This document shows, in pieces, positions 1 to 64,000 of a stretch of DNA of 64,000 nt. The translations under genes were made by a program, and so were the position numbers. The notes under the pieces were generated by a model. That model was not told the origin of the DNA and did not search any database. It worked only from the letters and a program-made list of their open reading frames with translations. Position 1 is the first letter of the stretch. Each line of letters begins with the position of its first letter. The DNA comes from Myxococcales bacterium (GTDB taxonomy: Bacteria; Myxococcota_A; UBA9160; SMWR01). Where the stretch lies: contig JADFQO010000008.1 of NCBI GenBank assembly GCA_022561775.1, forward strand, positions 1 to 64,000, written 5' to 3'.

Positions 1-35
1 CCGCTCCGGCCAGCGCGGCGGACGACCGACCGCGG

Positions 36-1667
36 GTGCTGTACGTCTCGTCCAACGGCGCCGGCGTCGGTCACCTGATGCGGCTGATGTCGATGGCCCG
101 GCGGGCGGAACGCACCCAGCCGCTGTTCCTCACCCTCAGCCAGGCCATCACGGTCGTGCGCGAGCAGGGCTACCCGGTGGAGTACCTCGCGTCCCGTCAG
201 GTCACCGACGTCCCGGTCACCGCCTGGCACCGGCTGCTGCGCGACCGCGTCCTCGACCTCGTCGACGCCCACGACGTGCGCGCCATCGTGTTCGACGGCA
301 CCTGGCCGTACCGGGGGCTGTTCCACGTCGTCCACGAGCGCCCGCACGTCCACCTGGTGTGGTCGCGGCGCGCGATGTGGCGCGAGGGCGTCACCAACCC
401 GATGCTGGACGAGGCCGACCGCTTCAGCCTCATCCTGGAACCCGGCGAGGCCGCGGCCGACCTCGATGTCGGCGTGACCACCCGGCTGCGCGACGGCGCC
501 CGCCGGGTCGGCCCGATCACCTTCCTGGACACCGCCGAGCAGGTGGACCGTGCGACCGCCCGGGCCGAGATGGGGCTCGACCCGGATCGGCCGGCCGCGC
601 TGGTGCAGCTGGGCGCGGGCAACATCAACGACACCTCGTCGCTGCTCGGCATGGTCGTGGACGCGCTCAGCGAGGCGCCCGATCTGCAGATCTGCGTCAC
701 CCGCTCCGTCATCGCCAGCGAGGCCGAACAGCTCGGCGTCGACTTGGGCGTGATGATTCTGGCCGGCTGCGTCGTGGGGTTCTTTCCGGCGGCGTTCGGT
801 TTCTTGTACGCCCATTGGGCCAGCCGCCGCTGGGAGTTGCCGCTGCGGGAATCGGCCGAGTTCTCGCTTAAGGACCTCGATGAACTCTCCTCGCGTGACG
901 AAAGCCAACTGCCACCGTTTTGGCTCAGTCTGCTGCCGATTCTGCTGCCGGTGGTGTTGATCGCCGGCTTTACGATTCTGAAGATGCTGGTCAAGCAATA
1001 CGGCTACGACAACATGCACCAGTACCGCAACTGGCGCTGGTACAAGAAGTACTCCGGCGGCCCGATCGCCGACCTCGGCTCGCACCAGATCGACGTCTTC
1101 AATTGGATTCTGAAGGCGCGGCCCAAGAGCGTCATGGCCAGCGGCGGCACGGACTACTACAAGTGCGAGTGGTACGACAACATCATGGCCATTTACGAGT
1201 ACGAAACCGCCGCCGGCCCGGTGCGCGGCTTCTACCAAGTGCTCAACACGACTAGCCACGGGGGGTTCTACGAGACGTTCATGGGCGACCAGGGGTCGAT
1301 CACGATCTCCGAGGACGCTCGCAAGGGTCAGTTCTTCCGCGAGGTCCACGCGAAACGCCGCGAGTGGGAGGCCGAGTCGGAGACGAAAGAGGTCGAGGGC
1401 CGCGAGGCGTTCGAGCTCAAGATCGGCGAAACGCTCGCCCCCGACGGCACGAAGGACCCCGAGGGTCAACGCCTGCTGGCCGAGAGCCGCAAGCCGGTCC
1501 ACCAGCTCCACCTGGAGAACTTCTTCAACGCGATCCGCACCGGCTCGCCGCTGTCGTGCCCGCCGGAGATCGGCTACGAGACGGCCGTGTCGGTGTTGAA
1601 GGTGAACGAGGCCCTTGCGGCCGGCCGGCGGTTGGAATTTGCGCCGAACGAATTTGTCGTCGCGTGA
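36..1667 (+). CDS. Chimeric ORF: glycosyltransferase N-terminal part (about 36-750), GntP-like permease fragment (about 750-1000), Gfo/Idh/MocA oxidoreductase C-terminal part (about 1000-1667)
   Basis: Translation changes character twice: soluble GT-like (SSNGAGVGHLMRL...), hydrophobic GntP-like (LPPFWLSLLPILLPVVLIAGF), then YRNWRWYKKYSGGPIADLGSHQIDVFNWIL typical of Gfo/Idh/MocA oxidoreductases. Confidence 0.7.
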   Translation: MLYVSSNGAGVGHLMRLMSMARRAERTQPLFLTLSQAITVVREQGYPVEYLASRQVTDVPVTAWHRLLRDRVLDLVDAHDVRAIVFDGTWPYRGLFHVVHERPHVHLVWSRRAMWREGVTNPMLDEADRFSLILEPGEAAADLDVGVTTRLRDGARRVGPITFLDTAEQVDRATARAEMGLDPDRPAALVQLGAGNINDTSSLLGMVVDALSEAPDLQICVTRSVIASEAEQLGVDLGVMILAGCVVGFFPAAFGFLYAHWASRRWELPLRESAEFSLKDLDELSSRDESQLPPFWLSLLPILLPVVLIAGFTILKMLVKQYGYDNMHQYRNWRWYKKYSGGPIADLGSHQIDVFNWILKARPKSVMASGGTDYYKCEWYDNIMAIYEYETAAGPVRGFYQVLNTTSHGGFYETFMGDQGSITISEDARKGQFFREVHAKRREWEAESETKEVEGREAFELKIGETLAPDGTKDPEGQRLLAESRKPVHQLHLENFFNAIRTGSPLSCPPEIGYETAVSVLKVNEALAAGRRLEFAPNEFVVA

Positions 1668-1770
1668 AACGAGACCGCGGCGGACGATTCAGCCGCGTGC
1701 TGCTCGAGCGCCCCGGCCGGCGATCTGCCGCTGAATTGCCGTCCGCAGTCGCGGTCGTCGTCCAGCCGAA

Positions 1771-1790
1771 CCCCCGACGCCAGTCGGGGG
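1771..1790. terminator. Perfect 8-bp stem hairpin cccccgac-gcca-gtcggggg in the convergent intergenic space
   Basis: Direct inverted repeat between the oxidoreductase stop and the M20 deacylase stop; no clear U-tract. Confidence 0.4.
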
Positions 1791-1841
1791 CACGCACGAC
1801 AAGTTACCCGCTCCGCGGTCGCACGCTGATCCGGCGCGCCG

Positions 1842-2909
1842 CTAGATTGGCCCGCGGAAGTACTCCTCGATGATGCGTTCGAAGGCCCGCGCTCCGGCTT
1901 CGAGCTCCTGCCGTGTGATGTACTCGTCCGGCGTGTGCGAGCGTCTCGACTCGCCGGGGCCGATCTTGACGCTTGGAATTCCGTCTAGAAAAACCATGTC
2001 GCTCATCGCCGCACTGCCGGCCGGTTGTGTGTCGGGCAGGGCGCGCAGCACCGCTTGCACGATGCGCTCGTCTTGGCCGGTGGCGACGGGCACGAGGCGA
2101 TCGCTGTGGACGTGCAGCGCGCTTTCGAGGCGGTGGTCGAGCCGCTCGAATAACTCGCGATGCGATTCGGCCGGCGTGGTTCGGATATCGAGATAGAACT
2201 CGCACGCGTCCGGGATGACGTTGCGGGCCGTGCCGCCGTTGATTTGCGTTACGTGCGCGTGGCAGCGGCCGAGCAGCGGATGCTCGGGTCCCCAGTCGAA
2301 GTCCTCGAGCTCTTGCAGGTCGCGTGCGGCGGTCTGAATCGCGTTGTCGGCGGACCCGGGCGGCGTGTTCGCGGGGTGCCCGCTGCGCCCCGTCGCGACG
2401 CCGCGCAGGATGAGCAGTCCGCGCTGCGCGGTCATCGGCACGATCCCGGTCGGCTCGCCGACGATGGCGGCGTCGAGCGGGCGGAGCTCTTCAAGCAGAG
2501 TGCCGAGGCCCTGCCCGCTGATCTCCTCTTCGGCGGTGAGCGCGAGAACGACGGTCCCGCCGAGCCGCTCACCGGCGTCGAGGCGTGCTTTCGTATTCAG
2601 CAGTGCCGCGATCATGGAGGTGACGCAGCCCTTCGCGTCGTTGGCGCCAAGACCCGTGAGACGGTCGCCGTCTCGTCGCAGCGAAAAGGGGTCCGCTGTC
2701 CAGCCGTTGGCCGGCGGCACGGTATCGAGGTGCGAGTTGAGCAGGAGTCGCGGGCGTTGCGCGTCGCCGACCTCGCACCAGATGTTGTTGTCCCGGCGAC
2801 GCACGCGCAGGCCGCGCTGCGCGAGATCGGCCGCGACGGTCTCCGCCAGCGCACCTTCCTCGCGCGAGATGCTGCGAATCGCGACGTAGCGGGCCAGTCG
2901 TTCGATCAT
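1842..2909 (-). CDS. M20-family deacylase (ArgE/DapE-like; probable N-acyl-citrulline or N-acyl-ornithine deacylase)
   Basis: NSHLDTVPP, GANDAKG, TAEEE, GEPT motifs; last gene of the arg operon; ATGA overlap with argB. Confidence 0.85.
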   Translation of the reverse strand: MIERLARYVAIRSISREEGALAETVAADLAQRGLRVRRRDNNIWCEVGDAQRPRLLLNSHLDTVPPANGWTADPFSLRRDGDRLTGLGANDAKGCVTSMIAALLNTKARLDAGERLGGTVVLALTAEEEISGQGLGTLLEELRPLDAAIVGEPTGIVPMTAQRGLLILRGVATGRSGHPANTPPGSADNAIQTAARDLQELEDFDWGPEHPLLGRCHAHVTQINGGTARNVIPDACEFYLDIRTTPAESHRELFERLDHRLESALHVHSDRLVPVATGQDERIVQAVLRALPDTQPAGSAAMSDMVFLDGIPSVKIGPGESRRSHTPDEYITRQELEAGARAFERIIEEYFRGPI

Positions 2910-3841
2910 GGGTCCGCGGCGCTCGGCGCCACTTCGTTGTTGGCTTCGCGCGATTTGACCAGCAGCGTCCCGCAGCCCTCGTTGGTGAACACTTCGCCTA
3001 ACAACGTGTCCTGCGCCGTCCCGTTGATGATGTGGACGCGCGGCACGCCGCCTTCGAGGGCGCTAATGCAAGCTGCGAGCTTGGGCAACATGCCGTCGCC
3101 GATCGCGCCGGAGTCGATCAACTCGCGCAACTCGGTGAGGTCCAAATACGATTGCAGCGTGGACGGGTCGCGCACGTCGCGCATGACGCCGTCCACGTTG
3201 CTGACCAGGAAATACTTGGCGGCCTCGATCGCGACCGCGATGCGGGCCGCGACGGTGTCGGCGTTCACGTTGTAGATCTGCCCGGCCGAATCGGCTGCGA
3301 GTGAGCAGACGACCGGGACGAACCCGCCATCGAGCTGCTGGTGCAGGACGCGCGTGTTGACGTCGTCGATGTCGCCGACGAAGCCGAAATCGACGTCGCG
3401 CGATTCGCCGGTGCGCGGGTCGGACGCGCTCTGCACCGGGCGTTTGGTCACCGCGAGCAGCTCGCCGTCCAAGCCGCTCAACCCGACACCAGGCACGTGC
3501 GCTTTGCGAAACGCCGCCAGCAGGTTGGTGTTGACCGTGCCGGCGAAGGCCATCTGCACGACCTCGAGCGTGTCGGCGTCGGTGATGCGCCGGCCGGCGA
3601 AGAGCTTCGGCTTGACGCCCAAACGCTCGCCGAGTGCGTTCGCCTGCTCGCCGCCGCCGTGGACGACGATCAGCTTGACGCCGAGCTGGTAGAGCAGAGC
3701 CAGTTGTTCGACGAGATGGTCGAGCGTGCGGCCGGGCTCGCAGAGCGCGCCGCCGAGCTTGATGACGAAGATGCGGCCCTTGAAGGCGCGGATGTAGGGG
3801 ATCGCGGTCCGCAGGGCCTCGAGCTGGTGTTGGCTGTGCAT
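2906..3841 (-). CDS. argB: N-acetylglutamate kinase family (or N-succinylglutamate kinase)
   Basis: VIKLGGAL, IVVHGGGEQ, YNVNADTVAARIA, GDGMLPKL; start taken at MHSQHQLEAL. Confidence 0.9.
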   Translation of the reverse strand: MHSQHQLEALRTAIPYIRAFKGRIFVIKLGGALCEPGRTLDHLVEQLALLYQLGVKLIVVHGGGEQANALGERLGVKPKLFAGRRITDADTLEVVQMAFAGTVNTNLLAAFRKAHVPGVGLSGLDGELLAVTKRPVQSASDPRTGESRDVDFGFVGDIDDVNTRVLHQQLDGGFVPVVCSLAADSAGQIYNVNADTVAARIAVAIEAAKYFLVSNVDGVMRDVRDPSTLQSYLDLTELRELIDSGAIGDGMLPKLAACISALEGGVPRVHIINGTAQDTLLGEVFTNEGCGTLLVKSREANNEVAPSAADP

Positions 3842-3849
3842 GTTGACTC

Positions 3850-4857
3850 TCAGTGCGGCTGACGCAGCAGGTGGCACAGGATCGCCACCTGCGTCCACAT
3901 CCGATTCTCCGCCTGATCGACCACGACGCAACGCGGGTCGTCGAGGGCGGCGTCCGTCATGACCACGTTGCGCCGCACCGGCAGGCAGTGCATGAGCAGC
4001 GCGCCCGGCTTCAAGTGATCGGCGTCCACGATCCAGTCGGCGTGTTCCTGGAAACCGCTGCGCTGCGCGTCGTCGTCGCCGTAATGCGCCGCGGCCCCCC
4101 AACTCTTCACGTAGACCACGTCGGCGTCGCGGCGGGCCTCGCGCCACTTGTGGGTCTTGTCGAGAGAAGAACCCGCGGCGGCGCACCACGTCGCGGCGCG
4201 GTCGAGCAGCGCGGCGTTCAACTCGTATCCCGGCGGATGTGCGATTGTAACCTTCATGCCGGCGGCGGCGGCGGCGAGCAGGGCCGAGTGCGGCACCGCC
4301 ATCGGCAGCGCTTTGACGTGCGGCGCCCAGGTCAGCACGAAACGCTTGCCTGGTAGTTCATTCAGCTTCTCGTCGATGGTCATCCAGTCGGCCAGACCCT
4401 GGCAAGGGTGCTCCATCGCCGACTCCATATTGATCACCGGCACCGTCGCGTGCTGTGCAAAGCCGCGCAGGACCCGGTCGGCGGCGTCCTCGCCGGCGTC
4501 GCGCAGCTTCGCGAACGTGCGCACCGCCAGCAGATCGCCGTAGCGGCAGAGCACCGGGGCGGCTTCGCGGATGTGCTCCGAGCACGCGCCGTCCATTACG
4601 ACGCCGTCGCGGTGCTCGAGCGGCCAGGTGTCGCCGCCGACATTGAGGCAGATGGCGTGCCCGCCGAAGCGCAACATCGCGGCCTCGAACGACGTGCGCG
4701 TCCTCAGCGACGGATTGAAGAAAAGCATGGTGAGGATCTTGCCGCGCAGGGCGGCGGATGCTTCGGCGTCGTCGCCGGCCTTGATGCGGCGGGCCAGTGC
4801 GACGAGCTGCGCGAGCTCGCGCGGCTCATACTCCAGCAGGTTCAGCCAGTGTCGCAT
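3850..4857 (-). CDS. argF': N-acetylornithine/N-succinylornithine carbamoyltransferase (ArgF')
   Basis: FFNPSLRTRTSFE, EHPCQGLADW, VLTWAPHVKALPMAVPHSA, VVYVKSWGA, HCLPVRRNV; matches AOTCase/SOTCase rather than standard OTCase. Confidence 0.88.
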   Translation of the reverse strand: MRHWLNLLEYEPRELAQLVALARRIKAGDDAEASAALRGKILTMLFFNPSLRTRTSFEAAMLRFGGHAICLNVGGDTWPLEHRDGVVMDGACSEHIREAAPVLCRYGDLLAVRTFAKLRDAGEDAADRVLRGFAQHATVPVINMESAMEHPCQGLADWMTIDEKLNELPGKRFVLTWAPHVKALPMAVPHSALLAAAAAGMKVTIAHPPGYELNAALLDRAATWCAAAGSSLDKTHKWREARRDADVVYVKSWGAAAHYGDDDAQRSGFQEHADWIVDADHLKPGALLMHCLPVRRNVVMTDAALDDPRCVVVDQAENRMWTQVAILCHLLRQPH

Positions 4858-6001
4858 CCGTGGTTTCTCCCAGGTCGTGCAGTGCGGCGGCCAGCTCGTC
4901 GACGGCTTCGGCCGGTGTGTTGATCGGCGGCAACAACCGCAGCACGGACGGGTCGCCGCTCGTGCCGGTGATGAACCCTCGTTTCAAGAGCTGCTGTTGG
5001 ACGGGCCTCGCGGTTGTGGCGACCCGGAGCCCGATCAGGCAACCACGGCCGGTTACCTCTCGCACGGGTCCGACGACGAGCTTCTTCCGCGTGCTCTCGC
5101 CGAAGCGCGCCGCTTGTTGGAGCAGTCCGTCTTTCGCGATGGCTTCGAGGACCGCGAGCAGCGCTGCGCACGGCACCGGGCCGCCGCCGAACGTCGTGCC
5201 GAGGTCGCCGATCGCGACGTTGTCGGCGACGGTGTCGTTCATGAGGACCGCGCCCATCGGGATGCCGTTGGCGATTCCCTTGGCGAGCGTGAGCATGTCG
5301 GGCAGGACGCCGTGTTCGCCGGCTGCGAAGGGCCGTCCGAGGCGCCCCATGCCGGTCTGGATCTCGTCGTAGATGAGTCGCGCGCCGCTTTCGTCGCACC
5401 TGCGCCGCAACGCCTGGAGAAAATCGGCCCGCAGCTCGACGACGCCGGCCATACTCTGGATCGGCTCGATGATGACGGCGGCGATCGAATCGTCGATCCC
5501 CGACAGCGCGTCGATGTCGTTGGGGGGCAGGTGGAGCGCCGGACAGAGCAGATCACGGAACGGCTCTCGGAGCTTCTCGTTCGCCGTTGCCGAGAGCGCC
5601 AAGAGTGTTCGTCCGTGGAAGCCCCCGTGTAGCGCCGCGATTCGCCGCCGGCCGGTCTGCTGAATCGCGAGCTTGAGCGCGTTCTCGTTGGCTTCCGCGC
5701 CGCTGTTGCAGAAGAAGACGCGGTCCAGGCCGTCGGGCGCGAAGCCGCACAACCGCTCGGCGGCGCGTTCGCGAATCGCCAACGGGGCAGCGTTGGAATA
5801 GAACGTCAGACGCTCACATTGCTCGCGGACGGCTTGCGCGACACCCGGGTGCGCGTGGCCGAGCAGCGCGACGGCGTGCCCGCCGTAGAGGTCCCAATAC
5901 TCATTTCCATTCTCATCGCGGACGCGCGCCCCGCACCCGTCGACGAGCGTGAATGGGAATTGTGCGTAGGTTTCAACGAGTGCCGGCATCCTTCGCTTCA
6001 C
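4826..6001 (-). CDS. argD: Acetylornithine aminotransferase family
   Basis: DLYGGHAVALLGHAHP, FCNSGAEANENALKLA, IYDEIQTGMGRLG. Confidence 0.9.
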   Translation of the reverse strand: MKRRMPALVETYAQFPFTLVDGCGARVRDENGNEYWDLYGGHAVALLGHAHPGVAQAVREQCERLTFYSNAAPLAIRERAAERLCGFAPDGLDRVFFCNSGAEANENALKLAIQQTGRRRIAALHGGFHGRTLLALSATANEKLREPFRDLLCPALHLPPNDIDALSGIDDSIAAVIIEPIQSMAGVVELRADFLQALRRRCDESGARLIYDEIQTGMGRLGRPFAAGEHGVLPDMLTLAKGIANGIPMGAVLMNDTVADNVAIGDLGTTFGGGPVPCAALLAVLEAIAKDGLLQQAARFGESTRKKLVVGPVREVTGRGCLIGLRVATTARPVQQQLLKRGFITGTSGDPSVLRLLPPINTPAEAVDELAAALHDLGETTDATLAEPAGV

Positions 6002-6064
6002 CTTTGGCGGTCAGACTTCGTTGCGCCCTATGAATGGGGCGACTCGGGTCTGTCGCGACGGGTT

Positions 6065-7129
6065 TCACAGCGGCCTCAACGAAGGCGTCCAGAGCCCGGT
6101 CGGCTCGGGCAGGCCGCACATCAGGTTCATGTTCTGGATTGCCGTGCCCGCCATGCCCTTGATCAGGTTGTCGAGCGCGGCCATGACGACCACTTGCCGC
6201 TCGCGGCAGGCGACCGACACGTCGCAGAAGTTCGACCCCACGACGTCTTGTAGCGTCGGCGAGCCCGTCAGCACACGCACGAACGGGCTGTCGGCATAAA
6301 AGCTCTCGTATCGTCGCCGCAACGCATCGGCGTCGAGCGTTTCGGCGAGCGTGGCGTGCAGCGTGACGAAGATGCCGCGTGCCGCGTCCATGCTGTGGGC
6401 CACGAAACTGGTCTGAATCCGCCGCCCGTGCGGGTCGTCCAGCGCTTGCAGGATTTCGGGCTCGTGCTGATGGGCGAGTGGCTTATACGCGCGAAAGTCG
6501 GCGTGCCGCGTGGGGTGGTGCGTGGTCTCCTTCAGAGCGCGGCCCGATCCGGACGAGCCGGTCTTTGCGTCGATCGCGATCGGGCCGGTAAACTCCCTCG
6601 TCACCAGAGGCGCCGCCGCGAGAATCGAGGCCGTCGCCAGACAGCCGGGATTCGCGACGCAACGCGCGTCGCGGACCAGCTCGCGAAACAGCTCCGGCAT
6701 CCCGTACACGAACGACGCCCGCCGGTTCGGTAGGACGGGGCTTTCGCGGTAGAAGCGCTGGTGGATCGCCGCGTCGCGCAGCCGCAGGTCGCCCGACAGA
6801 TCGACGATCTTCACGCGCTCGCCGCGGTCTTTCGGCTCGAGCTCGTTGAGCAGACGGTCGAGCGCGGCCCCGCTCGCCCCGTGCGGCAGCGTGGAAAACA
6901 CGATCGCGTGCTCACCGGCGAGAAGCCGATCGAAATCGATGCTCGCGGTGGTCTTCAGATCCCAAAAGCCGCGCAAGTGCGGATGGATCGCGTCCACTCG
7001 TTCGCCGGCCCGCGACGTCGAAGTGACGGATACCACCTCGACTGCCGGATGCTGCGTGAACAGCCGCAGCAGCTCGGCGGCTCCGTATCCGCTCGCGCCC
7101 AGGATCGCGACGTGGATCGAGCGGTTCAT
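6065..7129 (-). CDS. argC: N-acetyl-gamma-glutamyl-phosphate reductase
   Basis: MNRSIHVAILGASGYGAAELLRLFTQHP, VANPGCLATASI; ATGA overlap with the upstream gene. Confidence 0.92.
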   Translation of the reverse strand: MNRSIHVAILGASGYGAAELLRLFTQHPAVEVVSVTSTSRAGERVDAIHPHLRGFWDLKTTASIDFDRLLAGEHAIVFSTLPHGASGAALDRLLNELEPKDRGERVKIVDLSGDLRLRDAAIHQRFYRESPVLPNRRASFVYGMPELFRELVRDARCVANPGCLATASILAAAPLVTREFTGPIAIDAKTGSSGSGRALKETTHHPTRHADFRAYKPLAHQHEPEILQALDDPHGRRIQTSFVAHSMDAARGIFVTLHATLAETLDADALRRRYESFYADSPFVRVLTGSPTLQDVVGSNFCDVSVACRERQVVVMAALDNLIKGMAGTAIQNMNLMCGLPEPTGLWTPSLRPL

Positions 7130-8187
7130 GCACCGATCTCCACGCCGCGTTTCTTCAGGCAGCCCGCGATGAAGTCGCCCAGCTCGCGGGCGTGCGTGCG
7201 GGCGTTGATCGCTTCGAGCCCGAGTTGTTGCTTGATGTAGCTCGTGCCGACGGCGTTGTCGGTCGTCGGCCCGCTGACGACGTCGATCGGCAGGTCGAAG
7301 CGCTCCTTCATCACGCGCTGGGCACCCCACGACCCGACCGGGTCGTTCGCGCACAGGACGATCGCGGCGGCCTGCTTCTTCAACTCGGCGTCAGAGAGAA
7401 TCTGGGCGACGCCATACTCGCCGAGGATGCCGTCCCCGAGCTCGGCCACGACGACTTGGGCGCCGCGCTCTACGAGGTGCGCGAACAACTGCCGCGCGAC
7501 GCGGACGGCGTTGTCCGGCGTTGTCGTCACGACTCCGGCGTCGCTAAACGAGACGGCGACCTGGGCGCCGTGGTCGCTCATCTGGAGTGTATCGCGGCGC
7601 AGCGCGACGCCGGTCAGCTTGCAGGCCCCGACCGTGAGGCCGCGCTGCGTGAGTTGACGAATCAACCGGCAGGCGGCGAGCGTCTTGCCGCTGTTCATGC
7701 ACGTGCCGGCGACGAAGACGACGGGGACCGGCGTCGCGTCGCGTCTGCCGTCGCCGATGGCGTTCATGCCGATGTGCGCCGGCACGCCGTCGCGGCTTTC
7801 GAACTCGGGAAAGACGAGCGCCGCGCCGAGCAGCTCGACGTCGAACGGCCGGCCGACGTCGGGGTTTTGCGAGGTACACTTGCCGATCACGCCGCCGAGG
7901 TTCAGGAGTTGCAGCGTGTCGCCGGTGCCGAGCGACTCGGGCAGGAATCCGGAATAGCCGTGCAGTGCGTTTCGCTGGCCGAGCACGCCGGCGATCACGT
8001 CGCCGTCGTGCAGCGCGACCATTCGGCCGTGCAGGTCCTCGAGCTGGTTGTAGGCCGACTTCTCGCCTCGGATGCGGCCCGCAACGATGTAGCCTTCGCG
8101 CGCGACGATGCGCTCGCTGACGCGCAGGTCGCGCCGCAGCGGCACGTTGGCGGTCGCCGAAGCGATCTTGTCAAGCCAGAGCCGCAT
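7126..8187 (-). CDS. Uncharacterised P-loop NTPase embedded in the arginine operon
   Basis: Walker-A-like VVFVAGTCMNSGKTLAACRLIRQL and MobB/CobB-like VVVAELGDGI after an about 150-aa N-terminal domain; overlaps argG and argC. Confidence 0.75.
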   Translation of the reverse strand: MRLWLDKIASATANVPLRRDLRVSERIVAREGYIVAGRIRGEKSAYNQLEDLHGRMVALHDGDVIAGVLGQRNALHGYSGFLPESLGTGDTLQLLNLGGVIGKCTSQNPDVGRPFDVELLGAALVFPEFESRDGVPAHIGMNAIGDGRRDATPVPVVFVAGTCMNSGKTLAACRLIRQLTQRGLTVGACKLTGVALRRDTLQMSDHGAQVAVSFSDAGVVTTTPDNAVRVARQLFAHLVERGAQVVVAELGDGILGEYGVAQILSDAELKKQAAAIVLCANDPVGSWGAQRVMKERFDLPIDVVSGPTTDNAVGTSYIKQQLGLEAINARTHARELGDFIAGCLKKRGVEIGA

Positions 8188-9394
8188 AGGCGGTGTTCCC
8201 TTTGGTCGCGACGCGTTCGATCAGACAATCCTGCAAGCCGTAGAGTTTCGCGAAGGCCGCAGCCTCGGCACCGGTCCAGAGCGTACTTGATTCGCCGTAG
8301 AGCGCCTGCCCGGCGTTCATGAGCGAAAAGGGGCTGCGCACCCCCTGGACGATCGCCTGGCCGCCGAAGAGCCGCACCTTCACGCGGCCGGTGACGCGGC
8401 GCTGCGAGGATTCGAGAAAGGCCTCGATGTCGCGCATGAGCGGGTCGAAGAAGCGGGCTTCGTGCAGGAACGAGCCGTACAGGTCGCCGAGCGTGCGCTT
8501 CCACATCAATTGCTGCCGCGAGAGCACGAGCTTTTCGAGCTCGCGGTGGGCGCCGATCAGCACGGTGGCGGCGGGGGCCTCGAACGCGACGCGGCCCTTG
8601 ATGCCCAGGATCGTGTCGCCCAGATGCATTCCGCGGCCCACGCCGTGCCGGCCGGCCCGCTCGTTCAGCATCTCGATCGAACGCACGGGCGGGATCTCTT
8701 CCGCGTCGAGCCCGACCGGCACGCCTTGCTCGAATTCGATCATGACGTCCTCGGGCTCGGCAGGCCGCTCGCCGGGCGGCGGCGTGAGCACGTAGGCCTC
8801 ATCGGGCAGCACGCCGTCGCTGCGATGCGTCTCGGCCCCGCCGATGGTCGTGCCCCACAAGCCCTGATTGATCGAGTAGGTTGCCGTCTTGGCCGGGACC
8901 GCGACGCCGTGCTCGGCCAGAAACGCGACTTCCTGCGCGCGGGTCAGGGCTTGGTCGCGGATGGGCGTGAGGATTCGCAGCTCGGGCGCGAAAACACGGA
9001 ACGCAACGTCAAAGCGAATCTGGTCGTTGCCGGCCCCGGTCGATCCGTGACACAGGGCCTCGGCGCCGATCTCGAGCGCGTGCAGCGCGCAGCGCTTGGC
9101 TTGTGCGACGCGCTCGGCGGACACGCACAGCGGGTAACTCTCGCCGCGCAGCGCATTGGCGAAGATGAGATATCGCAGGTATTCGTCGAAGAGTTCGTCG
9201 CGGGCGTCGATCGTGAGGTGGTCCGCGACGCCGAGGCTGCGGGCCTGACGCTCGATCTCCGCGAGTTGGTCCGGCGTGAATCCGCCGGTGTTGACGGTGA
9301 CGGTGCAGACGTCGTAGTCCTGCTCGCGCAGGTGGACGGCGCAGTAGGTCGTATCGAGCCCGCCTGAAAACGCCAGGACGACTTTCGGTTTCAT
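8171..9394 (-). CDS. argG: Argininosuccinate synthase
   Basis: KVVLAFSGGLDTTYC, CHGSTGAGNDQIRF, YSINQGLWG. Confidence 0.95.
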   Translation of the reverse strand: MKPKVVLAFSGGLDTTYCAVHLREQDYDVCTVTVNTGGFTPDQLAEIERQARSLGVADHLTIDARDELFDEYLRYLIFANALRGESYPLCVSAERVAQAKRCALHALEIGAEALCHGSTGAGNDQIRFDVAFRVFAPELRILTPIRDQALTRAQEVAFLAEHGVAVPAKTATYSINQGLWGTTIGGAETHRSDGVLPDEAYVLTPPPGERPAEPEDVMIEFEQGVPVGLDAEEIPPVRSIEMLNERAGRHGVGRGMHLGDTILGIKGRVAFEAPAATVLIGAHRELEKLVLSRQQLMWKRTLGDLYGSFLHEARFFDPLMRDIEAFLESSQRRVTGRVKVRLFGGQAIVQGVRSPFSLMNAGQALYGESSTLWTGAEAAAFAKLYGLQDCLIERVATKGNTAYAALA

Positions 9395-9449
9395 GTTCGC
9401 TCGCTTTCGCGGATTCCCGCATTCTTATTTCGGGCGCCCGTGTCCATCG

Positions 9450-9899
9450 TCACCCGGAACGGTGCCGGCCGAGCAACAATGCCATCACGCGTCCCTGGCA
9501 GCTTCGGCTGCGGACGGCCAGGAAGATCGTATCGTCGCCGGCGATCGTGCCCGCGATGTCGGCGTTGGGCTCGCTTTCGAGCTCGAACGCGACGGTGTTG
9601 GCCGCGCCGGAGCGGGTTCGGATGATAATCAGGTTCGCCCCGACGGGCTCAACGCCGGTGACTAAATCAGCGTGCCACTCGGCGTCCCCGGTCGGCGGCG
9701 AGCCGGCCAGGCGTTCGGCCGGGACGTAGCGGCCGTTGGCTTTCAGGAGTCCGATTTCGCGCACGTCGCGACTAATACTCGCCTGAGTCACCGAAAAACC
9801 GGCTTTCCGCATCAGCTCGACCATCTCGTTCTGACTGGTTACGGACCGGCCGCGAACCAGTTTCAACAGAGCTTTTTGTCGGCGTTGTTTGTCGCGCAC
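9450..9899 (-). CDS. argR: Arginine repressor
   Basis: VTQASISRDVREIGLLKANGRYV DNA-binding motif and ArgR-like C-terminal domain; first gene of the operon. Confidence 0.92.
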   Translation of the reverse strand: MRDKQRRQKALLKLVRGRSVTSQNEMVELMRKAGFSVTQASISRDVREIGLLKANGRYVPAERLAGSPPTGDAEWHADLVTGVEPVGANLIIIRTRSGAANTVAFELESEPNADIAGTIAGDDTIFLAVRSRSCQGRVMALLLGRHRSG

Positions 9900-9908
9900 G
9901 CGAGAGCC

Positions 9909-9949
9909 TTAATGAATAAATCATCAATATCTGTATTATTATTCATCTA
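9909..9949. promoter_or_regulatory. Putative paired ARG boxes upstream of argR
   Basis: ttaatgaataaatcatcaat and tgtattattattcatcta are AT-rich half-palindromes resembling ArgR sites in an otherwise GC-rich region, 10-50 bp upstream of argR. Confidence 0.65.
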
Positions 9950-10159
9950 TCGGCGCCTGTCAAGGGGGCATTTAAGAGAAAGGCATCACCCACAGGATTT
10001 CAAGTTTTGCTTGGACGGGTGATTGTCGTTCATCGTCGTTGCGAACGCAGTTGAGGAATCTTTCTTCGCCCTGGGCAAAATGCTTCGCTCCGCTCAGCCT
10101 GACGGTGCGCCTTTCACGCCCCTGGAAGGGGCGGGCCACCGGCACTCTCACGATGCAGA

Positions 10160-13100
10160 TGAGGTGCATCTGCGCGAGCAGCGCTGCCCCGTCCGTTTCA
10201 GCCAGAGCCTTCTTCAATGCCGGCATGCGTTTGCCGACGCGAGGTCCGAGCGCGCGAAAATTGGGCGTGACGTTGTAGGTAACGTAGTCGTCCGCGTTGG
10301 GAACGAAGTGCACTTCCCGAACGTTGAGTTCATCGCGGATCAGATCGAGGTGATCGCTCAGCGCGGGCTCGAGATCCGACTCCGCGAGCACCAGTTCGGC
10401 CGCCGCGAGGGGTTGTCGAACCCGGAGCTTCTGGGCGGTGCGCACCTGGAGGCCGAGAGAGACCAGATCGCGAACAGCGCCCATCGCGCGGGAGAGCGGG
10501 CGATCGATCGCCTCGCTGTCGGGTTCCGGATAGTCGCAGAGGTGAACGCTCTCCGCTTCGGAATCCGGAAAAGGTCGGCGCACGAGGTTCTGCCACATCT
10601 CCTCGGTCGCGTAGGGCAAGAACGGAGCGAGCAGCTTGGCGAGCGCAACCAGGCACTCGTAGAGCGTCCAATGTACATCGAGCTTGTCGGCATCCAGACC
10701 GGAGGCCCAGAACCGGCTGCGGCAACGCCGCACATACCAGTTGGAGAGTGCGTCGACGAATCCGGTGAGCGCGACCGTCGCATCGTAGACGCGAAACTCG
10801 TCCATCTTCTCGATCACCTCGGAGTTGGTCAGCGCGAGTTCCGAGAGAATCCAGCGGTCGATCAACGCGCGCTCGCGCGGCGATCGGCGGCCGGCCGCGC
10901 AAACCTCGCTCGATGGATCGAATCCGTCGATGTCCGCGTAGATGGTGAAGAACGCGTAGACGTTCCGCAGCTTCAGCGGAAGCTCGCGTTGCTGGGCGCG
11001 CACGCCGCCGAGCGAATGGCGCGTGGGATTCCAGGGCGGATTCGACGCGTAGAAGAACCAGCGGAAGGCATCCGCTCCGGGCGCCGATGAACTCGGATCC
11101 TCGATCCAGAGTTTGTTGACCGCGGGCAGGCGCGGGACTTCGCGGGGCATGATCTCATGGGCTGCGAATCCGGATTCCACTCCAAGCGCGGACCGCTCTG
11201 CTTCACCGAGTGCGATGACGCGCCGAGGCATCCTTGCCGGCCGCAGCGTGAGATCGAGAGCCGCTTCCGGCGCGTCGGCGCGACAGGCGCGAACCGACGA
11301 CGACTCTCCGCGCAGGTCGAGGCCCTCGTAGTCCTCCCGCGCGATCAAAGCGGTCGCGCGCTCCAAGGGTTCGTCGGGATCGACCACCGCGAACTCCAGT
11401 CGAACGCGATCCAGGATGACCTCGGGCGGCGTGTAGTTGCCCTTGCTCTTCGATTCCTTCTTGCCCTCGCGGTCCGCGACGTGCCCGAGCACCACACAGG
11501 TCCGATAGGGGCGCGGAAGCGGTCGCTCCGGAAAGAGCAGCGTCGAAATCCAGATCAGCGAATTGAACCAGCCGCGGGTCTGGTCGATTGCCTCGGAGAT
11601 GAAGTCAGCTGGGAAGTTCGCCTCGAATTCCTCCACGCCGCGCTGGGGGTAGCCCCACTGCGCGAACGGCATGGATCCGGAGTCGAACCAGGCGTCGATG
11701 ACCTCCGGTACGCGGCGGTAGACGCCCGCCTCGCCGGGCTTCGTCCAGGTCACGGCGTCGATCCAGGGCTTGTGGACGCGAAGGTGCGGCGACAGATCGG
11801 GATCCTTCGCGCGCGCCGCCTCGAAAGCCTCGAAGGCCGCGGGATTGTGCCCGAGAATTTCCTCGACTGAAGCCGGCGCATCGAGTGCTCCCGTCTCGTC
11901 GTTGATCCAGATGTTGAGCGGTGTTCCCCAGAAGCGCTCCCGCGACAACGCCCAGTCGACGTTGTTGCGCAGAAAGTCTCCAAAGCGCCCATCTCGAATC
12001 GTCTCGGGCAACCAATTGACCTTTGCGTTGTTGGCGAGAACCTCTTCGATGTGATCCGAGGTGCGGATGTACCAGGCCGGTCTCGCGTATTGGATCAGCG
12101 GATCCTCGTCAGACCGCACGCAGAACGGGTACTCGTGGCGGATCTGCTCAGCGTGCCAGAGGAGGCCGCGCTCTTTCAGCTCGCGGCTGAGATCGCGGTC
12201 GCAGTCCTTCACCCAGCGGCCCGCGTAGGTGTCCGGTGCGATCTGTGGGTCGAAGCTCCCGTCCGGTCGAACCGCACACAGCAGCGGCAGCTCGGGATTG
12301 TTTCGCTGCTCGCTGCGCAGGAGCTCGAAGTCGATCTCACCGAACGCGGGCGAGATGTGGACGACGCCAGTTCCGGCATCGAGTCCCACGAAGTCCGCGG
12401 CGACGACGCGCCAGAAGTCGAGCGTCGGCTGGTCGCGCTCGAACCAATCGAACGGTGGGACGTATCGCCGGCCCACGAGTTCTTCGCCGCGAAGTGTTCG
12501 CTCGACGGCGAGATCGCCGCTTGTCTTCTCTCGCAAGGTGGGCAGGAGTTCCTCCGCGACGATCAACCGCCGGTCGCCGTCGACGACCACCGCGTAATCG
12601 ACACCCGCCTTCACGGCCACCAGAGAGTTGGACGGCAGCGTCCAGGGCGTCGTCGTCCAGACCAGCAGCGACGTCTGCGGGTCGTCCCGCAGCGGAAAGC
12701 GCACGAAGACCGAGGGATCGTCAACGGTCCTGTAACCCTCGCCGACTTCGGCTGCCGACAGAACGGTTCCGCCCTGCGCCCACCACCAGACCACCTTGTA
12801 ACCCTGGTAGAGCAGATCCTTCTTGAACAACTCGGACAGCGCCCACCAAACGCTCTCGACATAACTCTGGTGGTAGGTCACGTAGGCGTTTTCGACGTCG
12901 AGCCAGAAGGCGAGCTTGTCGGTGATCTGTGTCCACTCTTCTGTGTATAAAAAGACATTGTCGAGGCAGCGGCGGATGAAGGGTTCGACGCCGTGGGCGA
13001 CAATCGCCTCCTTGCCGGAGATGCGCAGTTCTTTTTCGACTTCGATTTCGACTGGCAGGCCGTGAGTATCCCAACCCGCTCGGCGAGGAACGTCGAATCC

Positions 13101-13346
13101 CCGCATGGCCTTATAGCGGGGAAAAACGTCCTTCATCACGCGGGTCAAGACGTGGCCGTTATGGGGCAAACCGTTCGCGGTCGGTGGCCCCTCGTAGAAC
13201 ACGAAGCGGGGCCCGCCGCGGCGATGCACGAGCGACCTTCCTACGATGTCTCGCTGCTGCCAGAACTCGCGCACGCGGGCTTCCGCTGCGGGAAAATCGG
13301 CGACCGGGGCCACTCTTTCGAATCGGGGCGAGGACATCGGGCGCAT
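10160..13346 (-). CDS. ileS: Isoleucyl-tRNA synthetase, C-terminal end apparently lost at a contig join
   Basis: YEGPPTANGLPHNGHVLTRVMKD, DTHGLPVE, KESKSKGN; homology-like sequence stops after LKKALAETDGAALLAQM; the ORF continues to 9972 in non-IleS sequence. Confidence 0.9.
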
Positions 13347-13408
13347 AGGCTACCATCCAGGCTTGATTTCGCAGGAGATCCCGCCTGACCGACTACTTCA
13401 ACACGGGG

Positions 13409-15127
13409 ATGCGGCTCTACCTCGATCACCTCGTTGACTGGAAGAGGCTGCTCGAGATTCGAAGCGGCGGAGCTGTCGATGTAAACGTCGAGGTCGGCGC
13501 TTATCGGACGATCCTCGAGACTGCCGCCGCGCTGGCTGCCAGCTTCGAATCCGAAGCCCGCAAGAACTGGGCGGCCGAGGCCGAACTGACGCCCGACGGC
13601 GGCGCTCAGTCGCCTCCCCACATCCGCCAGGCCTACGATCAGCTCCGCGAAGCCGGGCTCGTCTCGCTGACGGTCGGCGAGCAGTACGGCGGCTACGGGC
13701 TGCCCGCGCTGCTCAACGGCATCTTTCTCGAAATGATTTCGCGCGCGGACCCGAGCTTGATGATGGTGCTCGGGCTCCAGACCGGCGCCGCGAGCGACAT
13801 CGAGGAGTACGGCAGCGACGAAGTCAAGGGCGCGTTCTTGCCGCGCTTCACCTCGGGCGAGGTCCAGGGCTGCATGGATCTCACCGAACCCCAGGCCGGA
13901 AGCGACCTCGGGGGGATCGTGACGCGAGCCACCGTTTTGCCGGACGGCCGGGTTCAGGTCGACGGCCAGAAGATCTACATTTCGAACGGCGGTGCCGAAG
14001 TCCACCTGGTACTCGCGCGGGACGACGACAAATTCGAGCAGTCGCGTGGAACGACCCAGGGACTCTCGCTCGTGCTGGTGCCGCGCCACCTCGAAGACGG
14101 ATCCCGCAATGGCGTGCGGGTGACGCGACTCGAGAAGAAGATGGGCATCCACGGCTCCGCCACCTGCGAGGTCGTCTTCGAGAGCGCGATTGGTCACACC
14201 CTCGGGGCCGCCGGAGAGGGCTTTCGGGCCATGCTCGATCTGATGAACGTCGCCCGCCTCGGGGTGGCCTCCCAGGCCCTCGGCCTCTGCGAAGCCGCCC
14301 TCCACGACGCCGTCGCGTACGCGCACGAGCGTAAACAGTTCGGCAAGGCAATCGCCGAGCAACCGATGGTGATGGCGATGCTCGCGAACATGACGGTCGA
14401 CACCGAAGCCGTGCGCGCCCTGCTCTACCGAACCTATCGACTGCTCGATCTGGACCGGGCCCGAAAAGCCGCGCTGGCCGGCGGAAACCTGCCCGACGCA
14501 GAGGCCTCCGCGATTCGCGCGGACCTCGAGCGCGACACCGCACGCGTTCGGCTGCTGACGCCCCTTTGCAAGTACTTCGCGACGGAAACCTGCGACAATA
14601 TTACCCGCGACGCGATGCAGGTTTTTGGCGGCATCGGATTTACCATGGATGCGGATGTCGCGAAGCTTCACGCGGACAGCCTGATCATGACCGTCTACGA
14701 GGGAACGAGCGAGATCCAGGCGTCGTTCGCACTGCGCGAGATCGGCAAGGGCGGCCTCGCGGTAGTCTTCAAGGAAATCCGATCAGAACTGGCTGCAATG
14801 GCCGATGACCCGCTGCGCGCAGATCTCGCCAAACGCGTCGAAGGAATGGCCGAACGCGTTGAGGAATCGATGGGCGTGATGTTCTCGGATATATCCTACG
14901 CGCTGCTGCGCGCGAAGCTACTCACCGAGATGGTGATCGACGTGATCGCGAGCTGCGAACTGCTCGAGCAGGTTGTGGCGGACCGCGACAGACTCGACAT
15001 CGCCAAGTCCTTCATCGCGCGCCACGCCATCAAGGCCGATTACTTGAATCGGCGGATCGCGGAAAACGCCGAAGGCCTGCTCGAACGCAATGCGCGCCTG
15101 GTCGCACGGGTGACGAGCCCCGCCTGA
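13409..15127 (+). CDS. Acyl-CoA dehydrogenase family
   Basis: GCMDLTEPQAGSDLG, YAHERKQFGKAIAEQP, QVFGGIGFTMD. Confidence 0.92.
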   Translation: MRLYLDHLVDWKRLLEIRSGGAVDVNVEVGAYRTILETAAALAASFESEARKNWAAEAELTPDGGAQSPPHIRQAYDQLREAGLVSLTVGEQYGGYGLPALLNGIFLEMISRADPSLMMVLGLQTGAASDIEEYGSDEVKGAFLPRFTSGEVQGCMDLTEPQAGSDLGGIVTRATVLPDGRVQVDGQKIYISNGGAEVHLVLARDDDKFEQSRGTTQGLSLVLVPRHLEDGSRNGVRVTRLEKKMGIHGSATCEVVFESAIGHTLGAAGEGFRAMLDLMNVARLGVASQALGLCEAALHDAVAYAHERKQFGKAIAEQPMVMAMLANMTVDTEAVRALLYRTYRLLDLDRARKAALAGGNLPDAEASAIRADLERDTARVRLLTPLCKYFATETCDNITRDAMQVFGGIGFTMDADVAKLHADSLIMTVYEGTSEIQASFALREIGKGGLAVVFKEIRSELAAMADDPLRADLAKRVEGMAERVEESMGVMFSDISYALLRAKLLTEMVIDVIASCELLEQVVADRDRLDIAKSFIARHAIKADYLNRRIAENAEGLLERNARLVARVTSPA

Positions 15128-15157
15128 ATCATGACATTCGAACGGTCGCGCTGAATC

Positions 15158-15916
15158 TTGGAGATCCTCGATCTCGGTATTCTCTGCACCGCAGGCCTGC
15201 TGACCGCTGCGCTCTCGGCGGTTGTCGGGATGGCCGGCGGCATCACGCTGCTCTCCGTGATGCTGCTCCTCTTCGAACCGCTCGTCGCGATCCCGATCCA
15301 CGGAGTCGTACAGCTCGTCTCCAACAGCTCGCGCACCTTCATCCAGCGCAAACACGTCGACTGGGCGATCCTCTGGCGCTACTCAGCGATGCTGGTGCCA
15401 ATGGGCTTCGTGGGTCTAGAGGTCGCGCAGTCGCTGCCAGCGACCGTGACGCGCGCGTTGATCGGAGCCTTCGTGTTGATCGCCACCTGGAAGCCGGGCT
15501 GGTTGCTGATCGGCACCCACCCCGAGCGCGCCGACACCCACCGCCGGTTTTTCTTGTTGGGAACCGTCGCCGGCGTGCTGAACATGACGATTGGCGCGGT
15601 GGGACCGCTGATCGCGCCATTTTTCTTGAGGATCGGGCTCACCCGCCAAGCGCTGATCGGAACCAAGGCCGCCTGCCAGGCGGTCGGTCACCTGGCAAAG
15701 ATCACGATCTTCGGGATTGCGGGCTTCGTGTTCGCCGACTACGCGATCCCGCTCGCGCTGCTCTCCCTGTCCGTGATCGCGGGCACCTGGATCGGCAGCC
15801 AGCTACTCGAACGCGTGAGCGAACTCTGGTTCAAGCGGCTGTACCGGGGCGTACTCACGCTGATCGCGCTCCGCCTCGTCATCTGGGAGGGGATGGCGTG
15901 GCTCGGTGTGCGCTGA
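15158..15916 (+). CDS. TauE/SafE family membrane protein
   Basis: Polytopic protein with GMAGGITLLSVMLL and GTVAGVLNMTIGAVGPLIAPFFLR. Confidence 0.8.
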   Translation: MEILDLGILCTAGLLTAALSAVVGMAGGITLLSVMLLLFEPLVAIPIHGVVQLVSNSSRTFIQRKHVDWAILWRYSAMLVPMGFVGLEVAQSLPATVTRALIGAFVLIATWKPGWLLIGTHPERADTHRRFFLLGTVAGVLNMTIGAVGPLIAPFFLRIGLTRQALIGTKAACQAVGHLAKITIFGIAGFVFADYAIPLALLSLSVIAGTWIGSQLLERVSELWFKRLYRGVLTLIALRLVIWEGMAWLGVR

Positions 15917-15935
15917 TCGAAAGCGAATCCCACTC

Positions 15936-17042
15936 TCAGTAGAGTAGGACGCTTCGGATCACCTCGCCCTTGTGCATCTTTTCGAACGCGTTGTTGATCT
16001 CTTCGAGCGGCATCGTCGCGTTGACCATCTCGTCGAGTTTGATGCGACCCGACATGTAGCGATCGACGAACTGGGGCAGCTGGGTGCGGCCGCGCACGCC
16101 GCCAAATGCCGACCCGCGCCAGTTTCGGCCGGTCACCAGCAGGAACGGACGCGCGTGGATCTTCTGGCCCGCGCCCGCGACGCCGATGATGATCGCCTCT
16201 CCCCAACCGCGATGCGTGCACGCCAGCGCCTGGGCCATCAGATCGACGTTGCCCACGCATTCGAACGAATAATCGACACCGCCGTCGGTCATGTCGACGA
16301 TGGCTGCGGTGAGTTCGTCGACTTCCCTGGGATTCACGAAGTCCGTCGCGCCGAATTGGCCGGCCAGCGCGAACTTGTCGGGGTTCGTGTCGACGCCGAT
16401 GATGCGGTCGGCGCCCGCGATGACTGCGCCCTGGATCACCGACAGTCCGACTCCGCCGAGGCCGAATACGGCGACCGTCGAACCCGGTTTCACCTTCGCG
16501 GTGTAGAGCGCCGCGCCGATCCCAGTGGTCACCGCGCAACCGAAGAGGCAGACCTTGTCGAGCGGTGCGTCGGTGCGGATCTTCGCGAGCGCGATCTCCG
16601 GAACGACTGTGTATTCGGCAAACGTCGAGGTGCCCATGAAGTGGTGGAGCATCTTGCCCTTGTGGGAAAGCCGACTGGTACCATCGGGCATCAGGCCGCG
16701 ACCCTGGGTCTCGCGCAACTTGAAGCAGAGGTTGGTGCGGCCAGAAAGGCAGAACTTACACTCGCGGCACTCGGGGATGTAGAGCGGAATCACGTGGTCG
16801 CCGACCGCCACAGAGCTCACGCCGGGTCCGATTTCTTCCACGACACCCGCGCCTTCGTGGCCGAGCACGACGGGAAACAGGCCTTCGGGGTCTTCGCCGC
16901 TCATCGTGAACGCGTCGGTGTGGCAGACACCCGACGCCGCGAGGCGCACCAGGCATTCGCCCTGCTTCGGCCCGTCCAGATCGATCTCTTCCACTTCCAG
17001 AGGGGCCTTGGGCTCCCAGCAGATCGCAGCCTTCATCTTCAT
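15936..17042 (-). CDS. Class III alcohol dehydrogenase / S-(hydroxymethyl)glutathione dehydrogenase family
   Basis: [49 protein letters not shown]. Confidence 0.9.
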
Positions 17043-17154
17043 CGTGGCGTCTCCCCGTCATCGTGCGCGTCGGCGGTGTGGCGTGTCAGTATAGCTGCCC
17101 AAAACAAGCGGGGGCGAAAACCAAGCCAGGACACCAACAAGCGAGAACGCAAGC

Positions 17155-17222
17155 GGGGACGTTGTTGAATAGTTGAGCTCCGGGATCGCAGCCCGGGAGT
17201 TCAACTATTCAACAACGTCCCC
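17155..17222. repeat. Long hairpin: 22-bp perfect stem (ggggacgttgttgaatagttga) extended by an imperfect CG-rich stem
   Basis: Read directly; lies between the 3' end of the autotransporter gene and the 5' end of the ADH gene. Confidence 0.9.
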
Positions 17223-17240
17223 GGCTCCGCCGTCCCTGGC

Positions 17241-20096
17241 TCACCACTCTAGGTGAAGCGTGACGCTCCCCGTGTGCTGAACCAGCTTGTCGTTGAGGAC
17301 CGCGTCGTAGCTGCCGATGATGCTCCAGGCCGAGCTCGTGATGACGCTCCATGTGAGCCCGACGCTGCCGGCGTCGCGCGGAAGTTCAACGCCCTGGATC
17401 TGAAACGCACTCGCTCCGATCGGCGCACCGACCAGCCGCGCTTCGATGAGCCGTTCGGTGTCGAGAAACTCGTGCAGCCAGCGACCGCGCAGCTCCGGCA
17501 CGATCCAGAATCCATCTGCGATCTTCCAACGTCCGCGGACACGCATTCCGACGCCCGTGACCAGGGAGTCGAGGTCGAAATCCTCGAACGCGAGGTTCGG
17601 GCACATCGCGCCGCTCTCGGTGACGTCGTCCTGGGTGAGCCGGTTGTAGTTCACCGAGGCAGTCGGCTGGAACACGATGCCGCCAAGATCGAGCAGATTC
17701 AGTCCACCCTCGAATCGCGCGCCGTAGTCGTGGCCGTCGAGGTCGGCGCGCGCCGTGCAGTTGATGGCGCCGAAGCGGATCTGTCGCCTTCCGTCCATGT
17801 CGCTGTACGCGTAGCGTCCGGAAATTCCAACGTGGAACCGCGGATCGACATAGCCGGCGTAGAGGGCGCCCTGGTAGGTGTCGACCTCGCCGTCGCCCGG
17901 ACGCGATGAGAAGTCGAGATCGGTGTTCGCGTAGCCACCGGCCAATCCGAAGACCCAGTGTTCGGCCAGTCTCACGTCGGCACCGAGCGATCCGCCCCAG
18001 ATGTTGTAGCTGAAGCCGCTTTCGTTGGCGTTTCCATCGACATCACCGTAGATCGCGGAACCGTCGATCCAGGTTCGGATCCACGAATCCGCTTTTGCGC
18101 CAGTTTCAGCGGCCGAGGCGCCCATCGGTCCGATCCCGAGCATCGCCACTCCGAAAACCGGAGGGCTCGCAGGGCGAATCGGATCGGCTGACGAACGGCT
18201 CGCTTCTCCCGTCGCGGTACCCGCGGTGATCAACGCGCGGCTGCTCGCCCACTGATGGTCGAGGATGCGCGCGTCGAGCAAGCGCCCGAAGCGCTCCGCG
18301 GTCGCAAGCCGGGTGGTGGCGAACTGGGTGAGGGACTCCCCCGTCATCGAGTCGAGCACGCTGGGCACCTGGTCTTCGAGGAGCACGTTCAGACTCTGGA
18401 AGACCGTGTCGATGTCCGAATTGGGCCCCTTCGCAGCTTCGAGCGCCGTCGCGATGGTCGACTGATTCGGAGTCTGCGCGAAGATCGACAGGGGTTTCCC
18501 GTTCCTTTCGATGGTGAGCTCTACCGTGTTACCAACCTTCATCGACGCGACTTTGAGAAACGCGAAATTCGAGTTGGGCTGCGCAAAGTCATTGGAAATC
18601 GAACCGGCAGTTAGAATGGTGACGGTGAGGGGCATCAAATAGCCACCGGGGTCGGGGTCGACCTGAAGTGTAGCGCCGCCGAGAATCGCGGCGCCGGTCA
18701 CCATAAGATGGTCTGCCACACCCATCGGCTCGTCCACTTCGACCTCAAAAACTGAAGTGGACGCGAAGGTTATGCCCCCGAGAACCGTGAGCTTTCCAAT
18801 CGAGTTGCCCGGTGGAATAGAGCTGCCCGGTGCGACGGTGCCGTCCACCGTAACCGATCCGCCGATGGTGCCCGTGCCACCCAGCACCGCAGAAGAGCCG
18901 ACGTCGACCCCCGCGGCGAGCAAGCCGTCGACATCGACATCAAGGCGACCGCCCGTGACCGTGGTAAGCCGAGTGAAACTGTGGATTCCTGTGAGGCTCA
19001 GGGTCCCACTGCCGATCTTCGTGACGTCAGCCATCCCGCTGATGGAGCCCGCGTAGGTGCCGTTGTCGTCGTGGTCAAAAGTCACCCGGGTTCCCCCCGC
19101 TGTCGAGAGGTTCAACGGAATGCTCGAGAAATCTCCCGTCAGGGCACCCGTATCGAGGCTCGACTGACCCGAGATGGTGTTCACGCCCGTAAGCGTAAGC
19201 GTGCCGGCGCCCTCTTTGACAAAACCCCCATCGCCACTCAAGTTTCCCGAGTAGGTGTCGGGGCCCGCCTGATTGAAGATCACCGTTGCGCCGCTTTCGA
19301 CTGCGATGTCTCCCTGGAGACTGTCCGCATGCCCGCGAAGAACTCCCGCGCTGATCGTCGTCCCGCCCGCATAGGTGTTCCCACCCGTGAACTCAACCTC
19401 ATCAGCGCCGGTCTTCTGCACCGCACCCGTGCCCGTGATGGCACCCGCGTATACACCGTCGACACCGGCATCCTGATCGAACACCAAGAGCGCGTTGTTG
19501 ATGATGTCGCCCTGCAGGCTGGTCGTATCTCCGAGCAGGGTGCCTTCCCGGACTTCGGTTCCCCCGGTATAGTTGTTGTCGCCGCGAAGCGTGAGCGTGG
19601 CATCGCCTTCCTTGATGAGACGCCCCGCGTCGGTGATCACATCGTCGAACTGTTGATCGGCGCTGACGTCAAAGGAGAGCGATGCATCGATCCCGATTTC
19701 GAGCGGTTTATTCTGGAGCGCGAGATCCCGAACCGTGGTCGTATCGGCTACGACGCGGAAGATCCGCGTCGCACCACCGCCATCGATCGTCAGATTCATT
19801 GCGGTGCTGCCATCGATCGTCACACCATCAGTGATGTCGGGAAGATCCGAAGTGAGGCTGATGGTTCCGTTGTCGCTCACATCAAAGGTGATGGTCTTGG
19901 TGTCGGCCGTCGATGCGTTCGCGGCGAGGATCGCCGCGCGCAAGGACCCGGACCCTCTGTCGAGCAGGTTGGTCACCTCGAAGGTTTCATCGACCTGGGC
20001 CTTGGCGCCCCCAGAAGAGATCGCCAGCCCGATGAGCACGCCAGCGGCCAACCGGGCGAAATGGATGCGCTTGACGGGCAAACGAGGGTTCGGCAC
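17241..20096 (-). CDS. Type V autotransporter with passenger repeats and C-terminal beta-barrel
   Basis: Signal-peptide-like N-terminus, repeated GTL.LTG.N.Y.GGT.I..G motifs, barrel segment WIDGSAIYGDVDGNANESGFSYN, terminal LHLEW; probable GTG start. Confidence 0.85.
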   Translation of the reverse strand: MPNPRLPVKRIHFARLAAGVLIGLAISSGGAKAQVDETFEVTNLLDRGSGSLRAAILAANASTADTKTITFDVSDNGTISLTSDLPDITDGVTIDGSTAMNLTIDGGGATRIFRVVADTTTVRDLALQNKPLEIGIDASLSFDVSADQQFDDVITDAGRLIKEGDATLTLRGDNNYTGGTEVREGTLLGDTTSLQGDIINNALLVFDQDAGVDGVYAGAITGTGAVQKTGADEVEFTGGNTYAGGTTISAGVLRGHADSLQGDIAVESGATVIFNQAGPDTYSGNLSGDGGFVKEGAGTLTLTGVNTISGQSSLDTGALTGDFSSIPLNLSTAGGTRVTFDHDDNGTYAGSISGMADVTKIGSGTLSLTGIHSFTRLTTVTGGRLDVDVDGLLAAGVDVGSSAVLGGTGTIGGSVTVDGTVAPGSSIPPGNSIGKLTVLGGITFASTSVFEVEVDEPMGVADHLMVTGAAILGGATLQVDPDPGGYLMPLTVTILTAGSISNDFAQPNSNFAFLKVASMKVGNTVELTIERNGKPLSIFAQTPNQSTIATALEAAKGPNSDIDTVFQSLNVLLEDQVPSVLDSMTGESLTQFATTRLATAERFGRLLDARILDHQWASSRALITAGTATGEASRSSADPIRPASPPVFGVAMLGIGPMGASAAETGAKADSWIRTWIDGSAIYGDVDGNANESGFSYNIWGGSLGADVRLAEHWVFGLAGGYANTDLDFSSRPGDGEVDTYQGALYAGYVDPRFHVGISGRYAYSDMDGRRQIRFGAINCTARADLDGHDYGARFEGGLNLLDLGGIVFQPTASVNYNRLTQDDVTESGAMCPNLAFEDFDLDSLVTGVGMRVRGRWKIADGFWIVPELRGRWLHEFLDTERLIEARLVGAPIGASAFQIQGVELPRDAGSVGLTWSVITSSAWSIIGSYDAVLNDKLVQHTGSVTLHLEW

Positions 20097-20253
20097 GTAA
20101 CTCCTTGGTCTTGCGCCGCAGGGCCCGCGAGCGGGCGTTGCAGGGCTCACGCGACCCGTCAAAAGGAGAGGTCGCCTACTAGCCTCACGAATTGCCGGGA
20201 ATAATTCAATTGTGCTGCGAGACGGGGCTCAATGATCGGAGCACCCCGTTCCT

Positions 20254-20577
20254 TCAGGCGTCCTTCCGCATGGAGCACTCTTCCGAGATCGCGTTCATCT
20301 GCGTCGCGAGGGCGAAGCCCAGATTCGTGATGCCGTCCGCACTATGCGTCACGAGATCCACCACGACTGTGGCGTAGACGTTCGACCACTCCGGATGATG
20401 ATTCATGGTCTCCGAGCATAGAGCCGCACGTGTCATGAAACCGAAGGCCTGGTTGAAATTCTGGAAGCGAAATTCGCGGTGTAGTTTGCCTCTCTGAACC
20501 ATCCAGCCCGGAACGCTCTCCAGCGCCTGTTCGATTTCCGCGTCGCTGAGTCTTTCGGGTCGACTCGATTCCGCCAT
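20254..20577 (-). CDS. Pterin-4a-carbinolamine dehydratase family
   Basis: FNQAFGFMTRAALCSETMNHHPEWSNVYATVVVDL. Confidence 0.88.
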   Translation of the reverse strand: MAESSRPERLSDAEIEQALESVPGWMVQRGKLHREFRFQNFNQAFGFMTRAALCSETMNHHPEWSNVYATVVVDLVTHSADGITNLGFALATQMNAISEECSMRKDA

Positions 20578-20578
20578 C

Positions 20579-21517
20579 TCAATGATTCTTTGCTGGCGCG
20601 GGGGCGGAGAGTTCGACCGGTTGGACGATCCCGCTTGCCTCCTCCCACGCGCGTCGAATTGCGAAGTCGCGATCGAATTTGAACAAGAAGGGGATCGACA
20701 TCTCTTCGAAAGCTCCGTCGCGCTCGAGATCAGCTGCAGCCAGGGTCTCTTCGAGGGATTTTCCGGCCGCAGCGGATTCCCTCGCGAACTCCGCGAGTTC
20801 AGCGATAAAGCGCTGAAACTCGAGCAGACCGGCCCGATCTGTCACGGGGCCGTGGCCCGGAATGACTTTATCAAAGTTTAGGGCGAGCACTCGGTCGAGC
20901 GTCTCCGCCCACTGTTGTACCGAGCCACCCGCCTCGAGATCGATGTTCGGATAACGGCGATTGAAGAAGAGATCGCCCGCGTGGAGGACGCGATCTTCGA
21001 CGAAGAGCACCACGAGGTCGCCTCCTGTGTGGCCGCGTCCCAGGTAGAAGGAGCGGATCGTCTTGCCGCCGATCCTCAATTCGTGCCTGTCTGTGAACAG
21101 CTCGTTGGGAGCAGACCCTGCGGCTGAACCCTCCCAGAAGGCCGGGTCGAACCGCTCGAGATAGGCGCGGGTGCGCTCCGTCGCCACGATGCGCGTCCCA
21201 ATCGGCCAGGCCGGGTTACCGTGGGTGTGATCCGCGTGATAGTGGGTATTGACGACAGCCTGGGTGGGTCCGCCGCCGAGCCTCTCGGCGAGATCCAGGA
21301 TGCGCCGACCCTGAATCGGAAACGCCATCGTATCGACGATGACCGCCCCGCTCTGGGTCCGAAGCACAGCGACGTTTCCACCGACACCGTAGATTACGTG
21401 GACCGAGTCGCTCACGGCATCGTGGTCGAGAAAGGTGATCCGATTGTAGAGGTAGACAGCCAGCAACCCCGCCAGTGCGGTCAGAACAGCGGCGATCACG
21501 CCGACTTTGCGACCCAC
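20579..21517 (-). CDS. MBL-fold metallohydrolase
   Basis: VVNTHYHADHTHGNP, YLGRGHTGGDLVVLF, VIPGHGPVTDR. Confidence 0.9.
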   Translation of the reverse strand: MGRKVGVIAAVLTALAGLLAVYLYNRITFLDHDAVSDSVHVIYGVGGNVAVLRTQSGAVIVDTMAFPIQGRRILDLAERLGGGPTQAVVNTHYHADHTHGNPAWPIGTRIVATERTRAYLERFDPAFWEGSAAGSAPNELFTDRHELRIGGKTIRSFYLGRGHTGGDLVVLFVEDRVLHAGDLFFNRRYPNIDLEAGGSVQQWAETLDRVLALNFDKVIPGHGPVTDRAGLLEFQRFIAELAEFARESAAAGKSLEETLAAADLERDGAFEEMSIPFLFKFDRDFAIRRAWEEASGIVQPVELSAPAPAKNH

Positions 21518-21615
21518 ATTCCCCCCAGAGAGTGCACTGGAATTATACGCCGCGGCCGGTTCGCCGCACTGCGGGCGGCGCTCTCGTTGTAAGACGAGAA
21601 GGTCGGGACGCTACT

Positions 21616-22893
21616 TCAGGTGTCCGTACGCAGGGGGTGGGGTTTGCCGAAGAGCCAACCCTGCCCGAAGGGAATCCCGAGGCGATCGAGGGTTTCGAGT
21701 TCTTCCAGTTTGCCGAGCCCTTCGCCGATGATGCGCGCGCCGATCTTCTCCGACACCGCGTGCAGGGCCCGCAGCAGCTCCTGACGGTTCAGGTCCTCGT
21801 CGATTCCAGCCACGAACGCTCGATCGACCTTCACGAACTCGGGAGACAGCTCGATTACCGATTCGAGGCTCGCGTAACCCGAGCCCACATCGTCCATCGC
21901 AATCTGGAAACCGAGATTCCCGTAGTAGTCACGAATCTCGCGGAAGATATCGAAGTTCGAGATCGATTCCTGCTCGGAGATTTCGAGCACAAGGTCGGTG
22001 GGGGCAAGCCCGCAGCCGTCAAGCGTCCGGCGCAAGGCCTCAGAACGGAAATTTGGATCGTAGATGGTCGTCGGGCGGATGTTGAGAAAGAGCTTCGCGC
22101 CACTCGGGAAGTCCCTGGCACCGTCGAGACCGCTCATCCTGCAAAGGCGATCGAGCTGGAATATGAAGTCCTCTTCGCTCGCACTCCTGAACAACGCATC
22201 GGGCGAGTGGAACTCCGAGCCTTCCGGCCCGCGCGCGAGGGCTTCGTATCCGAATACCGTCCGCGTCGAGACGTCCACGATCGGCTCATAGACGGAGCGA
22301 ATCCTACCCTCGATTACCAACTCGAAGAGTTTCTGCCGGCGTCGCCGAGCGCGGATCTTCTCGTTGAGCGCGGCGTCGGTGCGCGCTTGTTCCATCGCCT
22401 CTCCAATCTGTGTTTCTGCGCCCTTCGTGGGGTTGCAAAGGGCTGCCGCGGTGCCGATTGGAAGGCTCGGGGCCGTCTTCAGATGGGGGTATCCGATTCC
22501 CGTGCCCCGCGCCTTCAGGCCCTGGGCGAGAGCACCGTGAAGATCGGGAAGCTCTTGGCTGTAGAAGTCCGTCTCCGTGAGATCGCGAAACAGAAAAACC
22601 ATGATCTCGTTGCGACCGGTCTCACCCGCGAGAATCAGGTCACTGATCCCCAGACGCTCGCCAATCAGTTGCTCCACGACCTCTCGGAGCGACCGCATCG
22701 CCCCGAGACGCGCCGCGCCGCCGAAACGGTGTTCGATGTCGGAAAACGCGGCGGCGTCGATTACGAGGACACCCAGCGCTCCGTGGTCGGTGAAGTGCTC
22801 GACGATCTTGCCGAGCGAAGCTCCGATCGAGGGCAGCGCCGTCTCGGGCTTGGGTGACACCGAAAAGGGCAGAAGGTCATCCGGCTCCGACAT
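21616..22893 (-). CDS. EAL-domain protein with degenerate GGDEF-like N-terminal region
   Basis: GYEALARGPEG, LVLEISEQES, DDVGSGYASLESV, VKVDRAFV; GRNEI at the GGDEF position. Confidence 0.85.
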   Translation of the reverse strand: MSEPDDLLPFSVSPKPETALPSIGASLGKIVEHFTDHGALGVLVIDAAAFSDIEHRFGGAARLGAMRSLREVVEQLIGERLGISDLILAGETGRNEIMVFLFRDLTETDFYSQELPDLHGALAQGLKARGTGIGYPHLKTAPSLPIGTAAALCNPTKGAETQIGEAMEQARTDAALNEKIRARRRRQKLFELVIEGRIRSVYEPIVDVSTRTVFGYEALARGPEGSEFHSPDALFRSASEEDFIFQLDRLCRMSGLDGARDFPSGAKLFLNIRPTTIYDPNFRSEALRRTLDGCGLAPTDLVLEISEQESISNFDIFREIRDYYGNLGFQIAMDDVGSGYASLESVIELSPEFVKVDRAFVAGIDEDLNRQELLRALHAVSEKIGARIIGEGLGKLEELETLDRLGIPFGQGWLFGKPHPLRTDT

Positions 22894-23061
22894 GCACCCT
22901 GCATCGGCACTCGGGGCCAGCTCGTTGAGTGCGCGCGGTCACAGCCGCGCCCCACCCCGTCCGCCGACCTTCGCTGCGGGCTCTCGGTTTTCGGTTGATG
23001 GGGAAATCGTTAGCGAAATCGGATAGTTCCGCAGCCTGCAGCCAAGCGCTGAGGATCCGCC

Positions 23062-23622
23062 CTAATGGACTCCCCGAGTCGCGACGAGAGTCGACGGCTC
23101 GATCCCGAGGCCGCGGACGACGTGCTCCCACATCTCGGATGGCGCGACGTCGAAGACGGCTTTTTCGCAGACGGGAGCTGTGATCCAGGAGCCCTCCACG
23201 AGTTCGCTTTCGAGTTGCCCCGGCCCCCAGCCCGCATACCCGAGCAACACGCGAATCCTGTCGGGCGGATCGCTCGCGATGCCTCGGAGCACGTCGAGCG
23301 AACCCGCAAAGCACAAGCCCGGTTGGATCTGGGTGACATCCTCGCCTCGCTCGAGGCGCTCCTCCGAGCCGAACAGCACCCAGCCCGTCTGAGGCTGAAC
23401 GGGGCCGCCCCAGTTGATCTCCCAACCCGGGTCACCCCGCCATTCGATCTCGAGCGTCGAACACAACACGGGAGCCGTGATGTCGGTCGAGCGATTCAGT
23501 ACGACCCCAAAGCTGCCGGTTTCATCGTGGTGGATCACCAGGATGACCGCCCGTCGGAAATTCGGATCCATCAGCTGGGGCATCGCCACCAGCAGGCCCG
23601 GAGCGAGAGCAGATTCCGACAC
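23062..23622 (-). CDS. YqgE/AlgH family protein
   Basis: LAPGLLVAMPQLMDPNFRRAVILVIHHDETGSFGVVLNR; LLGYAGWGPGQLESEL. Confidence 0.92.
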   Translation of the reverse strand: MSESALAPGLLVAMPQLMDPNFRRAVILVIHHDETGSFGVVLNRSTDITAPVLCSTLEIEWRGDPGWEINWGGPVQPQTGWVLFGSEERLERGEDVTQIQPGLCFAGSLDVLRGIASDPPDRIRVLLGYAGWGPGQLESELVEGSWITAPVCEKAVFDVAPSEMWEHVVRGLGIEPSTLVATRGVH

Positions 23623-23653
23623 GAGCGAAAGAATAGCAGCCGGTGAGGTGCCG

Positions 23654-23712
23654 CCAGACGAGGCCGAATCGGCCTTGTCGCCGCAAAGCGAATCCGAAGG
23701 ATTCGCCGGCCA
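23654..23712 (-). repeat. Two-hairpin repeat, copy A1
   Basis: ccagacgaggccgaatcggccttgtcgccgcaaagcgaatccgaaggattcgccggcca. Confidence 0.9.
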
Positions 23713-24557
23713 TGCTCCCAAGCAGCCCACGGACGCTGTACGTTGCCCGCGTGATTACTCGACGCAGCGCGCTGGCCCTCGCGTTCGCCTCGCTGGCCGT
23801 CGGAGCGTTGGTTGCGGTTCGACCTTTGGCGAGCAGCAGCGGTCGATTTGCCGGCGCGCTCGGATTTGAAACCTTCCTCGCGATGCTCGCGCTGGCGTTC
23901 GCGGCGCGTTCACCACTCGGGATCGGAGAGAGGCTGGGCCTCGGGCCGAGCAAACTTTCGCGGGGTGCACTGGCGCTGCTCGCGCTCGGAACCCTCGCTC
24001 TGAGTTACTCGCTCGATGGCATCTACCAGCTCATCGAGCTGCCGGACGGCGGCGCGCTCTTTGAATTCGAGTCCGAACTCGCCGGAGTCCGCGGCGGAAC
24101 GCTCGCCTTCGCGCTGCTAAGCTACGCGCTGGTACCGGGTATCGCCGAAGAACTCCTCTGCCGCGGTCTGGTACAGCGCGGCCTCCAATCCCGAGCTGGA
24201 CCGGCACCTGCGATTTTGCTCGCTTCACTGTTCTTCGGCGCGCTCCACGTGGATCCGGTCCACTCGGCGTTCGCCGCGATTCTCGGGCTCTATCTGGGCA
24301 CCATCGCATACCTGGCGGGAAGCGTGCGGGCCTCGATGGGCTGCCATATCGCGAACAACATCGCCGCCGTCCTCGGCGCGGCCGCCACCCCAGGATTCGG
24401 GCCGGTGCCGACGCCGTCCCTGGTCGTCGCCGCAGCCTTTTCGCTGGGGGTAATCGGATGGCTCTTGCGCGCTCACAGACCCGCAGCCTTCGCCCAGATC
24501 CCGAAAAAAGAGCGCCCATGGGAGCTACAGAAGAGGGACGGATTGGACGACTCGTAG
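23712..24557 (+). CDS. CPBP family intramembrane metalloprotease
   Basis: EELLCRGLVQRGL and FFGALHVDPVHS motifs in a polytopic protein. Confidence 0.88.
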   Translation: MLPSSPRTLYVARVITRRSALALAFASLAVGALVAVRPLASSSGRFAGALGFETFLAMLALAFAARSPLGIGERLGLGPSKLSRGALALLALGTLALSYSLDGIYQLIELPDGGALFEFESELAGVRGGTLAFALLSYALVPGIAEELLCRGLVQRGLQSRAGPAPAILLASLFFGALHVDPVHSAFAAILGLYLGTIAYLAGSVRASMGCHIANNIAAVLGAAATPGFGPVPTPSLVVAAAFSLGVIGWLLRAHRPAAFAQIPKKERPWELQKRDGLDDS

Positions 24558-24593
24558 GGGGTTGACCCGAACCACGGCATCGAGGTAGATCGC

Positions 24594-25964
24594 GTGGCAA
24601 GCATTCCCTCGGTTCTCATACTGGACGACGGCGAGCTGGACGACGTCCAGAGGATCCTCGAGGAACTCCAGGTGGAATTCGGCCGCGTGAAGGGTGGTGC
24701 GATCGCACCCAACACGCCCCATCCCAAATTGCTGCTGATGGCGACTCCCCGACGGATATCTGCCGTTGCCGCGATCGACGACGCTTCTGGTGACGAGGAT
24801 CCGCCCGTTCGCGTCGTCGTAGTCGATCAGGACTCGAAAACGCTACGCGATCAGCTTCGCCAGGTCGGGTTCGACTACCTGGTGCGGCGCCCGGTGCACC
24901 CAGAAGCACTTCGGCTCCTGATCATGCACAGCCTCTACCGCGGAGAGGAGAAGCGGCGTGAGCCGCGAGTTGCCGTCGGGCTCGAAATTTCCTTCCAGAC
25001 CGGAGAGATCCCGAGACGCGCCACGCTGGTCGACCTATCGACCGGGGGCTGCCGGCTGATCTCCCCCTTCGAACTCGAAGTCGGCAAGCGGGTTCACGTA
25101 ACGCTGCCGGAGACCCTCGGTGCCACGGAATCGATCACGCTAGAGGGCGAGATCCTGCGCAGCAGCTACGACAAACGCATCGGCGAAGAAGGTATGTACA
25201 GCGCGGCGGTGCAATTCGAAAACCTGTCGAGTGACCTCCGGCACGAACTCGAGTGGGTCATCGAAGACAAAGTCGGTGGACCGCCAGCCCTGAATAACAC
25301 GTCCGAGTCTGCCCAGGGCGACGCAGGAGCAGACCCGTCGACGCCCCACACAAAGCCGACCTACACCGTCAAGCGCGCCGGGAAGCGGCGCCCGCTGCGG
25401 CGAACGCTCCTCGAAAAAGATTCGCTGGTTCTGAAATCGGACCCGCGCTCGGAAGGCGCCGTCCCCCCGACGACCAGCAACCCGACTTCGGAAGCGGCGG
25501 TCGAGCAGGAGCATTGCCCGCTCTCCATGCCGGTCGACATCAAGATGGCTCGGAAGGAGAGCCCGGCGCAGCAGCCCTCGACCTCGCACGATGATCGGCG
25601 CGCGACAGCGCGACACCCCTACACGGCAAGGGTCCCTGCCTTCGGAACCCGGGCGTTGCGGGTGCTCATCGGACGCGACATCAGCGTGGGCGGCATGCGA
25701 ATCGAGTCGAATCCGGATCTCGAAGTCGGAGACCGCCTGCACCTCGCGATCTACGGAAACGCGAGCGAAGAACCCTTCCTGGTCTGGAGCACGGTCTTGC
25801 GCGGCGATGGAAGGGGCGGAACGGCCGTAGCCTTCGATGCGGTTCACCCGAGTATCGCAAAGCAACTGGAAGCCCTGGTGGCGAGCCTTCCCTCAGTCGA
25901 ATCGCTTCACGATGACGAGGCCACCGCGATGGGAACCGTACTCACCGAAATCATGATCGAGTGA
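24594..25964 (+). CDS. Protein with N-terminal receiver-like region and two PilZ domains
   Basis: RREPRVAVGLEISFQ...DLSTGGCRL and RRATARHPYTARVPAF...DISVGGMRIES PilZ-type signatures. Confidence 0.82.
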   Translation: MASIPSVLILDDGELDDVQRILEELQVEFGRVKGGAIAPNTPHPKLLLMATPRRISAVAAIDDASGDEDPPVRVVVVDQDSKTLRDQLRQVGFDYLVRRPVHPEALRLLIMHSLYRGEEKRREPRVAVGLEISFQTGEIPRRATLVDLSTGGCRLISPFELEVGKRVHVTLPETLGATESITLEGEILRSSYDKRIGEEGMYSAAVQFENLSSDLRHELEWVIEDKVGGPPALNNTSESAQGDAGADPSTPHTKPTYTVKRAGKRRPLRRTLLEKDSLVLKSDPRSEGAVPPTTSNPTSEAAVEQEHCPLSMPVDIKMARKESPAQQPSTSHDDRRATARHPYTARVPAFGTRALRVLIGRDISVGGMRIESNPDLEVGDRLHLAIYGNASEEPFLVWSTVLRGDGRGGTAVAFDAVHPSIAKQLEALVASLPSVESLHDDEATAMGTVLTEIMIE

Positions 25965-26020
25965 CCGCCGAACCCTTCGGGTTCGCTTCGCGGCAATAAG
26001 GCCTGTCGGGTCTCGTCTGG
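25965..26020 (+). repeat. Two-hairpin repeat, copy A2a
   Basis: gaacccttcgggttcgc hairpin right after the PilZ gene stop codon; second hairpin degenerate. Confidence 0.8.
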
Positions 26021-26075
26021 CTGGCGAATCCTTCGGATTCGCTTGCGGCGTCGGGGCCTGTTCGGCCCCGTCTGG
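26021..26075 (+). repeat. Two-hairpin repeat, copy A2b
   Basis: ctggcgaatccttcggattcgcttgcggcgtcggggcctgttcggccccgtctgg. Confidence 0.9.
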
Positions 26076-26191
26076 CCCCAGCGGCGATCGCCGCGATCCC
26101 GTGCGCTGGCCCCCCTGTGCCGTCCGAGCGCGGCAGCGCGCTGCGCTCCTTTCCATTAGTCTCTCCCGATCACCCGATTTGGAGGAGCTCG

Positions 26192-26296
26192 ATGGCACGA
26201 AGCAAGAGCAAGCAGAAGATCAAGCGACACCAGCACAAGCTTCGGCGCAATCGCACGCTCGCCCGCAAGAAGGCCGCCAAAACCGCCAAGCGTTGA
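26192..26296 (+). CDS. Small basic protein, 34 aa: MARSKSKQKIKRHQHKLRRNRTLARKKAAKTAKR
   Basis: ATG-to-TGA frame with GGAGG at 26181-26185; below the ORF-track size cutoff. Confidence 0.6.
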   Translation: MARSKSKQKIKRHQHKLRRNRTLARKKAAKTAKR

Positions 26297-26409
26297 GCTG
26301 CGCGGCGTGGCACCACGCGGACCGCGCGCGCTCGATCGAATGGCTCGATCGAGCACACCGCGGCGCTGCCTTCGATCAACATCCCGCCGGCGCCTGGAGG
26401 CGGAAGTTC

Positions 26410-27027
26410 GTGCACCTTCAGTTCGACATCCAAGCAGCCGCGAAGGCGGCTCTCGTTGCGCTCGCGCTGCACCTGCCGGGCTGCGATCCGGCCGCGAGCG
26501 TTCCGGTCTGGGGGACGCTCCCGGAATTCAGCCTCATCAACCAGAGCGCCGAACCCTACGGGACCCGACAGCTCGAAGGCCGACCCTGGATCGCGGACTT
26601 CATCTTCACCCGCTGCCCGGGCCGCTGCCCGATGCTGACCCGCGAGATGTCGCGGCTCCAGACGGAGTTGCGCGGGCGCGGTTGGGATGACGTGATGTTG
26701 GTGAGCATCAGCGTGGATCCCGCGAGCGATACACCCGAAGCGCTGACCGCATACGCCACCAAGCACGGCGCGAAACAAGACGGCTGGCAGTTCCTGACCG
26801 GCACTCGGGACGGTATCTGGTCGCTCAGCGTCGACGGTTTCAAACTCGCCGTCGAGGAGATCGAAGACACGGGCGAAGGCCCGATCGTGCACAGCAACCG
26901 ATTCGTGCTCGCGGACGGGCAGCGCCGGATTCGCGGTTACTACGACGCCTTCGATGCGGACGATCGCGCCAAACTGTTGCGCGATCTCGAAATCGTCCGC
27001 GCGGAATCCGCGTCGGCGGCCCACTGA
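26410..27027 (+). CDS. SCO1/SenC family protein
   Basis: IADFIFTRCPGRCPMLTREMSRLQ (CxxxC), VSISVDPASDTPE, VHSNRFVLAD; GTG start chosen. Confidence 0.85.
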   Translation: MHLQFDIQAAAKAALVALALHLPGCDPAASVPVWGTLPEFSLINQSAEPYGTRQLEGRPWIADFIFTRCPGRCPMLTREMSRLQTELRGRGWDDVMLVSISVDPASDTPEALTAYATKHGAKQDGWQFLTGTRDGIWSLSVDGFKLAVEEIEDTGEGPIVHSNRFVLADGQRRIRGYYDAFDADDRAKLLRDLEIVRAESASAAH

Positions 27028-27084
27028 CTCGCGAATCCTCCGGATCCGCTTTGCGGCGGCGGGACATGCCCGGCCCCATCATGG
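27028..27084 (+). repeat. Two-hairpin repeat, copy A3a
   Basis: ctcgcgaatcctccggatccgctttgcggcggcgggacatgcccggcccc directly after the sco stop. Confidence 0.8.
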
Positions 27085-27132
27085 TTGGCGAACCCTTCGG
27101 GTTCGCTTGCGGCGTCACACGACCTACGGCTG
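27085..27132 (+). repeat. Two-hairpin repeat, copy A3b (truncated)
   Basis: ttggcgaacccttcgggttcgcttgcggcgtcac. Confidence 0.75.
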
Positions 27133-27270
27133 GTCGAACTCCTCTGCGGGAGCCGCTGCTCGGGTGCGCTGACGGGAGGCCCTTTCCCCCGGCTCCCCAA
27201 AGCAGACTCCAAGTGCTGAATGGTGTGCTCAACACCGTCCCCAGTTGAATTGATCGCGCGCGCACCTGCG

Positions 27271-27324
27271 AGCGATATGGGTTTTGAGCGAGTAGCTCTT
27301 GCGTCCTGGCTTCTCGGGAATCGG
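27271..27324 (+). repeat. Dispersed repeat C, copy 1
   Basis: gggttttgagcgagtagctcttgcgtcctggcttctcgggaatcgg; close match to 32775-32828. Confidence 0.75.
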
Positions 27325-27331
27325 CCCGAGA

Positions 27332-28681
27332 TTAATTCCAGAGCCGCTCCCACCACTTTTTGTCGGCGGCCGGTTCGGGAGCTTCGAACTTCATCTTCGA
27401 GCGGATCATATTGATGTCCCAACCCGTGAGCGAAGCCAACGACTGCGCCTGCTTCTCCCAGCGCGCCGGGAGAGACTTGCGGTAGACGTCGGCCTGCTGG
27501 CAGGTCGAATCGCCCTGCCAGGAGTGGCGGAGCACGTAGCGCCCCTGGAAGTTGGTGCGATCGCCGGTTTCCTGGAAGACGAGGTCGTCCGGGAAGCGCT
27601 CGGCGTCGTAGCGAACGTGCAGACGCGTCACGAAGACGTCGCGCGCGTTGCTGGGTCCGCGTCGCAGCGGCTGCGGATCGCCCCCCGGCGGATCGTCCAG
27701 CCAGAAGACCCCGAGCCCCGCGAGTTCGTCGTGCGAGAGCGGATCCGCCGCGCACGGGTCGCACCAGTTCATGTCCCACGCGTACTCGACGAAGACCACA
27801 GGACCGCCTTCCTTGTCGGTCTGGGTGTCGAACATCGATTTGTAGAAGTCGCCGAATTCACCTTTCACGTAGACCGGGATGTCCATCCCGGTCGGCAGCT
27901 TGACGGTGCGGTAGTTGGTGGTCTCGACGCGGCCCTTGCGGGTGAGGGTGTAGACGAAGAGTTCCTGCGGGCCTTTTGCGTTCACGGTGCCGAGCCGGAT
28001 CGGCAGCATGAAGCGCGGCGTCTCGTAGGCGACCTGCAATGGGCGCAGGTAGGTGAAGCCGGCCTTCGCCTGTTCTTCGAGGTTCACCTTCGCCACGAAG
28101 AAGCGCATCTCTTGTTTGATGTAGCTGCCGAGTACGCTGGCGGCGCCGTCGGGTATCCGATAACCGTTTTGCCGCAGCCAGGTCTCGAGGCCGCTGCTCT
28201 CCTTCGCCGAGAGAATCAGGATGTCGTATTCGCCGACCGTGTAGCTGGCTTCGATGGTGACGCCGAGCGCGGCTGGCAAAGCGTTCATCACGACCCCGTC
28301 AACATCTGGGGACTTCAGCGCCATGCTCCTTTCGAGGTAATATCGGTCGATGCAAGGGTCCTCGTCGAAGTACTCGACCAGGCGCGGCGCCGTGTACGCA
28401 TCGAGGTGATCGATGACCGCCTTGTCGCCGACGTGGATCTGCTCGCGCTCGATGAAGGTAGGTACCGGCACCACCACCGCGAACTCGAGCGGATCGCCCT
28501 GGAAGTCGTTCGCCATCGTGAGGACCGTGCGGTCCCCGTCGCGAATCAACACCACCTGGGAGGATTCGTTGAAGAGCTTGGTGTCGGCCTTCGCGACGTA
28601 GAAGCCGCAAAACGCGGCCGCGCCGTCAACCCGCAGCGCCGCAACCAGGAAGCAGACTGCCCAGATCGCCTTTCTCAGCAT
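27332..28681 (-). CDS. DUF2330 family secreted protein
   Basis: Signal peptide then FCGFYVAKADTKLFNESSQVVLIRDGDRTVLTMANDFQGDPLEFAVVVPVP. Confidence 0.85.
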   Translation of the reverse strand: MLRKAIWAVCFLVAALRVDGAAAFCGFYVAKADTKLFNESSQVVLIRDGDRTVLTMANDFQGDPLEFAVVVPVPTFIEREQIHVGDKAVIDHLDAYTAPRLVEYFDEDPCIDRYYLERSMALKSPDVDGVVMNALPAALGVTIEASYTVGEYDILILSAKESSGLETWLRQNGYRIPDGAASVLGSYIKQEMRFFVAKVNLEEQAKAGFTYLRPLQVAYETPRFMLPIRLGTVNAKGPQELFVYTLTRKGRVETTNYRTVKLPTGMDIPVYVKGEFGDFYKSMFDTQTDKEGGPVVFVEYAWDMNWCDPCAADPLSHDELAGLGVFWLDDPPGGDPQPLRRGPSNARDVFVTRLHVRYDAERFPDDLVFQETGDRTNFQGRYVLRHSWQGDSTCQQADVYRKSLPARWEKQAQSLASLTGWDINMIRSKMKFEAPEPAADKKWWERLWN

Positions 28682-29513
28682 TGATTCTTCCTCCGTGATG
28701 ATGCTTTCGTGGAAAATCGCTCCACGCGTAACGGTCGCCCTGAAACAGCAGGTCCAACAGGGGAACCAGCGGCGCACAAATGACGAGCGACCAGATCAGT
28801 GCGTTGGTGTGGTAGAGCTCGAAGCGAATGAAGAGCGCTCCAGCGGCAACCAACGCAGCAAATGCGATGCGGCCCGCGCGCGAGTCCGGTGTCGTTCGGG
28901 GGTCGGAGATCATCAGGAACGCAAAGATCAGAAACGCGCCGCTTTTCATCGCGTGCAGCGGAATCGCGAGCGGGTCGCCGAGCCAGAGCGCCCGGCCGAA
29001 GAGCAGCACCGCATAGCTGCCGATAAACGCCCAGGTCACATCGCTCCGGCGCGCGCGCCAAAGCACCAGGGACCCGAACCCCGCCACCGCGAGGCCGAGC
29101 AGTGGCGCCGCACCCCACTGCCCCGCCGAAACCCAGGCGTCGTCGGTGAACAGCAGCACCCCCACCAACGCAAATGCCGTCGGATTGAAACAATGCTTCC
29201 CCCGGAACCGCAGTAGAAACTTGCTTGCGATCGCCAAGAAGCCGGCGAGCAGCGCCGTAGAAAGTGACGTCGTCCGCAAAAGCAAACCAAGCGAGAGCGC
29301 AGAAATCAGCGCGCTGCGCGGATCGAAGCTGGGGAGCTTCCACAATCGGGCGAAAACAAGCTGTGAGGCGAGCGCGGAAAAGGCCGCACCCAAAGCGATC
29401 ACCGGCCGAATCTCGAAATCCAGTCCAACTGCTCCGTGGGCGAGCAGCAAGACGAGAACCGCAATCTGAAAATGCCGCGGATCGCGAAGCGCTTCTGAAA
29501 TTTGAACACCCAT
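28626..29513 (-). CDS. RnfD/NqrB-like membrane protein (stand-alone)
   Basis: Polytopic; FRGKHCFNPTAFALV and FLMISDPRTTPDSRAGR typical of the RnfD/NqrB family. Confidence 0.8.
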   Translation of the reverse strand: MGVQISEALRDPRHFQIAVLVLLLAHGAVGLDFEIRPVIALGAAFSALASQLVFARLWKLPSFDPRSALISALSLGLLLRTTSLSTALLAGFLAIASKFLLRFRGKHCFNPTAFALVGVLLFTDDAWVSAGQWGAAPLLGLAVAGFGSLVLWRARRSDVTWAFIGSYAVLLFGRALWLGDPLAIPLHAMKSGAFLIFAFLMISDPRTTPDSRAGRIAFAALVAAGALFIRFELYHTNALIWSLVICAPLVPLLDLLFQGDRYAWSDFPRKHHHGGRINAEKGDLGSLLPGCGAAG

Positions 29514-29647
29514 CGCCCAGAACCCTACCCGATCAACGCCGGGGCCTCGGTAGAGACACCCAAAGCATTGAAGTCGTTCGCCAGCCCAATTGGCTCGGTG
29601 GGGTCCACGGCAGGGCACGCGGCGGAGTACCGGGCCGGCACGCGCCA

Positions 29648-31300
29648 TCAGCCGCGGCGCAGCATTGCGTAGATGTCCGTGCGGCGGACGATCCCCAGGA
29701 GTTGGCGGTCTTTGACGACGGGCCAGGATTGGACGTGATGGCGGTCGAGGACTTCGAGGGCCTTGACGAACGAAGCACCGGGATCCAGTGCGTCGTCGAC
29801 GCTGCTGGTCAGATCCTCGGCGATGACGAGACCGCGAAGGACGGGGTCGTAGAGGGTGTTCTTGACTTCCTCGTAGGAGATGACGCCCTTGAAGTGGGCG
29901 TCGTGATCGATCACCGGAAGTAGGTCGGCACCGGTCTCCCCCAGCGCTTTGAGCACCCGCTCGAAGGAGAGCGATTCGGACACGTAGCGGGGTCGTCGCC
30001 GCATGGCGTGCTCGACGGTCGTCTTGCTATCGCCGTCGAAATGGTCGCCCTTCAACAAACCGAGATTGCGCCGAAATTCCAGGACCACCCAGCGCAATGC
30101 CTCTGTACCCTTGGCCTCTGCGTGAGGAAGGAGATTCGCGAGCGTAACCTCGCCCGCGCGCACGGCTACGCGGCGAACGAGAAATGGACCGATCAGTTCG
30201 AAAACCACCACCGACGCCACGACGACCTGGCGCAGCTGAACGGTTTCCGCGGGCGCGATCGCCTCGAGGCTCGCCACCAATCCCAACGCAATACCGGCCT
30301 GACAGAGCAACCCGGAACCCAGCGATCGCGGCAGCGAGTCGGCCAAGCCCGTCAACCGCATACCGAGGTGCGAACCGTAGAGTTTACCGGCCGTCCGCGC
30401 CGCGATGAAAAGCGCTGCAAGTAGACCTCCCTGCGCGAGTGCATCGAGGTGGAGGTCGCGACCCGCAGCGATGAAGAAGAGCACGTAAATCGGGTAGACG
30501 GTGTTCTCGAGGTAGCGGAACAATTCATCAGAGTGGGGGGATCCGTTTGCGATCGCGAGGCCCGCCGAAAAGCAAGCGAGCATTCCCAAACCCGTTCCAC
30601 CGAGCTCGCTCCAGTGCGCGATGCCGAGCGCTGCCAGAACCACGAGAATTCCGAGCAGTACCAACTCGCGTCGTCCCGTGATCGACTCGAGCCAGACTGC
30701 CGCGCCGAAGCCGATCACCCCGCCGCCGATCAGCGCGATCAGCGCCGAAAGAGTGGCGCCCCCCGCGCCACCGACGCCGAAAGCGAGGCCAGCCATGACC
30801 GGGTAAGCCAAGAGCGCAGCGAGGTTGTTATGTCCCACACAAAGCATCAGGCAGCGGGAAGCGGGGCCCTCGGCTTCGACCTCGCGAAGCGTCACGAGGG
30901 TCGCGCTGGGTGCGCTCGAGACCGCGAGTGCCGGGGCGATGACACCCAATCGCCAGTCGCCAGTCGCCGCGTAGACGGCGCCGCCCACGAACACGCTCGT
31001 GAGACCGATCTCGACCGCGGAAAGACCCAGGATCCTAGGGCCGACTTCTCGAAAGGTCGTGAAGCGAAACGCCGCGCCGACGCCGAAGAGGATGAATCCG
31101 ATGCCGAGTTCGCGCAGCACTCGCAGCGGCACCTCGGTGTCGGAGCCCAACATGAACTGAGCCAGGGTCGCTTCCGGGTCTACCAACGCCAAGCCGACGT
31201 GGGGGCCGAGGATCAAACCCACCAACAGATACACAGTGACCCGGGGAATTCCGTGGCGCGAGGCCACCCGCCCGATCGCCAGACTCAGCAGCAACGCCAC
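29648..31300 (-). CDS. CPA2-type cation:proton antiporter with C-terminal CBS-domain pair
   Basis: Many TM segments, YLLVGLILGPHVGL; CBS-like LLPVIDHDAHFKGVISYEEV and SWPVVKDRQLLGIVRRTDI. Confidence 0.85.
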   Translation of the reverse strand: MALLLSLAIGRVASRHGIPRVTVYLLVGLILGPHVGLALVDPEATLAQFMLGSDTEVPLRVLRELGIGFILFGVGAAFRFTTFREVGPRILGLSAVEIGLTSVFVGGAVYAATGDWRLGVIAPALAVSSAPSATLVTLREVEAEGPASRCLMLCVGHNNLAALLAYPVMAGLAFGVGGAGGATLSALIALIGGGVIGFGAAVWLESITGRRELVLLGILVVLAALGIAHWSELGGTGLGMLACFSAGLAIANGSPHSDELFRYLENTVYPIYVLFFIAAGRDLHLDALAQGGLLAALFIAARTAGKLYGSHLGMRLTGLADSLPRSLGSGLLCQAGIALGLVASLEAIAPAETVQLRQVVVASVVVFELIGPFLVRRVAVRAGEVTLANLLPHAEAKGTEALRWVVLEFRRNLGLLKGDHFDGDSKTTVEHAMRRRPRYVSESLSFERVLKALGETGADLLPVIDHDAHFKGVISYEEVKNTLYDPVLRGLVIAEDLTSSVDDALDPGASFVKALEVLDRHHVQSWPVVKDRQLLGIVRRTDIYAMLRRG

Positions 31301-31483
31301 GGCGAGCGGAACGAAGCTGGAAAAGAAGGAAGTCAGTGGTTGGTCCGTCCTCTACCCGTTTCGATCGTCTACCGTTTCGATGGATGTACTTTGCACGGGG
31401 TGCTTCCGCGCGACCGGCCGCGGTCTCGGAGGCCCTCTCGCGCACTGTACACCAAGCGAGATCCATGGAAGCTCGGAGATTCG

Positions 31484-32512
31484 ATGAGGGTGCTGGTCAC
31501 GGGAGGGACGGGCTTCGTGGGATCCCATGCCGTCTCCGCACTCCGACGCACCGGTCATCGGGTGCGCCTACTGGTTCGGGATCCCAGCAAGATCCAGCGA
31601 GTGCTCGAAGTCCGGGGAATCGAGGTGGACGATTACGCGATTGGCGACATGGCCGACGCCCAGGCCGTCCGCACCGCACTCAAGGGCTGCGATGCCGTCC
31701 TGCACGCGGCTGCAACACTATATGGTGGTAAAGAGATCTACACCGCCAATGTGCAGGGTGCTCGCAATGTCCTGGGCATCGCTTGCGAACTCGGGTTCGA
31801 CCCGATCCTCTTCATCTCGACGGTCGGAGCGATGTTTCCACCCGCGGGCGAGCGCTTCGCGGTCGACGATCCGATTCGCGGTTTGGAGACCACCTACGGG
31901 CGCTCCAAGGCCGAGAGCGAGCGCTTCGCACGCGAGCTACAGGCACGGGGTGCACCGCTCGTCACACTCTATCCCGCGGGCGTTTTTGGGCCCGACGATC
32001 CGGGCCCCGGAGAATCCACCAGGGGCCTGCGCGACGGGATCCGCTTTGGCTGGCCGATCACCGCCGGCGGTGTCTCGATCGTAGACGTTCGAGACCTCGC
32101 GGAAATCATTGCCGCGGCCCTCGAAACGGGATGTGGACCGCGGCGCTTCATGGCTGGCGGACACTTCGCGAGCTGGTCTGAACTCGCAGACCTCTGCGAC
32201 GCGCTGACAGGCCGACGCGCGCTGCGCTTCCCGATGCCCACCTCTCTGCTGCGCGGAATCGGACGGCTGCTCGACGCTGCGAAGAGGATCGTGCCCTTCG
32301 ACTACCCGATCACCCACGAAGCAGCAGAGATGATGACCCGCTTCGTCCCCTGTGACAGCCGCGCAACCGTCGAGCAGCTCGGTGTCCGGTTTCGCCCGAC
32401 CGCGGAGACGCTTAGCGACACAATCCGGTGGCTCTACGAAGCGGGCGAGATCAGCGCGAAGATCGCAGGCCGGATCGCAAACGACCGCGACGATCGTCAT
32501 TTGGCCTCGTGA
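31484..32512 (+). CDS. NAD-dependent epimerase/dehydratase (extended SDR)
   Basis: MRVLVTGGTGFVGSHAVSAL, YGRSKAESE. Confidence 0.9.
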   Translation: MRVLVTGGTGFVGSHAVSALRRTGHRVRLLVRDPSKIQRVLEVRGIEVDDYAIGDMADAQAVRTALKGCDAVLHAAATLYGGKEIYTANVQGARNVLGIACELGFDPILFISTVGAMFPPAGERFAVDDPIRGLETTYGRSKAESERFARELQARGAPLVTLYPAGVFGPDDPGPGESTRGLRDGIRFGWPITAGGVSIVDVRDLAEIIAAALETGCGPRRFMAGGHFASWSELADLCDALTGRRALRFPMPTSLLRGIGRLLDAAKRIVPFDYPITHEAAEMMTRFVPCDSRATVEQLGVRFRPTAETLSDTIRWLYEAGEISAKIAGRIANDRDDRHLAS

Positions 32513-32550
32513 TTCAGACTCGTAGTCGAACTCCTTTGCGGGAATTAGTT

Positions 32551-32626
32551 GCTTGGGGGCGGTGACGAGAGGCCTTCGCGCTCAAACCCCATGTCGCGCT
32601 CAGGCCTCTCGTCACCGCCCCCAAGC
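32551..32626. repeat. Hairpin repeat B with 24-bp perfect stem
   Basis: gcttgggggcggtgacgagaggcc / ggcctctcgtcaccgcccccaagc, 28-nt spacer. Confidence 0.92.
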
Positions 32627-32774
32627 AGCCGCTCTCGTTCGAGAGGGCCTCTGGGTTGGATGGTTTTTCATTGCGCAGAGGTGAGGATTCGCTGGGGACC
32701 GGAACGCAAGAGCTGCGTGCCCGGACAGACCATGACTGATTGTACTTGAGCTTCACTAGCCGGGGGCCCAGTTG

Positions 32775-32828
32775 GCCGGATCGGGTTCTGAGCGAGTGGC
32801 TCTTGCGTCCCGGCCCCTCGGGAATCGG
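32775..32828 (+). repeat. Dispersed repeat C, copy 2
   Basis: gggttctgagcgagtggctcttgcgtcccggcccctcgggaatcgg. Confidence 0.75.
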
Positions 32829-32868
32829 GGCGCGCGACGACGCGGGAGATCGCGAACGGATTTACGAG

Positions 32869-34299
32869 TTAGTTGAGCGATCCGCGTTTGGCGTTCGAAG
32901 TTGCCGCAGTCGTGGTCTGCGTCGAAACCCAACGAGCCGCAAGCTCGGGGCTGCATTTGCGACCCTCGCAAAAGACACCCTGGAGTACTTCCGCAGCGAT
33001 CTGCGAAGCGCTGCGCCACCACCGGTCGCTCTGGACCAGCAGCACGGCCAGCGCAATCTCCGGATGGTCGGCCGGCGCGACTCCCACGAACCACTCGTAG
33101 CGGCCCTTGGGATCCGTACCCGACAAACTCCCGGTCTTGCCCGCGACCTCGACGGGACCCAACAGCGGCTTTCCATTGCGCTTGCGGAAGGCCCGCCGCG
33201 CCGTCCCCTTGAGGGTCGTATCGGTCAGCATCGCGCGAAGCTCGTCGGCGAGCTCCGGAGTCATGACCTGGCGCGGAGCGGGGCTGGCGGGCAACAGCAT
33301 TTCGCGTCCGTCGGCGTCGTGCACACCCTCGATCCAATGGGGAGCCACCAACTCGCCGCGCGCGAGCGTGGCGGCAAGCTGGACGGCGTGCAGCGGCGTG
33401 ATCCGAGAGCCCGCAAGTCCGCAGCCCAGCCGTCCCACGTCGTAGCGATCCTCAGCGGGATCCACGGTGCCCGCGGGATGGGCAGGTGCCGGCTCCGACA
33501 ACCAGCCAAAACGCGAGATCGCATCTACCAGTGGCGCTTCGCCCAGCGCGTGAACCGCCAACTGCGCGAAACATTGGTTGTTGGAACTCGCGAGGGCCTC
33601 GCGGAGCGAGATCTCGTGGCCCGTGCGGGGCGGATCGATCGATTTGCGCGTCAGCGTGTGGGGACTGCCGCTGTAGCGGCAGGGGAGCTTCGCAAGGCTG
33701 GGATCGCGAGCCAATGCGGCCGCCGCAGTGATGACCTTCACGAGTGAGGCGGCCGGATAGAGTTTGTTGGGCGGGAACTGGTTGACATCGGTGGACGCGT
33801 AGGTGAGCACCCGGCCGGTGTCGGGATCGAGCAGGATGACGTGGCCGAGAGCGACCTTGCCGTCGTGCAGGATCTTGAAGACGTTTCGGGTGAGTTCGGT
33901 GTCGAGGGAGTAACGAACGTCGAGTGACTCGATCCGGCCCGCGGTTCCGCGAAGGATCGGCATCGACTCGACAAAGCGCTCTACGCCGAGTTCATTGATG
34001 GCGGTGTCGAGGCTCAGGACCCGTTCGGTGACCGGCGGCCGTTCGAAGAGATGGCGCGGCGGATTCGCGAGCGGGTCGCTGGCCACCGGATCCCGCGCGA
34101 CGACCACCGCGTACTCGTCCGGTTCAGGCGGAGTTTGCGGCTTCCAGGCCAGACCGAGCGCACCAACCGCGACGAGCGCAAAACAACTCGCGAGCGTAGC
34201 CAGACCGCGCCGGGACCACCGACGCCGCCTCTTCTGCTGGGCCTCGCGCCAGCGACAAACCTCAGCGCCGCGCCGTCGTCTGCCGTGGTCCTCTATCAA
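32869..34299 (-). CDS. Penicillin-binding protein transpeptidase-domain protein
   Basis: AASLVKV (SxxK), SSNN (SxN), AGKTGS (KTG); single N-terminal TM. Confidence 0.88.
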   Translation of the reverse strand: MIEDHGRRRRGAEVCRWREAQQKRRRRWSRRGLATLASCFALVAVGALGLAWKPQTPPEPDEYAVVVARDPVASDPLANPPRHLFERPPVTERVLSLDTAINELGVERFVESMPILRGTAGRIESLDVRYSLDTELTRNVFKILHDGKVALGHVILLDPDTGRVLTYASTDVNQFPPNKLYPAASLVKVITAAAALARDPSLAKLPCRYSGSPHTLTRKSIDPPRTGHEISLREALASSNNQCFAQLAVHALGEAPLVDAISRFGWLSEPAPAHPAGTVDPAEDRYDVGRLGCGLAGSRITPLHAVQLAATLARGELVAPHWIEGVHDADGREMLLPASPAPRQVMTPELADELRAMLTDTTLKGTARRAFRKRNGKPLLGPVEVAGKTGSLSGTDPKGRYEWFVGVAPADHPEIALAVLLVQSDRWWRSASQIAAEVLQGVFCEGRKCSPELAARWVSTQTTTAATSNAKRGSLN

Positions 34300-34339
34300 A
34301 TCGCCGCCGCCCTCTCGTTCAGCGTCTGATCAAATTCAG

Positions 34340-34400
34340 CCCTGACGGGACCAAACCGGTCCCGTCGCCGCAATGCGAATCCGAAGGATTCGCCAGCTGG
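34340..34400 (-). repeat. Two-hairpin repeat, copy A4
   Basis: gacgggaccaaaccggtcccgtcgccgcaatgcgaatccgaaggattcgccagctgg. Confidence 0.9.
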
Positions 34401-34455
34401 CGGGGCATCGATCCGGAACCCGCGCCGCTCACCGGCTTCTGCTCCACCCGATCCG

Positions 34456-35013
34456 CTATACGGCCACCACCTCGCGAATCTCCGGTATCTCTTCGCGGAG
34501 CCGCGACTCGACGGCCATCTTCAATGTCGCGGTCGCACTCGGACAACCGCTGCAGGCGCCGCGCATCTGGAGTTCGACGACGCCCTCGCGAAAGCCCAGA
34601 AATAGAATGTCTCCGCCATCCCGAGCCACGGCGGGCCGAATCTCATCATCGAGGATGCGGCAGATCCGCTGCACCAGGGCGCCACCCGCTTCCGCGGCCA
34701 CCGCTCGATAGCCGGGGCCAAGCGCGGGCTCGCCCGAACCCAGATGGTTCTTCAGCACATCGACGATGGGCTGCGCGATGTCCACCCACTCGGCGTTTTC
34801 GCGCTTGGAGACGGTCGCAAAATTCGCCGCGAAATAGACTCCCACCACTCCGTCGACCGAAAAGAGCTGGTGGGCGAGTGGAGAGACGTCTCTTGCAGGC
34901 GGCGCGTCGAAGCTCGCACTCGCGCTGCCCTCGACAATGCGCTTGCCCATCACCCATTTGATGCTGTTGGGGTTGGGGGTGCGCTCGGCGTGCATTCGAA
35001 AGCCGAGATCCAT
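34456..35013 (-). CDS. Nfu/NifU-type Fe-S scaffold protein
   Basis: N-terminal Nfu-like domain and GACSGCPSATATLKMAVE (CxxC). Confidence 0.88.
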   Translation of the reverse strand: MDLGFRMHAERTPNPNSIKWVMGKRIVEGSASASFDAPPARDVSPLAHQLFSVDGVVGVYFAANFATVSKRENAEWVDIAQPIVDVLKNHLGSGEPALGPGYRAVAAEAGGALVQRICRILDDEIRPAVARDGGDILFLGFREGVVELQMRGACSGCPSATATLKMAVESRLREEIPEIREVVAV

Positions 35014-35156
35014 CGGCGACCCTCACCTCGTTGGGGGTTTCGGCCCGACCAGACCGAACCGCGAGCGTAGCCAAGATTCCAGGTGGCCGTCTAGAGGGGA
35101 GAAACCCTAGCGGTGCGCCCCGCGGCGCTCAGAACCCGTTTCAACGCGTGGCACCT

Positions 35157-35232
35157 GCTTGGGTGCGGTGACGGGAGGGTTTCGGGCGACATGGGGTTCG
35201 AGCCCGAGGCCCTCCCGTCACCCCACCCGAGC
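35157..35232. repeat. Hairpin repeat B, second long-stem copy
   Basis: gcttgggtgcggtgacgggaggg / ccctcccgtcaccccacccgagc with a loop related to that of 32551-32626 in inverse orientation. Confidence 0.88.
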
Positions 35233-35258
35233 AGCAACCCCCGCAAAGGAGAGTCCGG

Positions 35259-35318
35259 CCAGACGGGGCCGAATAGGTCCCGTCGCCGCAAAGCGAATCC
35301 GAAGGATTCGCCAGCTAG
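35259..35318 (-). repeat. Two-hairpin repeat, copy A5
   Basis: ccagacggggccgaataggtcccgtcgccgcaaagcgaatccgaaggattcgccagctag; overlaps the HAD gene stop codon. Confidence 0.92.
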
Positions 35319-36112
35319 GTGCCAAAGAGTTGCAGCTCGGCGTTCTCGAGCCTGCAGACCCGATAACCGCGCTGACGGGCCAGCTCGACCTCGCGCTCGC
35401 CGTTGTACCCCCAGGCCGCGAGCGCACACCGGACACCCAACCCCGCCACCCTGTCGAGGTGGTTGATCTTGTCGTCGACGAAACCCATTTCGTCGTAAGC
35501 GACCCCGACCGTCTCGTGCAGCTGTCGCAGGTGGGCGTCTTTGTGGACGCCCGCCTCCTTGTCGAGCACCCGTTCGCTGGGAAAGAGCGCCTCGATTCCG
35601 TAATCGCGCAGCAACGCATCGACGGTCTCCGCGTCCTTCGAGGTGGCGATCGCGAGCAAAGTGTCACCGGCTCTGCGGTGCAGGATCTCCAGGAACGGCA
35701 GATAGGGACCCATCATTCGCCTCCAACCCGTGGGATCCCGGCGCGAGAGCGCCGTCCGATTCTCGTAGAAGCGGCGGTGGAATTCCTGCAACCAGCCCTC
35801 GTCGAGTTCGGATCGGAAGACATCGTAGTCGGCTTGATCGGCGATCGGTCTGCTGACCTCGAGCGCGGAGAGGCTGATCGCGAAATCCTCCGCGCGATTG
35901 CCGAGCGGCATCAGCTCAAGAAAGGAGGCGTATAGGGGATCTTCAGACAACCGACTCGGAGTGGGCAGAGACCCACTCTCGAGCGCCGCGCGGCGATCGT
36001 CAAATCGCGAGGTTTTAATCATTTCTGTGTAGGTCAGGAGCGCGACCGCGAACGACTCGGGAGCGCTGTCCGAGATGACTCCATCAAAGTCGAGGGCGAG
36101 CAGGCGAAGCAA
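35315..36112 (-). CDS. HAD-superfamily hydrolase
   Basis: LLALDFDGVISDSAPE, AIATSKD, FVDDKINHL. Confidence 0.85.
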   Translation of the reverse strand: MLRLLALDFDGVISDSAPESFAVALLTYTEMIKTSRFDDRRAALESGSLPTPSRLSEDPLYASFLELMPLGNRAEDFAISLSALEVSRPIADQADYDVFRSELDEGWLQEFHRRFYENRTALSRRDPTGWRRMMGPYLPFLEILHRRAGDTLLAIATSKDAETVDALLRDYGIEALFPSERVLDKEAGVHKDAHLRQLHETVGVAYDEMGFVDDKINHLDRVAGLGVRCALAAWGYNGEREVELARQRGYRVCRLENAELQLFGT

Positions 36113-36147
36113 GGCGAGGCGAGCTTAGCCAAATCCAATCCGAGTGA

Positions 36148-36819
36148 TCAGCATCGCGAAGCAGGTTCGGTTTCGAGTGCCTCCCGTGCCGCCTCGCAAT
36201 GAAGCTGGAGACGCCTCACGAGTTCGGCCTGTTCGAGGTCGAGCCGGCCGACGATTTCGGCGAGCCCGGAGATCTGATCCAAAGGAGAGCCGTCGGGGAT
36301 CGGCTGATCGATTCGCGCGTAGGCGTTGCGGAGCGACTCGCGCGCCCTCTCTGTGTCGCCGCGCAACAGCGCCTTCAGGGCGGCGACACCGTTCGCGAGC
36401 GCGCTGTAGGTGAGCGACCAGTGATCGCCCCGGGCGTCGATATTGTCGAGGTCGTAGGCGTCGTCCCTTCCAATCGACGCCGCGAATACTTCGATGTCCA
36501 CGCGCCAATAGAGCGGAACCTCGGCGAATTGGACAAAGATGAGCCGACGCTTGTCAGAATTCTGGAGCAGGGGATCCGCACGGATCGATTCGACTGGGCC
36601 CACCGAGGTCAGGATATCGGGAAGATCATCGATGGCGTCGTGAAACTGCGAGTCGGGCAGATCCCAGAAAACGTCGATGTCGCTGTAGGGGTCGCTCGTC
36701 CCACGCGCGAGCGAACCGCGAAGCCCGGCAGCAGAACCCGCGACCGCCTCCTCCAGCACACGCGTCACCGCGTTCGCGAGCGAGCGGCGGACTGATGGGT
36801 CGAGGTTGATGGCGACCAC
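36148..36819 (-). CDS. MNT-type nucleotidyltransferase domain protein
   Basis: LRGSLARGTSDPYSDIDVFW. Confidence 0.82.
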   Translation of the reverse strand: MVAINLDPSVRRSLANAVTRVLEEAVAGSAAGLRGSLARGTSDPYSDIDVFWDLPDSQFHDAIDDLPDILTSVGPVESIRADPLLQNSDKRRLIFVQFAEVPLYWRVDIEVFAASIGRDDAYDLDNIDARGDHWSLTYSALANGVAALKALLRGDTERARESLRNAYARIDQPIPDGSPLDQISGLAEIVGRLDLEQAELVRRLQLHCEAAREALETEPASRC

Positions 36820-36824
36820 GGGCC

Positions 36825-37451
36825 TCAGGCTCGCGGGTCCGAAATCCCCAACCCTTCGCGCAGCCGGTCGAAGAGTCGGTGCACATCGGGGTGCAGTTCT
36901 TCCGCGCGGGTGGCGCGCGCCACACGCTGGACGGAAATCGACTGGCCGACGACGCGGGGCAGCTCGCCATTGGGGCCGAGCAGCCGCTTCGCGTCGATCT
37001 GGCCGTAGGCGGCTTCGTCGACCGAACCCGGTAGCGCCGCGTCGATCGCCCGGCGAATCCGCCGGTCGCCGCCGGGGATCCTCAGGGTGCGCTGAATCGC
37101 GGCCGGGACGAGCAGGTAGCTCTCGATGTGACGGCGTCCCCAGGTGAAGAACTCGAGACCCGGAACGCCCGAATCGGAAAGTGGCGGCTGGTTACCGTCG
37201 TCTCGATCCAGAACGCAGAGGCCGATCAATCCCGCGCCCAAGCCGCCGGCGCTGTGAAAATGCGCGACGGCTCGAGCGGGACGGCGACCCCCGAGAATCA
37301 CCGATGCGCCGAAGAGCCGGCGGCCTATCGATGGCAGCAACCGATACGCCCAGGCCCGCAAGATCGCGCGGTCCTGGGGCCCCTCGACGTAGACGATCAG
37401 ACGGCGGGGAGGGGTACGGGAGGGCTCGACGACGGGGTCCATTCGCAACAC
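36825..37451 (-). CDS. TOPRIM/DUF4435-like protein
   Basis: LIVYVEGPQDRAILRAW, LCVLDRDDGN, WGRRHIESYLLVP motif order resembles stand-alone TOPRIM/DUF4435 domains. Confidence 0.5.
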   Translation of the reverse strand: MLRMDPVVEPSRTPPRRLIVYVEGPQDRAILRAWAYRLLPSIGRRLFGASVILGGRRPARAVAHFHSAGGLGAGLIGLCVLDRDDGNQPPLSDSGVPGLEFFTWGRRHIESYLLVPAAIQRTLRIPGGDRRIRRAIDAALPGSVDEAAYGQIDAKRLLGPNGELPRVVGQSISVQRVARATRAEELHPDVHRLFDRLREGLGISDPRA

Positions 37452-37581
37452 TTGGGCTCCCCGGGGGATAACGCTGCTTCGCCCCTATTAGACCACATTC
37501 GGCTGATCGGTTCAGGCCAATCCGAGCCTCTTTTGAGCAAATTTTTTGCGCAGCCGGCGATCAGCGGTGTATTTTGACGTC

Positions 37582-38223
37582 ATGGTTTCTGTGTTGATCG
37601 CCGACGACCACAGCGTGGTGCGAGAGGGTGTGCGCCACTTGATCGAAACAGAGGCTGACATCGACATTTGCGCCGAGGCCTCGGATGGTCGCGAGGTCCT
37701 CGAGCAAGTCGAGAAAAACAAACCGGATCTCGTGATCCTCGACATCTCCATGCCCCGGCTGAGCGGCCTGGAGACCCTTGAGCGCATCCGCACCAAACAT
37801 CCGGGCACCAAGACCATCCTGCTCTCCGTGCACGCAGATCCTTCCATGATCCAAAGTGCGGTCGCTCTGGGCGTGGACGGTTACGTGCTCAAAAACGCCA
37901 GGAAGAGCGAGATCCTCGACGCGATTCGCGCCGTGATTCGGGGTGGGAGCTACTTCAGCCCGACCGTTGCCCGCGAAATCGTCACCCAGATTCGCGACCC
38001 GCGACCCGCCACCGAGCAGCCGTTCTCGGTTCTTTCCGCCCGAGAGCGGGAAGTCCTGCACCTGATCGCCGAGGGCCTCTCCGCCAAGGAGGTCGCGGCG
38101 CAACTCGGTATCAGCACCAAGACGGTCGAAGCGCACCGCACCAGCCTGATGCGCAAACTCGGCCTCCGAAAGGCGACCGAACTCGTGCGCTACGCGGTGC
38201 GCCACGGGCTCATCGAAGCCTGA
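37582..38223 (+). CDS. NarL/LuxR-family response regulator (no adjacent kinase)
   Basis: VLIADDHSVVREGV, LVILDISMPRLSG, LSAREREVLHLIAEGLSAKEVAAQLGISTKTVEAHR. Confidence 0.93.
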   Translation: MVSVLIADDHSVVREGVRHLIETEADIDICAEASDGREVLEQVEKNKPDLVILDISMPRLSGLETLERIRTKHPGTKTILLSVHADPSMIQSAVALGVDGYVLKNARKSEILDAIRAVIRGGSYFSPTVAREIVTQIRDPRPATEQPFSVLSAREREVLHLIAEGLSAKEVAAQLGISTKTVEAHRTSLMRKLGLRKATELVRYAVRHGLIEA

Positions 38224-38305
38224 GCAGCCAGACGTTCGCGCGCTGGATCCGGCGCTCGACGCATTCGCCACGACTGCGGCCGCGCAGCGCGCGTCGGCCC
38301 GCCGA

Positions 38306-39500
38306 CTACCCCCGATCTACAACCGCCAGCATCTCGACGTGCGGGGTCTGGGGAAAGAGATCGAAGCACTCGGCGCCTATCAGTCGATACCCGCGGTGAT
38401 CCAATACCGAAAGATCCCGGGCGAGCGTGGCTGGATCACACGAGAGGTAGATGATCCGTTCGGGTTCGAAATCGGCGATGCGTTCGGCGACGGCTTCGCC
38501 GAGACCGGTGCGCGGCGGGTCGACCACCACCCGGTCGGGACGGAGACGCGCGATATCGATATCGTCCATCGCAGCCTCTACGGAGTCCACCAGCACGCGA
38601 ACGTTGTCGATTTCCGCTTCTCGAAGATTCACCTCCAGATCTCCAGCGGCGACCGGATTCGATTCGACGGCCACGACTTCGTCGAAGTTCCGGGCCAGCC
38701 CGAGCGTGAAGAAACCCGCTCCACAAAAGAGATCGAATGCTCGTCGACCCGCACCGGCGGCCTTTACAACGGCTTGCGAGAGCGCGTCGAGGAGCCCTGC
38801 GTTCGACTGAACGAATACGCCCGGCGATACGCCGATGCGATCTTCTCCCACGGGAAGCCACAACCGCGAGCCACCCGCCGCGGGCAGTGGCAGCGCGCGC
38901 GTGACGGGCTCGCCGAGGTCGGCACTGCGACCCGCGACCAACTCCCATTCACCATCGGTTCCCGGCGGATCATCGGCCAGCCCCGAAAGACGCGCTTCGA
39001 GCTCATCGACGAGAATCGGGCAGCGGCGAGTCGCGGCAAGAGCGTGCGAGCGACGGCGGCGATATCCCACCTTTCCCGACGAGACCATCACCCGGCTGCG
39101 GGTGCGGTATCGGTAGGGAGACTCCGCTGGGGTGATGGACAGCGCGGCGTCACCCGGTAGCGCGAGGCCACCGATCCGCTGCAATGCCGCGGACGCGATC
39201 TTTCGCTTCGCTTCGAGTTGAGCCGCATAATCGACGTGCTGCCACGCACAACCTCCACAGGATCCGAAGACGGCACAAACGGGGTCTACACGCTGAGGAC
39301 TGGGCTCGAGGAGCGCCTCGACAACGCCGCGAGCGTAGTTGGATCGGCGAGCTGTGATCCGAACGCGAACGCGGTCACCCGGCGCGGTGAAGGGAACGAA
39401 GATGACCCGGCCATCGGGCGCGTGACCGACACCGTCCCCGCCCGCGGCGAGCTCCTCGACTGTAAACTCGACCCGCTGTTCGGAGTCGGATGCCGAAGAC
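38306..39500 (-). CDS. RlmD/TrmA-family RNA m5U methyltransferase; N-terminal part extends upstream of the tracked ORF and its start is unclear
   Basis: Tracked ORF 38306-39184 has FDLFCGAGFFTLGLARNF and VVVDPPRTGLGE, YLSCDPATLARDL; the same frame continues upstream as VEFTVEELAAGGDGVGHAPDGRVIFVPFTAPGDRV (TRAM) and FGSCGGCAWQHVDYAAQLEAKR. Confidence 0.82.
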
Positions 39501-39584
39501 GATCTGCTCGCTTGGCGACGACTCGGGTGCCGGTTTCGACGGGCTATCGGTTAGCTCCCAGCACGCGATCAGAGCGCGGCGGTT

Positions 39585-39641
39585 GGCCGGCGAATCCTGT
39601 GGATTCGCTTGCGGCGACGAGACCTGTTCGGTCTCGTCTGG
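39585..39641 (+). repeat. Two-hairpin repeat, copy A6
   Basis: ggccggcgaatcctgtggattcgcttgcggcgacgagacctgttcggtctcgtctgg. Confidence 0.9.
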
Positions 39642-39756
39642 TTGTGGAGCAAGATCGTACCGAGTCGTCCCGATCCCGGAACAACATTGCGATACGATCG
39701 AGCATGCCGTGCTTCTGCGCCGTCTGGAGAGCGCTGGGCGGGTCGCATCGTGGACC

Positions 39757-41085
39757 TCAGCGAACCGGCATGAACGAGCCTGCGCGGGGTTCCCGACGGC
39801 CGCACCAGGGGCAAAAGCGCATGAACGCACACGAGGTCGGCCAGCGGCAGCGCGGGCAGCGGTCGGGCAACGCGGGATGCGGCCAGACGCGTTTGACCTT
39901 GCGCTTACACAACGGGCAGTAGCGCATGAAGGGCCGTAGCTGTCCCTCGCAACCCCGAGCCGCGCAGGTTCGCGTGGCCTTGGAGTCTTCGCGCGGTGCC
40001 TTTCCGTTGCTCACGAAGCGTCCGGAGTAGCACCAGGGGCATGAATTCCACTCGGGACGCACACCGCGTTCGCAATCCCCACAAACCAGCGGAAAGTGGG
40101 TGACGTCTCGGTAGGAGTTGTCGGACGTTCCGCACCAGGGACAAAACTGCATTTCCTCGGCGATCGGACTGTCGCAGCGTCGACACGAAAAACGCATACC
40201 GAGGCCCTTGCCGTGGACGCGGCGAAAGACGTCGGCCTGTACGGCAAGCGGCGACGGCGGCGGTTTGCGTTTGCGACGCGTCTTCTTCACTGCCTTGGGG
40301 CGCGACGCCTGACTGAATGCGCGCTCGAGTGCCATGTAGAGTTCGCCCGCGTCCGTGTAGCGCCGTCGCGGGTCGAAGCGGGCAGCTTTGCGCAACACCG
40401 GTTGCACCGCCTCCGGAACCTTGGCGGCAAACCGCTCGTACCCCTCGGGCGGCCACTCGAAGGGCCACGTCGGTAGCTCGCCGGTCAAGATCTCATAGGC
40501 GATCAGCCCGAGAGAGAATACGTCGGACGTCAAGCGACCCCGCCCGTAGGCTTGCTCGGGCGCCATGTACCCCAACGTCCCGGCTTCTGTCACGGTGCGC
40601 TCGGCTCCCTTTGCGAAGCGGGAAGCGCCGAAATCGGTGAGCGCCGCCCGACCATCCTGGAAGATCAAGATGTTTTCAGGCTTGACGTCCCGGTGAAAGA
40701 TTCTGCGCTCATGGGCGTAGGCGAGTCCCGAAGCGACCTCGCGGATGATCTCGAGCGCCGTGGTCGCGGAACGTCTCGCGCGGCTGTAGTCGGCGAGGTT
40801 GGAAACCGCGAGGTCGGTGACGATCGCAAAGCGGCCGTCAATCCAGTCGGCGTTGCGAATCGCGACAACGCCCGGGTGTTCGAGGCGGCTCGCGATGCGC
40901 GCCTCGTGCTCGATCTTGTCCCGGCCCCATTCCACCACCGAGTCGGGGTGGGCCAACTTGAGGGCTACTGAGCGATTCTCGACGGTATCGCGCGCCTTCC
41001 AAACCTCTGCGAATGCACCTCGTCCGATCTTGCGATCGAGCCGGTACTTCCCCACCCGAGAACCGCGCCGCAACTGGCTGGCCAA
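39757..41085 (-). CDS. Eukaryotic-like Ser/Thr kinase with C-terminal tandem zinc ribbons
   Basis: HRDVKPENILIF, LTDFGASRF, GYMAPEQAYG; then CRRC..CPWC, CGDC..CPWC, CAARGC..CPLC, CPRC..CPWC. Confidence 0.9.
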   Translation of the reverse strand: MASQLRRGSRVGKYRLDRKIGRGAFAEVWKARDTVENRSVALKLAHPDSVVEWGRDKIEHEARIASRLEHPGVVAIRNADWIDGRFAIVTDLAVSNLADYSRARRSATTALEIIREVASGLAYAHERRIFHRDVKPENILIFQDGRAALTDFGASRFAKGAERTVTEAGTLGYMAPEQAYGRGRLTSDVFSLGLIAYEILTGELPTWPFEWPPEGYERFAAKVPEAVQPVLRKAARFDPRRRYTDAGELYMALERAFSQASRPKAVKKTRRKRKPPPSPLAVQADVFRRVHGKGLGMRFSCRRCDSPIAEEMQFCPWCGTSDNSYRDVTHFPLVCGDCERGVRPEWNSCPWCYSGRFVSNGKAPREDSKATRTCAARGCEGQLRPFMRYCPLCKRKVKRVWPHPALPDRCPRCRWPTSCAFMRFCPWCGRREPRAGSFMPVR

Positions 41086-42984
41086 TCAACCCTTCTCCCG
41101 ACTTCCGAAGCCCAGTTTGGTCAGCTCCGCACGCACGCTTCCGCGATCCGCCAGCAGCTCGCGCAGCGCCCGGATGGCCGGACGATCCCAGCGATCTGCG
41201 GGAATCGCAAAATCATAATACTCGGCCTGGAGGGGTTGAAAACGCAATCCGGCCGGGAGAGCGATGGTTTCGATCGTCACCCCCCAGTCCGCGCGTCCCT
41301 GCGATACCGCTGCGGCGACCGCAAAGTGAGAGCGCGGTTCGTAGGGGTAGCCGGGCGGGCGGCGCTCTCCGAGCAACTGGTCGATCAGGATGCGCGTGCC
41401 GCTGCCTCGGTTTCGATTGACCATTCGCAGATCCGGGTCCGCGAGGAGCGCTTCGATGTCTCGGGTTTCCTCGGCTCGGGTCACGACGCCCTGTTGGCGC
41501 GCGTAGCCCGGTAGCAGGCGCAGCGAAGTGTCGAGAAAGGGTTCGTTGTATACGCCGCTGACGGGATCGAGCAGGTGAATCGGTGCGGCATCGCACTCTC
41601 CACGCAGTGCAGCGGCCAGGCCCCCCTGGCTCCCGACCGCGAGCAGCTTGACGCGGAAGCCTTTGCGAGCGAGCGCGGACGCGATGAGGTCGAGACCCAC
41701 ACAATGGCTGCCGATCGCGACGAAGTCCGCAACCAGAAGTTCGCGCGAGAGCAGTGTGACCTCCACTTCTGTGTCAGCGTCGACGATCTCGGTGTTGCGC
41801 GGGATTCGCACGAAGCCGTCCGCTCGACTGAACGCGGTAACGGAACCGCTGCCCTTGCCCATCGGGTAGGCGGCCAATCGGCCGTCGGGGCGTCGCACCA
41901 GACCCACCAGCAGGTATTCGAGGCGTCCGCGCTCGGACAATGTCTTGGTGGCCAGGCGGGCGAATTGGTGTTCTCGAAAGCCCGCTGGGAGTCCAGCGAG
42001 TTCGCGAATCACGGGGGCGACGAATTCGTGGAACGTAAATACCGCCGAGGTTGGGAAACCGGGCAGAACGACGACCGGAATGCGACCACTCGCGGCGAGG
42101 CAGATCGGCTTGCCGGGCTTGAGGGCGACGCCGTGTACGACGATTCCGGGCTCGAGCTCAGCAACCACACCCGCGTTGAGGTCGCCCTCCCCCTTGGAGG
42201 TGCCCCCCGAGAGGAGCACCAGGTCGGCGTCTCCCAGCGCTCGGCCCAGCGCTTCTCGAAGTCCCGCTTCATCATCTCGGAAAGCGCCAAGGAAGAGCGG
42301 CTCTCCGCCCAGCTCGCGGACGGCGTCTGCGAGGATCCGACCGTTGCTGTCGAACACCAGGCCGGGCCGCATCGTCTCGCCGGGTTGGACGATCTCGTCT
42401 CCGGTGGAGAGGATCGCGACCCGCGGTCGTCGCACAACCAACACTACCTTGCGTCCGATGGCCGCCAGCACGCCGGTCTCCCGGGAGGTGAGCTGCGCGC
42501 CGCGGAAGACGACGGTTTCCCCCCGGCCGATGTCCGTACCCGCGAACGACACCGCAGCGCCGGGAACGCGCTCGCGCCTGGCGACGATTGCGTTCCCCTG
42601 AACGTCGGTGAACTCCACGGGCAGCACGGAATCCGCTCCGCGGGGCAACATCCCGCCGGTCGCGATCGGCGTGGCCGTTCCCGGCAGCACTTCCTGGCTA
42701 GGCACGACACCCGTGGGGATCGTTTCGGAGCCGAGTCGAAGCGAAACGGGCTCGATCTCGGTGGCTCCGTAGGTGTCCTCGGCGCGAACCGCAAAGCCGT
42801 CCATGTTGGATCGGTCGAAACCAGGTACGTCTACGTCGGCCCGAACGTCCTCGGCCAGCACCCGGCCCAGAGCGTCCTCGAGCGCCACCGTTTCCGCGGG
42901 CAACGCGGCGATGTCGAGGATCTCGCGCCAGCGGCGTTCGGCTTCGTCACGCTCGAGCACTTCGAGAAACTGCTGCTGCTTCAA
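41086..42984 (-). CDS. MoeA-like molybdopterin molybdenumtransferase fused to a periplasmic-binding-protein-like C-terminal domain
   Basis: NMDGFAVRAEDT, LSGGTSKGEGD; C-terminal LIASALARKGFRVKLLAVGSQGG...NRNRGSGTRILIDQLL; TTG start overlapping the upstream stop. Confidence 0.85.
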   Translation of the reverse strand: MKQQQFLEVLERDEAERRWREILDIAALPAETVALEDALGRVLAEDVRADVDVPGFDRSNMDGFAVRAEDTYGATEIEPVSLRLGSETIPTGVVPSQEVLPGTATPIATGGMLPRGADSVLPVEFTDVQGNAIVARRERVPGAAVSFAGTDIGRGETVVFRGAQLTSRETGVLAAIGRKVVLVVRRPRVAILSTGDEIVQPGETMRPGLVFDSNGRILADAVRELGGEPLFLGAFRDDEAGLREALGRALGDADLVLLSGGTSKGEGDLNAGVVAELEPGIVVHGVALKPGKPICLAASGRIPVVVLPGFPTSAVFTFHEFVAPVIRELAGLPAGFREHQFARLATKTLSERGRLEYLLVGLVRRPDGRLAAYPMGKGSGSVTAFSRADGFVRIPRNTEIVDADTEVEVTLLSRELLVADFVAIGSHCVGLDLIASALARKGFRVKLLAVGSQGGLAAALRGECDAAPIHLLDPVSGVYNEPFLDTSLRLLPGYARQQGVVTRAEETRDIEALLADPDLRMVNRNRGSGTRILIDQLLGERRPPGYPYEPRSHFAVAAAVSQGRADWGVTIETIALPAGLRFQPLQAEYYDFAIPADRWDRPAIRALRELLADRGSVRAELTKLGFGSREKG

Positions 42985-44231
42985 GGCGCCGCCTCTTCGG
43001 GTATTTCGTCGTCGTAGAGCAGGACTTCGACCTCCGCACCTTCCGCCATGCCCTCCAGCTCGCGCGGAACGATCACACAGCCGTCGGCCCTTACGGTCGA
43101 AGACAGGATCGAAGCGCCGGACGTGGCGATGGGGATGACCTTCTTGCTCTCCACCGCAACGCGCACGTAATCGGTGCGACCCACCGCGGAACTGATCTTG
43201 CGAGCGAGCGGCAGCTGTACCCGTCGGTGAGGCCATTCGCGCGAGCGCCCCCCCAACGCGCGCAGGCTCGGTCCCGCGAAGAACTCGTAGGCGCACAAAC
43301 AGCTCACCGGATTACCCGGTAGCAGGAACACCAGTCGACTCTCGATCCGGCCGATTCCCGTCGGACTCGAGGGGCGCATCGAGATGCCGTGAAAGTCGAG
43401 GCTCCCGAGTTCCGCGACCAATCGCGGCGCGTGGTCCTCGGTTCCCACCGAGCTGCCACCGGAGACGATCACCAGATCGGCGTCCGGGCCACAAAGCGCC
43501 TCGCGGATGATCTTCGGACGATCGGGCAGGATCTCGAAGGGAAGCAGTTCGCCCCCATCGCGGGCCACCAGCGAGCGCAAGACGACCGAGTTGCTATCGA
43601 CGATGCGCGGTCCCTCGGGTCGGCTGCCCGCCGGCAGCAACTCGTCCCCCGTGACGACCAACTGAACCCGCGGACGCCGCACGCATCCCAGAGCGCTAAC
43701 GCCGATCGAAGCAAGCAGGCCCGCGTCCTGCGGGCGCAGGCGGCGGCCCGCCCGCAGCACCAGATCGTCGATGCGGATGTCTTCGCCAATCGCTCCGACA
43801 TTTTTGTGCGGAGCCACCGCCTCACTGATCTCGACCTTACCGCCCCTCTCTTCGCAGGCCTCGGCCATCACCACCGCATCCGCACCCTTTGGAATCGGGG
43901 CACCCGTCATCACCCGAATCGCCGATCCGCGCTCCACCCGACTCGCAAAGGGCTTGCCGGGCAGCGACTCTCCCCGAACGGTGAGCGCGATGGTGTCATA
44001 GCTGCTCGCCCCAAAGGTGTCTTCACCACACACCGCGTAGCCGTCCATCGCAGAGCGCGCGAAGCCGGGCACGTCGATTTTCGCGCGCACATCTTCGGCC
44101 AGCACCCGACCGACGCAGGAGTGGAGATCCACCACCTCGGATGGAAGCGGACGGGTATGCTCGAGAAGGAAACCCTGTACCTCCTCCACATCCGTCCGTT
44201 CGGCAAAACCCTTCATCCGAACATCGCGCAT
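42981..44231 (-). CDS. moeA: MoeA family molybdopterin molybdenumtransferase
   Basis: AMDGYAVCGEDTFG, VVTGDELLPAG, VSGGSSVGTEDHA. Confidence 0.88.
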   Translation of the reverse strand: MRDVRMKGFAERTDVEEVQGFLLEHTRPLPSEVVDLHSCVGRVLAEDVRAKIDVPGFARSAMDGYAVCGEDTFGASSYDTIALTVRGESLPGKPFASRVERGSAIRVMTGAPIPKGADAVVMAEACEERGGKVEISEAVAPHKNVGAIGEDIRIDDLVLRAGRRLRPQDAGLLASIGVSALGCVRRPRVQLVVTGDELLPAGSRPEGPRIVDSNSVVLRSLVARDGGELLPFEILPDRPKIIREALCGPDADLVIVSGGSSVGTEDHAPRLVAELGSLDFHGISMRPSSPTGIGRIESRLVFLLPGNPVSCLCAYEFFAGPSLRALGGRSREWPHRRVQLPLARKISSAVGRTDYVRVAVESKKVIPIATSGASILSSTVRADGCVIVPRELEGMAEGAEVEVLLYDDEIPEEAAP

Positions 44232-44251
44232 GGCCCCTGCCCCGAAATTAC

Positions 44252-44283
44252 GCGGGCAGGGAAACTCCGGTCTCCCTGCCCGC
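44252..44283. other. Perfect 11-bp stem hairpin upstream of moeA
   Basis: gcgggcaggga / tccctgcccgc with a 10-nt loop, 20 bp upstream of the moeA ATG. Confidence 0.8.
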
Positions 44284-45046
44284 GGCGAAACACCGAACTC
44301 GATGGATCACCGCTCGGTTGGCCCACGACGCGGTGGCTCCTCGTCGAGCCGTGGGAGGATACCAGAGAAGAGGACGCGCCCGGAACGCGGTGGGTTCCTG
44401 CACTCGCACGAAGGGCCGCGGCACGGCGCCCGTGCGGCGGGCACGCTTGTGAGGATGAATGAGATCGCGGTCTGATGCGGCGGAGAGTCGCGCCGGCATC
44501 TGGCGCGCGGGGCCGGAACCCTGGTTCACCGAGGCGGCGGGCGTCCCCCGGGCCTCCGACGGGGCAGGCCCTAATTGGTGGCCGAAGCGACGCTGCGGAG
44601 TTCCCCCGAGCCCCTGCGCGACGACACTGACTGCGAGCGGCTCGCGTGTCCGGCTGAGCGTCTTCGAGGAGAATCGGAGACAGCCGCGGTGCACCGGTTC
44701 ACATCCGGAACGGATGAGGCCACACCATCGGCCGCTACTCGAGAAAACTCCTCTCGTGCTCCGAGCGCATTTTGGAAGCTCCCGGGTCCGGGAAGACCTC
44801 CCGCGCCGCGTCCGCGAAGTCGGCCGATCTGGCTCTGGCTCCGCGAAACGTTTGCCCGCCCCCACCGACACCAGTCTTGTACGCAGGTTACGCAGCCGGT
44901 GATGCGGTCGACGGAAGCGAGACCTCGGATCTCCTCGAGCCGCGTTCCACAGCGTACGGCTCCACCCTACTCCTCTAATCGAGATTGATCAATCGGATTT
45001 TCCTCTGGGTCACGCGATGGTTCTCGCCCCGGAGCCCAGCGACCTC

Positions 45047-45103
45047 GCTGGCGAATCCTATGGATTCGCTTTGCGGCGACGAGGCCTTTTCGGTCTCGTC
45101 TGG
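45047..45103 (+). repeat. Two-hairpin repeat, copy A7
   Basis: gctggcgaatcctatggattcgctttgcggcgacgaggccttttcggtctcgtctgg. Confidence 0.9.
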
Positions 45104-45333
45104 AGCGCGGGGAGTTGCCCCCGCGGGACCGCGCAGCCCAGGCGATCTCGCTACACTCGCGCCCGCTCGGGGCCACGGTGGCGGCTCCGAGAGACTTGGG
45201 GGGCAAATCGCTGCCCGCAGCGGATCTCCCGAACGACGCAGCAGGCGAATCAGCCGCGTGTGCGGACGCGTTGGCCGCCTCGCCAAGCGCACGCGGATCC
45301 GAGTGATCCGCAGAGCTCAGAGATGGGGGGTTC

Positions 45334-46722
45334 GTGGCGCGCCGTATCATCCTCTGTGATGGAGCTGAATTAGCCCGTTTGTGGGGCCGCATCGGCACCG
45401 GCGAGATCGAGATCCTTACCTGGGTTCCGCGAGAGGACGAACCGCGCGCGCGCCCGCCCGGATTCCACTCGCTGCAGGGCGGGCTCACCGTTGAAGCAAT
45501 CGAGAAGCTCAACCCGAAGATCGGAGACGAGTTCGCGCTCGTGAGCGAGGACCTCCCGTTCGTGCGGGCGGCGGTTGCTGCGATCTCGGAAGCCCGTCCA
45601 GAAGCTCCGCTGCTGCTGCTCTCCGACAAGGTCGATTCCGACGACCTTCCCGACCACCCATGCCTGCTGCGAACGGGATTGCGCTCGCTGATTCGCGATG
45701 ACATCGACGAAGAATTCGCCCACCTCGCCAACCTCCATCGGGTGGTGGAGTTGCGAGAACTCGTCGAACCGAGGGAAAAACTTGGGATTCTCCTGCAGCC
45801 CGACCCCGATCCCGATGGCATCGCCTGCGGCTACGCGTTGCGCGCGCTGCTCGGCCGCAAGCGTCCGACCGCTCCCCTGATTTCATTCGGCGAGGTCAAG
45901 CGCCCGGAAAACATCGCGATGATCGATGCGCTCGGGATCGACGTCCGAACCCTCACCCCCGACGACCTCGACGAGTTCGACGGACTGGCGCTACTGGACG
46001 TCCAGCCCAGCGTATTCGGCGAGAACATGCCAGCGCGGGTGCGCTCGGTGGATGTGGTGATCGATCACCACCCGGAGCGCCCGGGCTACGACGCGGTATT
46101 CCGAGACATCCGCCCCAACTACGGCGCCACCGCGACGATCCTGACCGAGTACATCCGCGCTGCGGGCCTCGATCTTTTTCCCAGGCTCGCGACGGCGCTC
46201 GTGTACGGCATCAAGAGCGACACACAACTTCTCGGGCGAGAGACGAGCCCCCACGACATGACTGCGTTCGCCTACCTCCACGCGAGCCACAGCCCCGCGC
46301 TCCTGCGGCGCATCGAGCGCCCCGCGCTTCCGACCAGTGGGTTGCGCGCACTCGGGCGGGCGCTTTCGAACACCGAGGTCGAAGATGGCATTCACCTGCT
46401 GGTGCTAGGACGTGTCGGTGAAGAGGTGATCCCCCAGGTTGCGGATCTGGCACTCCAGGCGGAGGGTGCCGAGTGGGCGATCGCGGCGGGGATCGTCGGC
46501 TCCGATCTGGTGTTCTCGGTTCGCAACGTGGGTTACGTGCGCGCCGCGGGGGACGTCGTACGCGCCGTCGTCGAGGGACTTGGGGTCGGCGGCGGACACC
46601 GCTCGATGGCCAAGGGGATCATTCCCGTGAAGGCATTCCGCGAGGTCTACGGGAGCGCCACACGCGAACAGATCCGAACCGCTCTACTCGACGCCTTCGT
46701 GAACGCAATTCACGGTGACTGA
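45334..46722 (+). CDS. DHH/DHHA1 family phosphoesterase
   Basis: PDPDPDGIACGYAL, VVIDHHPE, NYGATATILTEY, GVGGGHRSMAKG; GTG start. Confidence 0.9.
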   Translation: MARRIILCDGAELARLWGRIGTGEIEILTWVPREDEPRARPPGFHSLQGGLTVEAIEKLNPKIGDEFALVSEDLPFVRAAVAAISEARPEAPLLLLSDKVDSDDLPDHPCLLRTGLRSLIRDDIDEEFAHLANLHRVVELRELVEPREKLGILLQPDPDPDGIACGYALRALLGRKRPTAPLISFGEVKRPENIAMIDALGIDVRTLTPDDLDEFDGLALLDVQPSVFGENMPARVRSVDVVIDHHPERPGYDAVFRDIRPNYGATATILTEYIRAAGLDLFPRLATALVYGIKSDTQLLGRETSPHDMTAFAYLHASHSPALLRRIERPALPTSGLRALGRALSNTEVEDGIHLLVLGRVGEEVIPQVADLALQAEGAEWAIAAGIVGSDLVFSVRNVGYVRAAGDVVRAVVEGLGVGGGHRSMAKGIIPVKAFREVYGSATREQIRTALLDAFVNAIHGD

Positions 46723-47191
46723 CTTGGCGAAGCCCACGGTGATTCAGAATGTGGCGGCCCTCGCAGATCTGGTCGATCGCGAACTCGGCACGACGGATTG
46801 GATCGAGGTCTCCCAGGAGCGAATCGACGCATTCGCGGCAGCTACCGGGGATCGCCAATGGATTCATTGCGACGTCGAGCGAGCCCAGCGGGAATCCCCC
46901 TTCAAGTCGACCATCGCCCACGGTTACCTCTCGGTCGCACTCACACCGGTATTGCTCCCACAGCTATTGATTGTCAAAAATTGCAGGACCGTCATCAACA
47001 GGGGAATCGAAAAGATGCGGCTCTCGACTCCGGTGCTCGCGGGGTCGCGAATTCGCATGTCGGCGATCGTGAAGGATGCGCGCAAAGTGCCACGCGGCGG
47101 CGTCCGGGCCACCATCTCGGTTCGGTTCGAGGTCGAAGGCTCGGATAAACCGGCCTGCTACGGAGTCGTCACCTACGTCTACTTCCCCTAG
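46715..47191 (+). CDS. MaoC-like dehydratase
   Basis: FAAATGDRQWIHCDVERA, TIAHGYLSVAL. Confidence 0.9.
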   Translation: MTDLAKPTVIQNVAALADLVDRELGTTDWIEVSQERIDAFAAATGDRQWIHCDVERAQRESPFKSTIAHGYLSVALTPVLLPQLLIVKNCRTVINRGIEKMRLSTPVLAGSRIRMSAIVKDARKVPRGGVRATISVRFEVEGSDKPACYGVVTYVYFP

Positions 47192-47254
47192 GAGCGTGAC
47201 CCCAGAATGGGGTCGCGCGACGCCGCAAGCGAATCCGAAGGCTTCCCCCGCTAG
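47191..47254 (-). repeat. Two-hairpin repeat, copy A8 (alternative first hairpin)
   Basis: gagcgtgaccccagaatggggtcgcgcgacgccgcaagcgaatccgaagg, starting at the maoC stop. Confidence 0.85.
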
Positions 47255-47333
47255 CGGCCGTCCCGCCAACTGCGACCCGAGCCCCGAAATCGCCCGTCTT
47301 GACGTCGACGAACGCGCCGCCGATCCTGCGGTG

Positions 47334-48980
47334 ATGCGGCTGGCCATTGCTCAGGTAAATCCCACGGTCGGCGATCTGGCCGGCAACCGTCGGCTCGTCG
47401 AGGAAGCCACCGCCAAGGCGGTCAGCGAGCGCGCAGACCTGGTGGTACTGCCAGAGATGGTACTGACCGGCTACCCGCCGATGGACCTGCTGGAGCGAGA
47501 TGGCTTCGTTCGCGATCAGCTCGTCGAACTCGACGCGCTCCTTCCGATGTCCCGGAGCATTCCGATCGTGCTCGGAGCGGTCGTTCCCCACCAGGAGAGC
47601 GGGCGCACCCGGCTCCACAATGCGGCCGTGTTGCTCGCCGACGGAGAGCGCCGCGCAGTCCGCGCGAAGTCCCTGCTTCCGACCTACGACGTGTTCGACG
47701 AGCGCCGCCACTTTGCGCCGGCGACACGGCGCGAGCCCGTAACACTGCAGGATGGAGGCACGCTTCTCGGACTGACGGTCTGCGAGGACGCCTGGGGCGA
47801 CCGGATGGGTTACCAGACCAATCCGGTCGCGGAACTCGCGGGCGCAGGCTGTACGGCGATTGTGAATCTGTCTGCGTCGCCCTGGCACGTATCGAAACCG
47901 GCTGAACGCAGGCGGTTGCTCGGAGACCTGGCGCGAAACAACGGGGTGCCGATCTGCTTCGTCAATCAGGTAGGCGGAAACGACGGACTGATCTTTGACG
48001 GGGGCTCGTTCACGGTGGACGCGCTCGGGCGCGTCCAGAACAAGCTCGCGCTCTTCGAGCCCGCCTTCGAGGTGGTGGATCTAACCGACGGTTCGGCGCG
48101 GTCGTACGAGGCGGACATCGGCGATCCGGACGCAATCACACAACTCGAATCAGGGTTGATCCTCGGAATCAGAGACTACTTTCGCAAACAAGGGCTTCCG
48201 CCCGGCGCGGTGGTCGGTGTATCGGGCGGAGTCGACTCGGCGGTCACCGCGCACCTGGCCGTTGAAGCGCTCGGGCCAGATCGCGTGCTTGGCATCGCAA
48301 TGCCGGGACCCTTCTCGTCGGATCACAGCCTCGAGGATGCCGAAACGCTTCGCCGCACGCTCGACATCGAGGTTCGACGCGTGGACGTGACGCCCATCTA
48401 CGACGCTTACATGAACAGCTTCCGGTCGCTCATCGGGGAGCGAGACGGTTATGGGGTCGCGGGCCAGAACATCCAATCGAGAATTCGCGGCGCCCTGTTG
48501 ATGGCAATCTCGAACGCTGAGGGGCTGCTCGTTCTTGCGACGGGAAACAAGAGCGAGCTGAGCATCGGCTACTGCACATTATACGGTGACACCGTTGGAG
48601 GCCTGGCGGTCCTGGGCGATGTCTACAAGCGCGATGTCTACGCTCTCGCGCGACACGCGAACGCGACCGGCGAGCGAATCCCGCTCCGCACAATCGAGAA
48701 GCCTCCTTCCGCTGAGCTGGCTCCGGGCCAGCTCGACAGCGACGACCTCCCTCCCTACGACGTACTCGACGCCATCCTCGAGCGCGCAATTGAAGGTGGG
48801 CTCAGTGCCGAAGGCATCTCTCCGCCCGCAGGCGCGACCTCGCAGACGGTTCGCGACGTCGTCGACCGATTGGATCGCAACGAGTACAAACGCCGCCAGG
48901 CACCCCTGGTCCTGCGGACGTCACCCAAGGCCTTCGGCTCTGGACGTCGCCTCCCCATCGTCCACCGCTATCGCATCTGA
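47334..48980 (+). CDS. nadE: NAD+ synthase, glutamine-hydrolysing
   Basis: Nitrilase-like domain (VVLPEMVLTGYPPMDLL) plus synthetase domain (GVSGGVDSAVTAHLAVEAL, ATGNKSELSIGYCTLYGDTVGGLAVLGDVYK). Confidence 0.93.
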   Translation: MRLAIAQVNPTVGDLAGNRRLVEEATAKAVSERADLVVLPEMVLTGYPPMDLLERDGFVRDQLVELDALLPMSRSIPIVLGAVVPHQESGRTRLHNAAVLLADGERRAVRAKSLLPTYDVFDERRHFAPATRREPVTLQDGGTLLGLTVCEDAWGDRMGYQTNPVAELAGAGCTAIVNLSASPWHVSKPAERRRLLGDLARNNGVPICFVNQVGGNDGLIFDGGSFTVDALGRVQNKLALFEPAFEVVDLTDGSARSYEADIGDPDAITQLESGLILGIRDYFRKQGLPPGAVVGVSGGVDSAVTAHLAVEALGPDRVLGIAMPGPFSSDHSLEDAETLRRTLDIEVRRVDVTPIYDAYMNSFRSLIGERDGYGVAGQNIQSRIRGALLMAISNAEGLLVLATGNKSELSIGYCTLYGDTVGGLAVLGDVYKRDVYALARHANATGERIPLRTIEKPPSAELAPGQLDSDDLPPYDVLDAILERAIEGGLSAEGISPPAGATSQTVRDVVDRLDRNEYKRRQAPLVLRTSPKAFGSGRRLPIVHRYRI

Positions 48981-49035
48981 CGAAATCTGCGCAGCCCCGT
49001 GGACTTCGACCCGGCAAACGCGGGACTGTAGCGAC

Positions 49036-49098
49036 GAGCGTGACCCCATTCATGGGGTCGCGCGACGACGCAAGCGAATCCAAAGGATTCGCCAGCCA
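49036..49098 (-). repeat. Two-hairpin repeat, copy A9a (alternative first hairpin)
   Basis: gagcgtgaccccattcatggggtcgcgcgacgacgcaagcgaatccaaaggattcgcc. Confidence 0.9.
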
Positions 49099-49154
49099 GA
49101 CGGGACCGACAGGTTCCGTCGCCGCAAAGCGAATCCAAAGGATTCGCCAGCCAG
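49095..49154 (-). repeat. Two-hairpin repeat, copy A9b
   Basis: ccagacgggaccgacaggttccgtcgccgcaaagcgaatccaaaggattcgccagccag. Confidence 0.92.
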
Positions 49155-49163
49155 CGCCTTGTC

Positions 49164-49637
49164 TTACTCGGCTTGCGAAATCGCGCGAACGTTCTCGGCG
49201 CGGGCTCCGCGGGGGCCCTCCTGGACGACGTATTCCACGACATCCCCCTCGGCGAGCGAATCGTAGTCACTCGGACCGAGACCGGAGCGGTGGAAGAAGA
49301 CTTCGCGTCCGTCATCACCCCGAACGAAGCCGAAACCGCGTTCGCGCACCAGCTTCTTGATCTTCCCCTTGACCTTCGGGCCGGTCGGCGCCGCACTTTG
49401 CGCGCTGGGTCGACGCCCGCGACCTCCCCTCTTGGATCGGCCGCGCCCCATGTTGTAGCGATCGCTCGAGACGAACTCTTCGCGGAAGAGCTTCACCGGA
49501 ACCACGAGGTCCTGCATCTCGGAGGATTCGGGACTGAGGAGCACCTCGTCGTCACCCGCGTCGACCATGGTGTAGCGGAGCCCCGTGTTGCGATGCGTGA
49601 CCAGAGATCCCGGTTCGACTTCCTCCAACGACAACAT
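49164..49637 (-). CDS. Cold-shock-domain protein with extra N-terminal domain
   Basis: KVKGKIKKLVRERGFGFVRGDDGREVFFHRSGL; preceded by about 70 aa unrelated N-terminal region and an RG-rich linker. Confidence 0.85.
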   Translation of the reverse strand: MLSLEEVEPGSLVTHRNTGLRYTMVDAGDDEVLLSPESSEMQDLVVPVKLFREEFVSSDRYNMGRGRSKRGGRGRRPSAQSAAPTGPKVKGKIKKLVRERGFGFVRGDDGREVFFHRSGLGPSDYDSLAEGDVVEYVVQEGPRGARAENVRAISQAE

Positions 49638-50009
49638 GGCGGGACCCCCTTGATGCGGGCGCACATCCCAAGCGGGCAGGTTCGGGCGTGACCCGGTTCG
49701 GCCCGGACGAAGCTGGTGATGAGCGTCGGGCCGGTGCTCGCACCTTGGGTGGAGCCATCAGAAACCCAACGGAGGCAGCAGGTTAGGTGATTGATCCGCC
49801 AGGGTCAAACGCGGCTCGGGAGGGGACCATCTCGGCGAGCTTGGGCACTCGGGGCGAGCGGTGAAGCCTGATCTCGCAGCGGTCCGGAAAGTCCGAGAAT
49901 GCAATCGAGACCCGCGCGCGCTGCTGCTCGGCACCCACGTAACCGATGCTTCGCTGCTCGCCATCGCGGATGCGATCAGCGAGCTCTCCACACAGCCAAT
50001 TCCGGAAGG

Positions 50010-50735
50010 CTAATTCTTCGCCAGTTCCTCGTCGATCACGCGCGCAAAGGATCCGTATGGCTGCGCACCGGAAAGAAATCGACCATTGACGAAAAAGCTC
50101 GGTGTTCCCGACACGCCGAGTTCGCGCGCCAGCGCCAGATCATCGTCAACCACCTTCCTGACCGACGAAGACGCGAGATCACTGTTGTATTGATCGATGT
50201 CCAAGCCGATCTCACCCGCATAGCGCAGATAGGTCTCCGGACTCAGATTTTTGGGGTCCGCAAAGATCCGATCGTGCATCTCCCAGAATTTACCCTGTCG
50301 ATGCGCAGCCTCTGCGGACTGGTGAGCCGCTCGGGCTTTTTTGTGCATCGATAGTGGGAGGTGCTTGAACACGAAGCGGACCTTGTCGCCGTATTCTTTG
50401 CCAATCTGTTCGAGCGTCGGGTTGACGCGGACGCAGAACGGACATTGGAAGTCGGCCCATTCGACGATGGTGACCTTCGCGGACTCCGAACCACGAACCG
50501 GCGCGTTGCCCACCTCGATTTCATAGACCTGCTGGGGATCCGGGCGCTTGGGAGCCGAGGGCCGGGCTGCAGCCGCAGGAGCTGCCGCTGCGACCTTCAG
50601 CGATTCATTGAGATCCTCGAGTTTGGTGGATCCGCGATCGATGGACATCACGAGCAGATAGGCACCCCCCAAGATCGAGGCGCCCAGTATCAATGCCGCG
50701 GCAACCAGCGCACCGCCCGATGAATGTCCTTGCAT
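50010..50735 (-). CDS. DsbA-like thioredoxin-fold protein, membrane anchored
   Basis: ADFQCPFCVRVNPTLEQI, GVSGTPSFFVNGRFLSG. Confidence 0.9.
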   Translation of the reverse strand: MQGHSSGGALVAAALILGASILGGAYLLVMSIDRGSTKLEDLNESLKVAAAAPAAAARPSAPKRPDPQQVYEIEVGNAPVRGSESAKVTIVEWADFQCPFCVRVNPTLEQIGKEYGDKVRFVFKHLPLSMHKKARAAHQSAEAAHRQGKFWEMHDRIFADPKNLSPETYLRYAGEIGLDIDQYNSDLASSSVRKVVDDDLALARELGVSGTPSFFVNGRFLSGAQPYGSFARVIDEELAKN

Positions 50736-50816
50736 TTGTTTGTGCTCCTTCGCGACTGCGGCTCGAGCTGATGCTGTGGCCGAGCCGAACGATAACCCAG
50801 ATTGGCCTCCGGATCG

Positions 50817-51779
50817 TCAGTAGTTTGTCGTTCGCGTCCGATGTCGGGGGTGGGCCTTCATTGCCGGAAGCTGCCCCCGCGTCCAGAGGACGGTATCGAG
50901 TTGCCGGGCTGTCATCTCGACCCCGGCTTCGCGCAACAACGCGACGCAGCACTCGACGGCGTGAACGGCAGCGGCGCGGATCTCCACCTCTTCCGGCGAG
51001 CCCGCCTCCAGCAGCTCGCCGGCGTCGATGCGGGCTGCGAGCGCGGGGTCGTAGACCAGCACGCCTTCGCGGCGAAGAACGTGAGGGACTAGGTTGTCGG
51101 CAAAGATTGTCAGCTGATCGAGGTCTGCAAACGCTCCATAGCCCTCCCCCTTGAATACCGCAGCGAGATCTGCCGACGTCAACTGGGCGCGTTTGTAGAA
51201 GGGGACCGCGAAGCCCGCATACTGCGAAACATCCCGATAAAGGGGCATCTCGATCAGGGTTTCGGCGAGACGTGCCGCGGAGCGGTTGGCGGAAACGATC
51301 GGGCCCGTCGGGTCTCCGTCGAAATGCTTCAGCAGAAATTCGCCGAGGTCGTTCAGCGCCCGCGAAAAGAGCGACATCAATTCAGCAACTTCGGGAACAC
51401 CCAGATTCTGAGCCATCACCCGCGCACAATCATCGGCGGACGTTGTGGCGAGCTGGCCTGCATCCCAGGGGCCATCGCGCTCCCAGTTTTCTCGGAGAGA
51501 CGTCGCGATCGTGAAGTAACCAGAGTGGCCCGGGCGTTTGGCGAGGTACGGAAAGTAGCCAGAGCCGAAATTGATTGCATCCAATGTGAGAATATACGCA
51601 GCGGTATCCTCGGGCGCGCCGACGTAGTAGTCGATTGGATCGAGCTGGATCGAAGGTGCGAGAAGATCGCGCGACCGAGTGAGGTCTTCGAGCGCACCAG
51701 CGTCAATCGAAACCGAGCGGGCGCTCTTCATCACACGCGCAGCCCTTCGGCGAATTCTTTCGAAGATCTCGCCTCTCAT
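50817..51779 (-). CDS. Queuosine-salvage-type protein (DUF2419/Qng1-like)
   Basis: LDAINFGSGYFPYL, NLVPHVLRREGVLVYDPALAARIDAGELLEAGSPEEVEIRAAAVHAVE. Confidence 0.8.
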   Translation of the reverse strand: MRGEIFERIRRRAARVMKSARSVSIDAGALEDLTRSRDLLAPSIQLDPIDYYVGAPEDTAAYILTLDAINFGSGYFPYLAKRPGHSGYFTIATSLRENWERDGPWDAGQLATTSADDCARVMAQNLGVPEVAELMSLFSRALNDLGEFLLKHFDGDPTGPIVSANRSAARLAETLIEMPLYRDVSQYAGFAVPFYKRAQLTSADLAAVFKGEGYGAFADLDQLTIFADNLVPHVLRREGVLVYDPALAARIDAGELLEAGSPEEVEIRAAAVHAVECCVALLREAGVEMTARQLDTVLWTRGQLPAMKAHPRHRTRTTNY

Positions 51780-52705
51780 TCGCCAAAACCGATCAGTGTT
51801 ATCGCTCCGGGAAGGAGTTCGAAACGAGCAGGAAGTACGCCCAGCGACTCACCGTCGACATCGAGTCGGATCGGCCCTGCCACTCCACAAGCCTCGATCA
51901 CCCGCCCTCGCCCCTGGAGAATCTGCGGATCGCGAATGTGGGATCCGCGATAGAGAAGCGGGAATTTCCGGAGCAGGGCGCATCGGGACATCCCGGGAAC
52001 GATCACCCAGTCGAAGAGCCCATCGTCGATGCGGGCGTTCGGGGCGACCCGCATTCCACCTCCGAAGTACGGTCCGTTCGCCACCGCGGCGACAGAGAGT
52101 GGACCGTCGAAGACGAGTTCTCCATCGACGGAAATTGACACAGGACCGCTCCGATACCGAGCGATACCCCGGACCGTTCCAATCATGTAGGACATTCGCC
52201 CGCCAAAAACCTTGGTGGTCCTATTCACCAACTCGTCTACGACACCACTGAGCCCAAAGCTCGCGACGTTCGCGAAATAGCCGGTGACCTCCTGTCTATC
52301 GTCGGTGCGATAAGTGACCCGGCCCGCGTCCACCCTCAAGGTCTTTCCAGCCGCGAGCCGTTCGATCGCAGCGTCGACGTTCAGTGGTTGGCCAAGGCCA
52401 CGCGCGAAATCGCTGGCGGTGCCAAGGGGAAGGAGTCCGATCACCGCGTAATCACCGAGCTGCGCAGACAGCAGTCCGGTGACGACTTCGCTCAACGTGC
52501 CATCGCCTCCCGCTACGATGATGCGTTCGATTCCCGAGCGTACGCCCTCCCGAGCGATGCGCTCGGCGTCCCGAGGAGCGCGGGTACACTCGATGTCGAG
52601 CGGGCCGAGCGCGCTTCGAAGCTTCGCTTCGAGCGACTTCAACCGCCGCGAAGCCGCTCGGTTTCGGCTTCTCGGGTTCGCGATCACCAGCGTGCGCGCG
52701 GGCAT
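51776..52705 (-). CDS. Diacylglycerol kinase-family lipid kinase
   Basis: VAGGDGTLSEVVTGLL, GLLPLGTASDFARGLG. Confidence 0.9.
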   Translation of the reverse strand: MPARTLVIANPRSRNRAASRRLKSLEAKLRSALGPLDIECTRAPRDAERIAREGVRSGIERIIVAGGDGTLSEVVTGLLSAQLGDYAVIGLLPLGTASDFARGLGQPLNVDAAIERLAAGKTLRVDAGRVTYRTDDRQEVTGYFANVASFGLSGVVDELVNRTTKVFGGRMSYMIGTVRGIARYRSGPVSISVDGELVFDGPLSVAAVANGPYFGGGMRVAPNARIDDGLFDWVIVPGMSRCALLRKFPLLYRGSHIRDPQILQGRGRVIEACGVAGPIRLDVDGESLGVLPARFELLPGAITLIGFGE

Positions 52706-52764
52706 GCGCAGAAGGGTAGGCGATCTCCTTCAGGCGCCGCTGTGCATCGCCATAGCGCGTCCGA

Positions 52765-55038
52765 TCATCCGCCCTGGCGCAGAAGGTTCAGCGCGGAACC
52801 CGCCCTAAACCAGGCAATCTGATCCTCGTTCATGGTGTGGCGGGTCAGGACGACGTCCTCCGAACCATCTTCGTGGTGGAAGACGACCTGCACGGTGCTC
52901 CCGGGCGCCAGATTGGATAGGCCCAGGATGCTCACGCGATCAGTTTCGCGCGCCTTCTCGTAGTCCTTGGGATTCTCGAAGCATAGCGGGAGCACGCCCT
53001 GCTTCTTGAGATTCGACTCGTGGATGCGCGCAAAGCTTCGGACGATGACCGCCGCACAACCCAGCAAGCGCGGAGACATCGCCGCGTGTTCCCGGCTCGA
53101 ACCCTCCCCGTAGTTCTCATCACCAATCGCAATCCAGCGCAGCCCCTCGGCCTTGTCGTGCCGCGCGATGGCCGCGAACCCGACACCTCGCTCTCCCGAG
53201 AGCAGGTCAAGACCCTTGCCGGTCTCCTCGGTGAAGGCGTTGACGGCGCCGATGAACATGTTGTCGCTGATATTGTCGAGATGACCGCGAAATCGCAGCC
53301 AGACACCCGCTGGGGAGATGTGATCCGTGGTGCATTTCCCCGCAACTTTGACGAGTAGCGGGAGGTGCTCGTAATCTCGACCATCCCAGCCTGAGAATGG
53401 CTCCAGGAGCTGTAGGCGTTCGCTCTCCGGTGAGACCACCACATCGACACCCGATCTCTCTTCGGGCGGCTCCACGTAGCCGGCGCGGCTGGCCACGAAG
53501 CCGCGGCTCGGAACTTCCGGAACGGGCGAAGGCGGATCGAGGATGAAGCACGTGCCATCGTCCGCTTCGATCTCATCTGTGATCGGATTGAACGACAGCC
53601 GGCCCGCGAGCGCGTACGCGATCACGATCTCGGGGCTCGCAATGAAGGAGAGTGTCTCTGCGCTACCGTCGTTGCGCCGACGGAAGTTGCGGTTGTAGGA
53701 GCTGAGGATCGAATTCGCCTCGCCTTCCGCAACGTCGTCACGCTTCCACTGCCCGATACACGGGCCGCACGCGTTGGCGAGCACGATTCCCCCGATGGCC
53801 TCCAAATCGGCGAGTTGACCGTCCCGCTTGATCGTCAGATGCACCTGCTCGGAACCCGGCGTCACCCAAAGCGCCGATTTCGACCGCGCACCGTGTCGCG
53901 CGGCCTGGCGCGCGACATCGGCTGCGCGCTCGAGATCTTCATACGACGAGTTGGTGCAGCTTCCGATCAACGCGGCTGAAAGCGTGTCGGGATATTCATG
54001 CTCCGCCGCGTCGGCCGCCATACGGGAAATCGGCCTCGCGAGGTCGGGCGTATGGGGCCCCACGATGTGCGGCTCGAGGGTCGAGAGGTCGATCTCGACG
54101 ATCTCATCGAAAAAAGAAACCGGATCCTTCGCGACTTCGGGATCCGCACGCAACAGCTCGGCGCGTTCATTTGCGAGGTCGGCCAACTCCTCCCGACCGG
54201 TCGCCTTGAAGTACGTCGCCATTCGCGCGTCGTAGGGAAAGATCGAGGTCGTCGCGCCCAGTTCGGCGCCCATGTTCGTAATCGTTCCCTTACCGGTGCA
54301 GCTGATCGACGCGGTGCCGGGACCGAAGTACTCGATCACCCGATTGGTCCCACCCGTCACCGTCAGCGTTTCGCAGACCTTGAGGATGACGTCCTTGGGA
54401 GACGACCAGCCGGAGAGTTCCCCCGTGAGATAGACACCGACAAGGTTCGGATAGAGGACCTCCCACGGAAAACCGGCCATCACGTCGACGGCGTCGGCTC
54501 CGCCGACCCCGCACGCGAACATCCCCAACCCGCCCGCATTGGGGGTATGGGAATCCGTACCGATCATCATTCCACCGGGAAACGCGTAGTTTTCGAACAC
54601 CACCTGGTGGATGATGCCCGCGCCGGGCCCCCAGAAGCCGATCCCATAACGCGCCGAGCTGCTGCTGAGAAAATCGTAGACCTCGCGGTTGACGTCATTC
54701 GCCTTCGCGAGATCGCCGGCCGCCCCGACGCGCGCTTGGATCAGATGATCGCAGTGCACGGTGGTTGGAATCGCCGTCGCGTCCTTGCCGGCCAACATGA
54801 ATTGCAAAAGCGCCATCTGTGCGGTTGCATCCTGCATCGCCACGCGATCCGGACGCGTGGCGACGTAGCTCGTACCGGGCTCCAACTCTTCTCCCTCAGG
54901 ATCGGCGAGGTGCCCGAGAAACACCTTCTCCGCGTAGGTGAGCGGGCGCCCCAGGCGTCGACGCACGATTTCGAGATTGCGCTCGAGCCGGTCGTAGACA
55001 CCGCGAACGAGTACGGCGGTCGTATCGATCGGGGGCAT
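52765..55038 (-). CDS. Aconitate hydratase (mitochondrial type)
   Basis: GTDSHTPNAGGLGMFACGVGGADAVDVMAG, IGSCTNSSYEDL, NACGPCIGQW, YGEGSSREHAA. Confidence 0.93.
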   Translation of the reverse strand: MPPIDTTAVLVRGVYDRLERNLEIVRRRLGRPLTYAEKVFLGHLADPEGEELEPGTSYVATRPDRVAMQDATAQMALLQFMLAGKDATAIPTTVHCDHLIQARVGAAGDLAKANDVNREVYDFLSSSSARYGIGFWGPGAGIIHQVVFENYAFPGGMMIGTDSHTPNAGGLGMFACGVGGADAVDVMAGFPWEVLYPNLVGVYLTGELSGWSSPKDVILKVCETLTVTGGTNRVIEYFGPGTASISCTGKGTITNMGAELGATTSIFPYDARMATYFKATGREELADLANERAELLRADPEVAKDPVSFFDEIVEIDLSTLEPHIVGPHTPDLARPISRMAADAAEHEYPDTLSAALIGSCTNSSYEDLERAADVARQAARHGARSKSALWVTPGSEQVHLTIKRDGQLADLEAIGGIVLANACGPCIGQWKRDDVAEGEANSILSSYNRNFRRRNDGSAETLSFIASPEIVIAYALAGRLSFNPITDEIEADDGTCFILDPPSPVPEVPSRGFVASRAGYVEPPEERSGVDVVVSPESERLQLLEPFSGWDGRDYEHLPLLVKVAGKCTTDHISPAGVWLRFRGHLDNISDNMFIGAVNAFTEETGKGLDLLSGERGVGFAAIARHDKAEGLRWIAIGDENYGEGSSREHAAMSPRLLGCAAVIVRSFARIHESNLKKQGVLPLCFENPKDYEKARETDRVSILGLSNLAPGSTVQVVFHHEDGSEDVVLTRHTMNEDQIAWFRAGSALNLLRQGG

Positions 55039-55069
55039 GGCTCCTCCTGCTGAGAAAAGCCCGGGGAGA

Positions 55070-56527
55070 TTAGCAGCTCAACTCCGCCAGCAGGTGCGCC
55101 GATGATCGGGAGGCCTTGCGGAAGTCATCGAGGTCGAGGCTTTCGTTTTCGCCGTGGGCATTGCAGGGCGGGTCTTCCAGTCCGAGCAGAAGCGCGGGGA
55201 TTCCACCCAGCACGCTGCTGAACGGGCCGACGAATGGAATCGAACCGCCACAACCGATCTCGACGGACTCCCGGCCGAATCCGGCGGCGAGTGCGCGGCG
55301 CGCCGCGTCGAACGCCGGACCTTCGGGCGTGGTCCTCCAACCGGGCACGGCGGTCGTCGCCTCGAGCTCCACGGTCAAGCCATGAGGAGGGTCCGAGGCC
55401 AGGAATTCGACCAGCAGCCGCGCGACCCGATCGGCGTCCTGGCCCGGTGCGAGGCGGACGCCGACCCTCGCCTTCGCCTCGGCGATGAGCTGATTGGCGG
55501 CTGTCGCGAGTGGCATCGCTTCGAGTGCGGTGATCGCCAGCGAGGGGCGGTACCAGATCCTTTCATACACCGAATAGCGTCCGTCCCCCACGAAGCGAGA
55601 ACCGTGCGGCATCCCGGCATCTCGACGGAAGACAGCTTCATCGAAGGGAAGCACGTCGAGTGCAGCACGCTGAGCGGCGGAAAGCACGGGAACATCGTCG
55701 AGCAGACCGGGCACCGCGATCTCGCCGGAGTCATCCACCAGGCGTGCCAACAGCATCGAAAGCGCGGTGGCGGCGTCGGGAACCGGGCCTCCCCACATGC
55801 CGCTGTGGATGGGATGGTCGAGAGCGCGCACCGTCACATCGACCGCCACGATTCCGCGCAGGCTCGTCGTCAGCGATGGTAACCCGGTGTCGAGATTGGC
55901 GGTGTCGGAGAGAATGAGTACGTCCGCGTCGAAGCGCTCGCGGTGGGTGCGCAGAAACTCGGCCAGGTGATCGGACCCGATCTCTTCCTCACCTTCGACG
56001 ATCAGCTTGACGTTGATCGGCAGGAAACCCTTGGTATCGAGCCAAGCGCGAAGCGCCGCCACGTGCAGCAGGATTCCAGCCTTGTCGTCGACGACTCCGC
56101 GCCCGTACAAGCGACCGTCCGCCCGCCGAGTGGGCTCGAAGGCCGGCGTCTGCCAATGCTCGAGGCGACCCGGCGGCTGCACGTCGTGATGGGCGTAGAT
56201 CAGAGCCGTCGGCGCGTCAGGCCCCGCATCGAGCCACTCCGCGGTCACGTATGGATGGGCGCCGTCGATCCGCAAGATCTCCACGCCGTGCAAACCGACA
56301 TCGCTGAACAGTTCCGCAACGCGTTCGGCAGACCGCTCGACTTCAACGGGGTCGAAGCCCGCCGCGGAGACGCTTGGGATCCTCGCGAGATCGGTCAGTT
56401 CTTCGATCGTCACATCGAACCGACGATCAATGGAATCGAGAATCGATTGGGGTGCCGGCACGGCCGCGCAGGATAGCACGAGATCAGGGGCGCGAACGAA
56501 GCGGCTATGCGGTGCGGTTGGAATCAA
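55070..56527 (-). CDS. M20-family dipeptidase/peptidase (start uncertain; possible GTG near 56461)
   Basis: IYAHHDVQPPG, GVVDDKAGILLH, VEGEEEIGS. Confidence 0.88.
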   Translation of the reverse strand: MIPTAPHSRFVRAPDLVLSCAAVPAPQSILDSIDRRFDVTIEELTDLARIPSVSAAGFDPVEVERSAERVAELFSDVGLHGVEILRIDGAHPYVTAEWLDAGPDAPTALIYAHHDVQPPGRLEHWQTPAFEPTRRADGRLYGRGVVDDKAGILLHVAALRAWLDTKGFLPINVKLIVEGEEEIGSDHLAEFLRTHRERFDADVLILSDTANLDTGLPSLTTSLRGIVAVDVTVRALDHPIHSGMWGGPVPDAATALSMLLARLVDDSGEIAVPGLLDDVPVLSAAQRAALDVLPFDEAVFRRDAGMPHGSRFVGDGRYSVYERIWYRPSLAITALEAMPLATAANQLIAEAKARVGVRLAPGQDADRVARLLVEFLASDPPHGLTVELEATTAVPGWRTTPEGPAFDAARRALAAGFGRESVEIGCGGSIPFVGPFSSVLGGIPALLLGLEDPPCNAHGENESLDLDDFRKASRSSAHLLAELSC

Positions 56528-59174
56528 CGAGTTCGGGGCGGCGGGAGCGCGGCCGAATCAGGGCCGGTAACACGATCAGGTTACAGACGACCGTAAAGCA
56601 GACACCGATGGTCAGCAGCCTCCCCAACGTCGCGAGACCCAGGTGAGTCGCCAAACCTAGGCTTCCGAAGCTCGCAATCGTCGTCAGCGCGCTGTAGGCA
56701 ACCGCCCGCGCCGTGCTCGTAGCCAATAGGTTCACCTCGTCTTCCGCGGCGACCCGCACGCGATGAACCAGGTGGATACCACTGTCGACACCGATTCCCA
56801 GCAGCAGCGGAAGTACGATCACGTCGGCGAAATTGAAGGGGATGTCCAGGAGTACCGCCGCCGCTACGGTCAGCGCAGAAGCGAGCAAGAGCGGAATCAA
56901 CACGAGTGCGGTGTCATCGATTCGCCGCCAGAGGATCAGCAGGAACAACGTAATCACGATGAATGCCGAAAGCATGGCCTGGGTCAGGGCGCGAACCACC
57001 GACCGGCCGGATTCGAGAATCTCCGATGCGCTACCCGCGACCTCGGGCGTGACGGTCTTGACGCCATCCACGAAGGCTGCCAGCGCGGCGTGATCGTTCA
57101 GGTCGTCGCGCGGAAAGATCTGGATTCGCACGCGCCCGTCGGCAGTGATCATCCGCTCCAAAATCGTGTCGGGCAATTTCTCCAGCGTCACGTGACCGGC
57201 AGACAGCGCGGCGTTCAACATCCTCAGCTGTTCTGGCAGGGTGCCGAGCATGCTGCTCTGGAGTGCTTCGAGCTCCCGCGTCGGATCCGGGGAATCCGTG
57301 AGTCTTTGGAGATAGCGACCGAGAACAGGTCGGAGCCGGCTCGCACTCGCCACCAACTCCGACTGCTCGCCGAATTCCTGCAAGCGACCGAGTTCGCGGG
57401 ATAGATCGACGAGCGCCTCCTCCTGTTCCGCAAGTGAGGGGGGCGGGACCTTGCCATCGGGGCCAGGAGGTGGCGCTACGAACATCGCAACGTCCTCGAT
57501 GATGCCAAGCTTGTTTTCCTGATCGGCGGGCACATAGTCTGACACGGTGACCACCCGCTCGACGACATCGAGCGCTTTCAACCGCTCAGCGAGAAACTGT
57601 GCGGACTCGAGGCTCGGCGCGACCGCGTTGAGCGACCACGGCGACGAAGCGCCCTTCTCCAGCAGCTCGTTGAAGGTCCGAACGGACTCGCTCGAAGGAT
57701 CGCGCACGTTGAGCGGATTGTTGTCGAAACGCGCCTGCGGCAGCAGCAGGACGGCACCAATCCCCATGACCAGAGCGGTGCCGCGAATGGCCCGCGGATG
57801 TCGCAGCGGCAGATTCGTGAAGCTCGCGTTCGACCACGAGACCCCCGCAGCGTACTCGCGACCCGCGGGAATGGGCCGAAGGCTGAGCAGCGCGGGAAGC
57901 AGCGTCAGTGTGCAGAACAGGCTGATGAACATTCCGGTACCCGAGATCAGCCCCAGTTCGGCAACCCCGATGAAATCCGTCGGCACGAAGGCGAAGAAAC
58001 CGATCGCAGTCGTTGTCGCGCAGAGAAAAATCGAGCTGCCCACATCCCGTGCGGTCTCGTTGAGGGCGACCGAGTGTTCGAGTCCACTGGCCAGAAGTTC
58101 GCGATAGCGAATGCAGACGTGGATCCCGAAGTCGACGCCGAGCCCGATGAAGAGCACAGCGAAACAGACCGAGATCAGATTGAGGTGTCCGATCGCAGCG
58201 GCCGTGAAACCCGCCGTCCAGACGAGACCCACGATCAGGGTTGCGAGCGTCGAGAGCACCATCCGGATCGAGCGGAGACCGAGGATCAGGATGATCGCGA
58301 CAAGTACGAGTGAAGCGATTCCCGCCGCTACCGCCTGGGTTCGCAGCACCTCCATCTCTTCGAAGGAGAGCGCTACGTCTCCGGTGATCCTCACGATGAC
58401 GCCTGATTCTGGTGTGAAGCCGAGTTCGTTGGCAATTCTGCGCACGGCGAGAATCGAACGCTTTGCGGGCTGGAACTCATCGAATTCCAGCACCGGTTGC
58501 ACGAGCAGGAAGCGCCGGCGCGCATCGAGGTCGAAATCGCCATCAGCCAGTACTTCGGCCCAGGAGAGGTGATAGGGTCTACCTTCGATTCGCGCGCTGA
58601 GCGCCTCGAGGAATCGATCGAAGAGCGCGTGCAGCTGATCCCCCGACACGTCGCCCTCGCGCACGGCTCGTCCGCCACGGGCCATCATCGACGCTAGCCC
58701 CCGCAGCGTCCCGTCGCGGGACAGCTCTGCTAGGTACGGCTGGGCGATCGCGAGCTTGTCGGCGAGGTCCTCCAGCTCCTCGGTCTCCAGGTACAGGAAG
58801 GCGTGATTCTCGAAGAACTCGCCGCCACCCGGAAGATAGGCGCGGTGAAAACGCCGGGGCTCCGCTTCCAATCGCGCAGCCAACGACGCCGCCGCTTCTC
58901 CTGCCCGCTCGGGTGTGGGCGCATCGATCACCACGAACATATTTTCGTAGAGCATCGGAAACGCCTCGTGATAACGGCGCTCGACCTGCTTGAAGGGAAG
59001 ATCTTGCGAGAACAGCGACTCGGTATCGCCGTGGATTCCGAGGTGGCTGACGACGTAGTAGATGATGACGAGGGTCGCGAGCGACATGCCGATCGTGATC
59101 GAGACGGCACTTTTCTGCACCCCGCCGACCCATTGTGCGAGCCATCGACCGATTGTCTGTTCGATCGAGTTCAC
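56505..59174 (-). CDS. RND-superfamily (MMPL/HpnN-like) exporter
   Basis: Twelve-TM RND layout; FIGLGVDFGIHVCIRYRE and LLGIGVDSGIHLVHRVR repeats. Confidence 0.88.
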   Translation of the reverse strand: MNSIEQTIGRWLAQWVGGVQKSAVSITIGMSLATLVIIYYVVSHLGIHGDTESLFSQDLPFKQVERRYHEAFPMLYENMFVVIDAPTPERAGEAAASLAARLEAEPRRFHRAYLPGGGEFFENHAFLYLETEELEDLADKLAIAQPYLAELSRDGTLRGLASMMARGGRAVREGDVSGDQLHALFDRFLEALSARIEGRPYHLSWAEVLADGDFDLDARRRFLLVQPVLEFDEFQPAKRSILAVRRIANELGFTPESGVIVRITGDVALSFEEMEVLRTQAVAAGIASLVLVAIILILGLRSIRMVLSTLATLIVGLVWTAGFTAAAIGHLNLISVCFAVLFIGLGVDFGIHVCIRYRELLASGLEHSVALNETARDVGSSIFLCATTTAIGFFAFVPTDFIGVAELGLISGTGMFISLFCTLTLLPALLSLRPIPAGREYAAGVSWSNASFTNLPLRHPRAIRGTALVMGIGAVLLLPQARFDNNPLNVRDPSSESVRTFNELLEKGASSPWSLNAVAPSLESAQFLAERLKALDVVERVVTVSDYVPADQENKLGIIEDVAMFVAPPPGPDGKVPPPSLAEQEEALVDLSRELGRLQEFGEQSELVASASRLRPVLGRYLQRLTDSPDPTRELEALQSSMLGTLPEQLRMLNAALSAGHVTLEKLPDTILERMITADGRVRIQIFPRDDLNDHAALAAFVDGVKTVTPEVAGSASEILESGRSVVRALTQAMLSAFIVITLFLLILWRRIDDTALVLIPLLLASALTVAAAVLLDIPFNFADVIVLPLLLGIGVDSGIHLVHRVRVAAEDEVNLLATSTARAVAYSALTTIASFGSLGLATHLGLATLGRLLTIGVCFTVVCNLIVLPALIRPRSRRPELVDSNRTA

Positions 59175-59287
59175 GATCGCTCATTCTCCCGCTAGAGGCT
59201 GTGGCCGGACTGCGAGGCGGCTGTAGGAAAGCATTCGGAGTCTAGCCGAAGCCTTCGCTAGACTCGATGCGAGGGAGCCACCGATAG

Positions 59288-59995
59288 ATGCGGACGCTCC
59301 CAATCAGCAGCAGGAGGAGCCACGTGAAGTCGCGATCGATTCGGTCCAGCCTGGGAATCACTCTCGGAGTCGCTGTTTTGCTTTCGGTTGCGAGTCCGAA
59401 TCTCGCGCTGCCCGATTCCGGCGAGGTCTCGGAGCCCAGCGCGCCCACAAAGGTGGTCGACGCGCTACACGAAATTCTGATCAGCGTGATGAAGGACGCG
59501 AAAACGCTTGGTTATGGCGGCCGCTTCGAGCGACTGGAACCCGTGATCAACGAGCTCTTCGACATCCCATTCATGGCCGAAAAATCGATAGGACGCTATT
59601 GGAAGACCATTGACGAGGAGAACCGGGCCCGCTTGCTCGCCACTTTCGAGCGTTTCACGGTTGCCAACTACGCCGGCCGCTTCACCGGTTACTCGGGGCA
59701 GCTCTTCGAAACCCTCAAGGAAGAAGCGTCCAAGTACGGAACCATTCTGGTCTACAGCCACCTGGTTTCAGCGGACGGCGAGACCATACAGCTCAACTAC
59801 CGACTGCGACCGGCCAAGGATGACGGTTGGAGGATCATCGACGTCTTGTTGAACGGAACCGTAAGTGAGCTCGCGCTGAGGCGCTCGGAGTATTCTTCGC
59901 TCATCCGGCGCAAGGGATTTGCGGCGCTGATATCGGCGCTCGACGATCGCATCGACGACCTCGCGGGCGGCAAGGTGCCCGACCGACCCTCCTAG
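59288..59995 (+). CDS. MlaC/HpnM-type phospholipid-binding protein
   Basis: IPFMAEKSIGRYWKTIDEENRARLLATFERFTVANYAGRF. Confidence 0.85.
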   Translation: MRTLPISSRRSHVKSRSIRSSLGITLGVAVLLSVASPNLALPDSGEVSEPSAPTKVVDALHEILISVMKDAKTLGYGGRFERLEPVINELFDIPFMAEKSIGRYWKTIDEENRARLLATFERFTVANYAGRFTGYSGQLFETLKEEASKYGTILVYSHLVSADGETIQLNYRLRPAKDDGWRIIDVLLNGTVSELALRRSEYSSLIRRKGFAALISALDDRIDDLAGGKVPDRPS

Positions 59996-60059
59996 GAGCG
60001 CGACCCCAGAATGGGGTTGCGCGACGACGCAAGCGAATCCAAAGGATTCGCCCGCTAGG
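59994..60059 (-). repeat. Two-hairpin repeat, copy A10 (alternative first hairpin)
   Basis: aggagcgcgaccccagaatggggttgcgcgacgacgcaagcgaatccaaaggattcgcccgctag. Confidence 0.9.
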
Positions 60060-60076
60060 AGTTCGATCCCAACAGA

Positions 60077-60892
60077 TTACTGCTCGTGCGCCCGAATATG
60101 GGCGGCTCGGACCTGTAGATAGGCACTGCGCAATGCCGCGTAGTAGTCGACTGACGATTCCTCGAGTGCCTTTATCGCGGCATCCCTGGCATCCAGTGTC
60201 GTGAAGCCGCCGCTGGCGCCGATCACGAGATTCGGCGCAGGCCCGACCAAATAGGTGAGGGGTTGAAGGAACAGGTCAACGATATCGCCGAATCCGTCGC
60301 GAATCGTATTGGGTCCAAAAATTGGTAACACCAGGTAAGGCCCGGTACCTACACCCAATCGCCCGAGCGTCTGCCCGAAGTCGGATTCGTGATGCTCCCA
60401 CCCCGCCTCGACTCCAACATCGAAGATGCCTCCGATCCCGAGGGTCGAGTTCAAAACGAACCGCCCGAGTGTCTTTGCGGCATCCTTGAAGCGGAGTTGC
60501 AGCAGGTCGTTGATCAGCGTCGAGGGCGCTTTGAGGTTGATGAAAGCGCGGCTGATGCCCCGCCTGGCGGGTTCGGGAACCACGAATCGGTACCCGCGGA
60601 TCATGGGATCGAAGACGCGCCGGCCCAGTACGCGATTGAAGGTCAGCAGTGCCCGATTCGCACCCTCAAAGGGATCGTTTGGCGCGGCCTCCTCACCAAA
60701 CTCGAACGCATCATCGAAGAGTTCGTCGTACTCGGGATCATCGATCGCCGAGCCCGACGAAGAGCTCCCTCCAGCAGGGACCACGCTGGCTTCCTGGACC
60801 GCCGGAGCGAACTCGGCACACGCGGGCAGCCCGGCGAGCAGTGCGAATCCGAGCCCAAGTAGTGCTGCCCGAAACTGGAAGGTCTTGCTCAT
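60077..60892 (-). CDS. mlaA: MlaA/VacJ family lipoprotein
   Basis: Lipobox LPACAEF; NDPFEGANRALLTFNRVL, LGRFVLNSTLGIGGIFDVG, GTGPYLVLPIFGPNTIRDGFG. Confidence 0.92.
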   Translation of the reverse strand: MSKTFQFRAALLGLGFALLAGLPACAEFAPAVQEASVVPAGGSSSSGSAIDDPEYDELFDDAFEFGEEAAPNDPFEGANRALLTFNRVLGRRVFDPMIRGYRFVVPEPARRGISRAFINLKAPSTLINDLLQLRFKDAAKTLGRFVLNSTLGIGGIFDVGVEAGWEHHESDFGQTLGRLGVGTGPYLVLPIFGPNTIRDGFGDIVDLFLQPLTYLVGPAPNLVIGASGGFTTLDARDAAIKALEESSVDYYAALRSAYLQVRAAHIRAHEQ

Positions 60893-61327
60893 CTCCCCTC
60901 CAATCCGGGGCAGATCTTCGGGCTGCTGGTCGAGGATGAGGCGCATAGGCCTACGAGGCGCCAGAACGCGAGTCTAGAGGGCGCGTCGGATCGGGGCCAG
61001 TCTCCCGCGGATCCCGCCAGCGCAGGTCCGGCCGGCGTTCCCCGTGGGAAATCAATTTTGCTGACAGCCGCAGCTCGGGTGGGGTAAGCTCCGGCGCGTC
61101 GGGAGTCTTCGCAACGGTTGATAACGATAAATCACCCCCCGAAGAGGACCCACTCCTCCCAGAAAGCGGACAGATGCAAGACGATTGCGTGCCCCGGGTG
61201 CAGCTCGTGCTCGTGATCCGGTGTTCATTGGGCACAGCGCCATCGGGGAGGCTGGTCGCGGCAGGCAATGTCGGTGGCCACCAAATGATAGAATCCCCCG
61301 CTCGCTCGGCTCCACGGAGGTAATCGA

Positions 61328-62515
61328 GTGGACATTTTCCAGAAGTGCGCTGATGCCGCGGAGTATTACGCGCAGATTCGAGATGCTGGGATCTATCCCT
61401 ATTACCGCGCCATTTCTTCCGGACAAAATCCGGTCGTCATGCACCGCGGCAAAGAACTCGTCATGCTGGGCTCGAACAACTATCTCGGACTCACCAACCA
61501 CCCCGAGGTGAAGGAAGCCGCTGCGATGGCCCTCGCCCTGTTCGGGACCGGGTGCGCGGGCTCGCGGCTGCTCAACGGCACACTCGACATCCACCTCGAA
61601 TTGGAAGAACGGCTCGCGAAGTTTCTGGGGAGAGAGGACGTGCTCACGTTCTCAACGGGTTTTCAGGTCAATCTCGGCGTTCTCTCGTGCTTGCTGCGGC
61701 GCTCGGACATCGCGTTGCTCGACGGCCTCAACCACGCGAGCATCATCGACGGCTGTCGGCTGGGTTTCGGCAAGACCTATAAATATCTGCACAACGACAT
61801 GGCCGACCTCGAGAAGAAGCTGGTCAACATCTCCGGCGAGAAGGGAACGATCATCGTCGTCGACGGCGTCTTCTCCATGGAAGGAGACACCGCAAAGCTT
61901 CCGGAAATCGTCGAACTAAAAAACCGCTACGGCGCGCGGCTGATGGTGGATGACGCCCACGGACTCGGCGTATTCGGCGATAACGGGCGTGGCACCCCCG
62001 AGCACTTCGGGCTCGAGGATGAAGTCGACCTCGTGATGGGTACCTTCTCGAAGTCCCTCGCGACGGTGGGCGGTTTCATCGCCGCACGTGCAGATGTCAT
62101 CGATTTCATCCGCCACGAGGCGCGGACCGCAATCTTCTCGGCAGCGCCGCCCCCGCCATCGGTCGCCGCGGCCATCAAGGCGTTGGAAATCATCGAGCGG
62201 GAGCCCGAACGCAGAAAGAACCTCTGGGAGAACGCTCGGTTCATGAAGCGCGAGCTCAAGACGCTCGGCTTCGATACCGGACAGTCCGAGTCCCCCGTGA
62301 TTCCGCTGGTGGTCGGAGAAGACGTCGCGGCATTCGTGATGACCCGGAAGCTCCAGGAGAGGGGCGTATTTGCAAATCCGGTGATTTCTCCGGCGGTCCC
62401 GAAGGGGCGGTCCATGATGCGAACGTCCTACATGGCGACGCATACCATGGAACACCTGGAGTTCGCCCTTGAAGCCTTCGCAGCGGTGGGCCGCGAGATG
62501 GGCATCATCCGCTAG
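61328..62515 (+). CDS. Alpha-oxoamine synthase (serine palmitoyltransferase/KBL/BioF-like)
   Basis: GSNNYLGLTNHPEV, DGVFSMEGDTAKLPEIV, VDDAHGLGVFGDNGRG, GTFSKSLATVGGF. Confidence 0.88.
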   Translation: MDIFQKCADAAEYYAQIRDAGIYPYYRAISSGQNPVVMHRGKELVMLGSNNYLGLTNHPEVKEAAAMALALFGTGCAGSRLLNGTLDIHLELEERLAKFLGREDVLTFSTGFQVNLGVLSCLLRRSDIALLDGLNHASIIDGCRLGFGKTYKYLHNDMADLEKKLVNISGEKGTIIVVDGVFSMEGDTAKLPEIVELKNRYGARLMVDDAHGLGVFGDNGRGTPEHFGLEDEVDLVMGTFSKSLATVGGFIAARADVIDFIRHEARTAIFSAAPPPPSVAAAIKALEIIEREPERRKNLWENARFMKRELKTLGFDTGQSESPVIPLVVGEDVAAFVMTRKLQERGVFANPVISPAVPKGRSMMRTSYMATHTMEHLEFALEAFAAVGREMGIIR

Positions 62516-62571
62516 CGGGCGAATTCTTCGAATTCGCTTTACGGCGCCGGGACCTATTGGTCCCGGCTAGC
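62512..62571 (+). repeat. Two-hairpin repeat, copy A11
   Basis: gctagcgggcgaattcttcgaattcgctttacggcgccgggacctattggtcccggctag, starting at the stop codon of the oxoamine synthase. Confidence 0.9.
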
Positions 62572-62612
62572 CGAGCCCGACCCGCGCGCTCTCGCCCCAA
62601 GGGATCTCCAGA

Positions 62613-63692
62613 CTAATCGCCCCCGGCGGGCGTCGGCTTGTCGTGCTCATCCTCGATTTCGCCGACGATCTCTTCGAGAACGTCTTCGAGAGTGCAGACC
62701 CCGAGTACCGGGCCGTCATCCTTGCGAATGATCGCGAGGTGCTGGCGCCCGCTGCGAAATTGCCGAAGCGCATCGACGATGGGCAGATCCGGGTCGAACT
62801 GCGTCGCGGGCCGGATCGCATCGCGCATCACCACCACGCGGTCCCGCGCGTAGAGGTGAAACAGATCCTTGGCATGGAGAATTCCGACAATGTGATCCAG
62901 GCTTTCCTCATAGACCGGAAGTCTCGTGAAGCCGGACTCTCGCAACAGATCGAGCAGATCGTCAGGATCGATCTCATTCGGAACCGCGGTCACCTCCTCG
63001 CGCGGAATCAGGACGTCGCGGACGCGGGTTCGACTCAGGCGGAAGACGTTTCCGAGGATCCGCCCTGAGTACGGGCGAATCACACCAGCCGCGCTCGACT
63101 CCGATACGAGTAGCGAGAGTTCGTCCGAAGAGTGGACGGATTGAGCCTGCCCGGCTGGCTTCACCCCAAATGCCCTGACCAACGCATTACCCGCGCCGTT
63201 CATGAATGAGATGACCGGCCGGAATACGCGTCCAAAGACCAGCAATGGCCTCGAACAGGCGAGCGCCACCCGGCCGGGAAAGTCCAGGGCAAGAGCCTTG
63301 GGGGCAAGTTCACCCGCAACCACGTGGACAAAGATGATCACGGAGAACGCCGACACCAGCGCCAGCGAGTGAACGGCGACGGTCGATTCTACGCCGAACA
63401 CCGAGAGCATGGGCCGAATCAGTCCGGCCAGTGCAGGCTCGCCGATCCACCCCAGCCCGATACTGGCGAGCGTGATTCCGAGTTGGGTGGCCGCGATAGC
63501 ATCATCGAGATGCTCGATCGCCGTCTGGGTCGCGCGGGCGCCGCTTCGACCCTCGGCAACCCAGAGTTCGACCTGCGTGCGACGAACCGCAACCAGAGCG
63601 AATTCAGTAGCGACGAAAAAGGCGTTGGTGGCGACGAGTGCGACGACCCCGAGGAGACCGAGGAGCGAGAGCCCAATCCCTGGAGTGTCCAT
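62613..63692 (-). CDS. CNNM/CorC-HlyC family transporter with CBS domains
   Basis: DUF21-like N-terminus, VRDVLIPREEVTAVP, RLPVYEESLDHIVGILHAKDLF, VCTLEDVLEEIVGEIEDEHD. Confidence 0.92.
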   Translation of the reverse strand: MDTPGIGLSLLGLLGVVALVATNAFFVATEFALVAVRRTQVELWVAEGRSGARATQTAIEHLDDAIAATQLGITLASIGLGWIGEPALAGLIRPMLSVFGVESTVAVHSLALVSAFSVIIFVHVVAGELAPKALALDFPGRVALACSRPLLVFGRVFRPVISFMNGAGNALVRAFGVKPAGQAQSVHSSDELSLLVSESSAAGVIRPYSGRILGNVFRLSRTRVRDVLIPREEVTAVPNEIDPDDLLDLLRESGFTRLPVYEESLDHIVGILHAKDLFHLYARDRVVVMRDAIRPATQFDPDLPIVDALRQFRSGRQHLAIIRKDDGPVLGVCTLEDVLEEIVGEIEDEHDKPTPAGGD

Positions 63693-63735
63693 TCACCCTC
63701 CGCTCGAGAGAAAAATCATTATAGGAGGTTCATGG

Positions 63736-64000
63736 CTAATCGCGCGGTCGATTGATGGCCTCCCGGCCCGCGAGGTCGTCCACGAACTGTCGGGCAGTTC
63801 GCCCCGATCGACTCGAGCGGCGAAGCGCCCAGCGAAGAGCGGCCTGCTTCACTTCTTCGGGCGGCGTCCGAAGGTCCGCTTTCTTCGCGTAGTGGTCGAC
63901 GATCGAGAGATAGGTGCTCTGGTCGAAGCTGTAGAAGCCGAGCACGAGTCCGAAGCGATCGGAAAGCGCCAGTTTTTCGTCGATCGTCTCGCCGAGTTGG
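63736..64000 (-). CDS. C-terminal end of a DUF815-type AAA ATPase (runs off the window)
   Basis: SDRFGLVLGFYSFDQSTYLSIVDHYAKK readable to the window edge. Confidence 0.75.
   Translation of the reverse strand, partial: QLGETIDEKLALSDRFGLVLGFYSFDQSTYLSIVDHYAKKADLRTPPEEVKQAALRWALRRSSRSGRTARQFVDDLAGREAINRPRD

Follow-up and report, generated by a model that had tools for sequence, protein, structure and literature searches.

Which gene product carries out the first step of arginine synthesis at this locus? In the lineages that carry a gene here called X, which lies inside an arg operon, that step has no assigned gene among the families tested. The window, meaning the whole stretch of 64,000 nucleotides that was analyzed, comes from the MAG of a Myxococcales bacterium. 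An earlier reading of the sequence only had suggested that X could supply or regulate the missing acylation step. This suggestion gained support from the linkage of X to arg genes and from the mutual exclusion of ArgJ and X, and of the two roles, supply agrees better with the evidence than regulation. We conclude that X probably opens a succinyl-type route to arginine by making N-succinylglutamate; its activity, its donor and the roles of its domains are inferred. The cluster is on the minus strand in the order argR - argG - X - argC - argD - argF' - argB - argE, with the following features.

9450..9899, minus strand: argR, arginine repressor (PF01316, PF02863).
8171..9394, minus strand: argG, argininosuccinate synthase (Pfam and TIGR00032).
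7126..8187, minus strand: X, a 353-aa P-loop protein and candidate N-succinylglutamate synthase (ATG-start ORF).
7738..8187, minus strand: β-rich N-terminal domain of X, residues 1-150 (AlphaFold pLDDT 90.5; no PDB structural match).
7681..7707, minus strand: Walker A sequence GTCMNSGKT of X, residues 161-169 (Thr of GKT conserved in almost all 70 family members).
6065..7129, minus strand: argC, N-acylglutamyl-phosphate reductase (TIGR01850 above cut-off).
4826..6001, minus strand: argD, acylornithine transaminase (PF00202; TIGR00707 family).
3850..4857, minus strand: argF', knotted carbamoyltransferase with succinylornithine-type residues (NF003384 above cut-off; alignment to 3l05).
2906..3814, start codon approximate, minus strand: argB, N-acylglutamate kinase without a fused acetyltransferase domain (TIGR00761 above cut-off).
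1842..2909, minus strand: argE/dapE-type M20 deacylase, candidate desuccinylase (PF01546, PF07687).

X shares 17 nt with argG and an ATGA with argC, and a Shine-Dalgarno-like AAAGGGAA is found upstream of its start. The sequence-only reading had described a 353-aa ORF with these overlaps between argG and argC, and both the ORF and the Pfam and NCBIfam assignments of its neighbors confirmed it. A plus-strand reading of 7126-8187 was rejected since its residues are unrelated to X. The same reading had singled out GTCMNSGKT as Walker A-like and about 150 N-terminal residues as a novel domain. The former was located at residues 161-169, with a GK that is invariant in the family, and the latter gave a confident AlphaFold model by itself with no structural match in the PDB.

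The X family was defined by homology and by a maximum-likelihood tree. Orthologs with 37-72% identity occur in Planctomycetota, Myxococcota, Acidobacteriota (Holophagaceae), Gemmatimonadota, and gammaproteobacteria (Natronospiraceae). At E<=1e-10 they were detected in 76/379 genomes of the MAG's phylum, some of these matches being distant homologs; another 27 contigs with orthologs are labeled Planctomycetota, Holophagaceae, Natronospiraceae, Gemmatimonadetes, and others. The motif G-[TS]-x-M-x-x-G-K-T is present in nearly all of 70 family members, and >50 residues are >=97% conserved across the 60 arg-type sequences. Judged from these alignments, conservation of the family is far beyond chance. 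The 60 arg-type X form one side of a branch with support 94/86, and the other side holds ten sequences with ~30% identity whose contexts lie outside arg operons. Both sides have in common Asp63, Arg72, the Walker A GKT, Lys190-x-Thr-Gly, Asp199, Asp205, Phe214, Asp216 and Glu249. Residues specific to the arg type include Ser10, Tyr46, Asn96, and the region Gly-Pro-x-Thr-Asp-Asn. No description of the family was found in the open-licence literature, a scope that leaves out subscription papers and most preprints, and viral contigs and a viral fold library contained nothing relevant to X.

We treated the homologs of ~30% identity that neighbor M20 peptidase or hydrolase genes (L020-L024, L077-L081) as a distinct part of the tree and kept them apart from the arg-type sequences. 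Three of them (L020, L023, L077) directly adjoin an M20 peptidase gene outside any arg operon, and a gene for a TRAP-type solute-binding protein (DctP) is near one of these (L077). The distant homolog and the M20 peptidase are possibly an acylation/deacylation pair for another substrate. A second group (L021, L022, L024, L079, L081) occurs in other contexts, and in two cases (L022, L024) a frame that by eye resembles an α/β-hydrolase lies downstream.

X had no match to a Pfam or NCBIfam model above cut-off. The best subthreshold models were MobB (PF03205, 21.6 vs 26.6 bits) and DUF1611 (PF07755, 21.0 bits vs a cut-off of 25, residues 144-188 only), both limited to the P-loop region. Membership in either family was rejected, as was membership in BioD (TIGR00347, 15.6 vs 83.3 bits); a second MobB model, TIGR00176, gave 20.3 vs 76.2 bits. 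The known enzymes for the acylation step were ruled out as well. Neither X nor its orthologs matched the ArgJ model PF01960, and neither matched PF00696 or a GNAT model as ArgA would, X having a P-loop fold instead. ArgA, ArgJ, and the NAGS-kinase fusion share with X only the functional slot proposed for it, and X is without their ArgJ, amino acid kinase or GNAT domains. The PDB sequence search with X alone gave P-loop-level matches only, and a profile of 24 orthologs found only dethiobiotin synthetase over 33 residues (E 0.15). The sequence-only reading would have been refuted by clear orthology to a characterized non-arginine enzyme, and none was found in the Pfam, NCBIfam and PDB searches. 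On the profile evidence, X defines an unnamed protein family of its own.

The AlphaFold model of full-length X had a pLDDT of 92.7 and a pTM of 0.91. Modelled alone, the N-terminal domain was all β, and its best PDB structural hit had an E of 1.3. In the structure search the C-terminal P-loop domain matched dethiobiotin synthetase, HypB, SRP GTPases, and the DUF1611 protein 2obn, with a TM-score to dethiobiotin synthetase of up to 0.60 by target length. BioD resembles X in its P-loop fold class, its Walker A GKT and a Lys that aligns with Lys190 of X; it differs in lacking an extra N-terminal domain and in its operon, and X scores under the BioD cut-off.

The DUF1611/DgcN proteins (PF07755, NF041892; PDB 7xrj, 2obn, 2g0t) resemble X in having two domains, similar length and a C-terminal P-loop. 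DgcN, a D-glutamate N-acetyltransferase, is EC 2.3.1.312 (PMC11747546). It acylates glutamate, as is proposed for X, but in D-glutamate catabolism rather than arginine synthesis. NCBIfam has a DgcN model, NF041892, which gave no match at E<=0.1 for X or for two orthologs tested (L102, L127). L130, a genuine DUF1611 protein encoded by the window's MAG, matched it at 1.2e-45, under the model's own cut-off, and our placement of DgcN in DUF1611 presumably holds, chiefly on the strength of this match. In its locus (L130, 1069-3208) the gene adjoins an L-Ala-D/L-Glu epimerase-like gene, an arrangement that resembles a dgcN-dgcA pair. PF07755 did give matches at E<=1 to 20/24 X orthologs (best E 2.4e-4), and no sequence or profile similarity between X and DUF1611 was detected beyond the P-loop. 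X has no DUF1611-type N-terminal domain; its all-β domain remained unmatched up to E 1.3, though the library contains DUF1611 structures. The residue after the Walker A Lys also differs, being Thr in nearly all X members and Arg or Met in the four DUF1611 proteins aligned.

Linkage of X to arginine genes was examined at the arg-type loci. Arg genes are adjacent at 62/62 arg-type X loci. argG is directly upstream in 49/62 and argC directly downstream in 52/62, with a median gap of -4 nt on each side, so that the genes mostly overlap. At three loci of the MAG's phylum (L065-L067) argF' is the only arg gene nearby, and at one of them (L067) it is a fragment. Distances among X sequences track the distances among six Arg proteins (r 0.74-0.88). 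The most complete cluster, L117 from Holophagaceae, reads argD-argF'-argB-argE-argH-argG-X-argC; each post-acylation step has its gene, and X is the sole extra one. Had X not been conserved in other arg operons, the sequence-only reading would have failed, and its occurrence in arg operons of five phyla excludes this.

Genomic co-occurrence was examined in a 58-genome sample of the MAG's phylum, which contained 16 X-positive and 41 X-negative genomes, the window's MAG itself being excluded. argF' was above cut-off in 14/16 X-positive vs 7/41 X-negative genomes, the association that the sequence-only reading had put forward as a check. One X-positive genome (G067, locus L091) has X with argC, argD, argB, argR and argG, an ordinary ornithine carbamoyltransferase elsewhere, and no argF'. 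Therefore X is not confined strictly to the N-succinylcitrulline route, and in this genome it might also act in one that uses free ornithine.

The same sample was used to look for the known glutamate-acylating enzymes. ArgJ was found in 0/16 X-positive vs 28/41 X-negative genomes (Fisher p = 1.7e-6, uncorrected for phylogeny). It was also absent in 16/16 X-positive genomes of other lineages, for a total of 0/32. Full-length ArgA was absent in 16/16 X-positive genomes of the phylum sample and in 15/16 of the other lineages, including both Natronospira-type gammaproteobacteria. The exception, G379, has a full ArgA at a contig start, possibly through contamination. The ArgB proteins of X operons are without a fused acetyltransferase because, at 178-316 aa, they are too short for one. 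In X-negative relatives with argF' the argB frames are 453-517 aa, which is consistent with the fused synthase-kinase type, a statement that rests on frame length with no domain confirmation. In H1_PLA3, whose record is a complete chromosome (CP054190.1), TIGR01890, a profile that includes the GNAT domain, found ArgB only. By this comparison X is conserved in arginine operons lacking other testable enzymes for the acylation step, one criterion for an N-acylglutamate synthase. An unlinked GNAT of the Bacteroidetes type (BT3761/Cabys_1732) is not excluded in X-positive genomes, and many of the genomes compared are MAGs.

The arg segment of the window itself has an uncertain host. Origin changes sharply in the region 9900-17100: DNA of the MAG's genus, 86-93% identical, begins only at position 10,167 of the window, at the 3' end of ileS. 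The C-terminal end encoded by ileS (9972-13346) is foreign, and a second copy, 94% identical, is on contig C45. The argG, argC, argF', argB and argE products of the window are closest to those of planctomycetes (57-73%), the window X falls inside a planctomycete clade with support 100/99, and X is absent in the three genomes of the same genus. Because the genus DNA begins at 10,167, the affinity to its left is planctomycete, and the same-genus genomes are without X, the arg segment appears to be planctomycete-like DNA joined at ~10,167, whether in assembly or through transfer. Elsewhere in the MAG, contig C19 carries ArgJ, and C42 carries a second argB and carbamoyltransferase. This ArgJ is a caveat on the exclusion of ArgJ and X, although the arg segment appears foreign to the genus. 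The conclusions on X rest on many other genomes, including the complete-chromosome record CP054190.1. Elsewhere in the window, the frame at 36-1667 combines a GntP-permease fragment with the C-terminal part of a GFO/IDH/MocA oxidoreductase; its first ~230 residues are glycosyltransferase-like by eye with no Pfam match, and it looks like a chimeric join. A ~70-base repeat with an inverted copy (17134-17240) has many matches in the same-genus genome G002 and is apparently a dispersed repeat.

The nature of the acyl group was inferred from the partner enzyme ArgF'. Three positions separate N-acetyl- from N-succinylornithine carbamoyltransferase, and the succinyl-type key at Xanthomonas positions 92, 185 and 302 is A/S/P/V/Q, P, and V/I/E, respectively (PMC4581275). 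The window ArgF' meets this key with Ser, Pro and Val. Its best PDB match, 3l05, has an aligned Ser at position 92, where another Xanthomonas chain has Glu. Of 50 X-linked ArgF' proteins, all 50 have A/S/V/P/Q where Xanthomonas has Glu92, 46 have Pro in place of Asn185, and 48 have V/I/E in place of Lys302. In two X-negative relatives ArgF' has Glu, Asn and Lys and is of the acetyl type. Because the X-linked ArgF' proteins carry succinyl-type residues, the acyl group that X is predicted to add is most likely succinyl.

BT3761, which we take to be a GNAT family protein, offers a parallel; like X it is presumed to act at this step of a succinyl-type pathway and its gene is numbered beside argG, but its fold is GNAT vs the P-loop of X. 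In Bacteroidetes, whose arginine synthesis proceeds via succinylated intermediates, BT3761 is the gene presumed to encode N-succinylglutamate synthase, and its number directly follows that of argG, BT3760 (PMC7311316).

In the proposed pathway X would acylate the α-amino group of L-glutamate, most likely with succinyl, to give N-succinylglutamate, which would pass to arginine via ArgB, ArgC, ArgD, ArgF', the M20 deacylase, ArgG and ArgH. We infer that the C-terminal P-loop domain binds a high-energy donor and that the N-terminal β domain would complete the substrate site. Two chemistries can be envisaged. ATP may phosphorylate succinate, with the glutamate amine attacking the acyl phosphate in the C-N bond formation of dethiobiotin synthetase and CobB. 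Alternatively succinyl-CoA may be the donor, as acetyl-CoA presumably is for the DUF1611 enzyme DgcN, which by analogy is a glutamate-acylating P-loop precedent in the same broad class. The Walker A Thr normally holds Mg2+. Since X keeps this Thr, as does dethiobiotin synthetase, while the four DUF1611 proteins have Arg or Met, we lean slightly toward ATP-Mg chemistry, though the alignment leaves the choice undecided. That X founds a new family of N-acylglutamate synthases, neither GNAT nor ArgJ, through ATP-dependent ligation of succinate and glutamate is a tentative proposal that we hold with less than even confidence.

Other roles for X were weighed against the same evidence. X might be a P-loop regulator or assembly factor of arginine enzymes, with an unlinked, unrecognized GNAT acylating glutamate. 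Regulators and metal/cofactor chaperones are common among SIMIBI P-loop proteins, the structural matches of X include HypB, MeaB-type and SRP GTPases, and unlinked GNATs of the Bacteroidetes type lie outside the reach of our enzyme comparison. We nevertheless consider this unlikely. X persists in operons of five phyla alongside loss of both ArgJ and ArgA, every other gene of the complete cluster L117 has a step assigned to it, the known regulator, ArgR, is already there, and the GNAT-containing profile found ArgB only in H1_PLA3.

It is a little harder to argue that X acylates glutamate with acetyl and feeds an acetyl-type pathway, although acetyl-CoA is the donor for most known acylglutamate synthases and N-acetyl-D-glutamate is the product of DgcN. 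G067, in which X is paired with an ordinary carbamoyltransferase, leaves the acyl group unreadable from ArgF'. Position 92 of the partner ArgF' is of the succinyl type in 50/50, and where acetyl-type ArgF' does occur, in two X-negative relatives, the longer argB frames are consistent with a fused synthase-kinase; an acetyl donor thus seems improbable. Finally, the resemblance of the C-terminal domain to dethiobiotin synthetase, which includes the aligned Lys190 region, could point to carbamate/phosphate chemistry elsewhere in the pathway, e.g., in carbamoyl phosphate supply or deacylation. This we regard as very improbable, as the operon already has an M20 enzyme for deacylation, carbamoyl phosphate normally comes from CarAB, which serves pyrimidines too, and the missing ArgJ and ArgA would be left unexplained.

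If X is the N-succinylglutamate synthase proposed here, then X alone fills the gap at the first step in Planctomycetota, Holophagaceae, many Myxococcota and some gammaproteobacteria, and the succinyl-type arginine pathway extends well beyond Bacteroidetes. A P-loop fold with an unmatched N-terminal domain would join the unrelated enzymes known for the acylation step, and automated calls of arginine auxotrophy in these lineages would need correction. If the ATP-ligation reading is also true, arginine synthesis in parts of five phyla would begin with a chemistry new to this step.
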